A stretch of 64,000 nucleotides of DNA from contig CAJNDS010002734.1 of the NCBI GenBank assembly GCA_905221605.1, positions 310,001 through 374,000 of the forward strand. The letters are read 5' to 3'. The position numbers were made by a program, and so were the translations under genes. The notes below the pieces were generated by a model. It worked only from the letters and a program-made list of their open reading frames with translations, was not told the origin of the DNA and searched no databases. Below are positions 1-64,000 of this stretch, one piece after another. Every line of letters starts with the position of its first letter. Position 1 is the first letter of the stretch. Source of the DNA: Symbiodinium natans. Taxonomy: Eukaryota; Sar; Dinophyceae; Suessiales; Symbiodiniaceae.

Positions 1-22
1 TTCAAGTTCTTTTAACCTCAAA

Positions 23-2133
23 TCACTCTGAGTCATCAGCCCACTTTTCCTCCGCAGGCTGTACGTTGGAGAAGCTGGTGACGTTGGATAAGTTGGTGAG
101 CATGTGCCTCATCTCCTGAATGTGAGGATGTAATTTGTTGACACCTGGCTCACGTGATTTGTGCATCATGGTCGATGATGGGAACGGTGTGTTTACACCC
201 TAAACCCTAAACCCTAAACCCTAAACTTTTGCTGGAGTCTCCTCTGCGTCGAAGGACTGCTCCTCCAAAGGAACGCGCGCATCCTGAGATGCTCTGCCTC
301 CCCTACTTGAAGCTTCCTGGGTTTAGGTTTAGGTACCCGGGGGTTCTAAGTAACCCTAAACCCTAAACCCTAAACCCTAAACCCTAACCCTAAACCCTAA
401 ACCCTAAACCCTAAACTAAGGGTGTATCCAGTACACCCATGAACCCTCTAAGTAGCAGCCCACAAGAGCAGTGTGGAGCTCAGGCGTTTCTTAGGGCCGA
501 GAGGCTCTCTGTGACAGCCACTTAGGGGGCTGAGCACCATAGCCCAAAAAAGTTACAGAGGATGATAATAATCATAATCATAATCAGAATCATAATAATA
601 ATAACAATAATAATAATAACAATAATAATAATAACAATAATAATAATCAGAATAATAATAAGAAACAATAATAATAAGAGTAATAATTACTATCGTTACT
701 ATTAGCATGATTATTGTTATTATATATCGTTATTATTAGCATGATTATTGTTATTATATACATTAAAAGTGTAACCAAAAAGGCTCAAGAGGATTGTATA
801 TAACCAAAAAAGGTGAAACAGATCATTTTGTCTATGCAACCAAACAGGTTTAAAGGTTAACTGCCCAGCCCCCTAAGGTACGGATGAGCCGAGCATCCAG
901 ACAGTCCAAGGTGATGCTGTCCTGGCCCTGAGAGACGCAAAGGCCCATCGAGAGCTGTCCACAGTCGGGTCGAGGGTTTAGGGTTTAGGTCCGGTGAACT
1001 ATAGGATCTTGAGACGCACTCAGATGTAAGGTCATGCCTAATTGATGTAGATTCATGTAAATTGCTTTATGTAGATAGATGATAGAATCGCAACGAAATG
1101 TGTGTAAGACGATCTGCTATGACAAGATGTGGTGTCTTTGTATCATGAATGACGGCTGTATAATCCCCATAACCCACCTTACAAACCCTAAACCCTAAAC
1201 CCTAAACCCTAAACCCTAAACCGGATGATGCCGTTGCTTCCCCAGCAAGCCTTCTGGAACGACACCGTGCGCTCACGCTCAATGGCTCGATCCGCTGGCG
1301 CGGACGCATGAGCCTGGAAGTGAGACATGAGGAAGGTTTAGGGTTTAGGGTTTAGGGTTTAGGGTTTAGGGTTTAGGGTTTAGGGTTTAGGGTTTAGGGT
1401 TTAGGGTTTAGGGTTTAGGGTTTAGGGTTTAGGGTTTAGGGTTTAGGGTTTAGGGCTGGGGGCAGGGGACCCCGAACGTAGACCCGAAATAGTAGGATCC
1501 CCTTGTAATAAATAGCCCCAATAAGGTACCCCCCATTTAATGTCGCAAACCCCCCACATCGGGCAGAACAGCCCAACTGAGACATCGCCAACTTGGCAAG
1601 CTCCTCCTCGTTACTGACATGGTCAAGGAGGGTTGAGGGTTGAGGGTTAGGGTCTTTGTTTTTGCCACTCGTCTAGCCATGCTCCACGGCGCAACTGAAG
1701 AGGGAATGCTGTGTACAGTTAACTTCAGAACCCAACTATCCGACTTGTTCAGAATCAGGGGTAGGGTTTATGGTTTAGGGTTTAGGGTTTAGGGTTTTAA
1801 AGCAGCCCAGAGCCAGCTCCTGCTTCGGAAGTGTAAAAACTCAAAGTAATTAAACTACTGGCTGGTGCAAAGAGGAGTTGCCCTTAATTAAGGAATATAC
1901 CTAAATGATTAAGGGATCCTTATTATGATTTAAGGAATCTGTCGGTATGTGGGCACGCGACGGAACGCCCGTAATGTCGGGCCAAAGGGGACACAGGAGC
2001 TACTAGGCGTAACTTGCGTGTGGCGAAAGAAAGAAACCTCGTAGAACCAAAGGAACCTGAATTCACCCGTGGCCTTCAGCAAGTGAACTCGAAGGGCTTC
2101 CAGCTGTTCATGAAGCACTTGTTCAAAGCTCAT
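23..2133 (-). CDS. Unknown multi-exon protein (gene A)
   Basis: I do not recognise the family. Collinear minus-strand exons were read by hand: a start exon at 2057-2133 (begins MSFEQVLHEQLEALRV, donor CAG|GT), then about 1655-1757, about 1563-1628 (reads EEELAKLAMSQLG), 1222-1313 (ADRAIERERTVSFQKACWG), 882-954 (GLCVSQGQDSITLDCLDA) and a last exon ending in TGA at 23-25 (reads HPHIQEMRHMLTNLSNV). A further stretch at about 245-305 may be an exon. The first exon is rich in Glu, Leu and Gln and could be helical. The donor of exon 1222-1313 is the first GT of a TTTAGGG array, so the intron begins with telomeric repeat. Exon chaining is inference; middle exons may be missing. Confidence 0.45.
355..417. 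repeat. Internal CCCTAAA telomeric tract
   Basis: Eight near-perfect CCCTAAA units with one CCCTAA slip. It lies in the presumed intron between the last two exons of gene A. Confidence 0.95.
540..772. repeat. AT-rich AAT-type simple repeat
   Basis: A run of AATAAT, AACAAT and ATTATT units, strongly AT-rich against the surrounding DNA. The right part repeats a TATCGTTATTATTAGCATGA unit twice. No coding signal. Confidence 0.9.
1335..1456. repeat. Internal TTTAGGG array, about 17 units
   Basis: One of the longest pure arrays in the window. Its right edge runs into a damaged inverted-repeat element (GGGGACCCC...AATAGTAGGATCCCC, 1467-1555) whose left terminal repeat is missing and replaced by the array. 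Confidence 0.97.
1467..1556 (-). mobile_element. GGGGGTTT-type inverted-repeat element, left end lost
   Basis: Carries the internal landmarks of this family (AAATAGTAGGATCCCC, CCAATAAGGTACCCC, then GTCGCAAACCCCCC at the right end). Intact relatives are at 40370-40462 and 51912-52010. The left terminal repeat is absent; telomeric repeats abut the break. Confidence 0.6.
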
Positions 2134-2339
2134 GGCGGAGGGTGGGCCACAGCTATGCTAATTTACCATGCAGCCCTTCGGACTCCAATGATTCGTGACA
2201 TCCTGTGACGTCTATCAAGTAGAACGAGCTAGAATGCAGCTATCGCGACAGCGGCATGGTGGCAGGCAATATGAGAAGACTGCTCTGAAGAAGGCTTTGA
2301 CAGTGCGCATAGGCAGAGACCGACGTCTAGCACCTTCTG

Positions 2340-2356
2340 CATGAGCCAAAAGGGCC
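2340..2356 (-). other. Possible weak spliced-leader remnant
   Basis: The minus strand matches 14 of the last 17 bases of the dinoflagellate spliced leader, including TTTTGGCTCA. It lies about 210 bp upstream of the start exon of gene A, which is a sensible position. With three mismatches it could be chance. Confidence 0.3.
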
Positions 2357-2541
2357 ACGCAAACGCGACGCTTTGCTACTCTAGCCTCCCATGGTTGCAC
2401 GACCCTTGGGTGAAGGAATTCCTTGCAAGGGAACTGGCCTCGTGCATCATTTCCAGTCGGGACAGGAATTTGGTCCATGTCCAAGTTGACAGCAACTCAG
2501 GAGTACCTCAGCAAATCAGAGCGCAGCCATGCTCTTGATAC

Positions 2542-2682
2542 CTACTGTTTGCTTAAGAACCCTAAAAAATCCCTATATTAAGCTTAATAAGGAAGAATAT
2601 CTTCTAGAAAATAAAAAAACCTAGATTAACCTTAATAAGGAAGAATGTTTGTCTTTTTTCTGGGTTCTTAAGCAATTAGTAG
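2542..2682. mobile_element. CTTAAGAACCC-family inverted-repeat element
   Basis: Begins CTACTGTTTGCTTAAGAACC and ends with the near inverse, GGTTCTTAAGCAATTAGTAG. Flanks ATAC/ATAG may be a worn 4-bp target duplication. The interior is AT-rich with a duplicated CCTTAATAAGGAAGAAT segment. No open frame, so non-autonomous. Confidence 0.75.
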
Positions 2683-3107
2683 ATAGAGTGTTGCTCAAGA
2701 TCGAGAAGGGCACCATCACTGTTTGGCAGAACACGTTCCACGGCGTCCTCGTGGCAGGTTGAAGAGCGATTAGGGTTTAGGGTTTAGGGCAAAAAAACAA
2801 TCAAGGAGATTTGTACAGCATCGCTTCTTCGTGACCAAAACGATGTTTCCACGCAAGCCTTTTAGAACGGACACCATTCCCAAACGCAGGCTGCGAGGCG
2901 ACATGGTCTTTTGTCGTACTTGCAATCCCTGCCTGGGTATAGCTTGCAAAGGTTACCTAAGAATACGACAGGGGGTTCTGCACGTAGCCAAAACCTATGC
3001 AATGTAGGTTTTGTATGGCGCGCATGAGGCTTCGGAACAACGAGCCCCCCCCCCCCCCCACACACACACAGTGACCCAACCGAGAGCACTGAGCCCTGGA
3101 CCATGCA

Positions 3108-3300
3108 TTCTTGAAGGTTCATGGGTACTTATGAGTGGGGTTAGAAAGTACCCTAAACAAGGTTATCGCCATAGCTACCCAACTTACCATGCTTTCTTGG
3201 AGGTTCATGTGAGTGGGGTTTTAAGTACCCTAAATAAGGTTCTCGCCATAGTTACCCTACTTACAAGCCTAGTTACAAGTACCCCATGAACCACCATGTT
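3108..3300. mobile_element. CTTGGAGGTTCATGG-family elements, nested copies
   Basis: Two staggered left ends (TTCTTGAAGGTTCATGGGTA at about 3109 and TTCTTGGAGGTTCATG at about 3194) and one right end (ACCCCATGAACC). Between them the family interior repeats (GTACCCTAAA, AAGGTT, TCGCCATAG). One copy seems inserted into, or duplicated within, another. Confidence 0.6.
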
Positions 3301-3454
3301 GAGTTCTCCTTGATCCGCATGCCTTTGGCCGCCATCAGCTTCCAGGCAGCCCGCCGCAGTCGATGTAGTGGAGACACCCGCCGCACAAGGCGCACCTTAG
3401 CATGGGGCGCCCGCAGCAACTTCCCGCATGGTCCACAAAAGGCCCCTCTTCTCC

Positions 3455-3512
3455 CTATAATCAGCCCGATAGAGGGCCTTTTAAGGGGTTATAGGGTACA
3501 ATGGCCCATGCT
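3455..3512. mobile_element. GGGCGATTAGGCCCTATAATC-family fragment
   Basis: Shares the core TATAATCAGCCC, AGGGCCTTTTAAGGGGTTAT, AATGGCCCATGCTGG with copies at 35703-35795 and 50339-50480. Internally palindromic. Confidence 0.6.
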
Positions 3513-3692
3513 GGTTCCCGCAGTGCGCAGAAATTTGGCCAACTCCGCCATGTGCCTAAGGCTCTGACGCACAACTCGGGCAAGTTCGCGTGCGCAGCGA
3601 AGCCATATGAAAGGACGGGGGCCTGCCAGCAACCCATTGGCGCTGCAGTCAAGATTCCCTTCAGCCCTACACTCTCTCAACTCCAAACCCTA

Positions 3693-3764
3693 CTTGGAGG
3701 TTCATGGCGACTCATAATCAGGGCAAGAAGTAGGGTACTTCTTACGTACCCATGAACCTTCAAG
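3693..3764. mobile_element. Short CTTGGAGG-family inverted-repeat element with TA duplication
   Basis: Ends CTTGGAGGTTCATGG and CCATGAACCTTCAAG are inverted copies; both flanks are TA. At 72 bp it is the smallest copy of this family seen. Confidence 0.75.
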
Positions 3765-3834
3765 TAAACCTTCCTTTTAAACCCTTCATGTCGGGGCCTG
3801 AATGATTAGAATAGGGCGCTGGGGGGGGGGGGGG

Positions 3835-4530
3835 GGTTACGATAGCACATTCATAAAGGGATCGTAAGGGAATAGTCATGGTGATAATTCCGACTTAACA
3901 GTTCTCATAGTACATTTATAAAGGGACCATAAAGGAATAAATCTTAATAGTGACTATATTCCGTTCTAGTACATTCATAAAGGGACCACAAGGGAGTGTT
4001 CATAGTGATTATAAGACCCCGATAAAATACATTCATACAGGGACCATCAGAGAATATTAACAGTGATCATTCTGACCCCCCATATTCGGGTTCTGATAGT
4101 ACATTCATAAAGGGACCACAAGAGAATATGAATAATGATTATTCCGACTTAATAGTTATGATAGTACATTCATAAAGGGGCCATAAGGGAATATTATTAG
4201 TGGGTATTCTGACCCCCATATTCGGGTTCTAATAGTACATTCAATGATGGTTATTCCGACTTACTAGTTATGATAGTACATTCATAAAGGGACCACAAGA
4301 GAACATGAGTAGTGAGTATTCCGACTTAATAGTTATGATAGTACATTCAGAAAGGGACCACAAGAGCCTATTAGTAGTGATTATTCCGACTTAATGGTTC
4401 TGATGGTACATTCATAAAGGGACCACAAGAGAATACTAATAATGATTACTCCGACTTAATAGTTATGATAGTACATTCATAAAGGGACCACAAGAAACTA
4501 TGAGTAGTGAGTATTCTGAGTATTCCGACC
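3835..4530. repeat. Tandem repeat of about 60-70 bp
   Basis: At least ten imperfect units built around AGTACATTCATAAAGGGACC, then ACAAGAGAAT, TAGTGATTATTCCGACTTAA and TAGTTATGAT. Some units carry an alternative tail (ATTCTGACCCCCATATTCGG). No long open frame. AT-richer than its flanks; a local satellite. Confidence 0.9.
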
Positions 4531-4623
4531 CCCATATTCGACTTGGCACAAGGCACAGTTGGGCCTGTGAAGCCAGCTCGAAGTGAAGGCCTGCTTGGAG
4601 GCTTAGGGCGCTTATTAACCTAG

Positions 4624-4668
4624 GGTTTCGACTCTCACACTCGCACAAGGCCGGCAAGGCGTCGGTTG
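4624..4668. repeat. TTTCGACTCTCACACTCGCAC tag, copy 1
   Basis: About 40 bp following AGGG, nearly identical to 7577-7622 and partly shared with about six other sites that also adjoin TTTAGGG tracts. On the minus strand the first two copies read LPALCECESRNP in an open frame, so it may be exonic or an exon-intron edge; origin unresolved. Confidence 0.6.
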
Positions 4669-4899
4669 GATCCTTCGGTGACACCGTCCACATTTTGCAG
4701 ACTTCTGATCATTAAGCTACTGTTACTCAAGGACCACATGGGCGGCAGGCCGAGGTAGTCGGCCGCCACGGAAGGGCTAACACAGGGGGTCTCGCCAGCC
4801 CATTTTTGTTTGGCTTTTGGTTTTTGAAGTCCGGTGACTGTTTTTGCGGGGTTTTTTGATTTCGGACCGCTGGCACCCCTCGCCTCGCTCGCAAAAATC

Positions 4900-6567
4900 C
4901 TCACTCGGCACAGCCCTCAGAGAGGGACACACCATAGCGGCCGGCACCGCCGCCGCGAGCCGCCCCGAGGGGGGGGCACGAAGAGGCCCCCACCTTCCAG
5001 TCAGGCGCCCTTGCCCTGTCCCTTGACGTTGCCCGCCTGCTCCACGTGGGTGAACGCACGTCTCGCTCGCCGCCTTGACGCGTTGGTGGCCGCCGCAGCC
5101 TCCAGGCGCTACGGCCGCGCAAAAGCCACGGGCACAGACCTCTCAGGTCATGGGCTTGCGCCTCCGACAGCGCCCTGCCCTCCGTGGTGATGGCACGCAG
5201 ATACACCTCAATCACGCGCACGCTGAGGTCCTCCTGCTTCCCAAGAAGCACCTGGGCAGATTTCAGCGTGGCCAGAGCACTGCGTACAACGGCCCGTTGC
5301 TTGGTTTGAGTGAAGAGTTCGAGGGCTGCGGCCTCAGAACCCGTGAGCAACGCTTGCGGAGTCCCAACCGCGCGCTGCAACGCCAAGGACTCCTCACTCG
5401 GGGGCCTCACGCGGCTGTCCAAACTCTTCACAGCATACTTCCCCACATGGTGGCCATCCTGGAGACGTCTGCTTGGAGCTCCCGGCCGAGGGAACGGGGT
5501 CCGGTCAGTTGCTCCCGAATCTTCGCGAATGCATCAAGAAGGCTCGCCCCACGGGGTCGGAGCCCTGCATGAGCCCCGCCAGCTCCTGCGAGATGCCAGG
5601 CACCGAGGCCTTCCCCACCTTCTGGCTCTTCAGGGCTTCCAATTTCTCCGTGGCGCTGCGCCGCCTGCTGCACGATTTGCTCTTTCCCTTCCGTTGTGCT
5701 GCTTGAGAGGAATTGGATGTACTGGGGGTACTCAGCCTGGATGATGGAGAACAGCTCATCCTTGCTCGCGGACACCTTGGCCCGCTTCTCCTCATCAAGC
5801 TTGGCCGCCACATGGGCCTTGAGCGCCGCAGCAAACTCAGGAGAGCCCTGGGCCAGTCCATCTTCATTGACGAAGCTAGCCGTGTGGCGCATGTCGCCAT
5901 CCGGGCTGAGACATCCCATGAACTTCGCCACCATCGCATCGAAGGCAGCCGTTGGGCCCGAGATGTCCTTCGCGCGGTTATCCCGCACGGCTTTGAGGAA
6001 GTCAGAAATCCCTTCGGCTCCCGCGGAGCTCAGGGTGTCCACTTCTGCATACATATCATCAATTTGATCGAGCATCAAGGCTGCTATCATTGCGATTCGA
6101 AGCTGCTGCCGATTTTCACGGCCACCAGAGTGCGGGAACAAGTTCCCGCGGCGGCCGGGTTTCAGGATACTCTCTGCCTCCAACTTGCACCAAACGCTGT
6201 CCCGGAGACGGAACGAGTCCGCCTCCTGCTTCCCTTTGGTGTTCATCGCGAAGAACTCCTCCAGGAAGTGCGTTGGAAAGAAGAAGCCATTCGCCGGGAT
6301 CTCGGCTGTCCAAGCCGGGCCCGGGAAAGGGGTCAGATTGGCCGCAAAGGAGACAGCGCGGCTGGCCCCCTTGCTACCTGCCCCATCCCCGAGTCCGGGC
6401 GGCTCCGCCACGGTCGGCGCCGAAGCGGGGGCCGGGACGCCGGTTGCGGCACCTGGTCCCTTAGGTTGGGCCTTTCCAGTCAGCCGCCATGAGGCGCGGC
6501 AGAAAAGCAGACACGTTCTCACACGAATTGCACGAAGTCCGAGTGTAGACGAGACCCCCACAGGCGT
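4900..6567 (-). pseudogene. Intronless retropseudogene with spliced-leader remnant
   Basis: The minus strand is almost continuously coding for about 1.6 kb with no telomeric tract or intron, unlike every neighbour. It begins directly after a spliced-leader remnant at 6568-6580. The protein (for example FSIIQAEYPQYIQFLSSST, TLKSAQVLLGKQEDLSV) is alpha-helical and Ala/Lys/Glu-rich; I do not recognise the family. The reading frame shifts near 5660 and back near 5525 (the middle reads KVGKASVPGISQELAGLMQG in another frame), and again near 5440. Below about 5150 coding quality fades. A reverse-transcribed, re-inserted mRNA now decaying explains all this. Sequencing error could account for single shifts but not for the missing introns plus the leader. 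Confidence 0.7.
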
Positions 6568-6580
6568 CTTGAGCCAAAAT
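6568..6580 (-). other. Relict spliced leader (retro-inserted mRNA 5' end)
   Basis: The minus strand reads ATTTTGGCTCAAG, an exact match to the last 13 bases of the dinoflagellate spliced leader (known 3' part CCATTTTGGCTCAAG). A random 13-base match is expected far less than once in 64 kb. It sits exactly at the 5' edge of the intronless coding stretch 4900-6567, and a TTTAGGG array begins about 10 bp further out. Confidence 0.8.
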
Positions 6581-6587
6581 TAACCTA

Positions 6588-6720
6588 GGGTTTAGGGTTT
6601 AGGGTTTAGGGTTTAGGGTTTAGGGTTTAGGGTTTAGGGTTTAGGGTTTAGGGTTTAGGGTTTGCGGTTTAGGGTTTACGGTTTAGGGGTTGGGGTTTAG
6701 GGTTTGGGGTTGAGGGTGCT
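6588..6720. repeat. TTTAGGG array with degenerate right side
   Basis: About ten perfect units followed by variants (TTTGCGG, TTTACGG, TTGGGGT). It runs straight into a truncated inverted-repeat element. Confidence 0.95.
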
Positions 6721-6815
6721 TATTAATCAGCTATAACTATAACTGTACTTCTAACCCACTGATAAGCCCCTTAAGTGCCCTAATATGGTTATAAGTGCAG
6801 TTATATGTGCGGAGT
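6721..6815. mobile_element. CTTGGAGG-family element truncated at a telomeric array
   Basis: Interior matches the intact copy at 61736-61887 (AACTGTACTTCTAACCCACT, GATAAGCCCCTTAAGTGCCC, TAATATGGTTATAAGTGCAG). The left terminal repeat CTTGGAGGTTCATGGTACTT is gone and the telomeric array stands in its place. Confidence 0.65.
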
Positions 6816-6959
6816 ATGCAGGCAGAGGAGGTTTTTGTGTGCAGGGATATGCGCCTATCATGAGCTGGAGCCTCCTTCGCATTCCGCCCATTTTGGACGC
6901 TAAGCCCGAACCCTCAACCCTATAAACCTGCACCCGAAAGATATCTTATTGGTCTGACC

Positions 6960-7200
6960 GTCCCTAAAACCCTAAACCCTAAACCCTAAACCCTAAACCC
7001 TAAACCCTAAACCCTAAACCCTTACCCCTAAACCCTTTTTGCATCCGGCCTGCTGCGACCCCGAAACCCCTGTTTGCTGCATCTGGACTGCGGGAGCCAA
7101 TCAGCCAGACAACCCCTAAACCCCTAAACCCTAACCACCCTGAACCCTCAAAACCTAACCCTAAACCCTAAACCCTAAACCCTAAACCCTAAATCCGAAG
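6960..7200. repeat. CCCTAAA arrays with short unique spacers
   Basis: Two arrays (6965-7022 and 7150-7192) separated by partly diverged CCCTAAACCCC and a spacer containing a repeated TTTTGCATC/TTTGCTGCATC motif. Confidence 0.9.
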
Positions 7201-7214
7201 ACCCTGAAACCTAA

Positions 7215-7320
7215 AACCACCCCAGTCCTGACTTGGGTCGAATGCACTCCGTCAGGTCGTTCGCTTCGTCCACTTTCAGCCGGGCCCGCTTTGCGCGCTG
7301 CAAGAAAGCCTCACCAGGGC
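7215..7320 (-). CDS. Exon of an unknown protein
   Basis: A clean minus-strand open frame reading RSPGEAFLQRAKRARLKVDE, followed by NDLTECIRPK. It lies between telomeric tracts. Lys/Arg/Glu-rich and probably helical. Family not recognised; neighbouring exons not joined. Confidence 0.45.
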
Positions 7321-7576
7321 TGCGCGGTCTGGTAAACTAGGCTTTGAGGGCTTAAGGCTTAGGGGGTTTTAGGGTTTAGGGGGTTTAGGGTTTATTACGG
7401 CCATAGTCAGGATTTCCCGAAATCGGGGGACCCCCCCAAATTTACGAAGATCCTTACTGCACAGTAGGAACGGCGCAAGGGCGTCCCTAAAATTTTGGGA
7501 AACCCCCAAGTTACCCAAGTTGTAAACAATCAGATTGGAGATGCATCGTGCCAGCTCCGTCGGTCTAGCCGTTCAG

Positions 7577-7740
7577 GGTTTCGACTCTCACACTCGCACA
7601 AGGCCGGCAAGGCCTCGGTTGGTAGGCCACGAGAGCTTGTGTGATACACAGAGTCCGCTTTCAAACTCCCACGGTCCAGCCAGCAGTCCCTGCTCTCTTC
7701 AAAGTCCAAAATCCCTACAGTACCAATCCTTACAGTACAG
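7577..7740 (-). CDS. Possible exon including tag copy 2
   Basis: Minus-strand frame from about 7735 reads LDFEESRDCWLDRGSLKADS and continues without a stop through the TTTCGACTC tag as LPALCECESRNP. The same peptide is encoded by copy 1 at 4624-4668. Either a duplicated exon end or a repeat that happens to be open. Low certainty. Confidence 0.3.
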
Positions 7741-7779
7741 TCAGGGTTTAGGGTTTAGGGTTTAGGGCAGTTTAGGGCG

Positions 7780-9260
7780 ACTTTGCAGCCGTGACAACAT
7801 CATGCTTTGCATCGGAAGGGCGCGGAGCATGAACGTGCCCTGCGTGTCGCGATTCTGACCTTTGCGGCAGCGCTTGCTTGAAGAACAATGAGGCAGAAAA
7901 AACAGGAAAAAACACATAACATCGAGAGGAACTAGAGTTGGGCTGAGGGTTTGGTGAATGGCCTCATCCAACCAAAAGCAATCGAGCTAACTGAAGTAAT
8001 ACACCCCCTTCACTAAACCCTAAACCCTAAACCCAATCAAAAGGTATCGTTCTGGCTGTCGATGCATTATCGTTCAAGATCCCTGGCGAGGGATCGAATG
8101 TTGAAGGCTTGGGTGCATACGACGAAAATCCCATACCTCATCGTCGATGCTACTCATAACCGTTCTTCAAGCTTAGGGCCCTCGTGCTAACCATTTACTA
8201 AAGTTCTATACACAAGGCTCGTCCACAACCTCACTTTTTCTGACGTGAAAGCAGTATGACAGCTGGGATGCTGCACTGTTTGCAGGCAGCAGGGTGGTTC
8301 TTTTGAGAAACTCAAAAACGGAGCAGTGCCAATCCGAAGCCAAGAGTCTCTGCAGCTGGTTGCAATACACTCGCGCCAGTTCGCGTTCTAGGGGGTCGTC
8401 GGTGCGAGCCTGGAGGGCAGGCAGCCTTTTGCGGCACTTTTCCGTCCGGTTTATGAAATTTGAGAGCGGGCCAGCCTATGATGCAAACATGTCTGTGCAG
8501 TGCCGAGATGCATGTCGCAGACGTTACGATGCCGTCGTACCACCCGGCAGGAAAGTAGCTAGTGGAGCCAAGCGTTTGGGCAGGAAGAGGGGGGGATGCG
8601 GGAACAGGCCGAAGAGCAGGAAGGGAGCACTTCGACTAGGGTGCGAAGTCAAGGAAAACCTAGAAACCACGGCATCCGCACCAGCAGGCCATGTGCGAGA
8701 TCATTGCTTGGCAAAACACTTCACACGACAGCATGCTGGAGACGCCGACCAAGATGACAACTAATACACACCTTGGACGACTCAGCCCGCAACGCCCGGG
8801 TCGGCCATCATTCCGAGCGGGGTTCCAACAGTGACATGAAAGATTCCCACCAGAACATATATATCACAGAGCCGGAGAAGCCTCACCAAACTGGATTGTG
8901 GACGCCCCTACAGAGCATCAGCGCGACGGCGCTGAGCTCACGATGGTCCTCTACAAGCTCTTACCAGCAAGCCACCCGCCTGACGTTTTTTATTGACGGA
9001 CGAGCTCATCACCACAGCAAGAGATACAAGGTCGGCAGTGGAAGAGGGCATAGCAGGTGTGCTGGGATCATTGGCTCCATGATCTTCCTTCAGTGATGCT
9101 GGATACTGGACGGCATACCGAATCTGACGAATCAGACAACAACCGGCTCACCGATTCTGTGGCAGTGGTTGTTTTGGCACAAGTTGGCAGACCCGACACA
9201 TGGTACTCACAGCTCTGCCAGCAGTGTCGCATGATGCTACTTGGGTGGCCGTCGAAATGA
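7780..9260. other. Low-repeat stretch, no assignable gene
   Basis: About 1.5 kb with few telomeric units (only 8015-8033). A plus-strand frame of 156 codons (8294-8764, Arg/Lys-rich) and shorter plus-strand frames are open, but none resembles a known family and no splice pattern stands out. Confidence 0.4.
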
Positions 9261-9261
9261 T

Positions 9262-9345
9262 GATCCCTTTTTACCCTAAATATTAGGTGTCGTATTGTCA
9301 TGGGGACCCAAAAAGGGACCATAATGTTGACAACCACCCACTTGT
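9262..9345. mobile_element. GGTCCCTTTTTGGG-family element, copy 1
   Basis: Carries CCCTTTTTACCCTAAATATT and GGGACCATAATGTTGACAAC, shared with 49125-49215 (CCCTAAATATTCGGGGTCG, GGAACCATAATGTAGACAAC). Confidence 0.6.
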
Positions 9346-9799
9346 TGCCATGAACAAAGGTTCCATTGGTGTCTCAACGGGGAAGGTACCGCACTGGCCC
9401 CGTCTGGGGTTAAACATCTGCGCCTTTCTGCTTTTGAACGCGCAGAACGTTTGTCACCGTGGCACTGCTGTGAAACTTGCAATTCGCAGCCTCGCTTTCT
9501 TTCGATCTTTCATGTGCTTTACTTTACTGGCCAGGCGTCCTCCAGCAACTTCTGCGATGCAGGGAATCTGCGCAGTGTCGGCTGTAGTTGTCACACCCAG
9601 GGAAATGAGCCGTCCAATAACTCGGCAGCGCAACTTCGTTGTCAGTTTTTGCAGGCTCATCCTCGCATTGCAGGCTCTGTCGGTGGTTCGCGTGGGGTTC
9701 CGCGGTCCTCACTGGAGGGTTGTTGTTGTTGTTGAAGAGCAAGGCTCGAAACAGCCAGGTTCTACAGAGGTTGCCAGCCTCCACATCCTGAAACCCTAA

Positions 9800-9915
9800 A
9801 CCCTATAACCCGATAAGCCCTAAACCCTATAAACCCTGTAAACCCTATAAACCCTATAAACCCTATAAACTCTATAAACCCTGTAAACCCTATAAACCCT
9901 ATAAACCCTAAACCC
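9800..9915. repeat. CCCTATAAA variant telomere-like array
   Basis: Nine-base variant CCCTATAAA repeated about nine times with a few CCCTGTAAA units. It shows local amplification of a variant unit rather than canonical 7-mers. Confidence 0.9.
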
Positions 9916-9919
9916 TGAA

Positions 9920-10440
9920 CGACCAACAACTGCCAGGTTCGCCGCGCACCCGCAGTTCCGTGCGCCTCACCCAGGATGCTGTTGACGACCTTCTGGGTGA
10001 GGCCGACCTCCCACTCCTCCTAGCAGCGACCAAGAGTGAGTGTGTTTTCTGGTACTGGCTCAGGAGGCCAAGGGTGGTTTGAGTCCTTGTCAATCTCATA
10101 AGGCGCACGCAGCTTTTCGCTGAGCTCCTGCGTCAAGGCATCTGAGGATGAAACGGAGTGCGGCCGACCCATGCCGGCGAAAATGCGTGACCACAAGGGT
10201 ATACGAAAGCCCAGTCACGGTTTAGGGTTTAGGGTTTAGGGTTTAGGGTTTAGGGTTTCTGCTTTAGGGTTTAGGGTTTAGGGTTTAGGGTTTAGGGTTT
10301 AGGGTTCAGATCACAAGCGCACTCACAAACCAGCCTCTGGAGATACCTTTTGCAAGAAGACGTAGAAGGTCGTCGAGTGGCCGAAGAGGACACAGTCCTC
10401 AGCAACGGCGCTGTGGAGCACTGGGCCATAGCAAGAGAAT
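9920..10440 (-). CDS. Unknown gene fragment with in-frame TAG
   Basis: One exon at about 10360-10440 reads SCYGPVLHSAVAEDCVLFGH then STTFYVFLQK before a GT donor. A second, about 9925-10175, reads SSSDALTQELSEKLRAPYEI and ends EEWEVGLTQKVVNSILGEAH. A TAG lies in frame between the two halves of this exon (about 10018-10020). A 38-base GTACCAG...TGCTAG segment would remove it if spliced. The right edge (minus sense) runs into the CCCTATAAA array. Family not recognised. Confidence 0.45.
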
Positions 10441-10572
10441 ACCCTCCCCCTAATATAAAGCCCCCCTACCCCCCCAATATTCAGTACCCCCCATTATAGT
10501 TATCTTATAGTATATTAGGGGGTTTTAAATATTAGGGGGTAGGGGGGGCTAATATTTTGGGGGGAGGGGATT
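10437..10572. mobile_element. Long palindromic C-rich/G-rich element
   Basis: Near-perfect inverted repeat: CCCTCCCCCTAATATAAAGC ... GCTAATATTTTGGGGGGAGG, with inner arms CCCCCCTACC/GGGGGTAGGG. It would form a hairpin of about 60 bp arms. No coding capacity. Confidence 0.75.
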
Positions 10573-10890
10573 AAACGACTGAGTTCAGCACCAAGTGGTT
10601 CAACTCCGCAGGTTCCAATGAAAGCTTCTCACCGTTCACCTGCTCCCCAACTCTTCAGGTATTACTGTGGCCACTTGATTGCGGAAATCAATAAGAATAG
10701 CTTAAACAACGGGTCCCAAAAGAGCACGAGCAAGATCAACTGCACCGCAACCGAGCACATCCCTCGGACCTCGATGCTCGCTGGGCGGTCACGTCGGATG
10801 CCTTGCGACACTTGCTCGAGATGGGTATGTCCCAAAACAAAGAATCCCCACGTATAGTCATCTACCCCAACATGCCCCTATTTTGGGAAG
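10560..10890. other. Unassigned stretch
   Basis: The minus strand contains a short open frame near 10585-10620 (EPAELNHLVLNS) and a hydrophobic frame near 10690-10790 (VQLILLVLFWDPLFKLFLLI). Neither can be tied to a gene. Confidence 0.3.
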
Positions 10891-10896
10891 ACTTCC

Positions 10897-10968
10897 TACC
10901 TTCAAGGGTGCTGTACTCCATATGCTTCTGCCGCACGTGGGTGATGCAGATGGGCTGCTATGTGGAAG
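10897..10968 (-). CDS. Small exon of an unknown protein
   Basis: Acceptor ACATAG, then the frame QPICITHVRQKHMEYSTLE and donor GTAGG. Good splice signals on both sides; family unknown. Confidence 0.45.
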
Positions 10969-11274
10969 TGGTGCCGGCCGCAGTAGCAAACGACCTCGCA
11001 GGAAATGTGGTTTAGGGTTTAGGAGTTTAGGGTTTAGGGGGCGGGGCTTTTGCAAGGGGCACACCTGACACAAAGTGTATTTTCTCGTTGGCCAGAATGG
11101 AAGAACGATCGAGCTACTTACAAACTTACAAAGTAGTTCCAAAATTCTGTACTATGCCAAGTCTAGGTGATCAAAAGGCTTTGCGAGAAGTTCTAGTAGA
11201 ACTCTGCCGCAACTTCTATGGTTGTGCTTTGTTCGTCTAACCATGACTTTTTTAGTATTTGCTGGCAGTCGAAG

Positions 11275-11385
11275 TCTATACTCCCCTTGGAACCTCAATA
11301 AAAATAATATGTTTGAAATCCTCTTGGGTTTTATATGAACAAAAATAAAAAACTAATTCCCGAGGAGGATGTAGAAGTTTGGGAA
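11275..11385. mobile_element. ATACTCCCCTTGGAACCTC-family element, copy 1
   Basis: Ends TATACTCCCCTTGGAA and TTCCCGAGGAGGATGTA are roughly inverted. The interior (AATAAAAATAATATGTTTGA, TCCTCTTGGGTTTTAT) is shared with 18905-19017. Confidence 0.7.
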
Positions 11386-11389
11386 GCAC

Positions 11390-11445
11390 TGCCGATCCTG
11401 CCTTCTTCGTTGCGGATGTATCCGGTCACGTCGCACACCTGAGAG
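11390..11445 (-). CDS. Small exon of an unknown protein
   Basis: After an acceptor CTCTCAG the frame reads VCDVTGYIRNEEGRIGSAS. It lies immediately beside the element 11275-11385. Family unknown. Confidence 0.35.
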
Positions 11446-11509
11446 GTTGGTCGCTGGCACGACTTTTTAGCGCTGAACCTTCAAAACCCAACTGCTTTTT
11501 GCCCCCCAA

Positions 11510-11612
11510 ACCCTAAACCCTAAACCCTAAACCCTAAACCCTAAACCCTAAACCCTAATCCCTCTCTCTCTTTCTCTCGCAGACTCGGATTCCAAACCCT
11601 AAACCCTAAACC
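11510..11612. repeat. CCCTAAA tracts
   Basis: About six units (11512-11552), a CTCTCTCTTTCTCTC run, then further CCCTAAA units (11596-11612). Confidence 0.95.
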
Positions 11613-11634
11613 CCAAAAACCCCCACCTTGCAAG

Positions 11635-11735
11635 GTCTGCACTAATCTCGAAGCAGGTTCTTGATCCACCGGCTTCTTGAACGTTCCAGCCACATGTCGC
11701 AAGCTCTCTCTGCAGTACCCGGAGAGTGCCGCACC
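11635..11735 (-). CDS. Exon of an unknown protein
   Basis: Minus-strand frame reads AALSGYCRESLRHVAGTFKK then PVDQEPASRLVQ. Family unknown. Confidence 0.4.
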
Positions 11736-11744
11736 CTTGCAACC

Positions 11745-11960
11745 CCCAGTTTGGGTTGTTCCCCCTTCTACTAACAGTCCGTAATAGAGATTATAGTGCC
11801 CCCCCGTCTACTACTGGGAACAGTCCTTAATAGAGATTATAGTATCCCCCCACTTCTACTACTGGTAACAGTCCTTGATAGAGACTATAGTACCCCCCTA
11901 TTATGATCCCTGTGTTAAGGAGCTGTTGGCATAAGCTGGAACATCCCAAACCCCTAAAGA
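11745..11960. mobile_element. TGGGATGTTCCCCC-family element, internally duplicated
   Basis: Left end GTTGTTCCCCCTTCTACTAA; interior AACAGTCCKTAATAGAGATT present three times in tandem; right end CTGGAACATCCCA. Related to 26494-26585, 32513-32691 and 53554-53643. Confidence 0.65.
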
Positions 11961-12044
11961 CCCTAAAGATGCTGGGGGGCATCACAGGCCTCTGATCGGC
12001 CATACCCTCCACAAGCCCCTCCCTCCCCCCCCGCCAAAAAAAAA

Positions 12045-12205
12045 ACCGGGTTTAGGGTTTAGGGTTTAGGTTCTTTGTTGGTTTAGGGTTTCGACTCTCA
12101 CACTGGCATAAGCGGGCGAGGCATGGTTTAGGGTTTAGGGTTTAGGGTTTAGGGTTTAGGGTTTAGGGTTTAGGGTTTAGGGTTTAGGGTTTAGGGTTTA
12201 GGGTC
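12045..12205. repeat. TTTAGGG arrays with tag copy
   Basis: Two arrays; the second (12125-12204) has about eleven pure units. Between them is a diverged TTTCGACTCTCACACTGGCA tag (12087-12124). Confidence 0.95.
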
Positions 12206-12378
12206 ACAAAACCCGAAGCTTACGGCGCTCCTAAGGGAGGGGGTTTCCAGAAAGGTGGGTTCCTAGAGAACCTTAGGGAAATAACTCAAGCATCCTCAAA
12301 CATCCCAGGCGCTATAGAGCATCCTAAGTTACGCAAAGCGCCCTAAACAGCCAAACTGCTCAACCCCAAAACCATGAA

Positions 12379-12512
12379 ACCCCTACTGAAAGGTTCACGG
12401 GTAGGTACTTCTTAGTGGGGTTACTAGTACCCGGAAAAAGGTCATCACCACACATACCCCACGTATATCCCTACTCATAAGCACTTATGGTCACCCGTGA
12501 ACCTCCAAGTCG
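12379..12512. mobile_element. CTTGGAGG-family element, diverged
   Basis: Left end CTACTGAAAGGTTCACGGGT and right end ACCCGTGAACCTCCAAG, with the family interior TACTTCTTAGTGGGGTTACT and AAAAAGGTCATCACCAC. Confidence 0.6.
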
Positions 12513-12544
12513 ATCACGAAGCCATACAACGTATCCGTCCCCGT

Positions 12545-12665
12545 GAAAAACCCTAAGCCCTAAGCCCTAAGCCATAAGCCCTAATCCCTAAACCCTAAGC
12601 CCTAAACCCTAAACCCCAAACCCAAACCCTAAACCCTAAACCCCAAACCCTAAACCCTAAACCCA
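12545..12665. repeat. CCCTAAG/CCCTAAA mixed array
   Basis: A block of CCCTAAG units is followed by CCCTAAA and CCCCAAA units. Variant units are clustered, not scattered. Confidence 0.9.
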
Positions 12666-12689
12666 AAACCCAAGCAAGCCAAGGAACCC

Positions 12690-14410
12690 CCAGGCTTGGC
12701 GGTAGCCGGAAGTTACAGCTCGGGCCTGCCACCACGAGAAGGGTTGAGTTCTTAGGGGTTGTAGGGTTTTCTTGCCACCCGACTAGGGTTTAGGGTTTAG
12801 GGTTTAGGGTTTGGGGTTTAGGGTTTAGGGTTTAGGGTTTAGGGTCTCGGGCTGGCTTCATAAGTAGCTATCAGAAGGGTTATATGTACCCCAAATATGG
12901 ATGTATAAGCCAGTTATAACTATAGTCAACCGCACTATCCTTCAGGTGGGGATCTGATTCATGGGCCCTTCTTCGGCATCGATGTGGCATGAAATGGCAT
13001 AACATCATGCAATAGGCCCTGGCAAGATGTATTGTGGCATGTTATCGTGTAAGAGATTTACGAAACCATGCAGCAGAATACTATATTCTAGGGGAACCGA
13101 TTTTTAAGATATACGTAGTCCTCACCATTTAGGGTACCCCACCTCCTCCCCTCCCCCAACTGACCACATGCATCTCATGTTCACGATAAGGTAGGTATCG
13201 AAACCCACAACAAAGCTTCTGCACTCTATAACCTCAAGACCGTATACACTCCATTCCAAATAGACCCAACAAAAAGTCCCTGCTCCCTAAACACGGTTTA
13301 GGGTTTAGGGTTTAGGGTTTAGGGTCTTGGGACCTTACGAACACGTGTCCTGATCCCAAGGAGTGCTCTTCGCCGTCAGCGGCGACCTGCCATGCTCGTA
13401 GTGAAGCAACACGAGCTCCCCTGAAAGCCCAACACGCCTTCATCAAGGAAGAAACCCCAAGCTCTAAACCCTAAACTCTAAACCCTAAACCCTATAAATC
13501 CTGAAAGACACAGCTCCCTAGCACTTTTGGATCCACCGGGTCGTAAAGTGGCAGGAGAGCAGATTTGTGCCAGGACGCGCCACCGGTTGCAGGTTTAGGA
13601 CAAAGGATGTTTCAGCGTTGTTGTTTTGGGAGGGGGGGGGGGTCCGGGCTTAGGGTTTGGGGTCTAAAGTGCTACCCCAAACTTGACTTAAGCCTAAACC
13701 GCAAGAAAGACTCGTCAACGGACGCCGAAAATTATTGGGACCTGCTATAGGTCCACTCCACCGGAGGAAGGACCTCCATGTCTAAGCGAAACAATTCCAG
13801 CCCCAAGCCCTTCAAGACCCCTAGTCGCAATGTTTTGGGACTTGAGGGTCTTAGGGTTTAGGGTTTCGGGCTGCCTGGCTTCACGAGCACCCCTCGGGCG
13901 TATGTTGTTGGGTTGTTTGGGGGGGTTTTGGGGCTTAGGGACAACATGCCACAAGGCCCCGACATGCATCACGAGTCTGAATGCCAGGTGCGGGTCCTGC
14001 AGCACGCGGCGCAACGCTGCAAATGTGTGTGTGTGTGGGTCTCGTGGACTTCAGGAGATTTTTTAAACCCTCAAACCCTCAACCCTAAACCCGAAACCCT
14101 AATGCTAGCTGCCACGACGGCGCTCGTCAGACCGAAACCCTAAACAGTTCTGTTTGGCACCATGGTGTCTCGCCTCGTGGAGCCAGAGCTTGCAGGGAGT
14201 AGAAAGGTCATGCAAGAATTTAGGGTTTAGGGTTCAGGTTAGGGTTTAGGGCACTACCCCACAATCCTCCGAGTAGTTCGCAAGGTATGGAAGCGGACAG
14301 TCTCCCACTTGGCTAGACCTCATCACCAGTGATTTAACGTCAGTTTTGAAGGGTTGGACCGAAACTGTTGCAGAGAAAGGCATAGCAGCAGCCATCATCA
14401 CGCAGGCGTT
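12690..14410 (-). CDS. Cluster of exons of unidentified gene(s)
   Basis: Four separate minus-strand open frames with protein-like composition sit between telomeric tracts: about 14265-14405 (AAMPFSATVSVQPFKTDVKS, then VGDCPLPYLANYS), about 13520-13595 (ASWHKSALLPLYDPVDPKV), about 13330-13430 (GELVLLHYEHGRSPLTAKST, after acceptor TTTCAG) and about 12690-12760 (WWQARAVTSGYRQAWGF). Whether they are one gene cannot be decided. Family not recognised. Confidence 0.35.
12780..13330. repeat. Telomeric tracts and unassigned sequence
   Basis: TTTAGGG tracts at 12785-12845 and 13295-13325. Between them is about 450 bp with a partial CTTGGAGG-family interior (12880-12930) and no clear gene. Confidence 0.7.
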
Positions 14411-14727
14411 TTTGTGGTATGCGCATGGTATCCCATGGTCATGTCAAGCATGTTGCGCAAAGCGGAACCTTGTTGAATCCAGACTACCCTTATCATCACA
14501 GACTCAGGGCAAGGCCACCCTAAACCCTAAACCCTAAACGAGAGGCCTACATGCCGCATTCATCTTAGTCCGGGGCGAGTGGGCCATGAGGCTTTCCATG
14601 GTCTTTGTCCGCTTCTTGCTGAGCTCGGCGCTTTCCTGCTGACCAAGATGGTGCAAAACAGTAGTCAAGATACTACCCGCAAAGAATCGGAACCTCAAAG
14701 GTCCAAAATGGCGTTACGGCCTTACAT

Positions 14728-14872
14728 GTATATGTATATACATATACATATATATATATATATATATTTATTTATACCTATATTTGTATTTATATTTATA
14801 ATTTTGTTTATATTTATATTCATATCTATATTTATTATTACAATTAAGTTGTTTATATGTATGTTTGTATTC
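14728..14872. repeat. AT-rich ATATAT/ATTTAT simple repeat
   Basis: Starts as alternating TA with CATATA units and decays into TATTTATATTTATA. The encoded Ile/Tyr/Phe string is a composition artefact. Confidence 0.9.
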
Positions 14873-15109
14873 TAGATCGATCATGGTATGAGAAGGTATG
14901 AAAAGGTATGACATGATAGCCAGCCAGACACTCCGCTCGCAGTGGTTTAGGGGAAGAAGCTTGCCCCGGCAGCTTCAGACCACGGCCTGCTGGAAATGTG
15001 TCCAATCCCGCCTCAGGACAGTCTTAGGGCTTAGGGTTTAGGGTTTAGGGGTTAGGGTCTAGGGTCAGAGGGCTTATGGGGTTGTAAGGGTATTCATAGA
15101 GGCTTCCAG

Positions 15110-15850
15110 GTTTATATGCGCCCGCGTTCCGCGTAATCGACCCCCCCCCCCCAATGGTATCCCCCCCGCCCCATGGCGTCCCCACCCAACCCTGCCTGTT
15201 AACCCTAAAAACACCACCGCGGAGACCACGGGGGAGGACAGAGAAACCTCAGCCTAAACCACACACCCTGAACCCTAAGCCCTAAAACCTAAACCCACCA
15301 ATGAACAACAGGAGGGAGAAGGGTAAACCCGAAACCTTAGCCGCTTTAACCCTGAACCCTGAACCGTAAACTCAGCACGAACCACAGGGGGGGAGGGGAA
15401 ACCGTAACCCTACCATTCCCCCAAACCTTGAACCCTGATTAAACTCTAAACCCACAATGAACCGACCAGAGTGAAAAATCCTGAACGCTACAGCCTAACC
15501 CTAAACCCCTAAACCACAAACCCATGAACCACAGACCATGAACAACGGGGGGGGACCCAAAACCCACCATGAACCACAGGGGGGGGCGGGGGGGCGGGGA
15601 TACCATGGGGGGGGGGGGGGGAGGGGGGCGTGCGCCTCTGCTGGCCCATATAGAGGCTTTTTGGGGGGCTTATAGGGCTATAGGAATATTTATAGGTGTT
15701 TATCGGGGCATTCGTTGGGGTTCACAGGCGTATTTATAGGGGCTTACAGGCTTGTAGGGCTGATAGGGTTACGGGGGTTTTATGGGGCTGTAGAGGTTTA
15801 CAGGCTTATAGGGTTTATAGGGATATATAGGGTTCTTTAGTTCTTGCCTC
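15110..15850. repeat. Large degenerate G-rich repeat, copy 1
   Basis: Contains CCGTAAACTCAGCACGAACC, a poly-G tract, then TGGCCCATATAGAGGCTTTT and many GGGGCTTATAGGG units. The same order (CCGTAAACCCAGCACGACCA, poly-G, TGGCCCACATGGGTTTACAG, GGGCTTATA units) recurs at 47585-47900. Probably a dispersed repeat whose interior evolved from telomere-like units. Confidence 0.75.
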
Positions 15851-15965
15851 TCAGGCACTTCCTCACGAGGTTTAGGCTTAGGGTGTAGGAATCATAACAA
15901 AAAAAGGTCAGGACACAAAAGACAGGTTTAAGTCGTGCCCAAGACACGAAAGACAGGCAGGCTTA

Positions 15966-16077
15966 AATAGGGGGACCCTTGGGGATATAGACCCTCTGAA
16001 TAAGGTCCCTGCTTAAGAGAGGCAGTTCAGAAGGGGTAACCCTTTTAAGGGCCCCCCTTATCCTACCTAGGATGCGA
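15966..16077. mobile_element. AGGGGGACCCTTG-family element, copy 1
   Basis: Inverted ends TAGGGGGACCCTTGGGGATA and AAGGGCCCCCCTTATCCTA; interior CAGTTCAGAAGGGGT. Copy 2 is at 55457-55536. This copy has an extra 25-bp internal segment. Confidence 0.7.
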
Positions 16078-16965
16078 AATGCCGCCGGGCCGCGTCTGAG
16101 CCGCCACGATGGCAGTAGTAGCTTCGAGCTGGACGCTGATGGCGCTAATGTCCTCGCGGAAAAGCGGGGTCTTAGCTGCAGGCCTCTTGAAGGGTTAAGG
16201 GTTTAGGGTTTTAGGGGTTTAGGGGTTTAGGGGTTCAGGGTAAGAGGAGATTGCCGGGTTTAATGGAGCGGTTCAACAGGCTCACCGCTGCTCCCCAAGA
16301 ATCCTCGTCATCGTGCTTCTCACGAGCCTGGCGCAAGGAGCTCAGACGTTGTAATGTTGTGCACGGCACGGCTGCAATGGCTGCAGTCTGATCTCCCTCA
16401 ACTCGCATTATCTGACATACGACTCCTATTTTGGGGGGGAGGGCGGGCGGGGGGGGGGGGGGTTTGCGGCAATAAGTATAATAAGGGGCCCCTAATGAAG
16501 GACCGCAATAAGGAATAGGATCCCCTTATCATAAGGACCCCAAGAAGGCACCCCCCTTTTGCATCCGAGCCCTCCCCTCCCGGGTTTGGGTTTAGGGTTT
16601 AGGGTTTAGGTTTAGGGTTTAGGGTTTAGTTTAGGTTTAGGGTTTAGGGTTTTTTAGGGTTTAGGGCAGCCCCCACCTGCTCGAGCTGGAGCTTGAGTTG
16701 CTGCACCTCCTTCTGGAGCTGCTTTACGAGGCTGTCCTCTCTAAGGCGGCCGTCAGGGTACCTTTTTAAACCCTAAACCCTAAACCCTAAACCCTAAACC
16801 CTAAACCCCTAAACCCTAAACCCTAAACCCTAAACCCTAAACCCTAAACCGAAAAAAAAGCCTCTGTGCCGCAAAGAGAAGCGCGCGTGGGCTTTTTTCA
16901 AAAGCAATGCTTTCAGCTCCCGGCGCAGCGCCACTCCTCGGCAGGCCAGCACATCCAGAGGGTCC
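16075..16965 (-). CDS. Coiled-coil protein, at least four exons
   Basis: Collinear minus-strand exons: about 16857-16963 (DPLDVLACRGVALRRELKAL then LKKAHARFSLRHR), 16680-16755 (EDSLVKQLQKEVQQLKLQLE, a heptad-like coiled coil, donor CAG|GTGGG), about 16270-16395 (TTLQRLSSLRQAREKHDDED), about 16080-16185 (FREDISAISVQLEATTAIVA). The intron between the first two is almost entirely telomeric repeat. No catalytic domain is visible. It lies downstream of the aldo/keto reductase, same strand. Confidence 0.5.
16764..16852. repeat. CCCTAAA array forming an intron interior
   Basis: About twelve units with one CCCCTAAA slip, lying between two coiled-coil gene exons less than 20 bp from the array on each side. 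Confidence 0.95.
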
Positions 16966-17052
16966 CGTTTGTAGTTACATTATGGCACTAGGTACCCAAA
17001 ACCCTTCTAAATAGGGTTTTGGGGTACCTAATTCCATATGGGACACCCTTGC
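16957..17052. mobile_element. GGTCCCGTTTGTAGT-family element, copy 1
   Basis: Inverted ends GGGTCCCGTTTGTAGTTACA and GTGTCCCATATGGAATTAGG; inner arms GGTACCCAAAACCCTTCTAA and AGGGTTTTGGGGTACC. Copy 2 is at 44790-44880. Confidence 0.7.
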
Positions 17053-17324
17053 CTACCTTAAGAACCTCAAAAACCAGCTTTTGACCTTCAAGAGTCCTAG
17101 AGAAGGGAAACCTAAACCTTAAACCTTAAACCCTAAACCCTAAACCCTGGCAAAAACAAGTAGGTAACTGGGGTTCTTCAGGTGCTCTGAATGTGGCTGC
17201 TCATGGATTCTGCCAACACGCCAGGTGCCCCATATCCGTGCGCCCAAGGTCAACTTTGCTCTTGAGTGGGTTCCTCGCAGATCGTGAACATGGGCTTTTA
17301 TGGTGGGGGTTTCGGGTTCAGGGT

Positions 17325-20300
17325 TTAGTCGCTCACCTCTCGCGCAAGGCCAGGAAGCTCTGCGAGCGGCCTTGGGGTAAAGTCATCTAAAGTCGTGTGT
17401 GTCGCAGTTTTAAACATGCCGAGCGACCAGTACTCGTGCAGAGCTCCGCGCATTGCACCGAGCGCTTGCATCTGATCCGGGGGCGCGATGCAGAAACCAG
17501 AAGACCTAAACCCTAAACCTTAAACCCTAAACCCTAAACCCTAAACCCTAAACAGAAGACCAAGGCCCTCACTTGTCATCATGCTACCTTGGCACTCTTA
17601 ATGGAATCTTCAGTGCGGGGACCTACCAAAACAAAGGTCCAAATTCCTAGTGCCAAGTTGCCTAAACCCGAAACCCTTTTCTGCATCTCTAAACCCTTTT
17701 GCTGCAGGCTTGCGTGAATCCTCGCCTGGATGTGTCTCTAAACCCTAAACCCTAAAACCCTAAACCCTAAACCCTAAACCTAAACCCTCTTGTTCCCTAG
17801 GATACTCCGCATGTGTCCTCAAACACAAGGCCAAAACTTCAGGGGGCTCGGGCACCTCGGAGGGAGTCAGCTCGAAGTCCTGCAGATTCCTCAGTAAGGG
17901 AAACTGATTGGGTTTAGGGTTTAGGGTTTGGGGGTTTAGGGTTTAGGGTTTAGGGTTTAGGGTTAGGGTTTAGGGTTTTAGGGTTTCGGGAACCCATTTT
18001 TGCTTTAGGGCTTCGACTCAAGCACTCGCACGCAGCAGGCCATCAACTTAAGCTTCGAGTTTTTGTTAGGGTTTAGGGTTTAGGTTTAGGGTTTAGGGTT
18101 TAGGGTTTTAGGTCTCTCAACTTGCGCACTGGGTGGCATGTTTTCTTGCAGGCGCTCCTGGCGAACACTCCTGAGCTGTGCCATCGGCAATTCAACACAC
18201 AACCTGTTGCACTCTGTTGCACCTGCTTGAAGGTCATGGGTACTTATTTGGGGGTTATAAGTACCCTAAAAAGAGGTTACAACCATAGTTACCCTACTTA
18301 GAGCCCCTACTTATGAGTACCCATGTCATGAACTTCCAAGTTCAACCCCTAAACCGTAAACCCTAAACCTCCAAGTACCAACGCAGGAGAGGGCTTCGGT
18401 ATCACTTGAAAGTCCATCTGCAGGCCCATCGCAGCAACACTTGGGGCGCCGTTTTACCTTTCATTTCTGTCACTCCACCACTCACCCCATGTCTTCTCAC
18501 GACCTCTCCGAGTGTTGCAGATGTGTATAATATATATACATATATAAACGTGTGCTAGTAAATGTCTGTGTGTGTGTGCCTGCCGCGCAGGGCACATGCG
18601 AAACGATCTATCTTGCTAACTGCAGGAATGCGGGGCTCTCTCCCTGACATGCTGCCTTAGTGGATCACCCCACGATGAGTCCGAGAGGCCGGGGTGAGCT
18701 GCCAGAACCTTCGCGAGCTCCTTCCTCCACACAGGGTTTATGGAGTTCAACTGACCAGGCCTCACTTAGGACAAGGCGTACACCCACTTTCATGACGTTT
18801 GGAAGGAATTTGATTCAGGTTTAGATAGTTTTTGCGGGCGATCCGGGCAGCTCCAAGCATCTTTCATTCATGACCACCACGGAGAAATCATGCTGAATAC
18901 TCAATTAATACTCCCTTTCAGGCCTATACTCCCCTTAGAAAACCTGAATAAAAACAATATCTGTAATATCCTCTTGGGTTTTATCTAAACAAAAAATATT
19001 CCCAAGGGGAATATAGGACTCTAGCGATCAATGCTCAGCTGACTGTCACGTTCGGTCCTTGCCAGCTGCTCTTGCTGGCCGGAGAACATGGAGCCATAGG
19101 CCGTAATCTTGATGCCATGAAGCGCGCAGAACCTTAGGGACTTTTTTTGGCCACCCGTCTGACCCTTAAGGTTGAGGGTTGAGGGTTTCTCAAGGAGTCA
19201 CGCTTCCTTGGAACCTTTCTGCTACTTAGGGTCTAGGGTTTAGGGTTTCTCCCTGGAGGTCACAGAGGCGCAGCCAAACATCGCCGGGCACCCGGGCTCC
19301 AGCACAGGCTTTCGCTCCTGGTACACCATGGGGTGCATTTCCTGAATCCGGATTTCGGCCGCAAGGCAGGTAAGGCAGTAGAAGGTCTCGAATCGCCGAT
19401 GAAACTATCGGCCATGGGCCGATCATGCACCCCTCAACCCTACAGTAGACCCTAAACCCTAGCTCGATTCCACCAATAAGACAAACGAGGCTCAGGGCCT
19501 TCATGGAAATTGCTTGATGTTTTTCAGATCAAGTCCACACCCCCCAACCCGCCCCGTTGCAGCCTGGTCTCAATCTGGTTAACAACAGGCAGCTCTCGAC
19601 CAGATGCACGCAACGCTTCCAGATGGGGCACCCCGAAATTCCTTTGCCCAGAGCTTCGGTGAAGGTTTAAGGTGTGGCTTTTGTTGTTTTGCTGTCCGCC
19701 TGACACTCAGGCCCACATTGCAGGGACTCATTCCGGGTATGTGCATCATTGAAAGAAGTGGTTTGGGGTTTGGGGCTTAGGGCTTACGTAGGGTCAAAGG
19801 ACTTGGTGGCCAGACCCGAAACCCAAGGCGGGAGTCTGGGGAGTTCGTGCGTTTTGCCCACAACCGCCTGTAGGGGGCGGTTGCATAAAGTTGTTCCTTA
19901 AAGGGGGTCTAGGGGTTATAGTTTTAGGGCTTAGGGGATTATAAGGCTTAGGGCAAGAACCGTTTCGTGAAGCTGGATCAACTACCCTCAGCCCTCTAGA
20001 AGCCCTGAACAAGGTCAGTCTCAGCCGGAGTTGTCGAGTACTCCGCCGAGTGGCGACACGCCAATCGACTTGACCTTGGCGGCCCAAGAAACCAAATAAT
20101 CATGCTCAATATGCGAGAAGAAGAAGAAGAGCAATGCCAATCATAATGACAAGATTACTTATTGGTGACCCTGAGAAGGAAACCCAGACCCCCCCCCCCC
20201 CCGCCCGGCCAAGAAAAAAGAGGCAAAAAGGCACCATTCAGCTACTAAATCCCAACCCTCACACCCCACACCCCAAAACCCACACCCCAACAAAAAAAGG

Positions 20301-23300
20301 AAAACTCTAAACCCTAAACCCCAACCCCTAAATTAACACAAAACAAGGGGGGGGGCCTCCCCACTCAGCTACCGAGTGGCCAGGCCGCGCTTTTTCAATT
20401 CGATGAGGGCGTCCCAGGTCTCCACCAGCTTCCCCGTGTTGGGAGAGTGGATCCTGGGTTTAGGGTTTAGGGTTTAGGGTTTAGGGTTTAGGGTTACCAA
20501 AGCCTTCAGGTCCTGGGCGATTGAGAGTGGATCCTGAAACGTCTGGGCTTGGGATTTAGGGGGGGGTTTTGGGGGGGTGGTGGGGGGGTTTAGGGGGTTT
20601 GGGGGGTGAAGGGGGTTTAGAGTCGGTTTACGGGGTTTAAGGGGTTTTGACTTACCAAAGCCTTCAGCTCTTGGGCGATTTGGCGCTCTCCGGAACTTTG
20701 CTGTTCCTTGTGAATATTAAGGCTTTCGGCCATCAGATCAAGACTGGCCGTTTAGGCAGGGGAAAATGGCTGTCCAAGCTGCAAGTACAAGTCGATGTAC
20801 GATGATCCTTGGCCACCCGAATACCCTTTGGCCCTAAACCTAAACCCTAAACCCTAGACCCTAAACCCTAAACCCTCAACCCTAAACCATGCATCCGGGG
20901 GAGTTGAGTTGAAGCCCTACATGGCAGCAACGACGAAATGCGATTCCGAGGACAATGAGGGGACTAAAGGAGGGACCCTTACAAGGGACCAGGAGTCATG
21001 TAGGTAGGGGCTACTTAGGTATAGGTTTAAGGTTTAGGGTTGGGAAACATTGGGGTTCTATAGGGGAATAAGATGAAAGGACCCTTCTAGGCTTTTTTCA
21101 TTCCTTACTTGAGACAAGGACCCTCAACCCCCCGCACAGGCCTAATAAAGCAATCCCCTCCCCCTTTGAATGTTGCCAGAACTAAACCCTAACCCTAAAC
21201 CCTTCTTTACGGCTAGGACTGCTACACTAAACCCTAATCAGGGCCTAGGCCGCGCCCCTACGGGGGCGGCGCTTAAGCCCTCGATGGCGCAAGCAGACCC
21301 AGGTCGCTCGCCCACCTCCCACAGCATGGGGGTCGGTAGCGCCCACGATGGGTTCTCCTCTCCTCGAAACCAGTACTGGTCCCTAAAAAAGTAAGGTCCC
21401 CAGCCCAGGGGGTCCTGGAGCCCTCGCCACAGCGTGCCCAGGGACAGTCCAGGGACCAGGCGGCAAACCCTAAACCCTAGACCCTGCGTAGAAGGACGAA
21501 CTGGTGGCGCCCAGTCTCCAAGCTGCTCTAGGCTGTTGGCGCAGGCCTTGAGGGTGGCTTCGTATCCTGAAGCAGACCCGCATCAAAAGTCGCTAAGCAA
21601 AGAATAGATGTAGATGTATACATATATGTTTATCTATATACATGCACACATTTTGGAAAAAGTACATGAATACATATGTATATATATATATGTGTGTATA
21701 TTAGAGAAAGGACTTCTACGACAAATCTGCACAAATCCTTTCAGCCTCCTGACCAGACTTCGCAAGAACTGTGTGTACTGCTTAGCTGCATGCAGTAAGA
21801 TCATATACTCTTACCGTGGCGCGACGCCGTTTTTGGATGTCTTGCGAAACCCTAAACCCTAAACCCTCTTTGCGTAAACCCCCATATCCTAAAAGGGGGG
21901 CGGGGGGAACTCCCTAACCTCACAGCCAGTCTGAGGACTGGGCCATGGTCACCTCGGGTTGAGCCAGGGTTAGGGTTTAGGGTTTAGGGTTTAGGGTTTA
22001 GGGTTTAGGGTTTAGGGTTTAGGGTTTAGGGTTTAGGGTTTAGGGTTTAGGGTTTAGGGTTTAGGGTTTAGGGTTTAGGGTTTAGGGTTTAGGGTCCAGG
22101 GCCCAGGGCCCAGGGCGACGGCAGGCAACGTGCAGTTGGGGGGGGGCCCTTCGGCGGGGACCCCACGAGGGGTCTGTGAAGAATACGCCTACCAAAAAGT
22201 GAGCTTTGCATATCCTTAAACGAGCAGGTTCGTTCGACTCTCACGCTCGCTCGAAACAGGCGTCTCAGTCAGAAACTCTGGCAACTACCAGGCCAGCAAT
22301 AATATCTAACCCTGAACCCTAAACCCTAAGCCCTAAACCCTATGAGGGCATCCCTTTTGGGGACGGTTGCCTCTATACTTATAGGCGGACCTAGAGCACA
22401 AAAAGGGCAACAACGGTACCAATCAGCTACCAAGCTCACCATGACAGTGAAAACAAGCTATGGCTCCGCATCTTGCAGACCCTCGCACACAACAACTCAC
22501 GCAGGAAGTGTGCGAGTCGATTCTACTCTGCTAAACTCGATTCCTACATATTCTGTGCTGTTCTAGTCTGTGTGTATGCATGTATGTAGGTACATACGTA
22601 TGCATGTGAAGGCGTGGAAATAAGAAAATCAACATTAACATGTTTCTAAATATGACATACTACAATACAATATAATATAAATTTCTTGAATACAATATAA
22701 TATTATATAGCACAAATGTGTACTGGTCTCTATCCAGGGCCCACGCTGTCCCAGAGCTTGGTGGTGATCCAAACATCTTCCCGAGGAAGCCCCGAATCCC
22801 GGATAGCCTGGCTAGATTTTTAGATTGCATGCACATGCCACATGGGGGGGTTTAGGGTTTAGGGTCTAGGGTTTAGGGTACCTTATTGGGGTCCCTATTA
22901 TACGTGGGATCTTACTATTTGGGGACCTATATTGGGGGTCCCTCCATGAAACCCTGAGAGTCGCTGGCCAAGACCTCTCAAAGTCAAAGGCGCTCTGATG
23001 CTACGGCCCACCTCGCCCACGCTCCTCTCATTGCGGTAGAGGGCGGCGGTATCTACCAAACGATATCCTTGGTGCAAAGTACACATACACATTTATGTGT
23101 ATACATGCATGCTTAACATAAAAATGCTAAGAAATTATCATCATCATAATAATAATAATGACAACAATAATGAAGCAAGTCTGGTGGCCCATACACGTGA
23201 CCTCTACATGCTTCCTGAATTTAACTGAGGATCCCATGTCCAATGCCCATTTGACAGCATTGTAGGTCTCTGGGCCGGGTTTCGACCTCTCAGGCAGGTG

Positions 23301-23686
23301 CACATGCCACTCAGCCAGGGCACATCATGCTCTGCAAGCACAACCTCCTTTCCCAGCGAACTTGCGCGAAAACCCAGCGGGGGGGGGGGGGGGGTTCCCC
23401 TTGTCTTAGGGGGAGTTCAGGATCCGTTTTGTGATGGGCCCTTTCTTCGGAGGACCCTCAAAATGCCCCTCACATACCCCAGGGCCATCAAACCCAAGGG
23501 CCCATACTTCAGAAGGCTTTGAAGAAGGTAAGGGACCAGATTCAGGGGCCTGGAGCCCTAAACCCTAAACTTTCTGAACCCTAAACCCTAAACCCTAAGA
23601 CCTGGCCTGTAAACGCCAAGGCCAAACCTGGGCATCAACCGCCCGTCCAGTAGCCGCAAAGGCTCCGAAAGCGGTCCAAGCGCCAT
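17325..23686 (-). CDS. Aldo/keto reductase family oxidoreductase, 15 exons
   Basis: NADPH-dependent reductase of the aldo/keto reductase family (barrel fold), reducing aldehydes or ketones. Exons: 23607-23686 (ATG; LMPRFGLGVY), 23234-23286, 22994-23067 (GYRLVDTAALY, with the catalytic Asp/Tyr region), 22741-22807 (GLPREDVWITTKLW, catalytic Lys), 21519-21566, 20783-20807 (SSYIDLYL), 20373-20453 (HSPNTGKLVETWDAL), 19572-19641 (PVVNQIE), 19298-19341 (MHPMVYQERKP), 19058-19132 (HGIKITAYGSMFSG), 18690-18724, 18395-18457 (APQVLLRW), about 18137-18170 (SVRQERLQEN), 17856-17879 (DFELTPSE), 17325-17471. Length about 305 codons, normal for the family. Phases match across almost every junction. Donors are GC, GA and GT. 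The SIGVS segment before NFGV is missing or in an unseen exon. One base is missing in the GGGG run after LLRW (about 18432), shifting frame: a sequencing slip or inactivation. Confidence 0.88.
17500..17780. repeat. CCCTAAA tracts and element fragment inside an intron
   Basis: Tracts at 17508-17552 and 17738-17788. Between them lies a partial copy related to the GGTCCCGTTTGTAGT family (17618-17660) and a repeated TTTCTGCATC/TTTGCTGCAGG motif. Confidence 0.7.
17905..18120. repeat. TTTAGGG tracts flanking a tag copy
   Basis: Arrays at 17908-17985 and 18066-18112 around a diverged TTCGACTCAAGCACTCGCAC tag (18008-18040). They lie in the intron between aldo/keto reductase exons 13 and 14. Confidence 0.9.
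18226..18340. mobile_element. CTTGGAGG-family element in an aldo/keto reductase intron
   Basis: Ends CTTGAAGGTCATGGGTACTT and TGAACTTCCAAG with the family interior CCTAAAAAGAGGTTACAACC. Confidence 0.6.
18905..19017. mobile_element. ATACTCCCCTT-family element, copy 2, in an aldo/keto reductase intron
   Basis: Shares GCCTATACTCCCCTTAGAAA, AATAAAAACAATATCTGTAA and TCCTCTTGGGTTTTATCTAA with 11275-11385. It sits entirely within the intron between exons 10 and 11. Confidence 0.7.
20440..20700. repeat. Patchwork duplication next to aldo/keto reductase exon 7
   Basis: GAGAGTGGATCCTG occurs at 20444 and again at 20524, and TTACCAAAGCCTTCAGSTCY appears at about 20494 and 20653. Between the copies are a TTTAGGG tract and a G-rich tract. 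This looks like an insertion with duplication of the exon edge. Confidence 0.65.
21960..22098. repeat. TTTAGGG array, about 18 units
   Basis: The longest uninterrupted array in the window, inside an aldo/keto reductase intron. Its right end degenerates into CCAGGGCCCAGGGCCCAGGG. Confidence 0.97.
22850..22950 (+). mobile_element. GGGGGTTT-family element with telomeric left end
   Basis: Right part (GGTACCTTATTGGGGTCCC, TACTATTTGGGGACCTATAT, TGGGGGTCCC) matches 40370-40462, but the left terminal repeat is replaced by about four TTTAGGG units. Confidence 0.6.
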
Positions 23687-24101
23687 GGCAAAAAGCAAGC
23701 CTGCTTTTGTGCCAAGGAGCATGGGGGGTTTTTGGGGGGTCCCTTTAAGATCCTTTAAGGGGATTCCATTCTATTTGGGGTATAAAAAGGGGTACCTTGC
23801 CCTGCAGATCGCGCAGTTGATCCCTTCACCCGGGCTTCCCCCTGCATTTCTGGGCCTCTGGGCCAGCCCTAAACCCAAGCGGCAACGCCCTGGGTACAGT
23901 GCACTGTCGTGGCTGCTTGTACTTGGAAGGTCCAAGATGTGTTGTGCATCTGATCGTACGAGCCAAAGCCTCTGTGGGGCTTGGTACATGGGCTTGAGCC
24001 ACAAACGCCCCAACACAATCTGCACCTATATGAACACATGCAGGTTGACTGCAATCTACCCGTGAAAGAAGTTAATTGCAGTCACGCGGCCGCGGCACAT
24101 A

Positions 24102-27100
24102 CTACAATCGCAGCGAGCGTCGACTACGGATGGTCCGATGGTCCCAGTCCTTGTCCACAGCTCGCGCTGCTTTAGCCTGCACCTTGATGGTCTTGACAGT
24201 GGACGCAAACCTCCGCGGTCAGTTTTCAAAGCTGCTCAGGAAGCAATTCGCCATTGAAAGGACGCGTGCCTGAGCGTGTTGTGGCTCTCTTCGAAGTGGG
24301 CGGCCTCCATGCCCGCTGCAGGAATGCATGAGCTCAGAGACAGTATGTGAAGGTTCATGAGTAGGTATAAGAGGGGTAATGTTTAAGTAGGGCACTTTTA
24401 GCCAGAACTGGTTCTGACCTGATTTAGGGCACCTACAACCCTACTAAGATTGTAACCAGCCCTGAATCTGCAAGATGAGAGGGTTTAGGGTTTAGGGTTT
24501 AGGGTTTAGGGTTTAGGGTTTAGGGTTTAGGGTTTAGGGTTAGGGTGGGCACCTCAATCGCTCTCAATCTCTGCCAAGGCGCAGCCGGGCTCAGTGTTCC
24601 AATCATTGAGGTTCTCGAATTCCCTGACAAGGCATTGGAGAGAAGCCTCAGGGTGGGGGGGTTTAGGGTTTAGGGTTTAAGGTTTAGGGTTTAGGGTTAG
24701 GGGGCTCACATGTCACTTCTATGAGCTTCCACACCTCACCAGCAACATCCATGCGTCCATGTGCCAACTGAGCGGTGCGCAGTGTGAGCTTGGAGTTGCG
24801 AAACCTGAGCGGCTGTCCGGCGTCGGCAAACAGATATCGGGTTTGGGTTTAGGGTTTAGGGTTTAGAGTTTAGGGTTTAGGGTTTAGGGTTTAGGGTTTA
24901 GGGTGTAGGGTGTAGGGTTTAGGGTTTAGGGTTTAGGGTTAGGGTTTATGGTTTATGGTGTAGGGTTTCGGCTCTCACACTCGCACGAGGCAGGCTTCGG
25001 ACTTCGGATCGAAAGTTTAGGGTTTGGGGTTTGGGGTTTGGGGTTTGGGGTTTAGGGTTTAGGGTTTAGGGAACCTCTCGCATGATATGTACTTGTAGGA
25101 CTTTGGCGCAGCGGGGGTGGCCAATTGCTGATCATGCCAGGCGGCCTGGACATATCGGCGCCTTTCGGCTTCCTTGCAAGAGCAGTCTAGGGTTTAGGGT
25201 TTGGGTTTAGGGTCTAGGGTTTAGGGTTTAGGGTTTACAGTAGGGGGGCATGTTTTTGACTTTTTTAGATGGCCCAGGATTGTTGAAGCTCTCACTGTTT
25301 TCCCCTTTGTGCTTTTTCCACGTCACCACACGTCGCCCAACATGCCCGCTCAAGTGTCGCAAGTGCCATTTGCTGATGGCGGAACCTGTGTAGATATGAG
25401 TTCAACTCATGCCTGAATCAACCCCAAACCCTAAACCCTAAACTGAAGCCAGGACGCATAGCATCAGCCCCGGCAACTGTCTGGCGTCGGCGATGAGCTG
25501 CAGGCACAGCACGAGAGCTTCTTGCATTTCGGCTGGAAAAAGCAAGGGGTTTTCGATTTGGGTCCCTTATTTTAAAACCCTGATATACACCAGATGTACT
25601 ACCAATGGCCCATACTTCAGAACCTTATGAACAAGGTAAGGGACCATGCCAATGCCCATGGGGTTTCAGGAGCTGAGGATTTAGGGCATAGGGAAACTTT
25701 CGAGGTTTTCAGGTTCCATCCTCCGCCACTTCTGGCGCTGAAGGCGTGGGCTACTCCCGACCTCTCCCCCCTTTACGGCGCAACCTCCTCCAGACCCTTT
25801 TTTCTAAACCCTTCGCCAAGAAACCCGTCAGGGTTTAGGGTTTAGGGTTTAGGGTTTAGGGTTTCCCCTTCGAAGCACCAGTGAGCGACGGCCTGTCTGG
25901 CCCAGGCTCTGGATGCAGCCGGATAAGTACAGGAGGCCTCGCCGCGAGCCGTTTCTGCACAAGACAGGCCAGCAAGGACAAGAGGGTTTAGGGTTTAGGG
26001 TTTAGGGTTTAGGGTTTAGGGTTTAGGGTTTAGGGTCGGATACCAAGATGCAACAAAGAACATCCCTAAACCCTAAACCCTAAACCCTGCACCCCATTGG
26101 GAAAAGGTGGGGTCGCGACTCTTGTTGATGAAGCTGAGCTCCACAAACCGCTCTCCAGTGACCTGCGGCTTCCCCCCATGCTTGGGTGCTGACTCGAGAG
26201 CCGCAATGCAGAGCTTGTGCGTGTGTGTGTTAGGGTGTTAGGGTGTTAGGGTGTTAGGGTGTTAGGGTGTTAGGGTGTTGGGTTTAATGCCACTTAGGTC
26301 CAGGGTTGAAGGCGCCACGTAATAGAATAGTACAAGCGCGTACTAGCATCATCGTAGAAAAGCAAAAATGGAACCGTACGGGTGTCCTGCGTAGTCTTCT
26401 CATTCTCCCGACCGGCAAGGTCCGCGAAGCAAACCTGACGAACATGAGTGATCGAAGCGTTGGGCCCCTAAACCTCACACCCCACACGGATGCTCCCTCT
26501 TTTTACTAGCAGTCCTTGAAAGGGATTATAATCAGGGGTACAATCATCCCTGTTAGGGACTGTTAGTATGAGGGGGAACATTCCCAAGCTACACTCCTAG
26601 GCTAGCTTTTCGGCCCTTGACAAGTTCTTTCGAGCACAATGACAGCCTTCCGGGCTGGGGGTATGCATGCCCCGGGGATTCTACGGAAGGCGACGATGCC
26701 TTGGCGCGCGTATTGCTGTGGGCAATATTAAGACGAAGACACAACCCAAAACAGAAGACTGCCCACAGAACGTACAGGAGTCGGATCTCAACATATCTCA
26801 ACGATATCGGGAATGCGGAGCTTCTTGCCTCCGACGTGGTGGACAGGTTGTCTTTGCCGCCCTGACGCCACTGTCTTCAAAAGACACGGCACATGCAACA
26901 TGAATGGCATGGGATGAACCTTAATCCCCCAAAAACCTTAAACCCTAAAATGCCTCCTTCACCATGTTCAGCTTGAAGACGGTGTGGCCGCGCGAGCTCT
27001 GTGCATTCATGGCTGTAGCCGAAACTGCCTCTCAGGTGAATGGACTGAAGGTTGAAGGTGGGTGTAAGCAGGTTTTCGAGCGGGGTTTAAGGGGGGGTTT

Positions 27101-30100
27101 AAGGTGGGTTTAAGAGGGAAGGGGTGTGCAAGGACAGGTTTGTGCAGGCCAACCAAGGTTGCAAGGCAGTCATTTGTGCTGCGGGGTGTGGGAATGTCGG
27201 AATGCCTTCATCGCGTTGCCGTATTCAATCCTCAGCTGCAGCGGTCCACGCGATTCTACTAGCAAGTACCGGGCACTTGAGACACGCCTATCATTGCACT
27301 CTCACTGTATCTCGCAGTATGCAGCTGACTCTCGTACTCCCGCAGCTCTAGGCAAGCTTGACTAGCTCAGGCGATGAAGCCGAGCTTCGCATTGATGCAA
27401 TCAGCGGCCGTTTTGACCTTCAGGATTAGAGACCGTTCTTTTGGGTACCCGAAAATCGGAATAACAAAAAGAACCATGATCAAGCGAACCCACCATCTGA
27501 GTATATGGAGTAGTAGAGTAGATTCGCTCCGCGTTGTGCCTCTGTTTTGAGCCTAAACTTTTCAGAGGCAAGACCAAGCGAAAACTGCCAGATTTCCCTC
27601 TGAGGGTACTAGAATGGGGGGTCGGTTTAATGCCCCCCAAAACCCAAAACCCAAAACCCTAAACCCAAATATGTTACAGCCAGATGAGAAACAGGGACCC
27701 AGAGCCGAACGCAAATTTGGGAGCTGCGGTTCCTGGCGGCTCCCAGGGGTCCAGCAAGGTTTCAGGGGTTGGGGTTTAGGGTTTGGGGTTTGGGGTTTGG
27801 GGTTTGGGGTTTGGGGTTTGGGGTTTAGGGTTTAGGGTTTAGGGTTTGGGGTTTAGGGCTTAGGGTTTAGGATTTAGGGTCTAGGGTTTCGGGTTTAGGG
27901 CTACAGGAGCCAAACGGTGTGCTGAGGCTACGTGGTACGCGGAACCGGCGCAGGGCCGAGCAAGCGGGAGCAGCTTCGCTCTTGCCTGCGTGAACCTCCT
28001 TGTGTGTCGCTCATAATAATAATAGTAATAATGATAATAATATAGTAGTAGTAATAATAATAAGAAGAAGTAGTTCTGTTTCATGCCCAGATAGGTCCAG
28101 CGAGGTTGCTCCAAATCTCGCCTGGCCTCCTGCCTGCTCACAAACCCTAAACCCTAAACCCTAAACCCTAAACCCTAAACCCTTTTTTTAAACTAAACCC
28201 TAAACCCTAAACCCTAAACCCTGCTTGCTTTTGCAAACAAGGGCCAAGGGGTGGGCCCACAATGCCACCAACTGTCACACGCTGACCTGCGCGATGGGCG
28301 ATGAACAGCTCTAAGGCACCCGCCGGTGCTTCAATGGCCCCCGTAAGGTAGACTCCAAGCTCCTGGCAGGGTTTAGGGTTTAGGGTTTAGGGTTTAGGGT
28401 TTAGGGTTTAGTGGATTGCAAGGTGTGATTGAACAGAGCTTACTGCGGCCACGATCTTCGGAAAGCCTACATCTGCCATCGGCCCGAACATGCCCAAAAA
28501 TCGGCTCGTGGCCCTGCGACCTGGGCCCCCTCCACATCCCTCTTTTCTTAAGCCCAGACTCTCTTCGATGCCCTAAACACTAAACCCTACACCCCCTACA
28601 AACCCTACAAGCCTGTGCCCTACTCAGAGTTTCTGTGCATCTTCTACCCTAAACCCTAAACCCTAAACCCTAAACCCTAAACCCCAAACCCTAAACCCCA
28701 AATCCTAAGCCCTAACTGTCCGGGTGCACGTGGATGTTGATCTTCTTTGGGGCGCTTCTGCCGGGCCCTATGGGCCCGAAGTCCGAAGTGGCCAGCAAGT
28801 CTTTCAGCCTCAGCACTTGGAGGTTCAGGGTACTTATTAACCACTTATAACTGTACTTATAACTGTACTTATAACTGTACTTATAACTGTACTTATAACT
28901 GTACTTATAACCATATTAGGGCACTTAAGGGGCTTATAAGTGGGTTATCAGTACCGTTATAAGTGGTTAGTGAGTACCATGAACCTCCAAGCACGCGATG
29001 TTGAAGACTTTAAAAGATAGACGGAAGCATTATGACGTAGAAGTGCGACCCACACACGCACAAAGCATTGTGTAATTATTAATATTATTATTATTATGAT
29101 TATTAGTATTATTATTATGATGATTATTATGATTACTATGTTTATCATTGTTATGATTATTATGAGTAGTACTATTATTATTGTTGTTAGTACTAGTACT
29201 ATTATTCTGTGCATAAACATATATTGATGTTTTTTGTGCTTCCGAAAATGGCTTTCCCTTCTTTGCATTTGCTTGGGGATCATATACTAGGGGTTTTAGC
29301 ATTTGGTTCCAGGTTTAGGGCTTTGAGGTCTCAGGCTCAGGCTTCTCATTGTAGACTTCGAGCATCTGCATGACCACGTGAACCTGGGACCCGGAGTTCG
29401 ATTGCTCTTTGTCCACCTGGGCTGGAGGATGGTAAGGAGCCATCACAACTCCATCGAGTCGGTTTAGGGTTTAGGGTTTAGGGTTTAGGGTTTAGGGTTT
29501 AGGGTTTAGGGTTTAGGGTTTAGGGTTTAGGGTTTAGGGTTTAATCGCTCACACTCGGACAAGCCAGGCGAGGCACACAGGGTTTAGGGTTTAGGGTTTA
29601 GGGTTTAGGGTTTAGGGTTTAGGGTTTAGGGTTTAGGGTTTAGGGTTTAGGGTTTAGGGTTAAGTTCTGCGATGCTTGCAGCACTCGCGCATTCCTGCCT
29701 CCTCGAACACATCGTCCACAAGCCCTGGGTGACACAGATTCCACTCACTTCTGAGATGCAAGCGCCGGTATGCCTTCTGCGTGCTTTCTCTACAAAGGCC
29801 ACTTGGGGCAGGCATATTGCCTTTCAAACACCGCCCCGGGCCATGCAGTCTCTGCCGAGAGTCGCATGAGAAGGCCGCGTTCCGACTTTGGCTGCGCCTA
29901 CCGGTCATGGACCGAAACTCGTTGAGAAGGGGAGGGAGGCTGCCGGCGGAATCATGGCTGTAACCACCACTCGGAAGTGCGTGCCTATTCCTGGGCCATC
30001 CAACAAATCTGGCCCGGCTACTTCGACCTTGTAAGACTCCGCACGCTTTTAAAGATGCCTCGCAGCCACCAGACAAGCTCCCCCCAGATCCCCGAACTGT

Positions 30101-32469
30101 GAGCGCACGTATTATTCGGGCCTTGCCCATGATCGTGGTCGTCTTTCCTGTCCCCGTCTGGCCGTAGCAGAAGAGACAGGTGTTGAAGCCCTGCATGGGC
30201 GTCACTCACTCTGAGCACCCTTTTTCCCTAAACCCTAAACCCTAAACCCTAAACCCTAAACAGCCAAGGCATCTCTGGCATCTCGCCTGCAGCATGTGCC
30301 CCACCATCCGTCGGCCCATGATCTCGTAGCACTTCTCCTTTAGGGTTTAGGGTTTAGGGTTTAGGGTTTAGGGTTTAGGGTTTAGGGTTTCGCCACCCGC
30401 ACTGCACACACCATCAGGCGCCCGCTCCGCAGGGTCGAGTCGAGGTTACCGGGACCGGATGCGCTACGTTGAACACATCACGAAAAATGCCGGTGGGGTT
30501 TAGGGTTTCGCCACCCGCACTGCACGCACATCCAGCGCCCGCATCCGCAGGGTCAAGTCGAGGTTACGGGAGGAAAAACTCGCAATCGTTGGCGCGTGGT
30601 GGACCGATTGGTTTAGGGTTTAGGATTTAGGGTTTAGGGTACCTGGTTGGATAGCAGGCGTCAAGAGAAGGCATGACGAGGCCAAGAAGCACCGCGCTGT
30701 CATACAAGTAAAACCAGACTTGCTGGGAGGAGTTTCGAGTGACCTGGGAGGAAGTGCCCGGAATGTTCGCACTTCTGCGACACCGAATCGCCTTTCACTC
30801 CGAGCTTGGCGCCGTACCCTTTTCACGTACGTCGTGTGTGTAGCTTCTTCGAGAAAGTAAGTACACTGGTGGTTGTTGCACATGTCTGGAAAATGGTTCA
30901 TGGAAAGAAGCTTCAAGCGAATGCCCTATTTTCTGTGTCCGCGAACCTGTGAAAGAGGCGGATCGTGGCAGAACCGGCTAGCTTACAAACGAAGCAGTTG
31001 CTGCCGAACTGCATGAAGTGTATGACGCCATGCGATGCCCACATGCAATTCGTGTGACGTCTCGGCGCATGTTGCGGCAGTGTCCTGCGAAATGAAGGAG
31101 GGACTGCTTTCGTCCGTGCTGTCCATGGCGACCTAGGTTAGAGAAGCACACAGCCAAGGGCCAGTTTGCCTGATCCAGTAATTCCTTGCTAAAAGCAACT
31201 CGGCTCTCCGGGTCTATGCCGCGGGGCATCGAAGGCGAAGGTCGACTTCCGATCAAAGTCGGATGTGACCGCGACCTGAATAAAGGGACTTTAGGGTTTA
31301 GGGTTTAGGGTTTAGGGTTTAGGGCTTTGAATAGGAGTATACCTACCAAGGTCCTTCTATGGGGGTTTCCGTACGGCTCCCAAATATATTGGGACGCCAA
31401 CAGCTCCTTAATAGGGATTATACTTGGGGGGGGGGGGGGGTACTATAATGCCTCTACAGGACTGTTAAATAATTAATGGGGTCCGGGTATTCCCCTCATA
31501 CTCCTACTATACTCGTGGGATTCCCTGTTTCGGGTTCCCGGTAGGATCCGTTTACTGATGCAAGGGTTTTCTCCTCCAACTTTTGCCGAATATTGGTAGA
31601 GGGAGTTGAGGGCTTAGGGACTATGCACCCTGTTGGGTGCAACGTAGAAAAAAAAGACCCTATAGTCACGTCGAAACCGCCCAGAAAAGAGGGCCCAGAG
31701 TCCCTAAACCCTAAACCCTAAACCCATGTAGACTCCAGCTTGTTATCGAGGCCTTGCGGTCCGTGTCGATGGCATCCTCAACAATGGAGACTTCGTTGCC
31801 CTGACGCCACATGAGCATTTCTGTTCCCACATATGGCCTCTTGTGAACTCCCAGGCTTCTGCGTGAATTCTTCTCTTTTTTTAAACCCGAAGCCCCAAAC
31901 CAAAACCCCCGAGTGCCTGCGGTCTGCGAGTTATATCCCAACAAATACAGAAATAAGTAAACACATTTTCATATATATATATATGCCACAAAGTACGATG
32001 ATCCTGACTTTAGGAACACTGCGGGAACAACAAAAAAAAGTGCCCCGATGTCGGGAAAGCCTGCATAGCTCATCGTCCCTCATCTCAGTTGGACGACCCG
32101 TGCATTCCTCGCCTCGATGTTCAGGCATTTCTCTTGGCCTCAAGGAAACTCATCTGACACGGCTTCCCTCGGTGATACTGCACGATACTACAATACACCT
32201 TCATACAAACTCAGAACCCAAAGCCTACATGTTTTGTGGGTATCTAATAACCCTATAAACCCCAAACCCGAAACGACAATTTGCTGAAGAACCCGCCCCA
32301 AAACATAAAACAAATATTCCTTATGAGGGTAATAAACGGGAGCATATTTCATATTTTTTTAGGGGGTTCTTAAGCAACTAGTAGTAAAACCTCTTTGGGT
32401 CATTTGTGCAGCTGACTGGGTCCCCTGGCCGATCTCGTGGTTGACGAGCGGGCGAAGACGCACGCCAAC
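24102..32469 (-). CDS. Kinesin motor-domain protein
   Basis: Microtubule motor ATPase. Collinear exons cover the whole motor: 32469 to about 32410 (VGVRLRPLVNHEI), 31753-31800 (GNEVSIVEDAIDTDRK), 31085-31132 (MDSTDESSPSFISQ), 30287-30337 (EKCYEIMGRRMVGHMLQ), 30122-30190 (GFNTCLFCYGQTGTGKTTTI: P-loop), about 29902-29957 (LPPLLNEF), 29345-29383 (VMQMLEVYNE), 28287-28362 (GVYLTGAIEAP), 26963-27028 (MNAQSSRGHTVFKL: switch I), 26387-26434 (FADLAGRENEK: switch II), 26120-26162 (TGERFVELSFINK), 24781-24804 (FRNSKLT), 24646 down to about 24585 (LLSNALSGNSRTSMIG), 24270-24315 (AHFEESHNTLR), 24210 down to a TAG at 24102-24104 (FASTVKTIKVQAKA: neck). Switch I reads SSRGH where most kinesins have SSRSH. 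Donors include GC, GA and GT. A stalk, if any, is not seen. One helix exon near 25.95 kb is uncertain. Confidence 0.9.
24478..24545. repeat. TTTAGGG array in a kinesin intron
   Basis: Nine units between the kinesin neck and alpha-6-like exons. A second, mixed tract lies at 24660-24700 immediately past exon 24646. Confidence 0.95.
24838..25075. repeat. Mixed TTTAGGG/TTTGGGG arrays with tag copy
   Basis: Arrays at 24840-24965 and 25016-25070 flank a diverged tag GGCTCTCACACTCGCACGAG (24965-24990). The second array holds a homogeneous block of four TTTGGGG units. Confidence 0.92.
25983..26095. repeat. TTTAGGG array and CCCTAAA tract in opposite orientation
   Basis: Seven TTTAGGG units then, about 35 bp on, four CCCTAAA units. 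The two orientations face each other within one kinesin intron. Confidence 0.93.
26218..26284. repeat. GTGTTAGG variant array
   Basis: Seven GTGTTAGG octamers grow out of a GTGTGTGT run. A telomere-like but non-canonical unit, locally homogeneous. Confidence 0.92.
26494..26586. mobile_element. TGGGATGTTCCCCC-family element in a kinesin intron
   Basis: Left TGCTCCCTCTTTTTACTAGC, right TATGAGGGGGAACATTCC, with AGTCCTTGAAAGGGATTATA and CCCTGTTAGGGACTGTTAG inside. Confidence 0.65.
27760..27905. repeat. TTTGGGG block within TTTAGGG array
   Basis: Six consecutive TTTGGGG units between TTTAGGG units, ending in further variants (CTTAGGG, ATTTAGG). It lies in a kinesin intron. Confidence 0.95.
28010..28072. 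repeat. AAT/TAG simple repeat
   Basis: AATAATAATAGTAATAATGA type AT-rich tract ending in GAAGAAG. Confidence 0.85.
28141..28225. repeat. CCCTAAA arrays
   Basis: Seven plus four units separated by TTTTTTTAAACTAA. A TTTAGGG tract in the other orientation lies at 28370-28410 on the far side of kinesin exon 28287-28362. Confidence 0.93.
28816..28991. mobile_element. CTTGGAGG-family element with CA duplication
   Basis: Full-length copy: left CTTGGAGGTTCAGGGTACTT, right GTACCATGAACCTCCAAG, flanked by CA on both sides. Contains five tandem ATAACTGTACTT units. It sits in a kinesin intron. Confidence 0.85.
29070..29210. repeat. ATT/ATG simple repeat
   Basis: TTATTATTATGATTATTAGT type tract, AT-rich; apparent Asn/Ile reading frames are artefacts. 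Confidence 0.9.
29458..29662. repeat. Two long TTTAGGG arrays with tag between
   Basis: Arrays of about twelve units each (29461-29542 and 29580-29661) separated by a 36-bp segment reading TCGCTCACACTCGGACAAGC, a copy of the tag seen at 4624 and 7577. Confidence 0.97.
30330..30600. repeat. Local duplication with telomeric edge in a kinesin intron
   Basis: TTTAGGGTTTCGCCACCCGC followed by a 60-bp segment (GCAGGGTCGAGTCGAGGTTA) occurs at 30378-30445 and again at 30497-30566 with about 90% identity. Both copies start at a TTTAGGG unit. The first follows a seven-unit array that touches the acceptor of kinesin exon 30287-30337. Confidence 0.85.
32282..32384. mobile_element. CTTAAGAACCC-family element
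   Basis: Left GACAATTTGCTGAAGAACCC, right GGGTTCTTAAGCAACTAGTA. AT-rich interior with CTTATGAGGGTAATAAACGG. It lies just inside the kinesin 5' region. Confidence 0.7.
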
Positions 32470-32512
32470 CTGACCCGAGGATGCTCTAAGGCTCTAAGGG
32501 TTCCTAAAAGGG

Positions 32513-32691
32513 TGTCTACTTGGGATGTTCCCCCTTATACTAACAGCTCCTTCATAAGGGTATAATAGGGGGGTACTAGACCATAGGGGGGTACTAGACC
32601 CCTTAGACTAACAGCTCCTTTATAGGGGTTATAATAGGTACTAGAATCCCTATTAAGGACTGTTAGGATAAGGGGGCACATCCCAAGTGTT
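32513..32691. mobile_element. TGGGATGTTCCCCC-family element, full length
   Basis: Ends CTTGGGATGTTCCCCCTTAT and ATAAGGGGGCACATCCCAAG are inverted copies; flanks TGTCTA and TGTTTA resemble a worn 6-bp duplication. The interior block (ACTAACAGCTCCTT, TACTAGA) is tandemly repeated. Confidence 0.75.
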
Positions 32692-32699
32692 TACGGTTT

Positions 32700-32985
32700 A
32701 GGGCTTAGGGCGCCTAGCTGACAGAAAGGCCACATCGCAGGGAACAGAGGATCTGGTCACTCAAAGAGAATGGGAGAATTGGTGCCTACATAAAGCCATC
32801 GCAGAAAAGCGTTCCGAAAGGTTCTTTTGTAGCGAAATTCTTGCCTCCCTGCACCTTCAGGTGCAGAGTGTTGAGGTCCGCACTTGTGCGGCTGTACAAC
32901 TAGATCCCTGTATAAGGGAGGCCCCCACAGTGCTGTACAAGGATCACAGCTTTTGCGGGGCATGAAAATCTGATGAGTACATGAG
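32700..32985. other. Intergenic space between desaturase and kinesin
   Basis: About 500 bp in total separate the desaturase stop (32987) from the first recognised kinesin exon (32469). Apart from the element above, it contains a short inverted repeat (CCTGTATAAGGGAGGCCCCC). No gene recognised. Confidence 0.5.
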
Positions 32986-32986
32986 T

Positions 32987-34562
32987 CTACTTGCCCTGCT
33001 TCATCATCAGGGAGCGCTTCCTCTGAGTTTTCTGCATCTGGGTCTCCTCATCGCCATTTGCCTTCCACAAGCCGCGGTGAAGAACCTCGGCCGCAGCATC
33101 ATGCACCTTCTCCCAGCCATGGAAGCGCCCGCGCTGGCTCAGAGTGCCGACAGCGTTGGGGAACGCATGGTGAACGTCATGGAACAGCATCTCGTTCCAG
33201 CGGTGCTTGCCACCCAGAACCATGGCCATGACATTGTGCAGCACTGGCCAGGTACGGCCCGGATCCTGCGCGAGGAACTCGTTCCAGGGAAGGGAGTGCG
33301 TGAAGTTGGTGATGAACATCCAGGCCGCGGAGAACCCAATGCGGGCAAAGAATGACACGGTGAACATGAAGCGCCAGCCCTCGCTCAAGGGGCGTCCCAA
33401 AGGGTAGGTGCCGAGCAGCCACACGAAGGCCCAGAGGGACAGGACAAAAGCATTGTGCTTGATGCGGCGAGGAACCCATTTGCTCCAGAACTCCTTGTTG
33501 CACTTGCCGCCCGCGCCCTCATCCGGGAAGTGCATCCACCACTCCAGGGCGAAGAGGGATCCGGTGTCGTTCAAGCCAAAAAAGTGGATCACAGGAATGA
33601 ACGGCACGGTGAGCAGGTACTTGTACCAGTTGGAGCTCCATGGCCCTGCCCACTGCTGCAAGGCATAGTGGAACTCCTCAGGGTCCCAGCCGAACTCGCC
33701 CTGGATGAGCAAGTCCACAGTGGACGCGTGATGCCTGTTATGTTCCAGCACGAACTCCTCCCACGGAAGGGAGAAAAAGTCCGCAAACCTATGCTGAACT
33801 TGGAACCCTAGCACAAATTGTAAGTTTAGCGGTTTCTTAGGGGCCCGGGGTTATAGTACCCAACAATCCAAAAATATTCCCAATAATTCCCAAGAAACGG
33901 GTGGGTCAAGAAGCGCTGCCATTCGTACACGGGGAAGGTCGCACCGTGCATGACATCATGATCGATGTAGATCTGCTGGATGGCGATGTACGAAAACGGG
34001 ATGCCGAAGCACAGCGTGCAAGTCCACCAAAAGTCTGGGAAGCAAGCCAAGGCTGCGCAATAGGCGATTACCATCAATACTTGGCTGAAAAAGATCGCTG
34101 TGAGCACATTCCACATGTATATCATTTGCTCAGGCGTAATCTTGGTGAAAAGGAACGCCAAGTTTTGCGGCATGGGGTCTGGCTTGTTCGGGGTCGGGAA
34201 AAGCCGATTGGTCTTCAGACTCCTGTTTTCGTTGTTTTTCTGAACCGAGAGCATCTTGTCGCTGCTTTGCGCAACGCCTGCTGCATTTGGGTCTCCTTCA
34301 CCAGGCAGTGCGTTTTTGAGAGCGGCGATCTCGTGATCATGCCTTGGTACCCCTGTAACCATATAATAATAAGGTCACCCGTTTTTGGCTGGCTAATCCT
34401 TGAACCAACAAAAAAAAGGGAAAAGGGTACCACTGGGCTACCAAGATGCTCATACTTGCGCTTGAGCTCCTCGAGGTACTCATCCGCGCCATAGAAGATC
34501 GAGGCCTTGCTGTGGGCCTGGGCCTTGCCCTCCTTGGCCAAGAGCGGCGCGCGGGTCGCCAT
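32987..34562 (-). CDS. Membrane fatty-acid desaturase-like protein, three exons
   Basis: Exons 34442-34562, 33899-34352 and 32987-33788 sum to 1377 bases, exactly 459 codons including TAG. The ATG gives MATRAPLLAKEGKAQAHSKA. Diagnostic histidine boxes of membrane di-iron desaturases/hydroxylases are present: HDVMH (about residue 175), HNRHH (about 208) and HDVHH (about 400). Hydrophobic segments precede the first box and lie between the second and third. The third box is HDVHH, not the QxxHH of cytochrome-b5 front-end enzymes, and no b5 domain is seen. Substrate cannot be told: a lipid or carotenoid is possible. Both introns are element-like: 34353-34441 (GTAGCC start) and 33789-33898, the latter flanked by GTTT on both sides. 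A spliced-leader remnant lies 61 bases upstream of the ATG. Confidence 0.92.
33789..33898 (-). mobile_element. Introner-like intron 2 of the desaturase, GTTT duplication
   Basis: Removing these 110 bases joins ACCCACCC to GTTTGCGGAC and restores THPFADFF in frame. The intron starts with GTTT, and the exon after it also starts with GTTT, so the upstream copy of a 4-bp target duplication supplies the GT donor and the element end (CATAG) supplies the acceptor. The element begins CTTGGGAATTATTGGGAATA. Confidence 0.8.
34353..34441 (-). mobile_element. Introner-like intron 1 of the desaturase
   Basis: 89 bases; donor CTTG|GTAGCCCAGTGGTACC, acceptor GGTTACAG. The first bases match the start of the potassium-channel intron (CTTAGTAGCTGA) and of aldo/keto reductase intron 7 (CGGTAGCTGAG), suggesting one element family. 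Confidence 0.65.
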
Positions 34563-34623
34563 AGATGCAATGGCGGTCGAGAATTGAAGTTGTGCTTGGA
34601 CCACAAATCTGGCGCCACAATGG

Positions 34624-34638
34624 CTTCAGCCAAAATGG
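34624..34638 (-). other. Relict spliced leader upstream of the desaturase
   Basis: The minus strand reads CCATTTTGGCTGAAG, matching 14 of the last 15 bases of the dinoflagellate spliced leader. It lies 61 bases before the desaturase ATG, as for a gene copy made from a trans-spliced mRNA. The gene still has two introns, so these would have been gained after retroposition. Confidence 0.75.
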
Positions 34639-34799
34639 GGTCTGTGAACTAAAGGGTTTGTTAAGGGTGTTTAGGGTTTGCGGTTTGCTTCGGGTCCTTT
34701 GGGGTGCTCGGGGTGTTTGCGGTTTGCTTAGGGATCTTTCGGGTGGTTAGGGTCTAGTGCGTTCAGGGCTGAGAATCTTAGAAGAACCATTTTTTTGGT

Positions 34800-34888
34800 A
34801 CACTAAACCCTAAACCCTAAACCCTAAACCCTAAACCCTAAACCCTAAACCCTAAACCCTAAACCCTAAACCCTAAACCCTAAGCCGG
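34800..34888. repeat. CCCTAAA array, about 12 units
   Basis: Pure array upstream of the desaturase gene, ending in CCCTAAGCCGG and followed by TTTAGGGCTTAGGG in the other orientation. Confidence 0.96.
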
Positions 34889-34904
34889 TTTAGGGCTTAG
34901 GGTT

Positions 34905-35005
34905 ACTGGGGCTCCCGGCCCAGATTGGCTCAGCCATTCGACCGCTGCACCTGCCAAGGGTACTGACATGGGCACAACGGGGTGGACTTGGGAGCCCTTA
35001 TGCAA
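34905..35005 (-). CDS. Possible exon of unknown protein
   Basis: Minus-strand frame [20 protein letters not shown] then [10 protein letters not shown]. Isolated between repeats; family unknown. Confidence 0.25.
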
Positions 35006-35029
35006 AACAAATAGGCCTATGTGGGTTCT

Positions 35030-35063
35030 ACACACATGTGTATATATATATACATACTTTCAC

Positions 35064-35107
<44 letters not shown>

Positions 35108-35228
35108 GATACACATATATACATATATATATATATATTGATCTATATATATATATATATATATATATTCATACAGTGTATCTAATTCACAGATATATAT
35201 ATATATACATATATATATATACACATGC
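35030..35228. repeat. TA-dinucleotide-rich repeat
   Basis: Long (TA)n blocks broken by CATA and GATA. Tyr/Ile strings on both strands are artefacts. Confidence 0.95.
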
Positions 35229-35319
35229 CAAGCCAAAGGGAGGGCACCTGCGGGCTGGCTCCAGGGCGGCCGGGCCATGGCAGGCTCAGGCCGGATTCGA
35301 TATTTGTTGCTGCGGGCTG

Positions 35320-35440
35320 AGGGCTTTAGGGTTTAGTGAGTTTAGTGTTGAGGGTTTCAGAGGGGTTTAGAGGGTTTAGGAGGGTTTAGAGGGTTTAGAG
35401 GGTTCAGAGGGTTCAGAGGGTTTAGAGGGTTTAGCGGGTG
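35320..35440. repeat. AGAGGGTTT repeat
   Basis: GGTTTAGAGGGTTTAGAGGG and GTTCAGAGG units: another telomere-like variant amplified locally. Confidence 0.85.
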
Positions 35441-35702
35441 TGGGGCTTATGGTTTAGGGCTTCGACTTCTGATAGACAAGGCCTTCTTGGTTTGGCTAAG
35501 TCCTCTTGTCACTCTTGTCGATGGCTGGAACTGGTTGAAACTAAGAAGCAAACTAAGCTGGGATCGGAAGAGCGGTCGAATGCGGAACCATTTGGCCACA
35601 GCAGGTAGAAAGCATGCAGCTAGCAACCTCGCATAAATACTGACAAGAGTAGTACTTGTAATGGTAATCAATATACTATTCGCAACAATGACCTCCGAAC
35701 CA

Positions 35703-35795
35703 GGATGGGCGATTAGGCCCTATAATCCCCCATAATCAACCCTATAAAGGGCCTTTTTCAGGGGTTATAGGCTATAATAGCCCATGCTGGAAAAG
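35703..35795. mobile_element. GGGCGATTAGGCCC-family element
   Basis: CAGGATGGGCGATTAGGCCC at the left and GCTATAATAGCCCATGCTGG at the right are inverted ends; interior AACCCTATAAAGGGCCTTTT is itself palindromic. Confidence 0.75.
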
Positions 35796-35812
35796 ATGGT
35801 TTTGGACTGGCG

Positions 35813-35992
35813 CTGGGCCCTGCCTTGCTGCACTTCGCACCTGCTGGGCTCCGGGCTGAAGCCCAGCGCAATGCTGAGCTCAACGCACTCTGCGCAGGGC
35901 CAAGGCCTTTGCCTCCGCGGGTCACGGAAGAAAATCTTGCTGGGAAGCCCATGCGTTCCGTGGTCAGGGACTACGACCGGACTGCGATTTAG
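35813..35992 (+). CDS. Last exon of an unknown plus-strand gene
   Basis: Plus-strand frame reads LRAEAQRNAELNALCAGPRP, then LPPRVTEENLAGKPM, RSVVRDYDRTAI and TAG at 35990-35992. Its composition is much more protein-like than the competing frames. It is the only convincing plus-strand coding segment found. The 5' side runs into the palindromic element 35703-35795. Family not recognised. Confidence 0.45.
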   Translation: MGPALLHFAPAGLRAEAQRNAELNALCAGPRPLPPRVTEENLAGKPMRSVVRDYDRTAI

Positions 35993-36134
35993 GCCGGCAC
36001 CCTTCCCTTGTCCTCAGCATGCATGAAAGGGCACTCGGCTTCGCAGAACTGGACTCGTGGTTGCACCCTAAACCCTAAACCCTAAGCCCTAAACCCCAAA
36101 CCCTAAACCTTAAACCCCTAAACCCTAAACCCTG

Positions 36135-36212
36135 AGCTCCCGACGCAGGAGCGATGGAAGCTTCTGCAGGGATTGCAAGATCTCCGACTGGCTGCGCTCC
36201 TGGTGGCGACTT
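36135..36212 (-). CDS. Exon resembling a helical linker
   Basis: Minus-strand frame RHQERSQSEILQSLQKLPSL then LRREL. A similar EILxxLPxxLRxE pattern occurs in C-linkers of cyclic-nucleotide-gated channels, but this is too short to assign. Confidence 0.35.
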
Positions 36213-36217
36213 GAAGA

Positions 36218-36323
36218 CTGCTAATTGCTTCAGAACCCAGAAAAATTGTAAAAAAAAGTGTGATTCCTTATTCAGGGTAATATATCGGGTTTTATTCTTT
36301 TGGGGTTCTTAAGCAAATAATAG
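36218..36323. mobile_element. CTTAAGAACCC-family element with AAGA duplication
   Basis: Left CTGCTAATTGCTTCAGAACC, right GGTTCTTAAGCAAATAATAG; perfect 4-bp direct repeat AAGA on both flanks. Best evidence that this family makes a 4-bp target duplication. Confidence 0.85.
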
Positions 36324-36379
36324 AAGATGCTCGAAAGGGTGCTGAAGCCACACTGGCGAGGGTTCAAAGAACTCCGGCG

Positions 36380-36900
36380 AGCCCCCTTGTTCAAGAAATG
36401 TGCGGCAGCAAGCCACGGCACGGCCAGGCTCTGAAATACATACTTGAACACATGGCCAGGCCTGATCTTTCACCATCGTCGCCAGCTCCTCAGAAATATC
36501 CTCGTCCCCAAGACTTCGACCTCAGCCGTGACAAAAAGTGGCAAACTTCTCGACTCGTCAACGGACATCGCCAGACTCCGGGGGCACCACCCAGCACCAC
36601 AACCTCAAAGGCTTCTGGAGGTTGTTGTTCAAAGCTTAACTCTGGCACCACCCCGTGTTTGAGGAACACGCGTCGCGAACATCGCCGTGGAAATGGAAGT
36701 GGGGGTCTGCCTTCATCACAAGGTGATACATCTGTTTCCGTATGCTGCAGGGCCCCATCCCTAAACCCTAAACCCTAAACCCTAAACCTAATCCTAGTCC
36801 AGCCAGCTTAGGGTGAGGGTCGAGGCGTCCATGCTCTCAGCGCACAGAGCAGCTTCTTGGAACAATGCGCTTCCGTACTGCCGCATAAGCCCGGCAATAC
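36380..36900 (-). CDS. Possible exons of unknown gene
   Basis: Minus-strand frames YGSALFQEAALCAESMDAST (about 36830-36890) and VMKADPHFHFHGDVRDACSS (about 36660-36725) look coding. Plus-strand frames overlap, so strand is uncertain. Confidence 0.25.
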
Positions 36901-37004
36901 TGAAAGCGTCCTGCCTCTGACAGCCCCGTGCTGTATTGCATTACAAACTCCCCCATCTATAACATCCTACTATCATCAAGCTCCTCTGTTGCTGTTTACT
37001 AGTA

Positions 37005-37208
37005 TTATTCTTACTCTTATTATGCTGATGATTATTATTATGATTATGAGTACTATTATGAGTACTATTCTTATTCTTATTATGCTGATGATTACTATTA
37101 TGATTATGAGTACTATTATGATTATGATTCTTATAATTCTTATTAAAATAAAAAGAATAATTCTTTTTAAAATAATAAGAATAATTCTTATTAAAAAAAA
37201 AGAATAAC
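37005..37208. repeat. ATT/ATG simple repeat with poly-A/T end
   Basis: Two near copies of CTTATTATGCTGATGATTA followed by AATAAGAATAATTCTT palindromic units. Confidence 0.9.
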
Positions 37209-37612
37209 TATAGGGGGAAGGGGATTTTCTGCCGGACAAGAAAGCCACATCGCGCCTCAGATCTGCCGGCTCCGAGTCCTGGGCCGTTTTAAAGCTGCAG
37301 GTCGCCGCTCGGTTTAGGGTTTAGGGTTTAGGGTTTAGGGATTGGAGTCCCTGTGGGACGTCCACAGAAAAGAAATCGAGGCCGCAGCGAAGCGGCTGCC
37401 TTGTGTTGGGAACGAAATCCACCCAGCCTGGGCAACCCTAAACCCTAAACCCTAAACCCCTAAACCCCTAAACCCCTAAACCCCTGAGCCACTAAAGCCC
37501 CTAAACCCCTAAACCCCTAAACCCCATTCAGAGCAGCAACTTGCGGTGACAGTCTGTCTGCAGTTACTGCCTAGGTAGGGCTGGTAAGGAAGATAAGAAA
37601 ATTTTCGGGTTT

Positions 37613-37687
37613 CTAGTAGGGAGGGAAGTAGGGCCCTGTATGATCCCTTAAGGGTACATGTACGGCCCAAATTCCCTCATTCCCTAC
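37613..37687. mobile_element. TAGGGAATGAGGG-family element, copy 1
   Basis: Ends TAGTAGGGAGGGAAGTAGGG and ATTCCCTCATTCCCTAC; interior ATCCCTTAAGGGTACATGTA. Copy 2 is at 48580-48657. Confidence 0.7.
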
Positions 37688-37689
37688 GA

Positions 37690-38340
37690 AGAACCAGGGG
37701 GATTTCAAGTCCCCAGCTACAGCGCTTTTTGCACTGTGAAATTCCTTACGTTTTATAGATGTACAGTAAGAGCCTGGATTCTTACCATGAATACCCAAAG
37801 CCTTCTTTTGGTTGCAGCCTGCCTTTTTATGCATGTTACCTGCTTTTGCATTTTCTTGAATGGTAAGTTTAGGCGCAAAAAGTACGTAGTCGCTCTTGGT
37901 CCTGATTTCTCAGTTTTATGTCAATATTGTGTGCTTGTATATTCTTGCTCTTATGCTTGTTATTACTATGTATACTATGAGATTTGCATAAACAAATGAA
38001 TATCTCTATTTTTCTTCATTTATACGTGAATATTCTGCATGAATGCGCTTTGACCTTGGCGCCATGCACATTTTCACTCCCAATTCTGCTCCACCCAAAC
38101 CTCATAAAAGTTGTTGGCAGGACCCCTTGCTCTGAACCCATGAGCACTTGGAGTCAGCGCCGGCATCACTGTGGGACGCTAGGGCTTCTGATGAGACTGA
38201 TTGGACACAGCGTTGACAGCAACAGGCTTCAACCACGCGCTCTGCTTGTTGTTTTGCGGGATCCGATGCAACCCTCACCCCCAACCACGCCCTACCTGCC
38301 CATAAATCTGGCCGAAGTAATTCAGCCTGCTTTTGGGTAG
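37690..38340. other. Unassigned low-repeat stretch
   Basis: About 650 bp free of telomeric repeats. A plus-strand frame at 37658-37999 encodes a Cys/Tyr-rich hydrophobic string, and 37984-38340 is also open. No family recognised, no splice context. Confidence 0.4.
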
Positions 38341-38374
38341 GGAGCAGAGCGGGAGCGTCGATGCGCCCCAGAAT

Positions 38375-38890
38375 ACTTGAAGGTTCATGACTACACTTTT
38401 TCTAGTGAGGCTATACAAAACAAGTAGCGTAAGTAAGGTCATAACCATAGCTGCCCCACATAGAACCCTACTTATGAAGTACCCAACTCGAAACCCTAAA
38501 CCCTAAACTCTAGACCCTAAACCCTAGACCGAAACCCTAACCCTGAACCCTGAACCCTAAACCCCAAACCCTTCTCCTGAGTGTCCATCTTTGGGAGGCG
38601 ACCAGGCGGCGATCCACGTAGAAGCGAGCCTCTCAAGAGCGGTGTAGGGTTTAGGGTCTAGGGTTAGGGTTTGGGGTTTGGGGTTTGGGGTTTAGGGTTT
38701 AGGGTTCAGGGTTTAGGGTTTCGGGTTTAAGTGGCAGGTTTTGTTCGCCAAGGACTCTCTCGCAAGCCCCGCTTGGAGGTTCGTGGGTAGCTATAAGTAG
38801 GGTTCTATGTAGCCTGAAGAGCGTTAAGACCAGTTGCAAGTACAGTTACCCTACTTACAACCGCACTTATAACTCCCCATGAACCTTCTA
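38375..38890. mobile_element. Two diverged CTTGGAGG-family elements around a telomeric block
   Basis: Left copy about 38379-38490 (CTTGAAGGTTCATGACTACA), right copy about 38774-38890 (CTTGGAGGTTCGTGGGTAGC ... CCCCATGAACCTTC). Between them are CCCTAAA then TTTAGGG/TTTGGGG arrays in opposite orientation. Confidence 0.6.
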
Positions 38891-39022
38891 TACTTCAAGA
38901 CACCATGTTCTGACATGTTGCAACGCGGACGGCGGTGTGAAGCTTCACCATCACCAGCCTCCTTTGCCTTGATGTCTAGCGTCCCCCTCAGCTGCGTCCT
39001 GACAACGTTGAACACTATAACA

Positions 39023-39290
39023 CTACGGCTCACTCTTCTTCTGGTTTTCAAGGTCGTTCTGAAGCCCGAAAGGTTGGGCATCTAGTCGCACCAAAGCCGC
39101 AGCTGAACTCTGCAGACTTTTTGGTTTCGGCGCGCATGTTTCTGTGCACAGACACACCGACAAAATCTCAGGGGGGGACCACTTTCCCAACTCCACGTTG
39201 GATCCGTACAGCCTGCATTCTGTGCATGTCCATTTCGCACTTTGACATACCAAGGATGCGTTGCAGAGATGCATTGGGAGGTTCACCGAA
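39023..39290 (-). CDS. Possible exon, Cys-rich
   Basis: Minus-strand frame includes SAKWTCTECRLYGSNVELGK and LQSSAAALVRLDAQPFGLQN. Family unknown; a plus-strand frame overlaps. Confidence 0.25.
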
Positions 39291-39784
39291 ATGCCCTATA
39301 CCCGAAGTCCTAAAGCCCAAGTCGGCACTAGTTTCGGCTGTTCCTGTTCTGCCCTTGGCAACTAGCTACTTCTGGGCGAATGGTGCGAATGGCAGGGACA
39401 CAACAGAGCACCTGAGCACACGTACAAGACCCCTGAAAGGTTGTTAAAGGCATTTGGCATAGGCTTCTCTAGTAGGCAGGCCATACAAACCTGGCATTGG
39501 ATCTACCAAAAAGTCTAAATGCCCCACCCCCCCCCCCAGGGCACGCCCCAGCCCTGTAAACCCTAAACCCTAAAGCAACTAAAATTGAACCACGCACCCC
39601 AGGAAACAACTTGGGAGTCCGTTGGGGTGCGCAAGCTTGGGCTGAGGGTTTACTCAATATCGGAATGATATGGATGATAGTACAAGCGCTAATTCGGATT
39701 CATGATAGTGGTAATGAGAAAAAAGATGAGCACAAGCAAACGACAACGATTTTAAAAGCAATGATGCCCCGATACTGATAAAAC

Positions 39785-39885
39785 AACAGTATGGATACAT
39801 ATATATATATATATGTACATTCATGTATACAAATACATACATACTTACTTACTTACATACGTACTTACATACATACATATCAGCA
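39785..39885. repeat. ATAC/TA simple repeat
   Basis: ATATATATATATGTACATTC then ACATACTTACTTACTTACAT units. Confidence 0.9.
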
Positions 39886-40369
39886 TGAGGGGCAAGCCGA
39901 CCGCAGCTATTCACCAAGACCTCACCTCTCCCTCCACCCCCGCCCTCCCTTGGGTACTTGCAAAACCCCCATGTACCCTAAACCCTAAACCCTAAGCCCC
40001 AAAAGGGCTGAGGATTCCTGAGGCGGCCGCTTCTCCCATCGCTTGGCCGTGCCCACCTTGAGTTCGGGCTTCTCTGTCTGTTTAGGGTTTAGGGTTTAGG
40101 GTTTAGGGTTTCGGGTTTCGGGTAACCTACTGGGATCTATCTGAGAGTTTCATGGGTTTCTTCGAATGCGACACCCTGCTTTTGAGAGGGAGACCAGAAC
40201 ACTGTTAAACTTAGAACTACCGAAGCAGATTTTTGGAATGTTTTGGAAAGCCGTTCGCAGTCGCATGTGAGACGCACTATACCCTACCAAGGCCTGTACA
40301 GAAGGTGCTGTGCACATGTATTTGCGTCTCTCCCACTCTTTACATCTGAACGAAACGACATGGGGGTTT

Positions 40370-40462
40370 CCGAAACTAGGGGTACCTTATTGGGGTCCTT
40401 GTTATACGGCGACCCTACCATTCGGGGATCCATATTGGGGGTCCCGAATTTTCGTAAACCCC
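40370..40462 (-). mobile_element. GGGGGTTTACG-family element, intact
   Basis: Terminal inverted repeats GGGGGTTTCCGAAACTAGGG and CCCGAATTTTCGTAAACCCCC; interior landmarks TTATTGGGGTCC and ATTCGGGGATCC. It adjoins the 3' side of the 40500-41951 gene. Confidence 0.8.
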
Positions 40463-40499
40463 CGATTTCCAACGCGTCGCTGCAAGGCCTTCGCGGCAT

Positions 40500-41951
40500 T
40501 CAGGCGGCCACAGGCATGGGCGAGCGAGCATGCGGCGGTACTGTCCGACAGCGGGCGCAACGGCCAGCAGGTGCTCCCAACATGCCACTCGCGTCGCCGG
40601 TGTCGAGGAACGTGTTGCGCACCACCAGCCCGTGATCTGCCAGCGACTCGATGCGCTGCGAGAGGGCCTCCCGGCAGAAGCGGGGTGCGGCTTCGAGAAG
40701 CCTTGGGGCTGATGTTCCGCCGTTGACACGGCGATAGGCCGCCATCTGAAGGCGGAAGATGTCCTGGAGATCAGCCTTGACGCGATGCCAGTCTGCCTGG
40801 GCCATGACGCACTGGTATGGCAGCAGCTGTTGCCCATCCAAGCTTTGGTAGACAATGGCTGGCTTACCAATTCTCTCCAAGAAGAGCTGGAGGTACCTAG
40901 TTCATGGTTGGGATAATATTAGTAATTTGAAATTATATTCCTTATTGGGTTTAAGTACCTTTAAAATGTAACATGTTACCCAACTATGACAAAGGTACTC
41001 TGACAGATGAAAGTCACAACTGCCTGCCATCGCCGGACGATACCGTTCCCATGCACCAAGCCCCCAGTCCCGACCCCGGTTGATGGTCGCCGGCTTCTCC
41101 TTTCCGCCCTTGCCGCCCTTCCCGCGCGCGGGGATCATGGGCCAGCCGCGCTTGAAGCTGGAGAGTGCCAAGACCACGTAGAAAGTTCGAGACATGTGCC
41201 TCTCTACTGCAGCACCGGGACGGTTGAGGCACCAGTTCACAGTGGACCTGAGAAGCTGCAGCGTTATCGGGAGATGTGGAGCTGCCAACTTCGGCAAAGA
41301 CAAGGTTGCGGCAAAGGCGAAGATCACGTACACTGAAAACTTGCCGTCTTGCTGAGGTCGGGAAACGGCAAGGCGCTCCTTTCTCTGGGAAGCCTCGCGC
41401 ATCGCCATGGCGCAGTCACCGACCTGTGGGAAATTCCGCCGCAGAGTTGCATGGCTGTCCCTCCAACAGCCAAAGTGCTGGTCTAAGCCAAACAGAACAT
41501 CCAGATACCGGGTGACCTTCCAGTTGGTAAAGGGGCTGACAGACCAGTGCATAGTACAGTCGGCGGGCGCCAGAACATGCAACGCCGCCCATGTCTCATC
41601 TAGCTCGGCCTTAGATGCCCGGACCTCTGGCCGCACCAATACATCAGCTGGATCATCGGGAGGGTCTTGGATCAACATGTCGCGAAGAACGAACTTTACA
41701 AGGCTGCCACCCCACGGGCAGCATCGGTGCAACATTGCGGATGAAGGGTCTTGCAACACGGCTTGCCAGCCGTCTTCTGAGAGCAGATTTGGTACAAGTT
41801 TGCACCACTCCTCCATGTTCTCAGGTCGTTCTGACATGGCCTGCAGACCCATCACGCCACAAGCGGGTTTTACACCTTCAGCAACAGAGCCAATTAAGCT
41901 GCGATGCGGCCCGGCATGCTTGGAACAATCCCGTACATTTGAAGGTGCCAT
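40500..41951 (-). CDS. Unknown protein, two exons split by an introner
   Basis: Exon 1 is 40999-41951, from ATG (MAPSNVRDCSKHAG); exon 2 is 40500-40896; together 1350 bases, an exact open frame of 449 residues plus TGA. The protein contains SPFTNWKVTRYLDVLFGLDQ, FAFAATLSLPKLAAPHLPIT (hydrophobic) and a basic KGGKGGK stretch. I do not recognise it. The intron 40897-40998 is a mobile element. The last 30 codons look less protein-like, and another frame (LAHACGRLNAAKALQRRVG) is open there, so the true C-terminus may differ through a further splice or a frameshift. Confidence 0.75.
40897..40994 (-). mobile_element. TCATAGTTGGG-family introner, copy 1
   Basis: Terminal inverted repeats CTTTGTCATAGTTGGG and CCCAACCATGAACTAG, 98 bp, flanked by GTAC on both sides. 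Spliced as an intron from the upstream GTAC (donor GT) to the element-terminal AG, it rejoins SEY and LQLFLERIGKPAI in frame. Copy 2 is at 62577-62677. Confidence 0.88.
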
Positions 41952-41959
41952 GCTCAAGA

Positions 41960-42240
41960 CAAGGCGCCGACCAAGATGTCAAACAGAAACAGAGGCACGC
42001 TCGACATGGAATGCCATGTGTTGCTGCGAAGTGCTGTCAAGAAACCCAGAATGACCACACGCCCTCGGGCTCCACATAGAAGGCATAGCCAGCCTCGACA
42101 CCACAATGTTTGCCAGTGTTCGCCTAGCTGTAAGTGCGGCACCTGTCGCAGACCTGGCAGCCGGCAACGCCACCGTTTCTCAGAACGACGTGCGCTCAGC
42201 AATCCCCCCAGACTGATGGCTTTGAGTCTGAGGAGGTGCC
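41960..42240 (-). other. Possible upstream coding or leader region
   Basis: Two minus-strand frames are open (one reads LANIVVSRLAMPSM). They may belong to the 5' end of the 40500-41951 gene; no spliced-leader remnant is seen. Confidence 0.25.
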
Positions 42241-42242
42241 GG

Positions 42243-42355
42243 GCTACTACCATTTGATTAAGAACCCCAAAAGAATAAAGACTAACAGTCCCTATATTAA
42301 CCTTATGATGAAGAATATGTTTCTGTTTTGGGTGGTTCTTAAGCCATTAGTAGAC
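42243..42355. mobile_element. CTTAAGAACCC-family element
   Basis: Left CTACCATTTGATTAAGAACC, right GGTTCTTAAGCCATTAGTAG, AT-rich interior with TATATTAACCTTATGATGAA. Flanks GCTA/ACTA. Confidence 0.75.
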
Positions 42356-42390
42356 TAGCGGTGAAACCGGAACGGCCCTGGTCGGACCGA

Positions 42391-42987
42391 CTAAGGGATC
42401 CATTGTGCCGCGAGAGGGGCCCCCCCCCAAGTCAGCGCGAGCAACTCTTGTGGGCACTTCGTGCCCCACAAGTGTGACAGAACTTGGTCCTCGTGGGTGG
42501 CTCTGCCCCTGGCCGCAGGGACCCGCACTCCTGATGAGTCATACAGAAAAAGGCAGAAAGGGTGGAATGGCTTAGGGTTTTTGGTTGTGTTGGCGAAGAC
42601 GTATAACACGGAAGTGAATGCGCCCCCCCTTTCTTCTTCTGCTGGGCATGCCCCACTCTCTTTCTCTCTCTCTCTCTCTCTCTCGCTCTCTCCCTCTGTT
42701 TCTTCTTCTTCTTCTTCTTCTTCTTCTTCTTCTTCTTCTTCTTCTTCTTCTTCTTCTTCTTCTTCTTCTGTGCACTTCAGGCCCTCCCCCCCCCTGGAGG
42801 AAGGGACCTGGCCGCAACGGCCAAGTGGTTCATTGCCTGTGAGAACCTGGTTTTCAAGTTCCTCTGTTTTCTTTTTCTTCTTCTTCTCCTTCTTCGCTTC
42901 CTCCTCGGCGAAGAGGCCCCCCCCCTTGCAGAAGGTCCAAGGCTGCGACGGTTTGCTGTCCCGTCCGGTCCGAGTAAAACGCGCCAC
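42391..42987 (-). CDS. Low-complexity Glu/Lys-rich frame
   Basis: Minus-strand frame with EEEAKKEKKKKKKTEELEN and a run of about 24 Glu encoded by a pure GAA tract (42700-42768), then an Arg-Glu run. It could be the acidic tail of the gene at 43470-45374 or a translated microsatellite. The same DNA reads as poly-Ser on the plus strand. Confidence 0.3.
   Translation of the reverse strand: MARFTRTGRDSKPSQPWTFCKGGGLFAEEEAKKEKKKKKKTEELENQVLTGNEPLGRCGQVPSSRGGEGLKCTEEEEEEEEEEEEEEEEEEEEEEETEGESEREREREKESGACPAEEERGGAFTSVLYVFANTTKNPKPFHPFCLFLYDSSGVRVPAARGRATHEDQVLSHLWGTKCPQELLALTWGGAPLAAQWIP
42655..42770. repeat. CT then TTC microsatellites
   Basis: About 15 CT units directly followed by about 23 TTC units. 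Confidence 0.97.
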
Positions 42988-43469
42988 CCATGTTCATGTT
43001 GGCAAGTTGGGTGCCGTTGTGTGTCCAGGACTTTGCCTGAAGAGGCCCCGAAGGGAAGCCTGTGAAAACTGGGGCCCTCGACTCATTGGTCATGTTTTGA
43101 CGGCCCCCTTGTTGACTGTTTCTGGGCTACGCATCACTAAGGCTCTCAGGCGAGGGTTCGGCTCCGAAGGTGTGGCCCCCCTTTGTTGACGGCCCCCCCA
43201 ATGAGGTGTTGCTTGTGCTACTTGCCGAGGCCCTCCCCACCGGCATCCTCCTCCTCTGCATCCTCTCCGTCGTCGTCGAGCGACGTGTCCCCTCACATGA
43301 CCGCCCAAAAGGAGTCGCCCCTCTCTCTCTCTCTGCCTGTCCCTCTCCCTCCATGGTGTGACCAGAGGCACCTTGCACCATGTCAAGTTCGCAGGTAAGG
43401 CTAGAAGCTTCAGAAATCCTTGATTCTTCAACCCCGTTTTTTTCTGGGCCATTCGATAATAAAGGAGCC

Positions 43470-45374
43470 CTTCGGGGGCTGAACTGCAAGGCAGGCTCAT
43501 GGCAGAACTTCGCCGCCGCCACAAAGCGAGTCCCACAGTCAGAGCAGAAGTTTGCAGCCTTGCTTTGGCCAGGTCCTGACAACGCAATGTGCCGGTAGGG
43601 GAGAAGGAAGATTTCCGCCTAGCAAAGCAGAGCACCAGTAGTGACACTGCAAGGGCTTGGGTCATCGTAACAGGTCGTAACTATGCAAAGTCCTGCGGAG
43701 CTGCGTGGCGTCTGAACTTTCGGCGGCGTGCCTCAATGCACTCTGGGCACTTTTTCGAAGGCCTGCACACTCCGACTCGACTTAATCGGAATCCCTTGGT
43801 CCAAACGGTCGCTTTCGACTCTCAGGATGTACCAGAACAGCCCTTCGGAGCAAGAAGCTGCCACAAAAGGGTGCCCCCAAGCTCGGCTCTTCAATCTCAC
43901 GTCCGCATCTGAAGGCTACGACCACGATTACCCTAAACTAAACCCTACACCCTAAACCCTTTGGCAGCAGCCTTGCGGTGTCCTCGACTGGAATGGGCTA
44001 GAGTTTAGGGTTTAGGGTTTAGGGCTTAGGGTTTAGGGTTTATCATCTGGCAAGTGACTGACCGCAGTGCAGGGCGCCATCGCGGCGGGAGGGGTGGCCA
44101 CGGTGCTTTGCGCCACGATTGGCGCAGTGGTCACGTTGCTCCAGACCCTCTGAACACAGGGAGGGTTTTGGGGTTTAGAGTTTTGGGGTTTAGGGTTTAC
44201 CTATGAGCCTACTACACAGTTTGTCACAAGGAACTAGGGAGGTGTAGTGGGAGTACAAGGCCCCAAATTTCCCCCAATGCTCAACCAGCATACAAAGCCT
44301 TGCTCAAGTTATCGCCCCCTCCCTTACACACTTGGCTCTTTTATGAAAATCATGGTCACCGTCACCGAAGAAGGCGGGGCACACGACGGGAGCTCGTGCT
44401 GGCTGGCCGGCATAGACACCAAGTGCTGGCGACACTGGCGTAGGCTCCTCCAGCCCACATGGGCGTCGAGGCATGATAGCGCAAGGACTTCACTTGGTTC
44501 AAACGGGGTGCTCTTCATGACATTGCATGTAGAGAGCATAAGAGGAACACGATATTTACTGTTCCGTCCAGTCCGGGTCCTGCTTGTAAATGCAAACCGG
44601 CGCCGCCGCCGGCACAAGCTTCGGTTGGAATTCGATCCTGCGACATGAATGCCAGAACGAATGAGCACGTGCAGTGGGCTACCCTCTTTCATATCTTCCA
44701 TGTACTGACTAGCACTTCGCACCCGTTTATCTGGCGCAAGTAAGGAACGGAGGCGGGCTTCAGATGACGTCAGCTAGAAACCCAGAGGGTCCATTTGTAC
44801 TACTACTATGGAATTAGGTCCCCCAAAACCCTATGTAGAAGGATTTTTGGGGTGCCTAATACTACAAACGGACCCTCTGGGAAAGATCCTAAACCCCTAA
44901 ACCCTAAACCCTAAACCCTAACCCTAAACCCTGAACCCTAAACCCTAAACAGATCTTGCCAGGAGGCGCTGCGGCAACTGCTGGAGGTGTGGGGGGCGGC
45001 GCCTGCACAGCACAAGACAGAGACAAGGGCATCAGTGCCATGCACTTCGGCGCACCTCCTCCCCACTTCTGCGGTTTTCTTAAGAAGGGTTTAAGGGGCT
45101 TTAGGGTTTAGGGTTTAGGGTTTAGGGACCCATAGAATCCCTACATTGCCCCTAAGAAGGGATAATATTCTTAAGAACCCATAGATTCCCTATATTACCC
45201 TTAAGAAGGGATGATATTTCTTAAGAACCCATAGAATCCCCCTATAGTATACCCTTAATAAGGAAGAATGTTTCTGACTTTTTTCGGGGTTCTTAAGAAA
45301 ATTGGCAGACTTCAGGGGGCTGAAACAGCTGGCCTTGTTTGGGCCCTTGCTGCTTGGGCGAAGCCTGGGCAGAC
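43470..45374 (-). CDS. Proline-rich protein with zinc-ribbon-like motif (candidate)
   Basis: Start exon about 45311-45374 (ATG; MSAQASPKQQGPKQGQLFQP). Then about 44948-45010 (APPPTPPAVAAAPPGKI, acceptor TGTGCTGTGCAG), about 44045-44150 (SNVTTAPIVAQSTVATPPAA) and about 43490-43580 (FCSDCGTRFVAAAKFCHE). The last resembles the CxxCG...AKFCxxC zinc ribbon but the fourth Cys is not seen, perhaps because the exon ends there. Introns hold CCCTAAA and TTTAGGG tracts. Joining these exons into one gene is inference. Confidence 0.45.
44790..44880. mobile_element. GGTCCCGTTTGTAGT-family element, copy 2
   Basis: Ends GGGTCCATTTGTACTACTAC and CTAATACTACAAACGGACCC; inner arms CCCCCAAAACCC and GGATTTTTGGGG. 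Confidence 0.75.
45070..45306. mobile_element. CTTAAGAACCC-family element with tandem interior
   Basis: TTCTTAAGAACCCATAGA with CCCTATATTACCCTTAAGAA occurs two to three times in tandem before the right end GGGTTCTTAAGAAAATTGGC. An insertion-into-itself or internal expansion; a TTTAGGG tract lies in its left part. Confidence 0.65.
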
Positions 45375-45579
45375 ATGTTTACGCGGCGCGACTGCAAAAG
45401 CTGGGGGGTCCTCTATACGCCTTCCCAGTTTAGGGTTTAGGGTTTAGGGTTTAGGGCCCCATCTGAACGACCCCCTACCGGAAACAAGGCCACATAACCA
45501 GCCTGTCTCGAGCAGAGGGGCAGTTAGGGATAAGCAGCGGAGGATCCCTGTCAAACATTCTTGCCCCATGGAAGTCACA

Positions 45580-45900
45580 GAACACCCCTAAACCCTAAAC
45601 CCTAAACCCTGAACCCCTAAACCCTAAACCCTAAACCCTAAACCCTAAACCCTGCAGCTATGGGCTCGGCTTTGCGGAGGCTGCCCGGCGCATGGGCGAT
45701 ATTGCCCGCTGCGGCTGCGGCGACAGCGCCCGCAACTCCTGCAGGGTGTGGAGTCGAAACAAGTCTCTCCTCGATGACTCACGCCGATGCTTAAACCCTA
45801 AACCCTGAACCCTAAACCCTAAACCCTAAACCCTGAACCCTAAACCCTAAACCCTGAACCCTGAACCCTAAACCCTAAACCCTAAAGCCCTTCACATTCT
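45580..45900 (-). CDS. Exon between telomeric tracts
   Basis: About 45666-45790: minus-strand frame HRRESSRRDLFRLHTLQELR then ISPMRRAASAKPSP and TAG. CCCTAAA arrays lie directly on both sides (45583-45655 and 45793-45885). Family unknown. Confidence 0.4.
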
Positions 45901-45939
45901 ACTCCCATGACTGGACCCCCCCCCCCCCGCCCCAAGTTC

Positions 45940-46010
45940 GGGAGCCAACTATTCCTTCCGGAGCAGCCTCCGAGATAATCTCACGGGCTTCCTTTTCTTC
46001 AACGTGTAAC
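45940..46010 (-). CDS. Small exon of unknown protein
   Basis: Minus-strand frame HVEEKEAREIISEAAPEGIV then GSRTW. Possibly the same gene as 45666-45790. Confidence 0.35.
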
Positions 46011-46421
46011 GGACCAACCCTAAACCCTAAACCCTAAACCCTTTTTGAACCTTAACCCCTGACCCCAAACCCGAAAGGCCATAAACCTGAAGCCCGCTCC
46101 TGGGAGGCACCAGGGCCATCTGATGTGTAAGCATGCTGATTCTGGCTTCCCACGTGCCCTGCCGTAGAAGAAGGACAGTTGCAGAAGGCTTAGGGTTTGG
46201 GGGTTTAGGGCATTCCTGTCTGTCAAAGTCTCTTATGGACACATCAAATGGATATAGGGCGTCTAGAAGCTTCTACGACTCTTAATAGGGTGAAGCCCCT
46301 AAACCCTACACCCGAAACTCCAGCAGCTCCCCCAAACTTAACTGAGTGCCTAAACCCTAAACCCTAAACCCTAAACCCTAAACCCTAAACCCTAAACCCT
46401 AAAAACCCTAATTAAAATCAT

Positions 46422-47240
46422 CTAGAACAAATCTTCAAACCGCTGAGAGATGGCAGCATCCGCGTCATCCACATTCAACTGAGCGGGGTGCCGTAGATCT
46501 TGCCTCAAAGGGCTGCGGCTGACGCTACAGCTGTATGCAAAGTGAAAAATCGCTGTGGGGGGGGGGGGTTGAACTTGCCTACAACTCTGTCAGCTCTTGC
46601 ATGACTAGACTATGGTAGAGAGGGCTTAGGACTAGAGGAGGCGAGTAGCTTCTCTAAACCCTAACTAACCCTAAACCCTAAAAACCCTAAACCCTAAACC
46701 CTAAACCCTAAACCCTAAACCCTAAACCTTGTTTGAGGCGCCGCCAAAGCCTATATCCTAAACCCTCCTGCGGCCCACTGGTGCCTCCAGTGCCCCATAG
46801 TGGTTTAGGGTTTAGGGTTCAGGGGGTTTTAGGTTAGGGTTCAGGGTTTAGGGTTTAGGGTTTAGGGTTTAGGTTTAGGTTTAGGGTTTAGGGTTTAGGG
46901 TTTAGGGTTTAGGGAATTCTCGGCCGAGATTCCCGGCACGATGGTGTTGCTGAGGCTGGCCTTCGTCAGTCCAGTACCCGCCGGCTTCGCGGGAGACTCC
47001 TCTTGCGATGTGTTGAACTGTTTGCTTCGGCTTGGGATCTTTAACCCTGAACCCTGACCCTGAACCCTGAACCCTAAACCCTAAACCCTAAACCCTAAAC
47101 CCTAAACCCTCCCACATGGAGCCTTACACTGTTGGCTCCTCTGTGCAACTCTTCGCATGGATCGCAAGCGCGGCTGACGTAAACGTCCGGCCACACCATG
47201 GGCATTTCTCCAAGACCTCGTAAGATGCGGACGAGTTCAT
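46422..47240 (-). CDS. C2HC-type zinc-finger protein
   Basis: Exon about 47130-47240 reads YEVLEKCPWCGRTFTSAALA then IHAKSC: a C-x2-C-x12-H-x4-C finger with the CPxCGRxF signature of the ZC2HC1/ZNF474-type zinc finger. Then about 46918-47035 (SQEESPAKPAGTGLTKASLS), about 46765-46795 (GALEAPVGRRR, donor GTTTAG) and a last exon ending at TAG 46422-46424 (LNVDDADAAISQRFEDLF). The tail is Ser/Pro-rich and probably disordered. Introns are mostly telomeric repeat in both orientations. Further fingers may lie upstream. Exon joining is inference; the finger itself is clear. Confidence 0.65.
46640..46915. repeat. CCCTAAA then TTTAGGG arrays inside the zinc-finger gene
   Basis: About ten CCCTAAA units (46655-46730) and about fifteen TTTAGGG units (46802-46912) flank a 70-bp segment holding a presumed small exon. 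Confidence 0.93.
47040..47110. repeat. CCCTGAA to CCCTAAA array
   Basis: A block of CCCTGAA-type units changes to CCCTAAA units partway along. Confidence 0.93.
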
Positions 47241-47584
47241 GTGGGGGGTAGGTTTTTGGGGGGGGGGTCCCTCTGTGAGGGATTCTACCTAAAAACCCTA
47301 AACCCTAAACCCTAAACCCTAAACCCTAGGTACCCCCCCCCCCCCCTATTTTTGGGTAATAGCCATGTCGAGGTCTCAGGCCACGTCGTGGCATGGATGT
47401 AGTAGCAGATACCGCCCAGGGCCGGCCCGCCCCTTCTACTACCTTGGAGCCCTAAACCCTAACCCTAAACCCTAAACCCTAAACCCTAAACCCTAAACCC
47501 CCCCATGATTTGCAAGAAGCCTCCTGGTCGTAGTTGTTGTGCATCTCCTCCAGGGTTCAGAAATAGCAGGGGGGTTGTGACGGC

Positions 47585-47900
47585 CTGGGGGGGGGGGGGG
47601 GTTAGGGCTTATAGGGCTTATAGGGCTTATAGGGCTTATAGAGTTTATAGGGTTTATAGGGTTTATAGGATTTATAGGGTTTATAGGGTTTATATGTGCC
47701 CCTGAACCTTGAACCGTAAACCCAGCACGACCACAGGGGGGAGAGGGGAAACCGTAAACCTGCTATTACCACAAACCTTGAACCCGAATAAAACTCTAAA
47801 CCCGGGGGGGGGGGGGGGGGGGTGCACCTATGCTGGCCCACATGGGTTTACAGGCTTTGCAGGGTGTATAGGGTTTAGGGTTTAGGGGCAACAGCTCGTA
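47585..47900. repeat. Large degenerate G-rich repeat, copy 2
   Basis: Poly-G, then eleven GGGCTTATA/GGGTTTATA nonamers, then CCGTAAACCCAGCACGACCA and AAACCTTGAACCCGAATAAA, poly-G, TGGCCCACATGGGTTTACAG. Same components as 15110-15850 with a different arrangement. Confidence 0.75.
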
Positions 47901-48225
47901 CCCCGCGCCCGGGCATTCCTCGTTGAACGTTGCCCGGTCCTTCAGGTGTCGGAGAAGCAAAACAAAGCCCTGCGCCCCCAGAAAACATCTCTAAGAGGCA
48001 AAGCCGTGAAACATATCAAACATATTGTGCATACGATACATATCTGCATTACGGATACATATTATAGACTATTTATACATATTATGCACTATTTATACAT
48101 ATTATGCATATTATACACTATTATACATATGGAGAACGCCTGGTTGCTCAACGACGTCCCTGCCAGCATCGCCGCCAAACGCTCCGGTCGCCGGGGAAGT
48201 GGCCTCAGAGGACTCTAAGTTTCGC
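47885..48225 (-). CDS. Two exons of an unknown protein
   Basis: About 48125-48220 (SEATSPATGAFGGDAGRDVV) and 47885-47980 (AQGFVLLLRHLKDRATFNEE then CPGAGYELLP). Same strand as the zinc-finger gene downstream, so they could be its 5' exons. Between them is an AT-rich (CATATTATGCATA) stretch. Confidence 0.4.
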
Positions 48226-48579
48226 TTCAAGGGACTACAGGGGGACCCTTCTTAGGGGCCTTAAGGGGTTCTTTAGGGGTATTTAGGGGCTACTTAGGTA
48301 TATAGGTGCTATATAAGGTATACATAGGGGTTCTACCTGAGGTAGCAGTTGACTACGCTAAGCGTGAATGTGGTACCGGTAGTCAGGCTTACAATGGAAC
48401 AAGCTCGAGTCCACAAGTGCACACTCTACGTGAGCCCATGCACCCTAAACCCCAAACCCTAACCCAAACCTAAACCTAAACCCTCCAAGCAAACTCTGCT
48501 GAGATTGGAGCTTCTGCTCAGAAAGCGGCTTTTTCTCCTCCTCGGCTTAGGCATGCAGATGCTCTCACTGTCCGTTAGC

Positions 48580-48657
48580 AGGGAATGAGGGAACTAGGGC
48601 CTTATATATACCCTTTAAGGGATTACATAGGGTACCTCCTTCCCCCATTCCCTACCA
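48580..48657. mobile_element. TAGGGAATGAGGG-family element, copy 2
   Basis: Ends AGGGAATGAGGGAACTAGGG and TCCCCCATTCCCTACC; interior TACCCTTTAAGGGATTACAT. Confidence 0.75.
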
Positions 48658-48704
48658 ACCAACAGTAAGTACTTGGGGCTGCTGGTGGCAGCACCGACGG
48701 GCGA

Positions 48705-48785
48705 GCCCCTAAACCCTAAACCCTAAACCCTAAAACCTAAACCCTAACCCTAAACCCTAAACCTAAAACCCGAAACCCTAAACCA
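48705..48785. repeat. CCCTAAA array with variants
   Basis: About ten units with CCTAAAACC and CCCGAAA variants. Confidence 0.93.
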
Positions 48786-48789
48786 TGCT

Positions 48790-49110
48790 ACAAGTCATCT
48801 GTGCAGAAAGCGGCCTGGGCCAACCATTTCTTTTCACCTGAGCATGAGGCGGGCTTGGCACTTCTCATGGGATTCCTCACGGGAGGATCGGAAAAGGGGG
48901 GCCCTAAGATGATTGAGGCCTGAGAATCGCTCGGATGCTGCGATGGATCGCAACAAGGGAAACTGCGACTGCACAGCAAAGGGCAACAAGGCTCCGGCAT
49001 TGTGGCACATGTATCGGCAAAGATCGGGATCCAAACTCCCGTCCACACAGGTAGCCTGAATGCTCAAGCTGCTCAAGCTAGCACAGGCCCAGGCCAGGAT
49101 GAATCCGCAT
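48790..49110 (-). CDS. Possible Cys-containing exon
   Basis: Minus-strand frame includes CVDGSLDPDLCRYMCHNAGA and LLPFAVQSQFPLLRSIAASE. Two frames are open. Family unknown. An element (49125-49215) lies directly upstream. Confidence 0.35.
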
Positions 49111-49124
49111 GGTGAGTTTCTTGA

Positions 49125-49215
49125 GAAGATGGTCCCTTTTTGGGGTACCCTAAATATTCGGGGTCGCCTGAGAATACCCCAAGAGGGAACCATAATGTAG
49201 ACAACCCCCCCCCCA
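49125..49215. mobile_element. GGTCCCTTTTTGGGG-family element, copy 2
   Basis: Inverted arms GGTCCCTTTTTGGGGTACCC and TACCCCAAGAGGGAACC, followed by ATAATGTAGACAACCCCC. Confidence 0.7.
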
Positions 49216-49297
49216 CATGCGACTGATTTGAGGTGAGCCACACATCAGCATCTGCGGCCGCCCGCCCGACATGGCTAGTCAGAAGATGTGCGAGACA

Positions 49298-49365
49298 CCC
49301 TAAACCCTAAACCCTAAACCCTAAACCCTAAACCCTAAACCCTAAACCCTAAACCCTAAACCCTT
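49298..49365. repeat. CCCTAAA array, nine units
   Basis: Pure array between unassigned sequences. Confidence 0.95.
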
Positions 49366-49737
49366 CACCATAAAAGCATGGGTCAAGATGCACCTGTGAC
49401 AGTGCCTAGGTAGTGTGCATGTCACCATGTCACATTTTGATACATTTTGCCCAACAAAACCCGACCTCAAAGGGCAGCAGCAGGCCAATCGCAAGGCAAG
49501 CCAAGTCTGCCGCTGCCACCAAAAGTTGCTACACTTTGACTGCCTTCCGCTGAGAGGCCAATCACCATGTTATTAATAACTACAAGAATGAATCATAAAA
49601 AAAGAAAGTAGTGGGATTTCAACTGAAAACACAGTAGATTCCTGAACATTCTTAATAGTATTGGTGGGCCCCCTGACCTTTTTGCCAGCCGCCAGGTCGC
49701 GGGAGGCCAAGAGGCACCTTGGCGCTTCACGACTCGT

Positions 49738-49856
49738 GGGTGTGGGGGGGGTTGGGGGGGGGGGGGGATTGTGGGGGGGGGGTGGGGGAGGGGGGGGGGT
49801 TGGGGTTGGGTTGGGGGCAGAAGTTGGGGGGGGGGGGGGGGGGGGGGGGGGGGCAT
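49738..49856. repeat. Poly-G/GT-rich tract
   Basis: Nearly continuous G with isolated T and A. Poly-Gly and poly-Pro frames here are artefacts. Confidence 0.95.
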
Positions 49857-49859
49857 CGC

Positions 49860-52440
49860 GGGGGGCCGTCAACTCGGCTGATGGCTGGTGACCCGCTGTT
49901 CCGTTGCAAGCGGCCCACGCCTCCACAGTGAAGGAGCCTGCACCAAGAGGGTTGGTACGGGTGGGAAGCATGGAAAGACGGCAACTTTAAGAAACTCAGT
50001 AAGAACAAGCTGTGAGTGCAGGCTGCATGCACATGTTCAGGTCAGGAACGCCCTCTTAGGAACTTGAACGCTGACACATGCTTCGACCAAAACCTACAGC
50101 CAATCTTGCTGCCAGCATTGCCCGCATGGCTATGGCAGCGTGCCGTCGCACTGCAAGGCTCCCCAAACTCTAACCCTAAACCCTAAACCCTAAACCCTAA
50201 AATAAACCAGTGAAAAGAAAAGACCAGCCTGATGGGTTTGCCAAGTACTCAAAGGGAACGTCGCTTGAGCTGTGTCCATCAAATAGCCACCTCACAACTC
50301 TGCTTCGCGGTATGCCCAGGGATGAAGCAATGTACCAGGATGGGCGATTTGGCCCTAGAATCCCCATAATCCACCCTATAAAGGGCCTTTTTAAGGGGTT
50401 ATAGGGTTTAATAGCCCGTCCCCATAATCAACCCTATCAAGGGCCTTGTTAAGGGGGTTATAGGGCCTAACAGCCCGTCCTGGTATTCTCTGCGTTCAGG
50501 TTAGGTCTTCGAACTCCCGACTCCTCGGAACAAAGTGACACAGCACACCTGATGATTCTACGAGGGGGATTTTCGGGGGGCCACGGTTGGAACCCACCCC
50601 CTCCTTTTAGGGTTTAGGGTTTAGGGTTTAGGGTTTAGGGTTTAGGGTTTAGGGTTTAGGGTTTAGGGTAAAGGGCTTTTGACCGCAAACCGCGCGGGCG
50701 AGCATGAAGAACAACTATCAGCAGGCCTTCAGCCCGCCGCTCGGAGATCCCTTTGGTCCAGAGTTAGCTAAGCAGGCACGGTCCACATGCATTGAGCCAC
50801 TGTGAACCCTACACCCTTAAGTTGCTGAGGAACTGCAGCTCGGCGCTGTTAGATACCGGGTCGGAATATCACAACGAAGTTGGTAGCTGCAAGCTCAGCT
50901 GGACTCTGCTGCTGCAGGCCTTCTCGCCTGACTTGCAGAATCCATTTCTTAGAGCTTTGGTGCTCTAACTCTGGCATCTACTTGCCATCGCAAGGGGACA
51001 CGGCCATCTTGCCAACGTGGGAAATCACAGGTTCCCGGCACGTGCAACCCTTCGGGCTCTCTCTCTCTCTCTCTCTCCCTCCCTCTCTCTCTCGCGTTTA
51101 CGTGTGTGCAAACGTGACACTGGGGAAAACTTTTTGGAGTGTACTGTCATGTGCTGGCGAAAACTCAGGAACTCCTTCGGGGTTGAGACAGGGTCAGAGG
51201 TGCGCAGCTCCGTGAACTCAAGGTAGGAAAGTAGATGTGCTCTGGCGGGGCGTCTCTGTAGGTCGCGAATATGTCAGGCCTTTCATGGCCAACCCGCGGG
51301 GGGCGTAGGCATGCCGCCCTGGAATACCTGTGACTGTGGCAAGAGGCCTCCATTTCAAAGGACATTCATTCAAGCCGTGGCAGGCTCGGATACCTGCTCT
51401 AAAAGCGCTCGAAACGGCAATTTGCCGAAGGCTAAGTCGGCTAAATCTTCAGAATCTTGCCGTCAAGCATTGAAGCTTGACAACCACAGCGAGCAAAGAA
51501 ATGCCTTGCGATTGCACGCGGCACTAAACAAAACTATGGTAGGACAATCGTGCATTAATTGTGGACCGCTGGCCGCACAGCCTTTTTGGCCCAACTGATC
51601 TTCTCAGCGACGCTGTGCGGGTACAAAAATGTTGCGCGGCGTCTGGCATGGAGATTACTCATCCAGTGCTCCGGGAAGCCCAGTTGGTGCGCCGATCCTT
51701 CGTCAAGGGCTTGAGTCTTCTGGCAAGATCCATGCAGGCTCTGAAACCCTATAGTTTGTTACAACATGCTGCGCATCTCAAGTAAGCCATGTCTCAGAGA
51801 ACCGCTGTACTCTGGTGGGTCTGGAGTCTCCAACTTTGGTGCTCTTGGTGGCGACGTATCTCCATTGGCTCCGATCGCCTCGGCTGAACCGTGTGATACG
51901 CTGTAATTATGGGGGTTGACGAAAATAAGGGACCGCCAATAATAGAGCCCCCAAATAGTAGGACTCCCTTATATCATATAATAAGGACCCCAGTAAGGTA
52001 CCCCTAATATCGTAACCCCCATTTATAGGGCCACCCCTAATATCGTAAACCCCCATATATAGGGCCCCCTTAGATCATCCCTTAAAGGGTATAGGTCCCG
52101 AGTTCCCCCTTTATATTTCCCTTAAAAGGTGCTAAGGCCACATGTCAGTGCCGAGCATGGCACCTGCACTTTGGCCATCTGGCGCTTGAGGCGGCGTGCC
52201 TGATGTCACTCTGCAAAGTTTCAGTCAAGTGGGAAACGGCCTCTGCATGCCCTGTAGTTTAGGGTTTAGGGTTTAGGGTTTAGGGTTTAGGGTTTAGGGT
52301 TTAGGGGGTTTCTATGCTGCGTTCTACCCAAGGGCTGTGTGAGAGTTCTCCCCACGTCTCTCCCTCGCCTCCTGAAGGACGCCGCGATAAACCGCGATTC
52401 GCACGCAGTAGCGCCGAACAATCCTCGGCTGCTCAACCTG
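49860..52440. other. Mostly unassigned, repeat-rich stretch
   Basis: Contains a tandem pair of the GGGCGATTTGGCCC element (50339-50480), a TTTAGGG array (50607-50670), a CT microsatellite (51058-51094) and a full GGGGGTTT-family element (51912-52010, then a partly duplicated right end to 52070). Plus-strand frames at 51311-51785 are open (one reads EAQLVRRSFVKGLSLLARSM) but no family is recognised and no splice pattern was found. Confidence 0.5.
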
Positions 52441-52441
52441 A

Positions 52442-52548
52442 AGCCTTCGCTGTACCCTAAACCCTAAACCCTAAACCCTAAACCCTAAACCCTAAACCCT
52501 AAACCCTAAACCCTAAACCCTAAACCCTAAACCCTAAACCCTAAACCC
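52442..52548. repeat. CCCTAAA array, about 15 units
   Basis: Long pure array 3' of the potassium-channel gene. A seven-unit TTTAGGG array in the other orientation lies at 52257-52310. Confidence 0.96.
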
Positions 52549-52732
52549 CAATCCATTTTCGGGGGGCACTTGGGACAGCTCCGGGACTCGCAGCCAAGAT
52601 TCTGTCCCAGCTCTGGGCTGGTAAAGCGGCACTCGTGTATCACATGCCTTAGATTCAGATGGACAAGGCCGCACTACTTGAAGCCACCTGTGTGCGAAAT
52701 CACGGCTGGCCATCACGCTTGTGAGCAGCCCA

Positions 52733-54965
52733 GCGGCATCAGGTCTGCGCGAGACAAAGACAAAACCTCGATGTATGTCAAGGTGTAGCCGGTGACAGGA
52801 TGGATGAGAGACGTATCCTTGGCGAGGAATCAGCCAGGAATTCAGTCACTGACTGTTGTCCCTGGAGATTGAGTCCCCAAGCATCCCCCCCCCCCCCCCC
52901 CCAGAATACTCAATATCCCTGCACCCTAAACAATTCTTTCATGCTCGTCGGGCGAAACTTGGTGAGGGGCCAGCTAGGGCGTTCTTGGGGGACGGGTCGC
53001 CCTCAACGCACGGAGGCCCGGCAAACCTAAACCCGGAAACCATTTCGGGGAGTTTCTGAAATTAGGGCTACGTTCTCGGGGTCCGCACTAAGGGGGGATC
53101 CTACTGTTTGCGGATCTATAACCCTAAACCCTGAACCCTGAACCCTACACCCTACACCCTAAACCTAATATTGGGGGTCCCCCATTTTCGTAAGCCCCCA
53201 GCTTCTCGTCTTGGGGTGAAGCGCTCCGAGGCCGGATGGCATCATTCGCTTATCACAAGCAGAGTTGGTTTAGGGTTTAGGGTTTAGGGTTTAGGGTTTA
53301 GGGTTTAGGGTTTAGGGGCTTAGGGTTTAGGATTGAGGGTTGATTCTGAGTAGGTCAAGGATCCCACAACACAAAATCTTCGCCCCAGACTTCTCCATGA
53401 GATCGCACTCTGCTGTTCAAGGCCACTAAGCCCTTGGACAGGATGTACAGCACCTTAGGCGGAGCGGTCACCAGCTAAAAAACGTCTGTGAAGTTCGGTG
53501 GCAACAGCACCAACCTAACATTACTTGAAGGCTCGTGTGGGATGTTCCCCCTTATACTAACAGTCCTTCATAGGGATTATCATAGGGGCTACTAGAATCC
53601 CTTTTAAGGAGCTGCTAGTATCATTCAGGGGGAGCATCCCAGAAACCTCGTGGTTGTAAGGAGCTGCGTCTGAGCAGTATGGTGGGAACCCTAAGCCCTA
53701 AACCCTAAACCCTAAAAGGGCACCTGCACGTTGGTGAAGGCTTCCCGCTGCGCGAAGGCTCCGAAGGAGAGCATCTTCGACACGTGCGCCACGCATGCCT
53801 GATATGGCTCGGTGTGCCTGCCCATCCGCTCCTGCCTCCTGATGAAGTTCATGAACTTGTTAAAGAAATGCACCTTCTGAAGCCAAGCGAAGTTGGTTGC
53901 AATGCACACCTCAGACTGCAGCTGGGGACTCATACGATCCAGGAGAGCCTGGCGAGCCATTACGAGGGATTGATGCTTGTTCTGCAGGAAGAAGCTTCGC
54001 AGCCGGCAGCACAAGTCGTACGGAAGCCCCTGGTCGCGCATCATCAGATTGAGGTGATGCATCCGCTTTCTGAAGACGTGACTCTCGGCAGTCAGGTCAT
54101 GGACAATGGCTGCGACCTCACCAATGACATAAGCCCAAGCCAACCCAGCCGAGAGGATTATTACACAGCAGATGGTTCGCTCCAGCATGTTCGCAGGCCC
54201 GATGTCTCCGTAGCCCACGGAGGTTAGGGTATAGCTGCAGAAGTAGAAGGAGGATAGGTAGACTCGCCATGGCGAGTCTCGAGTATTGATCCCGATGGCA
54301 CGATCCTCTTCTGCGATGCCATCGATCCATGAGGGATGGTCTTCATCCCCCAAGCCTTAGTTGCTGAGATCATAAGCCTCATTAGGGTTTAGGGTTTAGG
54401 GTTTAGGGTTTCGGGTTTAGGGTTTCGGGTTTCGGGTTTAGGGTTCCCACAAAAGTGAGAAAAAAGGTGTACTTATTCAGCTACTAAGAAACTCAGGGTC
54501 ATGGCCCAGAGGCATGCCAGCCAGTGGCAAACGAAGGCCAAGATCAACAAGAACCGAGTCAGAGCCATCTGCTGGTATGGTATCGACAGTGGCACCTCAA
54601 TCTTGTGCATGAACCTTAGACAGGCTCAGAATAGGGTTTAGGGTTTAGGGTTTAGGGTTTAGGGCTGTGAGGGTTTAGGGGTTGTGTAGAGTAGCGCTGG
54701 CTTGTTGCAACCTAGCACCCTGACAACAAGACACTGTCGCGAGTAAAAGGAGGAAGAAAGGGAAAACAAAGGCAGTACAAAACAATTAGGGTTGGTTTCT
54801 GCTTTAGGGTTTAGGGTTATAACAGGGGCTGCATTAAGTGAGCCCAGGTTCTGGGAGGACTTGGCCAGACGCATGATCTTCACAAGGCGCAGCGTTCGCA
54901 GCCTGACAGCGGACCGCTCTATCCCCAAACCCTAAACCCGAATGGACCTCTCACCCCTCCTTTAA

Positions 54966-54997
<32 letters not shown>

Positions 54998-57200
54998 GTG
55001 CTGCTGGCCAAGAAACACCTTGAGACTCTGAAGCTCGTCCAGCTGTTTCGATTGAATGGCCAGGGTGAACAAGTCAAAAGGGATCAGGGTCACCAAGTCG
55101 AGAAAGAACCAGGATTTCCTAAGTGTGGGCTTGTTGAGGGGTTAGGGTTTAGGGCTAGGATTTAGGCTTTAGGGTTTAGGGCCCTTGTACGTAGATGCAG
55201 CGGGCCTCCATTGATACGAGGGAAGTTGAAGAACTGCAGCTTCTAAGATCAGCAAAGTATCAGGTAGTGACACCAGATCTTCCTCAATCGAACCTCCCAG
55301 ACGATTCCATGAGTGGTCGATTTTGGAAAGGTCGTGAAGAACTGAAGCACCATGTCGACGAGAAACCTGTGCCGTCTTCAGCTCTCAGCGGCAGATTCAA
55401 GGCCCGCAACGCAAAGAAAACGACAGGAATAACCTAATGCCCTTTCATTAGTGGATAGGATTAGGGGGACCCTTGCGGATATAAAGACAGTTCAGAAGGG
55501 GTTCCTTTTGAGGGTCCCCCTTATCCTACCTAGGAATCATGTGCTGCCATGGCCACACACAGTCCACGCACAGGCCAATGACCAGAATCCTCAGGAGGGG
55601 ATCAAGAGAATCTTAAACCTTAGGGTTTAGGGTTTAAGGTTTAGGGTTTAGGGTTTAGCGTTTAGGATTTAGGATTTAGGGTTTAGGGTATAGGGTGAAT
55701 GGGGATCATACACCCGATTCTGCTCTAATTCCTACTAAGATATAAGATGGACAAGCTCAAGCCCGTTTTTTTCTTGCATTGATGTACTTCTCCAACGAGA
55801 GAAGAAGTTGGCGTAGCTACACTCCTTGGCTTTTCTGCTGTCCCTAAACCCTAAACCCTAAACCCTAAACCCTAAACCAAGGATCGCATCCACCTCCAGC
55901 TCCAGCAAGCCCACCTGGAAGGGTGTCACCTGAGCTGGGTTTAGGGTTTAGGGTTTAGGGTTTCGGGTTTAGGCTTTAGGGTGTAGGGCTAAACCCTTCA
56001 CCCCTTTCTGCCTCTGGGCTCGCAGCGTTCTTTTTTCGCGGACAAATGCCCGAAACCCTATAAAGAAACTTCCACCAAACATGTGCGAAGGCGTCGTATA
56101 TTCTAGTAGAAGTGCGCCAAGCATGTCGCGACAGATTTCACAGCGACGTGCTAGCTCATGCGCAGCGCCATGCTGCTCTGATGCAACACTTAATTGCAAC
56201 AATGACCCTTGCCGTAGTCGTAGCCCCAAACCCTAAAGCCTTTATCCTGGTGACAAGACGTCTGGCACAGGTCACGACTCCTTGCGGCCACAGCCACAAT
56301 GGCCACGAAGATTAAGGCCACCCCCACGACCATCTGCGCAAGGCGTTGGGACGACTTTTGCAAGGATTTAGGAGTTCTCAGTTTCGGTTTGGGGCTTTTT
56401 GCCAACCGCCCAGCCGACCAGCCACACTGCCAGGTAACGATGTCGGGATGCGAGGTGCTTAGGGTTTGGGGCTTAGGGGCTTGCAGCGCAGCATCCATCT
56501 TCCTTGGCTTAAGCCCCGGCAACCTCCCTTGCCTCACCTCACCGCCAGGACCCCTTCATTGCATGGGCCTGCCATGCAGATGCTGCTGCATTCCGATCAG
56601 GGTTGATGATGTACCACGGCCTTGAGTGAAGCTCGACAGGCATTTTCTTGTCAGGGAGAGGAGAACGCTTGCTGTTCACGCAGCTGCTTTGTTCAGTCAT
56701 CAAAGGCAGCAAGCCAAGATGACAAAGGTGGATGGCTAAGACAACACTTCCAATGCAGCTTCGGTGCTTGGAGTAGATGTAATTCTTGGTCTTCTGCGCT
56801 CTCAGGATAGAGAACTTGATCTCCTTCTCCTCACCCTTTAAGGCGCCCTGCACAGGAACAGGCAGGAAAAAAACAGATGAAAGTCCAGTGCTGCAACCCG
56901 ACCGACCGACCCCTGTAGCCAGCGGCTATCCCAGACACGCCACCTCAAACTTCGAGACACCTTACTTGGAGGTTCATGGTACGTTTAGGGGTTTGGGCTT
57001 TTTGTCGGTTTAGGCTTATTACCAATTATAGTTGTACTTATAACTGTACTTATGACCATATTGGGGCAGTTCAGGGGCTTAAAAGTACTGCTATAATTGG
57101 TTAAGAATCTATCATGAACCTCCAAGTACACGTGTGCACCATGTACCTCACAGGCCTGCACTTGCTCTCCCTGTTGAACTGAGATTCGTGGCTGGCCGCT
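52733..57200 (-). CDS. Voltage-gated potassium channel with cyclic-nucleotide-binding domain
   Basis: Six-segment CNG/EAG/HCN-type K+ channel. Exons: 57147 to about 57200; 56748-56847; 56569-56646 (SRPWYIINPDRN, pre-S1); 56298-56333 plus 55886-55929 (VALIFVAI|VTPFQVGLLE, S1); 55557-55589 plus 55262-55365 (GLCVDC...FLVDMVLQFFTT, S2; RLRKIWCHYL); 55019-55118 (KSWFFLDLVTLIPFDL, S3); about 54845-54916 (RSAVRLRTLRLVKIMRL, S4 with six regularly spaced Arg/Lys); 54493-54614 (LLILAFVCHWLACLWAMT, S5); 53724-54355 (TLTSVGYGDI selectivity filter, S6, C-linker); about 53357-53453 (VLYILSKGLVALN...GEVWGEDFVL, nucleotide-binding fold); about 52733-52790 (LTYIEVLSLSRADL). Phases agree at nearly all junctions with GT, GC and GA donors. 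GYGD indicates K+ selectivity. Ligand binding is unproven. A coiled-coil start exon at 59956-60086 may be its true N-terminus. Confidence 0.93.
53052..53215 (+). mobile_element. GGGGGTTT-family element with a telomeric array inside
   Basis: Ends GGGAGTTTCTGAAATTAGGG and CCCCCATTTTCGTAAGCCCCC. In intact copies GGATCTATATTGGGGGTCCC is continuous; here CCCTAAACCCTGAACCCTGA and further units (about 53119-53167) split it after GGATCTATA. It lies in a K+-channel intron. Confidence 0.8.
53270..53335. repeat. TTTAGGG array in a K+-channel intron
   Basis: Seven units, then variants, ending about 20 bp from the exon that encodes GEVWGEDFVL. Confidence 0.95.
53554..53643. mobile_element. TGGGATGTTCCCCC-family element with 6-bp duplication
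   Basis: CTCGTG occurs on both flanks. Ends TGGGATGTTCCCCCTTATAC and GGGGGAGCATCCCAGAAAC. It lies inside the K+-channel intron 53454-53723, which is itself flanked by GTGC direct repeats. Confidence 0.75.
54356..54488 (-). mobile_element. CTTAGTWGCTGA introner whose interior is a telomeric array
   Basis: Terminal inverted repeats CTTAGTTGCTGA (54356-54367) and TCAGCTACTAAG (54477-54488). Flanks AAGC and AAAC are a 4-bp duplication with one mismatch. The middle (54383-54446) is TTTAGGG plus TTTCGGG units. Splicing from the upstream GTTT to the terminal AAG joins WAMTLS to LGDEDHPSW in frame between S5 and the pore of the K+ channel. Confidence 0.85.
54965..54998. repeat. Poly-C tract of about 30 bases
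   Basis: Within the intron between the S3 and S4 exons. Its length in the assembly may be unreliable. Confidence 0.9.
55457..55536. mobile_element. AGGGGGACCCTTG-family element, copy 2
   Basis: TTAGGGGGACCCTTGCGGAT and TTTGAGGGTCCCCCTTATCC are inverted ends; interior CAGTTCAGAAGGGGTTCC. In a K+-channel intron between the two S2 exons. Confidence 0.75.
56965..57126. mobile_element. CTTGGAGG-family element with TA duplication
   Basis: CTTGGAGGTTCATGGTACGT ... ATCATGAACCTCCAAG with TA on both sides. A short TTTAGGG unit lies in its left arm. Sits in the first recognised K+-channel intron. Confidence 0.85.
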
Positions 57201-58429
57201 CTCTCTTGCATTTGGGGCTCTGGGGGGTTCGGTGCTAGAAGCAGCAAGGATACGAACTGAAACTGGCCCAATCTGTGCAAGTCAAGGCCATTGACACGGA
57301 TACTTGGATTGGTAAATTCATTGCTGTTGATGTCCGTGCGCCCCTCTTTCTACCAAGCCTTCGCCCAGTGTTCAACAAATCGTCATGGCAGACTCGCTGC
57401 GGGCTTCTTTGCGAGTGGGCACTCCAGGGACATTCGCCGGGACTCTCTTTCGGCTTCCCGTGGGGTTTGGGGTTTAGGGTTTAGGATGGGCATTTCAAGG
57501 GGCGCTCCAATGGGCACTCCAGGGAGCCTCGAGATCTCTGGCTAAGAAGGGATTTCGGGGGCGGGACGACGGGCGAGGCGAGGAGGAGCATGGTTGTCAC
57601 AATCAACCCCACAGGGTGGGGAATTGTATATGCGCAGTACTGTACATGAATATCTTTAGTACTATATGTATGGTCAGCATCACTGCCCCCCCCCCCCCCC
57701 CAACCCCCAAGGTCCGGCCCCCGCTGTGGGTTTAAGGCTCAAGGTTCTCAAGGTTGTGCCTCGGGTTCTTAGAATGTGTTTAGGGTTGCAGGCTTTCGGC
57801 GGTAGGCTTCGGAAGAGGGTTTTGGTTGGGGGCGGGGAGGTGGGCCATGGGGGGCCATGGGGGCCGGGGGGGGGAGGTACACACACGCGACACAGAGCCG
57901 AAGCCCTAAACCCTAAACCCTAATCCGAGCACCTGTTTAATTGGGGTGGGGGGGCCCCCCCGCCACAATAAGGAAGGCAGGGTTCCGCAATAGTTGGACC
58001 ATGGCCCCGTATGGTTTCTCCTCTATTAACAAACAATAAGAACGCAGATGCCGCAGATGTTTCACAGATCGAAATTGCAGCACACAAGACAAAAAAAGGC
58101 CACCCATGAGATTTTGCGAACCCCCCCCAAAAAAGACTCTTTAAATGTGGGCGGTTGTCTCCAGCCGAAATCCACCCTAATGGAAAGTAGTCTTCCGGCA
58201 GGCTTCCGGGTAAAAAAAATCTCTTTAAATATGGGGGGTTTGATTAAACAGGTGCTCGGATTAAACCCTCAACCCTCGGCTCTCGCCTCGTTTCCCTCCG
58301 AGGTTGCGCTCACTTGGCGGGTCAGTGCCGAGGTTAGCCTTCCCGATGGAACTCGTGACACCGGCGGCTTCGGGAGCTCCTGGCACAGGCACTTAAAAAG
58401 GGCTTATAAGTTATTTAGGGTTTAGGGTT

Positions 58430-58475
58430 TAGGGTTTAGGGTTTAGGGTTTAGGGTTTAGTGTTTAGGGTTGAGG
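58430..58475. repeat. TTTAGGG array
   Basis: Six units grading into TTTAGTG and TTGAGGG variants, followed by G-rich telomere-like decay to about 58580. Confidence 0.92.
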
Positions 58476-58679
58476 GTTGACGGCTTGTAAGGGCTAAGGG
58501 CTTACGGTTAAGGGTTTTGGCTTGAAAGGACTTGTATAAGGGTTTGTAAGGATGGATGAGGGTTTATACCGTTTAGAATGCTGGAGCTCTTGTGCAGGGC
58601 TCTACGGCAACGCTGTTGGGCTAAGGCTGCTGCGACAAAACCCTAAACCCTGAACCCTAAACCCTAAGGATCGGGAAAC

Positions 58680-60086
58680 CTTGATCGGGTCGACGAAGTC
58701 ATACTTTTCCGTGTCGCTCATGAAGTTCTGGCTCAAGCCCAACATGTTGCCAGTAGCCTTCTTCGACAGGGGTTCAGGGGTTTAGGGTTTAGGGCTTATG
58801 GGTTTAGGGACAGGAACACCCCGCTGCCGACCTTGCATTTGCACTGGGATGCACATCGGATGCCAAGTAGAATCAGCTGCAAAAGATGCAACAAAAAAAG
58901 GGGGGGTGCCTTCTTCGCCGGAGCCCTGGCTGCTTGCCTCAAGCCGGAGCTAAGCAACTCCGCACTCCGTCCTTAGCACATGTGCAGCATGAGATCGTCG
59001 CGTCAAACCTCGGTATATGTCATGTGCCCTAAACCCTAAACCCTAAACCCTAAACCCTAAACCCCTCCCCCTTGCAGCCCTGCAGCCACCCTCAGAACTG
59101 TGGAGCACAGCTCCCCACGATGAAGTTCCTGATCGGGCTGCTCCTGTCAGTGGTTGGGGTTTAGGGTTTAGGGTTTAGGGTTTAGGGTTTAGGGTTTAGG
59201 GTTTAGGGTTCAGGGTTTAGGGTTCAGGGTTCAGGGTTCAGGGTTCAGGGTTCAGGGTCTAGGGTCTAGGGTCTAGGGTCTAGGGTTTAGGGTTTAGGGT
59301 TTAGGGTTCACTCAGCTGCGCGCATGATTCACGTGGTCAGCAGCATGGCACCAGAAACACTGCTTCGAAAAACGCCCCATCACTTACTCAAACGACTTTC
59401 TTGTAGATTACCTAAGAATCCTACAATGGGTCTTATCGTAAGAAGTCATCAGCGACAACAGACGAAGCAACAGATCGAACACCTAGATGCATCGAAACAC
59501 GGAAAAGACACATCGTGCCGGTCCATCTCTTGGACATACTAAGAGTGTTTACGATATTATGGGGGGGGGGTGCCTTCTTGGGGGGTCCTGTTACATAGGG
59601 GATCCTACTATTTGGGGGGATCTACTTGGACGTTCATGGTACTTATGAACCAAGTGGGCCTTATGAGTGGGTTGTAAGAGTGTTGTAAGTACACTTATGA
59701 TTGGTTAATAAGTACCATGAACCTCCAAGTAGCCCTAAACCCTAAACCCTAAACCCTAAACCCAGTACCACGAACCTCCAGGTATTTTAGGGGTCCCCTA
59801 CGTTCGTAAACCCCCCCATAGAAAGTCACGCAAGCAGCCTGGAAGTGGCACACATGGAGCCGATTGCATCGCCTGCGCCATCCCCGGATCCTCAGCACTG
59901 TAGGGTTTAGGGTTTAGGGGGTTTAGGGTTTAGGGTCAGACGTTGCTTGACTCACCTATTTTCTAAGAGTTGCCGAGGGACGCCCCCCAACCTCTGCACT
60001 TCCTGCCGGAGCTTGCGCAGCTCAGCCGTCTGCTCGTCAAACTCCAGGCAAAGCTGGTTGAGCAACTCCCGGACGCGGGTCTCCAT
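58680..60086 (-). CDS. Coiled-coil N-terminal exons, possibly the start of the K+ channel
   Basis: Start exon 59956-60086 (ATG; RVRELLNQLCLEFDEQTAEL then RKLRQEVQRL, strong coiled coil), donor AATAG|GTGAGTC. Next exon about 59837-59903 joins in frame (SAEDPGMAQAMQSAPCVPLP). Exon 58680 to about 58772 reads NMLGLSQNFMSDTEKYDFVD. All are collinear with the channel exons that begin at 57200, and no stop or new start intervenes that I can see. A coiled-coil N-terminus would be unusual but plausible. It may instead be a separate small gene. Confidence 0.5.
59158..59310. repeat. Blockwise variant telomeric array
   Basis: Seven TTTAGGG units, then a block of six mainly TTCAGGG units, then four TCTAGGG units, then TTTAGGG again. 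Variants occur in runs rather than singly. Confidence 0.96.
59550..59822 (+). mobile_element. GGGGGTTT-family element split by a nested element and telomeric units
   Basis: Left part TTCTTGGGGGGTCCTGTTAC, TACTATTTGGGGGGATC; right part TTTAGGGGTCCCCTACGTTC, GTAAACCCCCC. Inserted at TA between them is a CTTGGAGG-family element (59625-59729), then four CCCTAAA units and a second partial right end (CAGTACCACGAACCTCCAGG). Confidence 0.8.
59625..59729. mobile_element. CTTGGAGG-family element, nested
   Basis: CTTGGACGTTCATGGTACTT ... GTACCATGAACCTCCAAG, TA on both flanks. Confidence 0.85.
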
Positions 60087-60089
60087 GGC

Positions 60090-61235
60090 GCCCGCTTTTG
60101 GGGTAAAAAGCAGGCTGTTACCAATGCTTCGTGCTTCCACCTTCTTGTGGGACGCAATTTCAATGGCTGAGAGGCGCTGGGAGCCTCTGCATCTCGCAGC
60201 CCTGCAAGAACAAATCAAGAATTGCAGGGTCCGCCTTCTGCCCTGGTGTGATGCATGCACCGAGGGTATCGAGCCGAAGGGTTCGGAATCATTGTGATAC
60301 TCATGGGGCATGGTCATTCTGCAGGTGCCCATGCCGCTCCACTGCCAGATGGTAAACCCTGAGCCCGATAAGACCTTGGTGCAAGAGCTGAGTGCGAGAA
60401 CGGGCCGGGAAGCAAAAACTGCACGCCCGAGCCCTCGTTTCCGCGGATTCCTGGCGTGTGCCGCAGCCCTACACTTGTGCGAACGCAGACACGGACACAA
60501 CATTCCGTGCCAATTCAACAAAGACGTCAACTTGCCCACAGTTGCCCATCATGCCATGCCCAATGCCCCTGCCTTCTGAGCAACAGTTCTCGGCAAGTGA
60601 AGGTTCTCTAACCCATTGGTCACTCAACGAGACGTGTCCCGAATTTGTCTCAGGGTCTCCAGGTGGGCAGCTTTGGGGCAACAACAAGCAGCCCCTGTGA
60701 AAGCCTTCCGACGTTAAGCCCCTGCTTACGCATTCTTGCCATGTCTTGCACCGAAGTTGTCCTGCAGCACTCAGATCCATAGGACGCGCGAGAGCCTCCA
60801 CAACTGAAGAAGCAAGTTCCGAGCTCATTGCTGTGGATGCAGTGGATGCCGGGCCTGCTCTTCGGCCAACACAATCTCCCCCGCTGGATCCCTGAACAAG
60901 ATGCACGACATACTGGTTGCCAAGGACGCAGCTGAACGAGCTGAACACTTCGGGACTTCTTGAAAGCACACAACTCTGTCGCCTTGGCCTTAGGGTTGGC
61001 AAAAAACTATTCGCCTCGGCTTCCTGCCGAGAAGCGTCTGGAACAAAGCAGACCCGGATCCCCCTAACCCAACCCTTCCCCCCATGCAGAACTTTGTGAC
61101 ACCACCCCCCCCCCCCCTCCCTGTGGCTTCAACCCTAAACCCTAAACCCTAACCCCTTTTTTTGAGCAACGAACCCTAACCCCTAAACCCTAAACCGTGT
61201 CGCTTGGAGCAGCCCCGGCCCCCCCCCCCTCCCCC
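60090..61235. other. Likely intergenic, with open frames of unknown value
   Basis: A minus-strand frame (60469-61002) reads MSSELASSVVEALARPMDLS and QVDVFVELARNVVSVSAFAQ. It has no recognisable domain. The stretch lacks telomeric repeats until 61132. Confidence 0.4.
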
Positions 61236-61238
61236 TTC

Positions 61239-63862
61239 CTAAGTCAAGCCGGAGTTTGCCGTCATCTCCACATGCTGCATGCTCTGGGCAGGCCCGGCTG
61301 CCGAGGCGGCGCGCGCGCAAGCGTTTACAATTATGATTTAACTCAAAGAAGTCAGATTATTAATGATATTAGTACTAAATTTGAGAGAAGTCAGATTATA
61401 AATGATATTAATAGTAAATTTGAGACAGGCGCGCCTCTTCGGGCAGGCCTTGCTTGCCAAACCATCCTTAAGGGGGCAGTCTCTGACGCCACCTGTGGTG
61501 GTGCTCAAGCCGACAAGCTAAGCCGTGGACAACTAGCAACCCTAAACCCTAAACCCTAAAGCTAAGACGTGGACAACTAGCTTTGTCATAGAGGCTCGGC
61601 CGGCCACGTCTCCTGCAGAAAGAGCTCTTCGACTTGCCCGCAAGGATGCAAAACGACATCCTGATATCCTGATGACATCAGCAACGTCAGGTCCTTCGTC
61701 CTGCGTGACGCATTTCGTCACCTACAGTACTCACACTTGGAGGTTCATGGTACTTATTAACCATTTATAACTGTACTTTTAACCCACTGAGAAGCCCCTT
61801 AAGTGCCCTAATATGGTTATAAGTACCGTTATAAGTACCGCTATAAGTACAGTTGTAATTGGTGAATAAGTACCATGAATCTCCAAGCATGGGATGCGCA
61901 GGAGCAAAAACTCCAACAACAGCGAAAATCTGTTGATCCGCACCATGGCCTCCATCAAGCGTTTCCGCCAGGCATGGGCAAAGCTGGCTGCTGTGGCCTC
62001 ATGGCTATTTCGCGCAGGTTCGTGCAAGCCCCCCGCCCTTCTCGTTCTGATCATCTGAGGCGTCCTGTTTCTCAGTGTCGACCAACTTCGAAACCGCTCC
62101 TAGTTGCTCCTAAGCCTCACCGGTTCCTGCGTGTCCGGCTCATGTGCATGACTGCATGAAGAAAGATGGAGATATGCACACAAAGATTTCCAACTGTCTG
62201 AATTTATGCAGCTTAATTATGCAATATTTCTATGCCTTCATGATGTTCTCATGATGTATGTCTCTATGATGAATTACCTATGTTATTTCATGATGTGTTC
62301 GTGACATATCCCCATCCTGAACTCTGAAGGCCCGACGATGCGTTGCTGCGTGGCCCGCCATTCCTTCCACGTCACCTTCCAGGAGGTCTCAGGGTTTAGG
62401 GTTTAGGGTTTAGGGTTTAGGGTTCAGGGTTCAGGGTTTAGGGTTTAGGGTTTAGGGTTTAGGGTGCCATCTGCAGCTCCATTTCCTGCCTCCAGCCGCC
62501 TATAACCCTTACGATGTGTGAGTTTTCGGGTGGCTTGTGATTATAAAGGCTTAGGGAAACTTAGGGAAACCCCAAACTAGGCCATGGTTGGGATAATATT
62601 TTAAAAACTTAAATCTATATTCCTTATTGGGTTTAAGTACCCGTAAAAATGTAAAATGTTACCCAACTATGACAGAGCAAAGAGCATGCCCGTGGAAATG
62701 CCTGTCGCTGCCCCTGCTGCTCACGGGAGGAGTTGGCCATCTGCAGCGTCAGCAACAGTGGGTTTAGGGTTTAGGCTTTAGGTTTCTTTTCGTTTAGGGT
62801 TTAGGCTTTAGGCTTTAGGGTTTAGGATTTGTTTTTAGTTTAGGGTTTAGGGTCTAGGGTTTAGGGTTTCATCACTGTCACATGACAGGAGCCCTAACAC
62901 CCAAAATAGCGGTCGGAATAACTGCTAATGGTAGTCCCTTAGGGTCCCTGTATAATTCTACTGTAGGAACCCCCCAAAACCCTATTCAAATTATTAAGGC
63001 CCCTATATTACAGGACGTCTGTGTCTGAAGTGAAACAGCCTCCTTGGTGGTGGAAGTCTCGCGTTCCCGAGCCCCGGAATCAATAGCGACATTGGTTGCA
63101 GGGTTGCAAGCATCGCGTTCCAGCGAGTTCCCGCAGACTGCCGAAGCAACCCTAAACCCTAAACCCTAAACCCTAAACCCCAGCCTCGAATCGCTTGGCC
63201 TCTTGGAAATCCTGCAAGCAGCAGTCGCTTCGACAGGGTTGCCTACATGAGGGTTTCACGGAGCCTTAGGGTTTAGGGTTTAGGGTTTAGAGTTTAGGGT
63301 TTAGGGTTTAGGGTTTGGGGTTTGGGGTTTGGGGTTTGGGGTTTGGGGTTTGGGGTTTAGGGTTTAGGGTTTCGGGTATACCTGCGCATACACAAGAAGG
63401 CCCATAACATAGCATATCTTGGAGGTTCATGGTACTTATTAACCATTTAACCATTCATGACTGTACTTACTTATAACCCACTTATCAGCCCCTGAAGTGC
63501 GGTAATGTGGTTATAAGTACAGGTATAAGTACAGTTATCATTGGTTAATAAGTACCATGAACCTCAAAGTGTCCCGCACATGGCCACGCGCAAGCATGGG
63601 GACTGTGGAAGAGCCGCCAGTGATGAGTGTGTCTTGTGAGCGCGGGTTTAGGGTTTAGGGTGTAGGGTTTAGGGTTTAGGGTTTAGGGCGACACCAGAAA
63701 AGGCACCACTGAGCAAAGCACGGCGTCTGCTGGGGCTTCAAATCCAGTCTGGCAACAAGATTCGGCAAACATCGGTGGTTGCACGTCAGCCCTGAACTGA
63801 CATCTTTCCCTAACAAAGCTTTTGGGGCTTCCTGCTGTCTCTGAGCCACAAGCGCCTCGAAA
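61239..63862 (-). CDS. Unknown multi-exon gene
   Basis: Collinear minus-strand exons: about 63690-63862 (GFEALVAQRQQEAPKALLGK), about 63572-63640 (RSQDTLITGGSSTVPMLARG), about 63190-63235 (QDFQEAKRFEA), about 63016-63140 (NPATNVAIDSGARERETSTT), about 62685-62760 (LTLQMANSSREQQGQRQAFP), about 62318-62388 (SWKVTWKEWRATQQRIVGPS), about 61893-62010 (ATAASFAHAWRKRLMEAMVR then INRFSLLLEFL), possibly 61430-61500, and a last exon ending at TAG 61239-61241 (AGPAQSMQHVEMTANSGLT). No domain is recognised. Introns hold CTTGGAGG elements, a TCATAGTTGGG element and telomeric arrays. Confidence 0.5.
61334..61430. other. AT-rich island with duplicated 39-bp unit
   Basis: About 97 bases, roughly 75% AT, between GCGCGC-rich flanks. 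AGAAGTCAGATTATTAATGA...AAATTTGAG occurs twice. The plus strand is fully open as two copies of RSQIINDISTKFE-like sequence. It resembles neither the telomeric DNA nor the element families. Confidence 0.7.
61736..61887. mobile_element. CTTGGAGG-family element with CA duplication, reference copy
   Basis: CTTGGAGGTTCATGGTACTT ... AAGTACCATGAATCTCCAAG, CA on both sides, no telomeric insert, 152 bp. Confidence 0.88.
62395..62466. repeat. TTTAGGG array with TTCAGGG pair
   Basis: Ten units, two of them TTCAGGG and adjacent. Confidence 0.95.
62577..62677 (-). mobile_element. TCATAGTTGGG-family element, copy 2
   Basis: Inverted ends CTCTGTCATAGTTGGG and CCCAACCATGGCCTAG, 101 bp, flanked by TTTG on both sides (plus strand CAAA at 62573-62576 and 62678-62681). 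It directly follows a coding exon of the 61239-63862 gene. Confidence 0.85.
62760..62872. repeat. Degenerate TTTAGGG/TTTAGGC tract
   Basis: TTTAGGCTTTAGG units mixed with TTTAGGG. Confidence 0.9.
63268..63378. repeat. TTTAGGG array with six-unit TTTGGGG block
   Basis: TTTAGGG, then six consecutive TTTGGGG, then TTTAGGG. The same arrangement is seen at 27760-27905. Confidence 0.96.
63418..63569. mobile_element. CTTGGAGG-family element
   Basis: CTTGGAGGTTCATGGTACTT ... AAGTACCATGAACCTCAAAG. Nearly the same length and interior as 61736-61887; flanking dinucleotides have diverged. Confidence 0.85.
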
Positions 63863-63892
63863 CCCACCCTAAACCCCAAACCGTACACCCCC

Positions 63893-64000
63893 TAAACCCT
63901 AAACCCTAAACCCTAAACCCTAAACCCTAAACCCTAAACCCTAAACCCTAAACCCTAAACCCTAAACCCTAAACCCTAAACCCTAAACCCCAACCCCTAA
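63893..64000. repeat. CCCTAAA array running off the window end
   Basis: About fourteen CCCTAAA units, ending CCCCAACCCCTAA. Orientation alone does not show a chromosome end; equally long arrays occur internally. Confidence 0.95.

What the first reader, a model, noticed from the sequence alone, without database searches (positions are those of the whole stretch)
54356..54492. A spliced intron that is an inverted-repeat element filled with telomeric repeat
Between the S5 and pore exons of the potassium channel lies an element with 12-bp terminal inverted repeats (CTTAGTTGCTGA/TCAGCTACTAAG), a near-perfect 4-bp flanking duplication (GTTT/GCTT in gene sense) and a core of TTTAGGG units. Excising it from the upstream GTTT to the terminal AAG restores the channel frame exactly. 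So telomeric DNA is carried into a gene as the cargo of an introner-like element. I know of no described introner family with telomeric cargo.
Basis: partly seen in the sequence, partly recalled or inferred. Interest (0 to 1): 0.93.

Follow-up and report, generated by a model that had tools for sequence, protein, structure and literature searches.

The report
Transposon-born intron hit by telomeric insertion
A small mobile element made an intron in a potassium-channel gene of an alga, and a piece of telomere repeat was then probably inserted into it separately; the surprise is how common such telomere pieces are in this alga's DNA.

Summary
The features are real. Window 54356-54492 (gene on the minus strand) is a predicted 137-bp GT-AG intron: a 4-bp target duplication (GTTT; other copy GCTT) plus a 133-bp element with 12-bp inverted ends and a 64-bp telomeric tract. 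Excision gives a frame that homologues read across.

The element belongs to a family: 596 exact end-pairs in the 759-Mb genome, 0 for the reversed pattern, with 4-bp duplications. That is the published Symbiodinium introner architecture (PMC9860276).

The "telomeric cargo" reading is not supported. The family consensus lacks the repeat. At least 57 of 596 pairs carry a tract, at different places and in both orientations; 38 analysed events show 37 distinct junction sets, and the window's right junction was found once. Tracts are common everywhere sampled (3.1 loci/kb in flanks; 7 of 8 introns of this gene).

Best reading: telomeric repeats were inserted later, by break repair. Extra microhomology on the telomerase-priming side only (P 0.011) and clustering at the central hairpin (P 0.003) hint at telomerase. 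The introner family then serves as a ruler of known empty sites.

The parts
54356..54492 (-). Predicted GT-AG intron, 137 bp: upstream target-duplication copy plus element
   Evidence: Frame-restoring excision and homologues crossing the join; splicing not seen in RNA
54356..54488 (-). 133-bp introner copy with inverted ends
   Evidence: profile match over model positions 1-103
54477..54488 (-). Terminal inverted repeat at the intron 5' end, CTTAGTAGCTGA in gene sense
54356..54367 (-). Terminal inverted repeat at the intron 3' end, TCAGCAACTAAG in gene sense, ending in the 3' splice site AG
54489..54492 (-). Upstream target-duplication copy GTTT, supplying the 5' splice site GT
54352..54355 (-). 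Downstream target-duplication copy GCTT, kept in the exon
54382..54445 (+). 64-bp telomeric tract, TTTAGGG-type units on the plus strand, replacing about 38 bp of the element
54493..54619 (-). Upstream channel exon (S5)
   Evidence: tblastn with P0002 to 54619-54494
53721..54355 (-). Downstream channel exon (pore and following)
   Evidence: tblastn with P0001 and P0004; exact 3' border not tested

Best explanation
Two separate events. First, a short non-autonomous inverted-repeat DNA transposon (an introner of the Symbiodinium type) inserted into the potassium-channel gene with a 4-bp target duplication. It became an intron whose 3' splice site is the element's terminal AG and whose 5' splice site comes from the upstream duplication copy. 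Second, a double-strand break inside the element was repaired with loss of about 38 bp and insertion of about 64 bp of telomeric repeat, possibly made by telomerase at a broken 3' end and then sealed by end joining. The same kind of insertion struck other copies independently, and tracts of the same kind fill ordinary non-coding DNA. Shown: the family, the target duplication, the frame-restoring excision, the scattered tract junctions. Inferred: splicing in cells, the order of the two events at this one locus, break repair as the route and telomerase as the agent (the last about even odds).
For: 596 exact end-pairs, 0 in controls. Exact 4-bp target duplication in 38 of 61 elements and at least 3 of 4 bases in 53 of 61; flank shuffles give a mean of 0.91 and a maximum of 6 exact matches. 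Consensus of 16 short copies without telomeric repeat. 38 tract events give 37 distinct sets of orientation and junctions; the one coincident pair is expected by chance (0.28-0.52). Masked flanks of the 61 loci share nothing but L009/L014 and one 66-bp match. Window right junction found once at up to 3 mismatches. Background 248 tract loci in 80 kb of flanks, 3.1/kb or about 0.32 per 103 bp, against at least 57 of 596 elements. Net change at the site from a 15-bp duplication to a 43-bp deletion, the end-joining pattern described for mammalian interstitial telomeres (PMC7215372 section 12). Microhomology on the priming side: mean 1.67 against 1.05 simulated, P 0.011, n = 49; on the other side 1.07 against 1.18, P 0.64, n = 41.
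Against: No RNA reads, so splicing is untested. The microhomology excess is modest and rests partly on five long matches (6 to 9 bases) of 49, at least four of them at TTTTTGGG in the element. The window element itself has 0 bases of microhomology on the priming side. No empty orthologous site was available, so at this locus the order (tract after transposition) is argued from the family. A small tract-bearing subfamily with the junction GGG/AACCCTAAA (L018 and L038 on both sides, the window on the left side only) is not excluded: the genome count asked for did not complete.
Confidence: 0.82

Rival explanations
1. Telomeric cargo: a subfamily of introners carries the telomeric tract and spreads it by transposition.
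For: L018 and L038 share both corrected junctions, and the window shares the left one; under the cruder uncorrected borders L006 and L010 coincide instead. L009 and L014 carry the same tract-bearing copy.
Against: 37 distinct junction sets among 38 events; coincidence of one pair is expected by chance with probability 0.28-0.52; L009/L014 are identical over all 4132 fetched bases, so the locus, not the element, is duplicated; window right junction found once; tracts denser outside elements.
Confidence: 0.06
2. Break repair without telomerase: ready-made telomeric fragments, or cDNA of telomeric transcripts, are captured by end joining.
For: Deletions and short duplications at the sites fit end joining alone; no telomerase-RNA pieces were sought or found; the priming-side excess is modest; the telomeric-transcript route is proposed for mammals (PMC7215372 section 12).
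Against: Microhomology excess lies only on the side telomerase would prime.
Confidence: 0.3
3. Local birth by slippage: short telomere-like seeds in the element (TTTTTGGG) expanded into tracts.
For: Several tracts start at TTTTTGGG (L023, L025, L043, L048), and junctions cluster nearby.
Against: Tracts also arise where the consensus has no seed, and in both orientations (23 and 19 of 42); 25 events without microhomology of 3 or more bases still cluster centrally; net deletions up to 43 bp are not expected from slippage.
Confidence: 0.08
4. The repeat stretch was already in the gene and the inverted ends arose around it by chance, or the region is not an intron.
For: Other introns of this gene hold tracts without inverted ends of this family.
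Against: Family profile match over positions 1-103 with E 2.1e-9; 0 end-pairs in controls; frame restored by excision.
Confidence: 0.02

Closest known systems
Introners of Symbiodinium microadriaticum, family 1 (Gozashti et al. 2022, PMC9860276; section 7 with the Fig. 2 legend read, and passages)
   Same: 4-bp target duplications, terminal inverted repeats, 3' splice site carried by the element, 5' splice site co-opted from the duplication; the cited example spans 115 positions
   Different: The main text has 0 hits for 'telomer'.
Short interstitial telomeric sequences inserted at double-strand breaks in mammals (Nergadze et al. 2007, PMC2246262, passages; Santagostino et al. 2020, PMC7215372, abstract and section 12)
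   Same: One-step insertion of a telomeric tract at a break, with small deletions or duplications and bases in register at the broken 3' end
   Different: Human and chimpanzee total 83 and 79 loci there, and the mouse and rat rows sum to 244 and 250; here 2.3-3.1 tract loci per kb, by a different definition, with TTTAGGG units. The register excess here is weaker: 63% of junctions with one or more bases against 45% simulated, versus 67-80% against under 25% expected in that paper.
Amoebophrya introner elements (Farhat et al. 2021, PMC7789003, passages)
   Same: Dinoflagellate introns with inverted repeats and short direct repeats at exon borders
   Different: A large share of non-canonical splice sites and no family-specific inverted-repeat motif reported there; here one conserved end motif.

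Membership tests
Introner of DNA-transposon type | Many copies of one sequence at unrelated loci | tested here: met
   596 exact end-pairs, controls 0; masked flanks of 61 loci unrelated apart from L009/L014 and one 66-bp match
Introner of DNA-transposon type | Terminal inverted repeats | tested here: met
   12-bp ends, 11 of 12 matching in the window copy
Introner of DNA-transposon type | Fixed-length target duplication | tested here: met
   4 bp: 38 of 61 exact, 53 of 61 with at least 3 of 4; background identity outside. The window copy has 3 of 4.
Introner of DNA-transposon type | Lies in a gene and its exact removal restores the frame | tested here: met
   Window copy: homologues cross the join. 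For the family the frame test was inconclusive: sense longer in 35 of 61, antisense longer in 22 of 61.
Introner of DNA-transposon type | Splicing observed in RNA | not testable with these tools
   No RNA reads available
Symbiodinium microadriaticum introner family 1 | Sequence similarity to that family | not testable with these tools
   Figure sequence not held; only text and legend seen
Break-repair interstitial telomeric sequence | Insertion into an identifiable pre-existing sequence, with deletion or short duplication | tested here: met
   Empty site inferred from the consensus of sibling copies; net change from a 15-bp duplication to a 43-bp deletion in 38 events
Break-repair interstitial telomeric sequence | Bases in register with the repeat at the broken 3' end | tested here: inconclusive
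   Excess on the priming side, P 0.011 (n = 49), none on the other, P 0.64 (n = 41); window copy has 0
   37 distinct sets among 38 events, the one coincidence expected by chance; window right junction found once. A genome-wide count of one junction class did not complete (and repeats).

The most novel reading that the evidence does not exclude
In this dinoflagellate, insertion of telomeric repeats at chromosome breaks is a leading mutational process: on the order of two million dispersed tracts if the sampled 2.3-3.1 per kb holds over 759 Mb, and tracts in nearly every intron of the gene examined. The introner family, with hundreds of similar copies, gives each insertion a known empty site, so break position, deletion size and telomerase priming can be measured inside one genome. 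Breaks concentrate at the hairpin-forming centre of the element.
Probability: 0.45. Interest if true: 0.75.

Novelty: new member of a known kind. Interest (0 to 1): 0.5.

Why it matters
The element is one more dinoflagellate introner, and the claimed new kind (telomeric cargo) is not supported. What remains is unusual: short telomeric tracts make up about 12% of this 64-kb window (7494 bp) and 18% of 80 kb of flanks elsewhere in the genome. Interstitial telomere insertion has been studied from tens to hundreds of loci by comparing species. Here a multi-copy family lets it be studied within one genome, which makes the question whether telomerase makes interstitial telomeres at breaks directly testable. 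It also warns that a repeat found inside a mobile intron need not have travelled with it.

Tried and rejected
Telomeric cargo: set aside on junction diversity, the single occurrence of the window junction and background density.

A tract-bearing element moving as a unit: L009 and L014 carry the same tract-bearing copy, but all 4132 fetched bases are 100% identical, so this is a duplicated or redundantly assembled stretch.

Family-wide frame test across excised elements: inconclusive. Sense frame longer in 35 of 61, antisense longer in 22 of 61; among 40 elements whose upstream copy starts with G, frames of 60 codons or more were 32 sense and 27 antisense; among the other 21, 8 and 9.

Cruciform breakage: the consensus folds strongly as DNA (z -4.0) but the tract-bearing window copy does not (z -0.9). 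A junction lies in the central inverted repeat in 24 of 38 events (simulated 15.3, P 0.0026); without events that have microhomology of 3 or more bases it is 15 of 25 (simulated 9.5, P 0.017). It remains a lead: TTTTTGGG, a possible primer, adjoins the same place.

Rows dropped: of 42 tract-bearing elements I left out 4 before the junction statistics (L014 duplicate, L012 ambiguous orientation, L036 tandem end, L041 long poly-G), leaving 38. The 14 extra one-sided ends are those whose junction I could read in the listings; C691, C1335 and the nested C2242:265970 were left out as complex. One search printed only part of its 501 places, and I fetched the first 20; the others were checked for tracts only by the pattern, whose inner length stops at 85.

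Naming the species: not achieved. Homologues with names are Symbiodiniaceae channels; a search on Symbiodinium natans was a guess from genome size and settled nothing.

Full report
What was checked. The window is G000:C2422:310001-374000 of a 759,417,921-bp genome in 2543 contigs with no name given. Of the channel's 44 homologues, those with organism names are Symbiodiniaceae (for example Symbiodinium microadriaticum, Symbiodinium sp. KB8, S. pilosum, Effrenium voratum), so this is a dinoflagellate, probably of that family; the species is not established.

The intron. In gene sense (minus strand) the sequence reads CCCTGA, then GTTT, then a 133-bp element CTTAGTAGCTGA...TCAGCAACTAAG, then GCTTGGGG. 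Removing GTTT plus the element gives T-L-S-L-G-D and a 258-codon sense frame across the join. In an alignment with 14 homologues, P0002, P0004, P0005, P0007 and P0010 read across the same point with no gap, so the excision is very probably the true splice. Exons were placed by tblastn; one, 54830-54915, was placed by eye from the translation. Transcript evidence is missing.

The family. The end pattern CTTAGTWGCTGA...TCAGCWACTAAG occurs with inner spacing 60-90 in 501 places, 91-121 in 53, 122-152 in 31 and 153-183 in 11, against 0 for the reversed pattern each time. A few places are counted in two spacing classes (for example on C236 and C91). Sixty-one elements with flanks (40 long tract-bearing ones, the first 20 listed, and the window) show a 4-bp target duplication: exact in 38 of 61, at least 3 of 4 bases in 53 of 61, per-base identity 0.82-0.90 in register, against a shuffled mean of 0.91 exact matches. 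A profile from 16 short copies finds the window copy over its full model length. It also finds about eight further copies or fragments in the fetched flanks, three of them with tracts (L030, L031, L034), so the exact-end count is a lower bound for the family.

The tract is not family sequence. The 103-bp consensus has no telomeric repeat. Tract-bearing copies: at spacing 91-121, 22 of 51 seen out of 53 (21 fetched and the window have one; 20 checked by script and 9 read from the listing have none; 2 were not seen); at 122-152, 21 of 31 (19 fetched, 2 read from the listing; in some of the other 10 a few central bases are not printed); at 153-183, 11 of 11 (read from the listing); among the shorter 501, 3 found (2, plus L048), a lower bound. 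That is at least 57 of 596 pair counts. Tracts lie from near one end to near the other, 23 in one orientation and 19 in the other among 42. The 38 analysed events give 37 distinct sets of orientation and junctions. The one coincidence, L018 with L038, is expected by chance with probability 0.28-0.52 under three jitter settings; with uncorrected borders another pair, L006 with L010, coincides instead. The window's right junction was found nowhere else with up to 3 mismatches (that tool scores only its best candidates).

Background. By one definition the window has 148 tract loci (2.3/kb, 7494 bp; 76 and 72 by orientation), and 80 kb of flanks around 20 elements not chosen for tracts has 248 (3.1/kb, 18% of bases). 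Seven of eight mapped introns of this same gene hold tracts; the eighth has a 14-base stretch with a variant unit, outside the criterion. At 3.1/kb a 103-bp stretch would carry 0.32 tracts; the elements carry about 0.1, so they are not enriched. They may be younger than the surrounding DNA, and requiring intact ends and limited length lowers the count.

How the tract got in. Because the empty site is inferred from sibling copies, each insertion can be measured. Net change runs from a 15-bp duplication to a 43-bp deletion and tract length from 24 to 106 bp in 38 events; in the window about 38 bp were lost. On the side where telomerase would extend a 3' end, bases in register with the repeat are in excess (mean 1.67 against 1.05 in simulated random insertions put through the same procedure, P 0.011, 49 junctions); on the other side they are not (1.07 against 1.18, P 0.64, 41 junctions). 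Mammalian interstitial telomeres show the same signs, more strongly (PMC2246262, passages seen; PMC7215372, abstract and section 12 seen). Junctions also concentrate at the central inverted repeat GGGATACTATAATCCCC: 24 of 38 events have one there against 15.3 simulated, P 0.0026. Whether that is hairpin breakage or priming at the adjoining TTTTTGGG is open, and the window copy itself shows no priming-side microhomology.

Known or new. The architecture (4-bp duplication, inverted ends, 3' splice site in the element, 5' splice site from the duplication) is that described for Symbiodinium microadriaticum introners (PMC9860276, section 7 with Fig. 2 legend). Dinoflagellate introners are also treated in PMC11453091, PMC10666404 and PMC7789003 (passages); Roy et al. 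2023, cited there, is not held and was not read. Searches of the held library: introner with interstitial telomere, 0 papers; Symbiodinium with interstitial telomere, 2 papers, seen as listings; Symbiodiniaceae with telomeric repeat, 2 coral-genome papers, seen as listings; dinoflagellate, TTTAGGG, telomere and intron, 6 papers, passages of four read. One paper holds introner, dinoflagellate and telomeric repeat together (PMC12730881); its passages are about a chlorarachniophyte and chromosome ends. In what I saw of these there is no description of telomeric tracts inside introners or of so dense a load of tracts. Subscription papers and supplements were not searchable.

Verdict. A real and well-described observation, with the wrong reading of the tract. 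It is a dinoflagellate introner of known architecture with what is most likely an independent telomeric insertion. The genome-wide load of such insertions is the surprising part and deserves its own study.

Noticed in passing
window 1-64000: 148 dispersed telomeric tract loci, 2.3 per kb, 76 in one orientation and 72 in the other, 7494 bp in all.
   Followed up: partly
L036:2001-2160: The element is followed by a telomeric tract and a second copy of its right end, as if a staggered break of about 20 bp had been filled in around the insertion.
   Followed up: no
L031:2227-2401: A second, diverged family copy with GATC on both sides and its own central telomeric tract, in the opposite orientation to the tract of the first copy.
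   Followed up: no
G000:C2242:265970-266136: What looks like one family copy beside part of another with a telomeric stretch between them (listing).
   Followed up: no
L009 and L014: 4132 bp 100% identical on two contigs, one stretch about 4 kb from its contig's end: recent duplication or redundant assembly.
   Followed up: partly
L022, L042 and L065-L084: Several of the longer family copies owe length to poly-C/poly-A runs near the right end (listings); 20 of 20 checked in L065-L084 had no telomeric tract.
   Followed up: no
P0003, first 40 residues: A gene model of a related channel starts with residues that look like translated telomeric repeat (VETLKPKSLQ), suggesting telomeric sequence in its neighbouring intron as well.
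   Followed up: no
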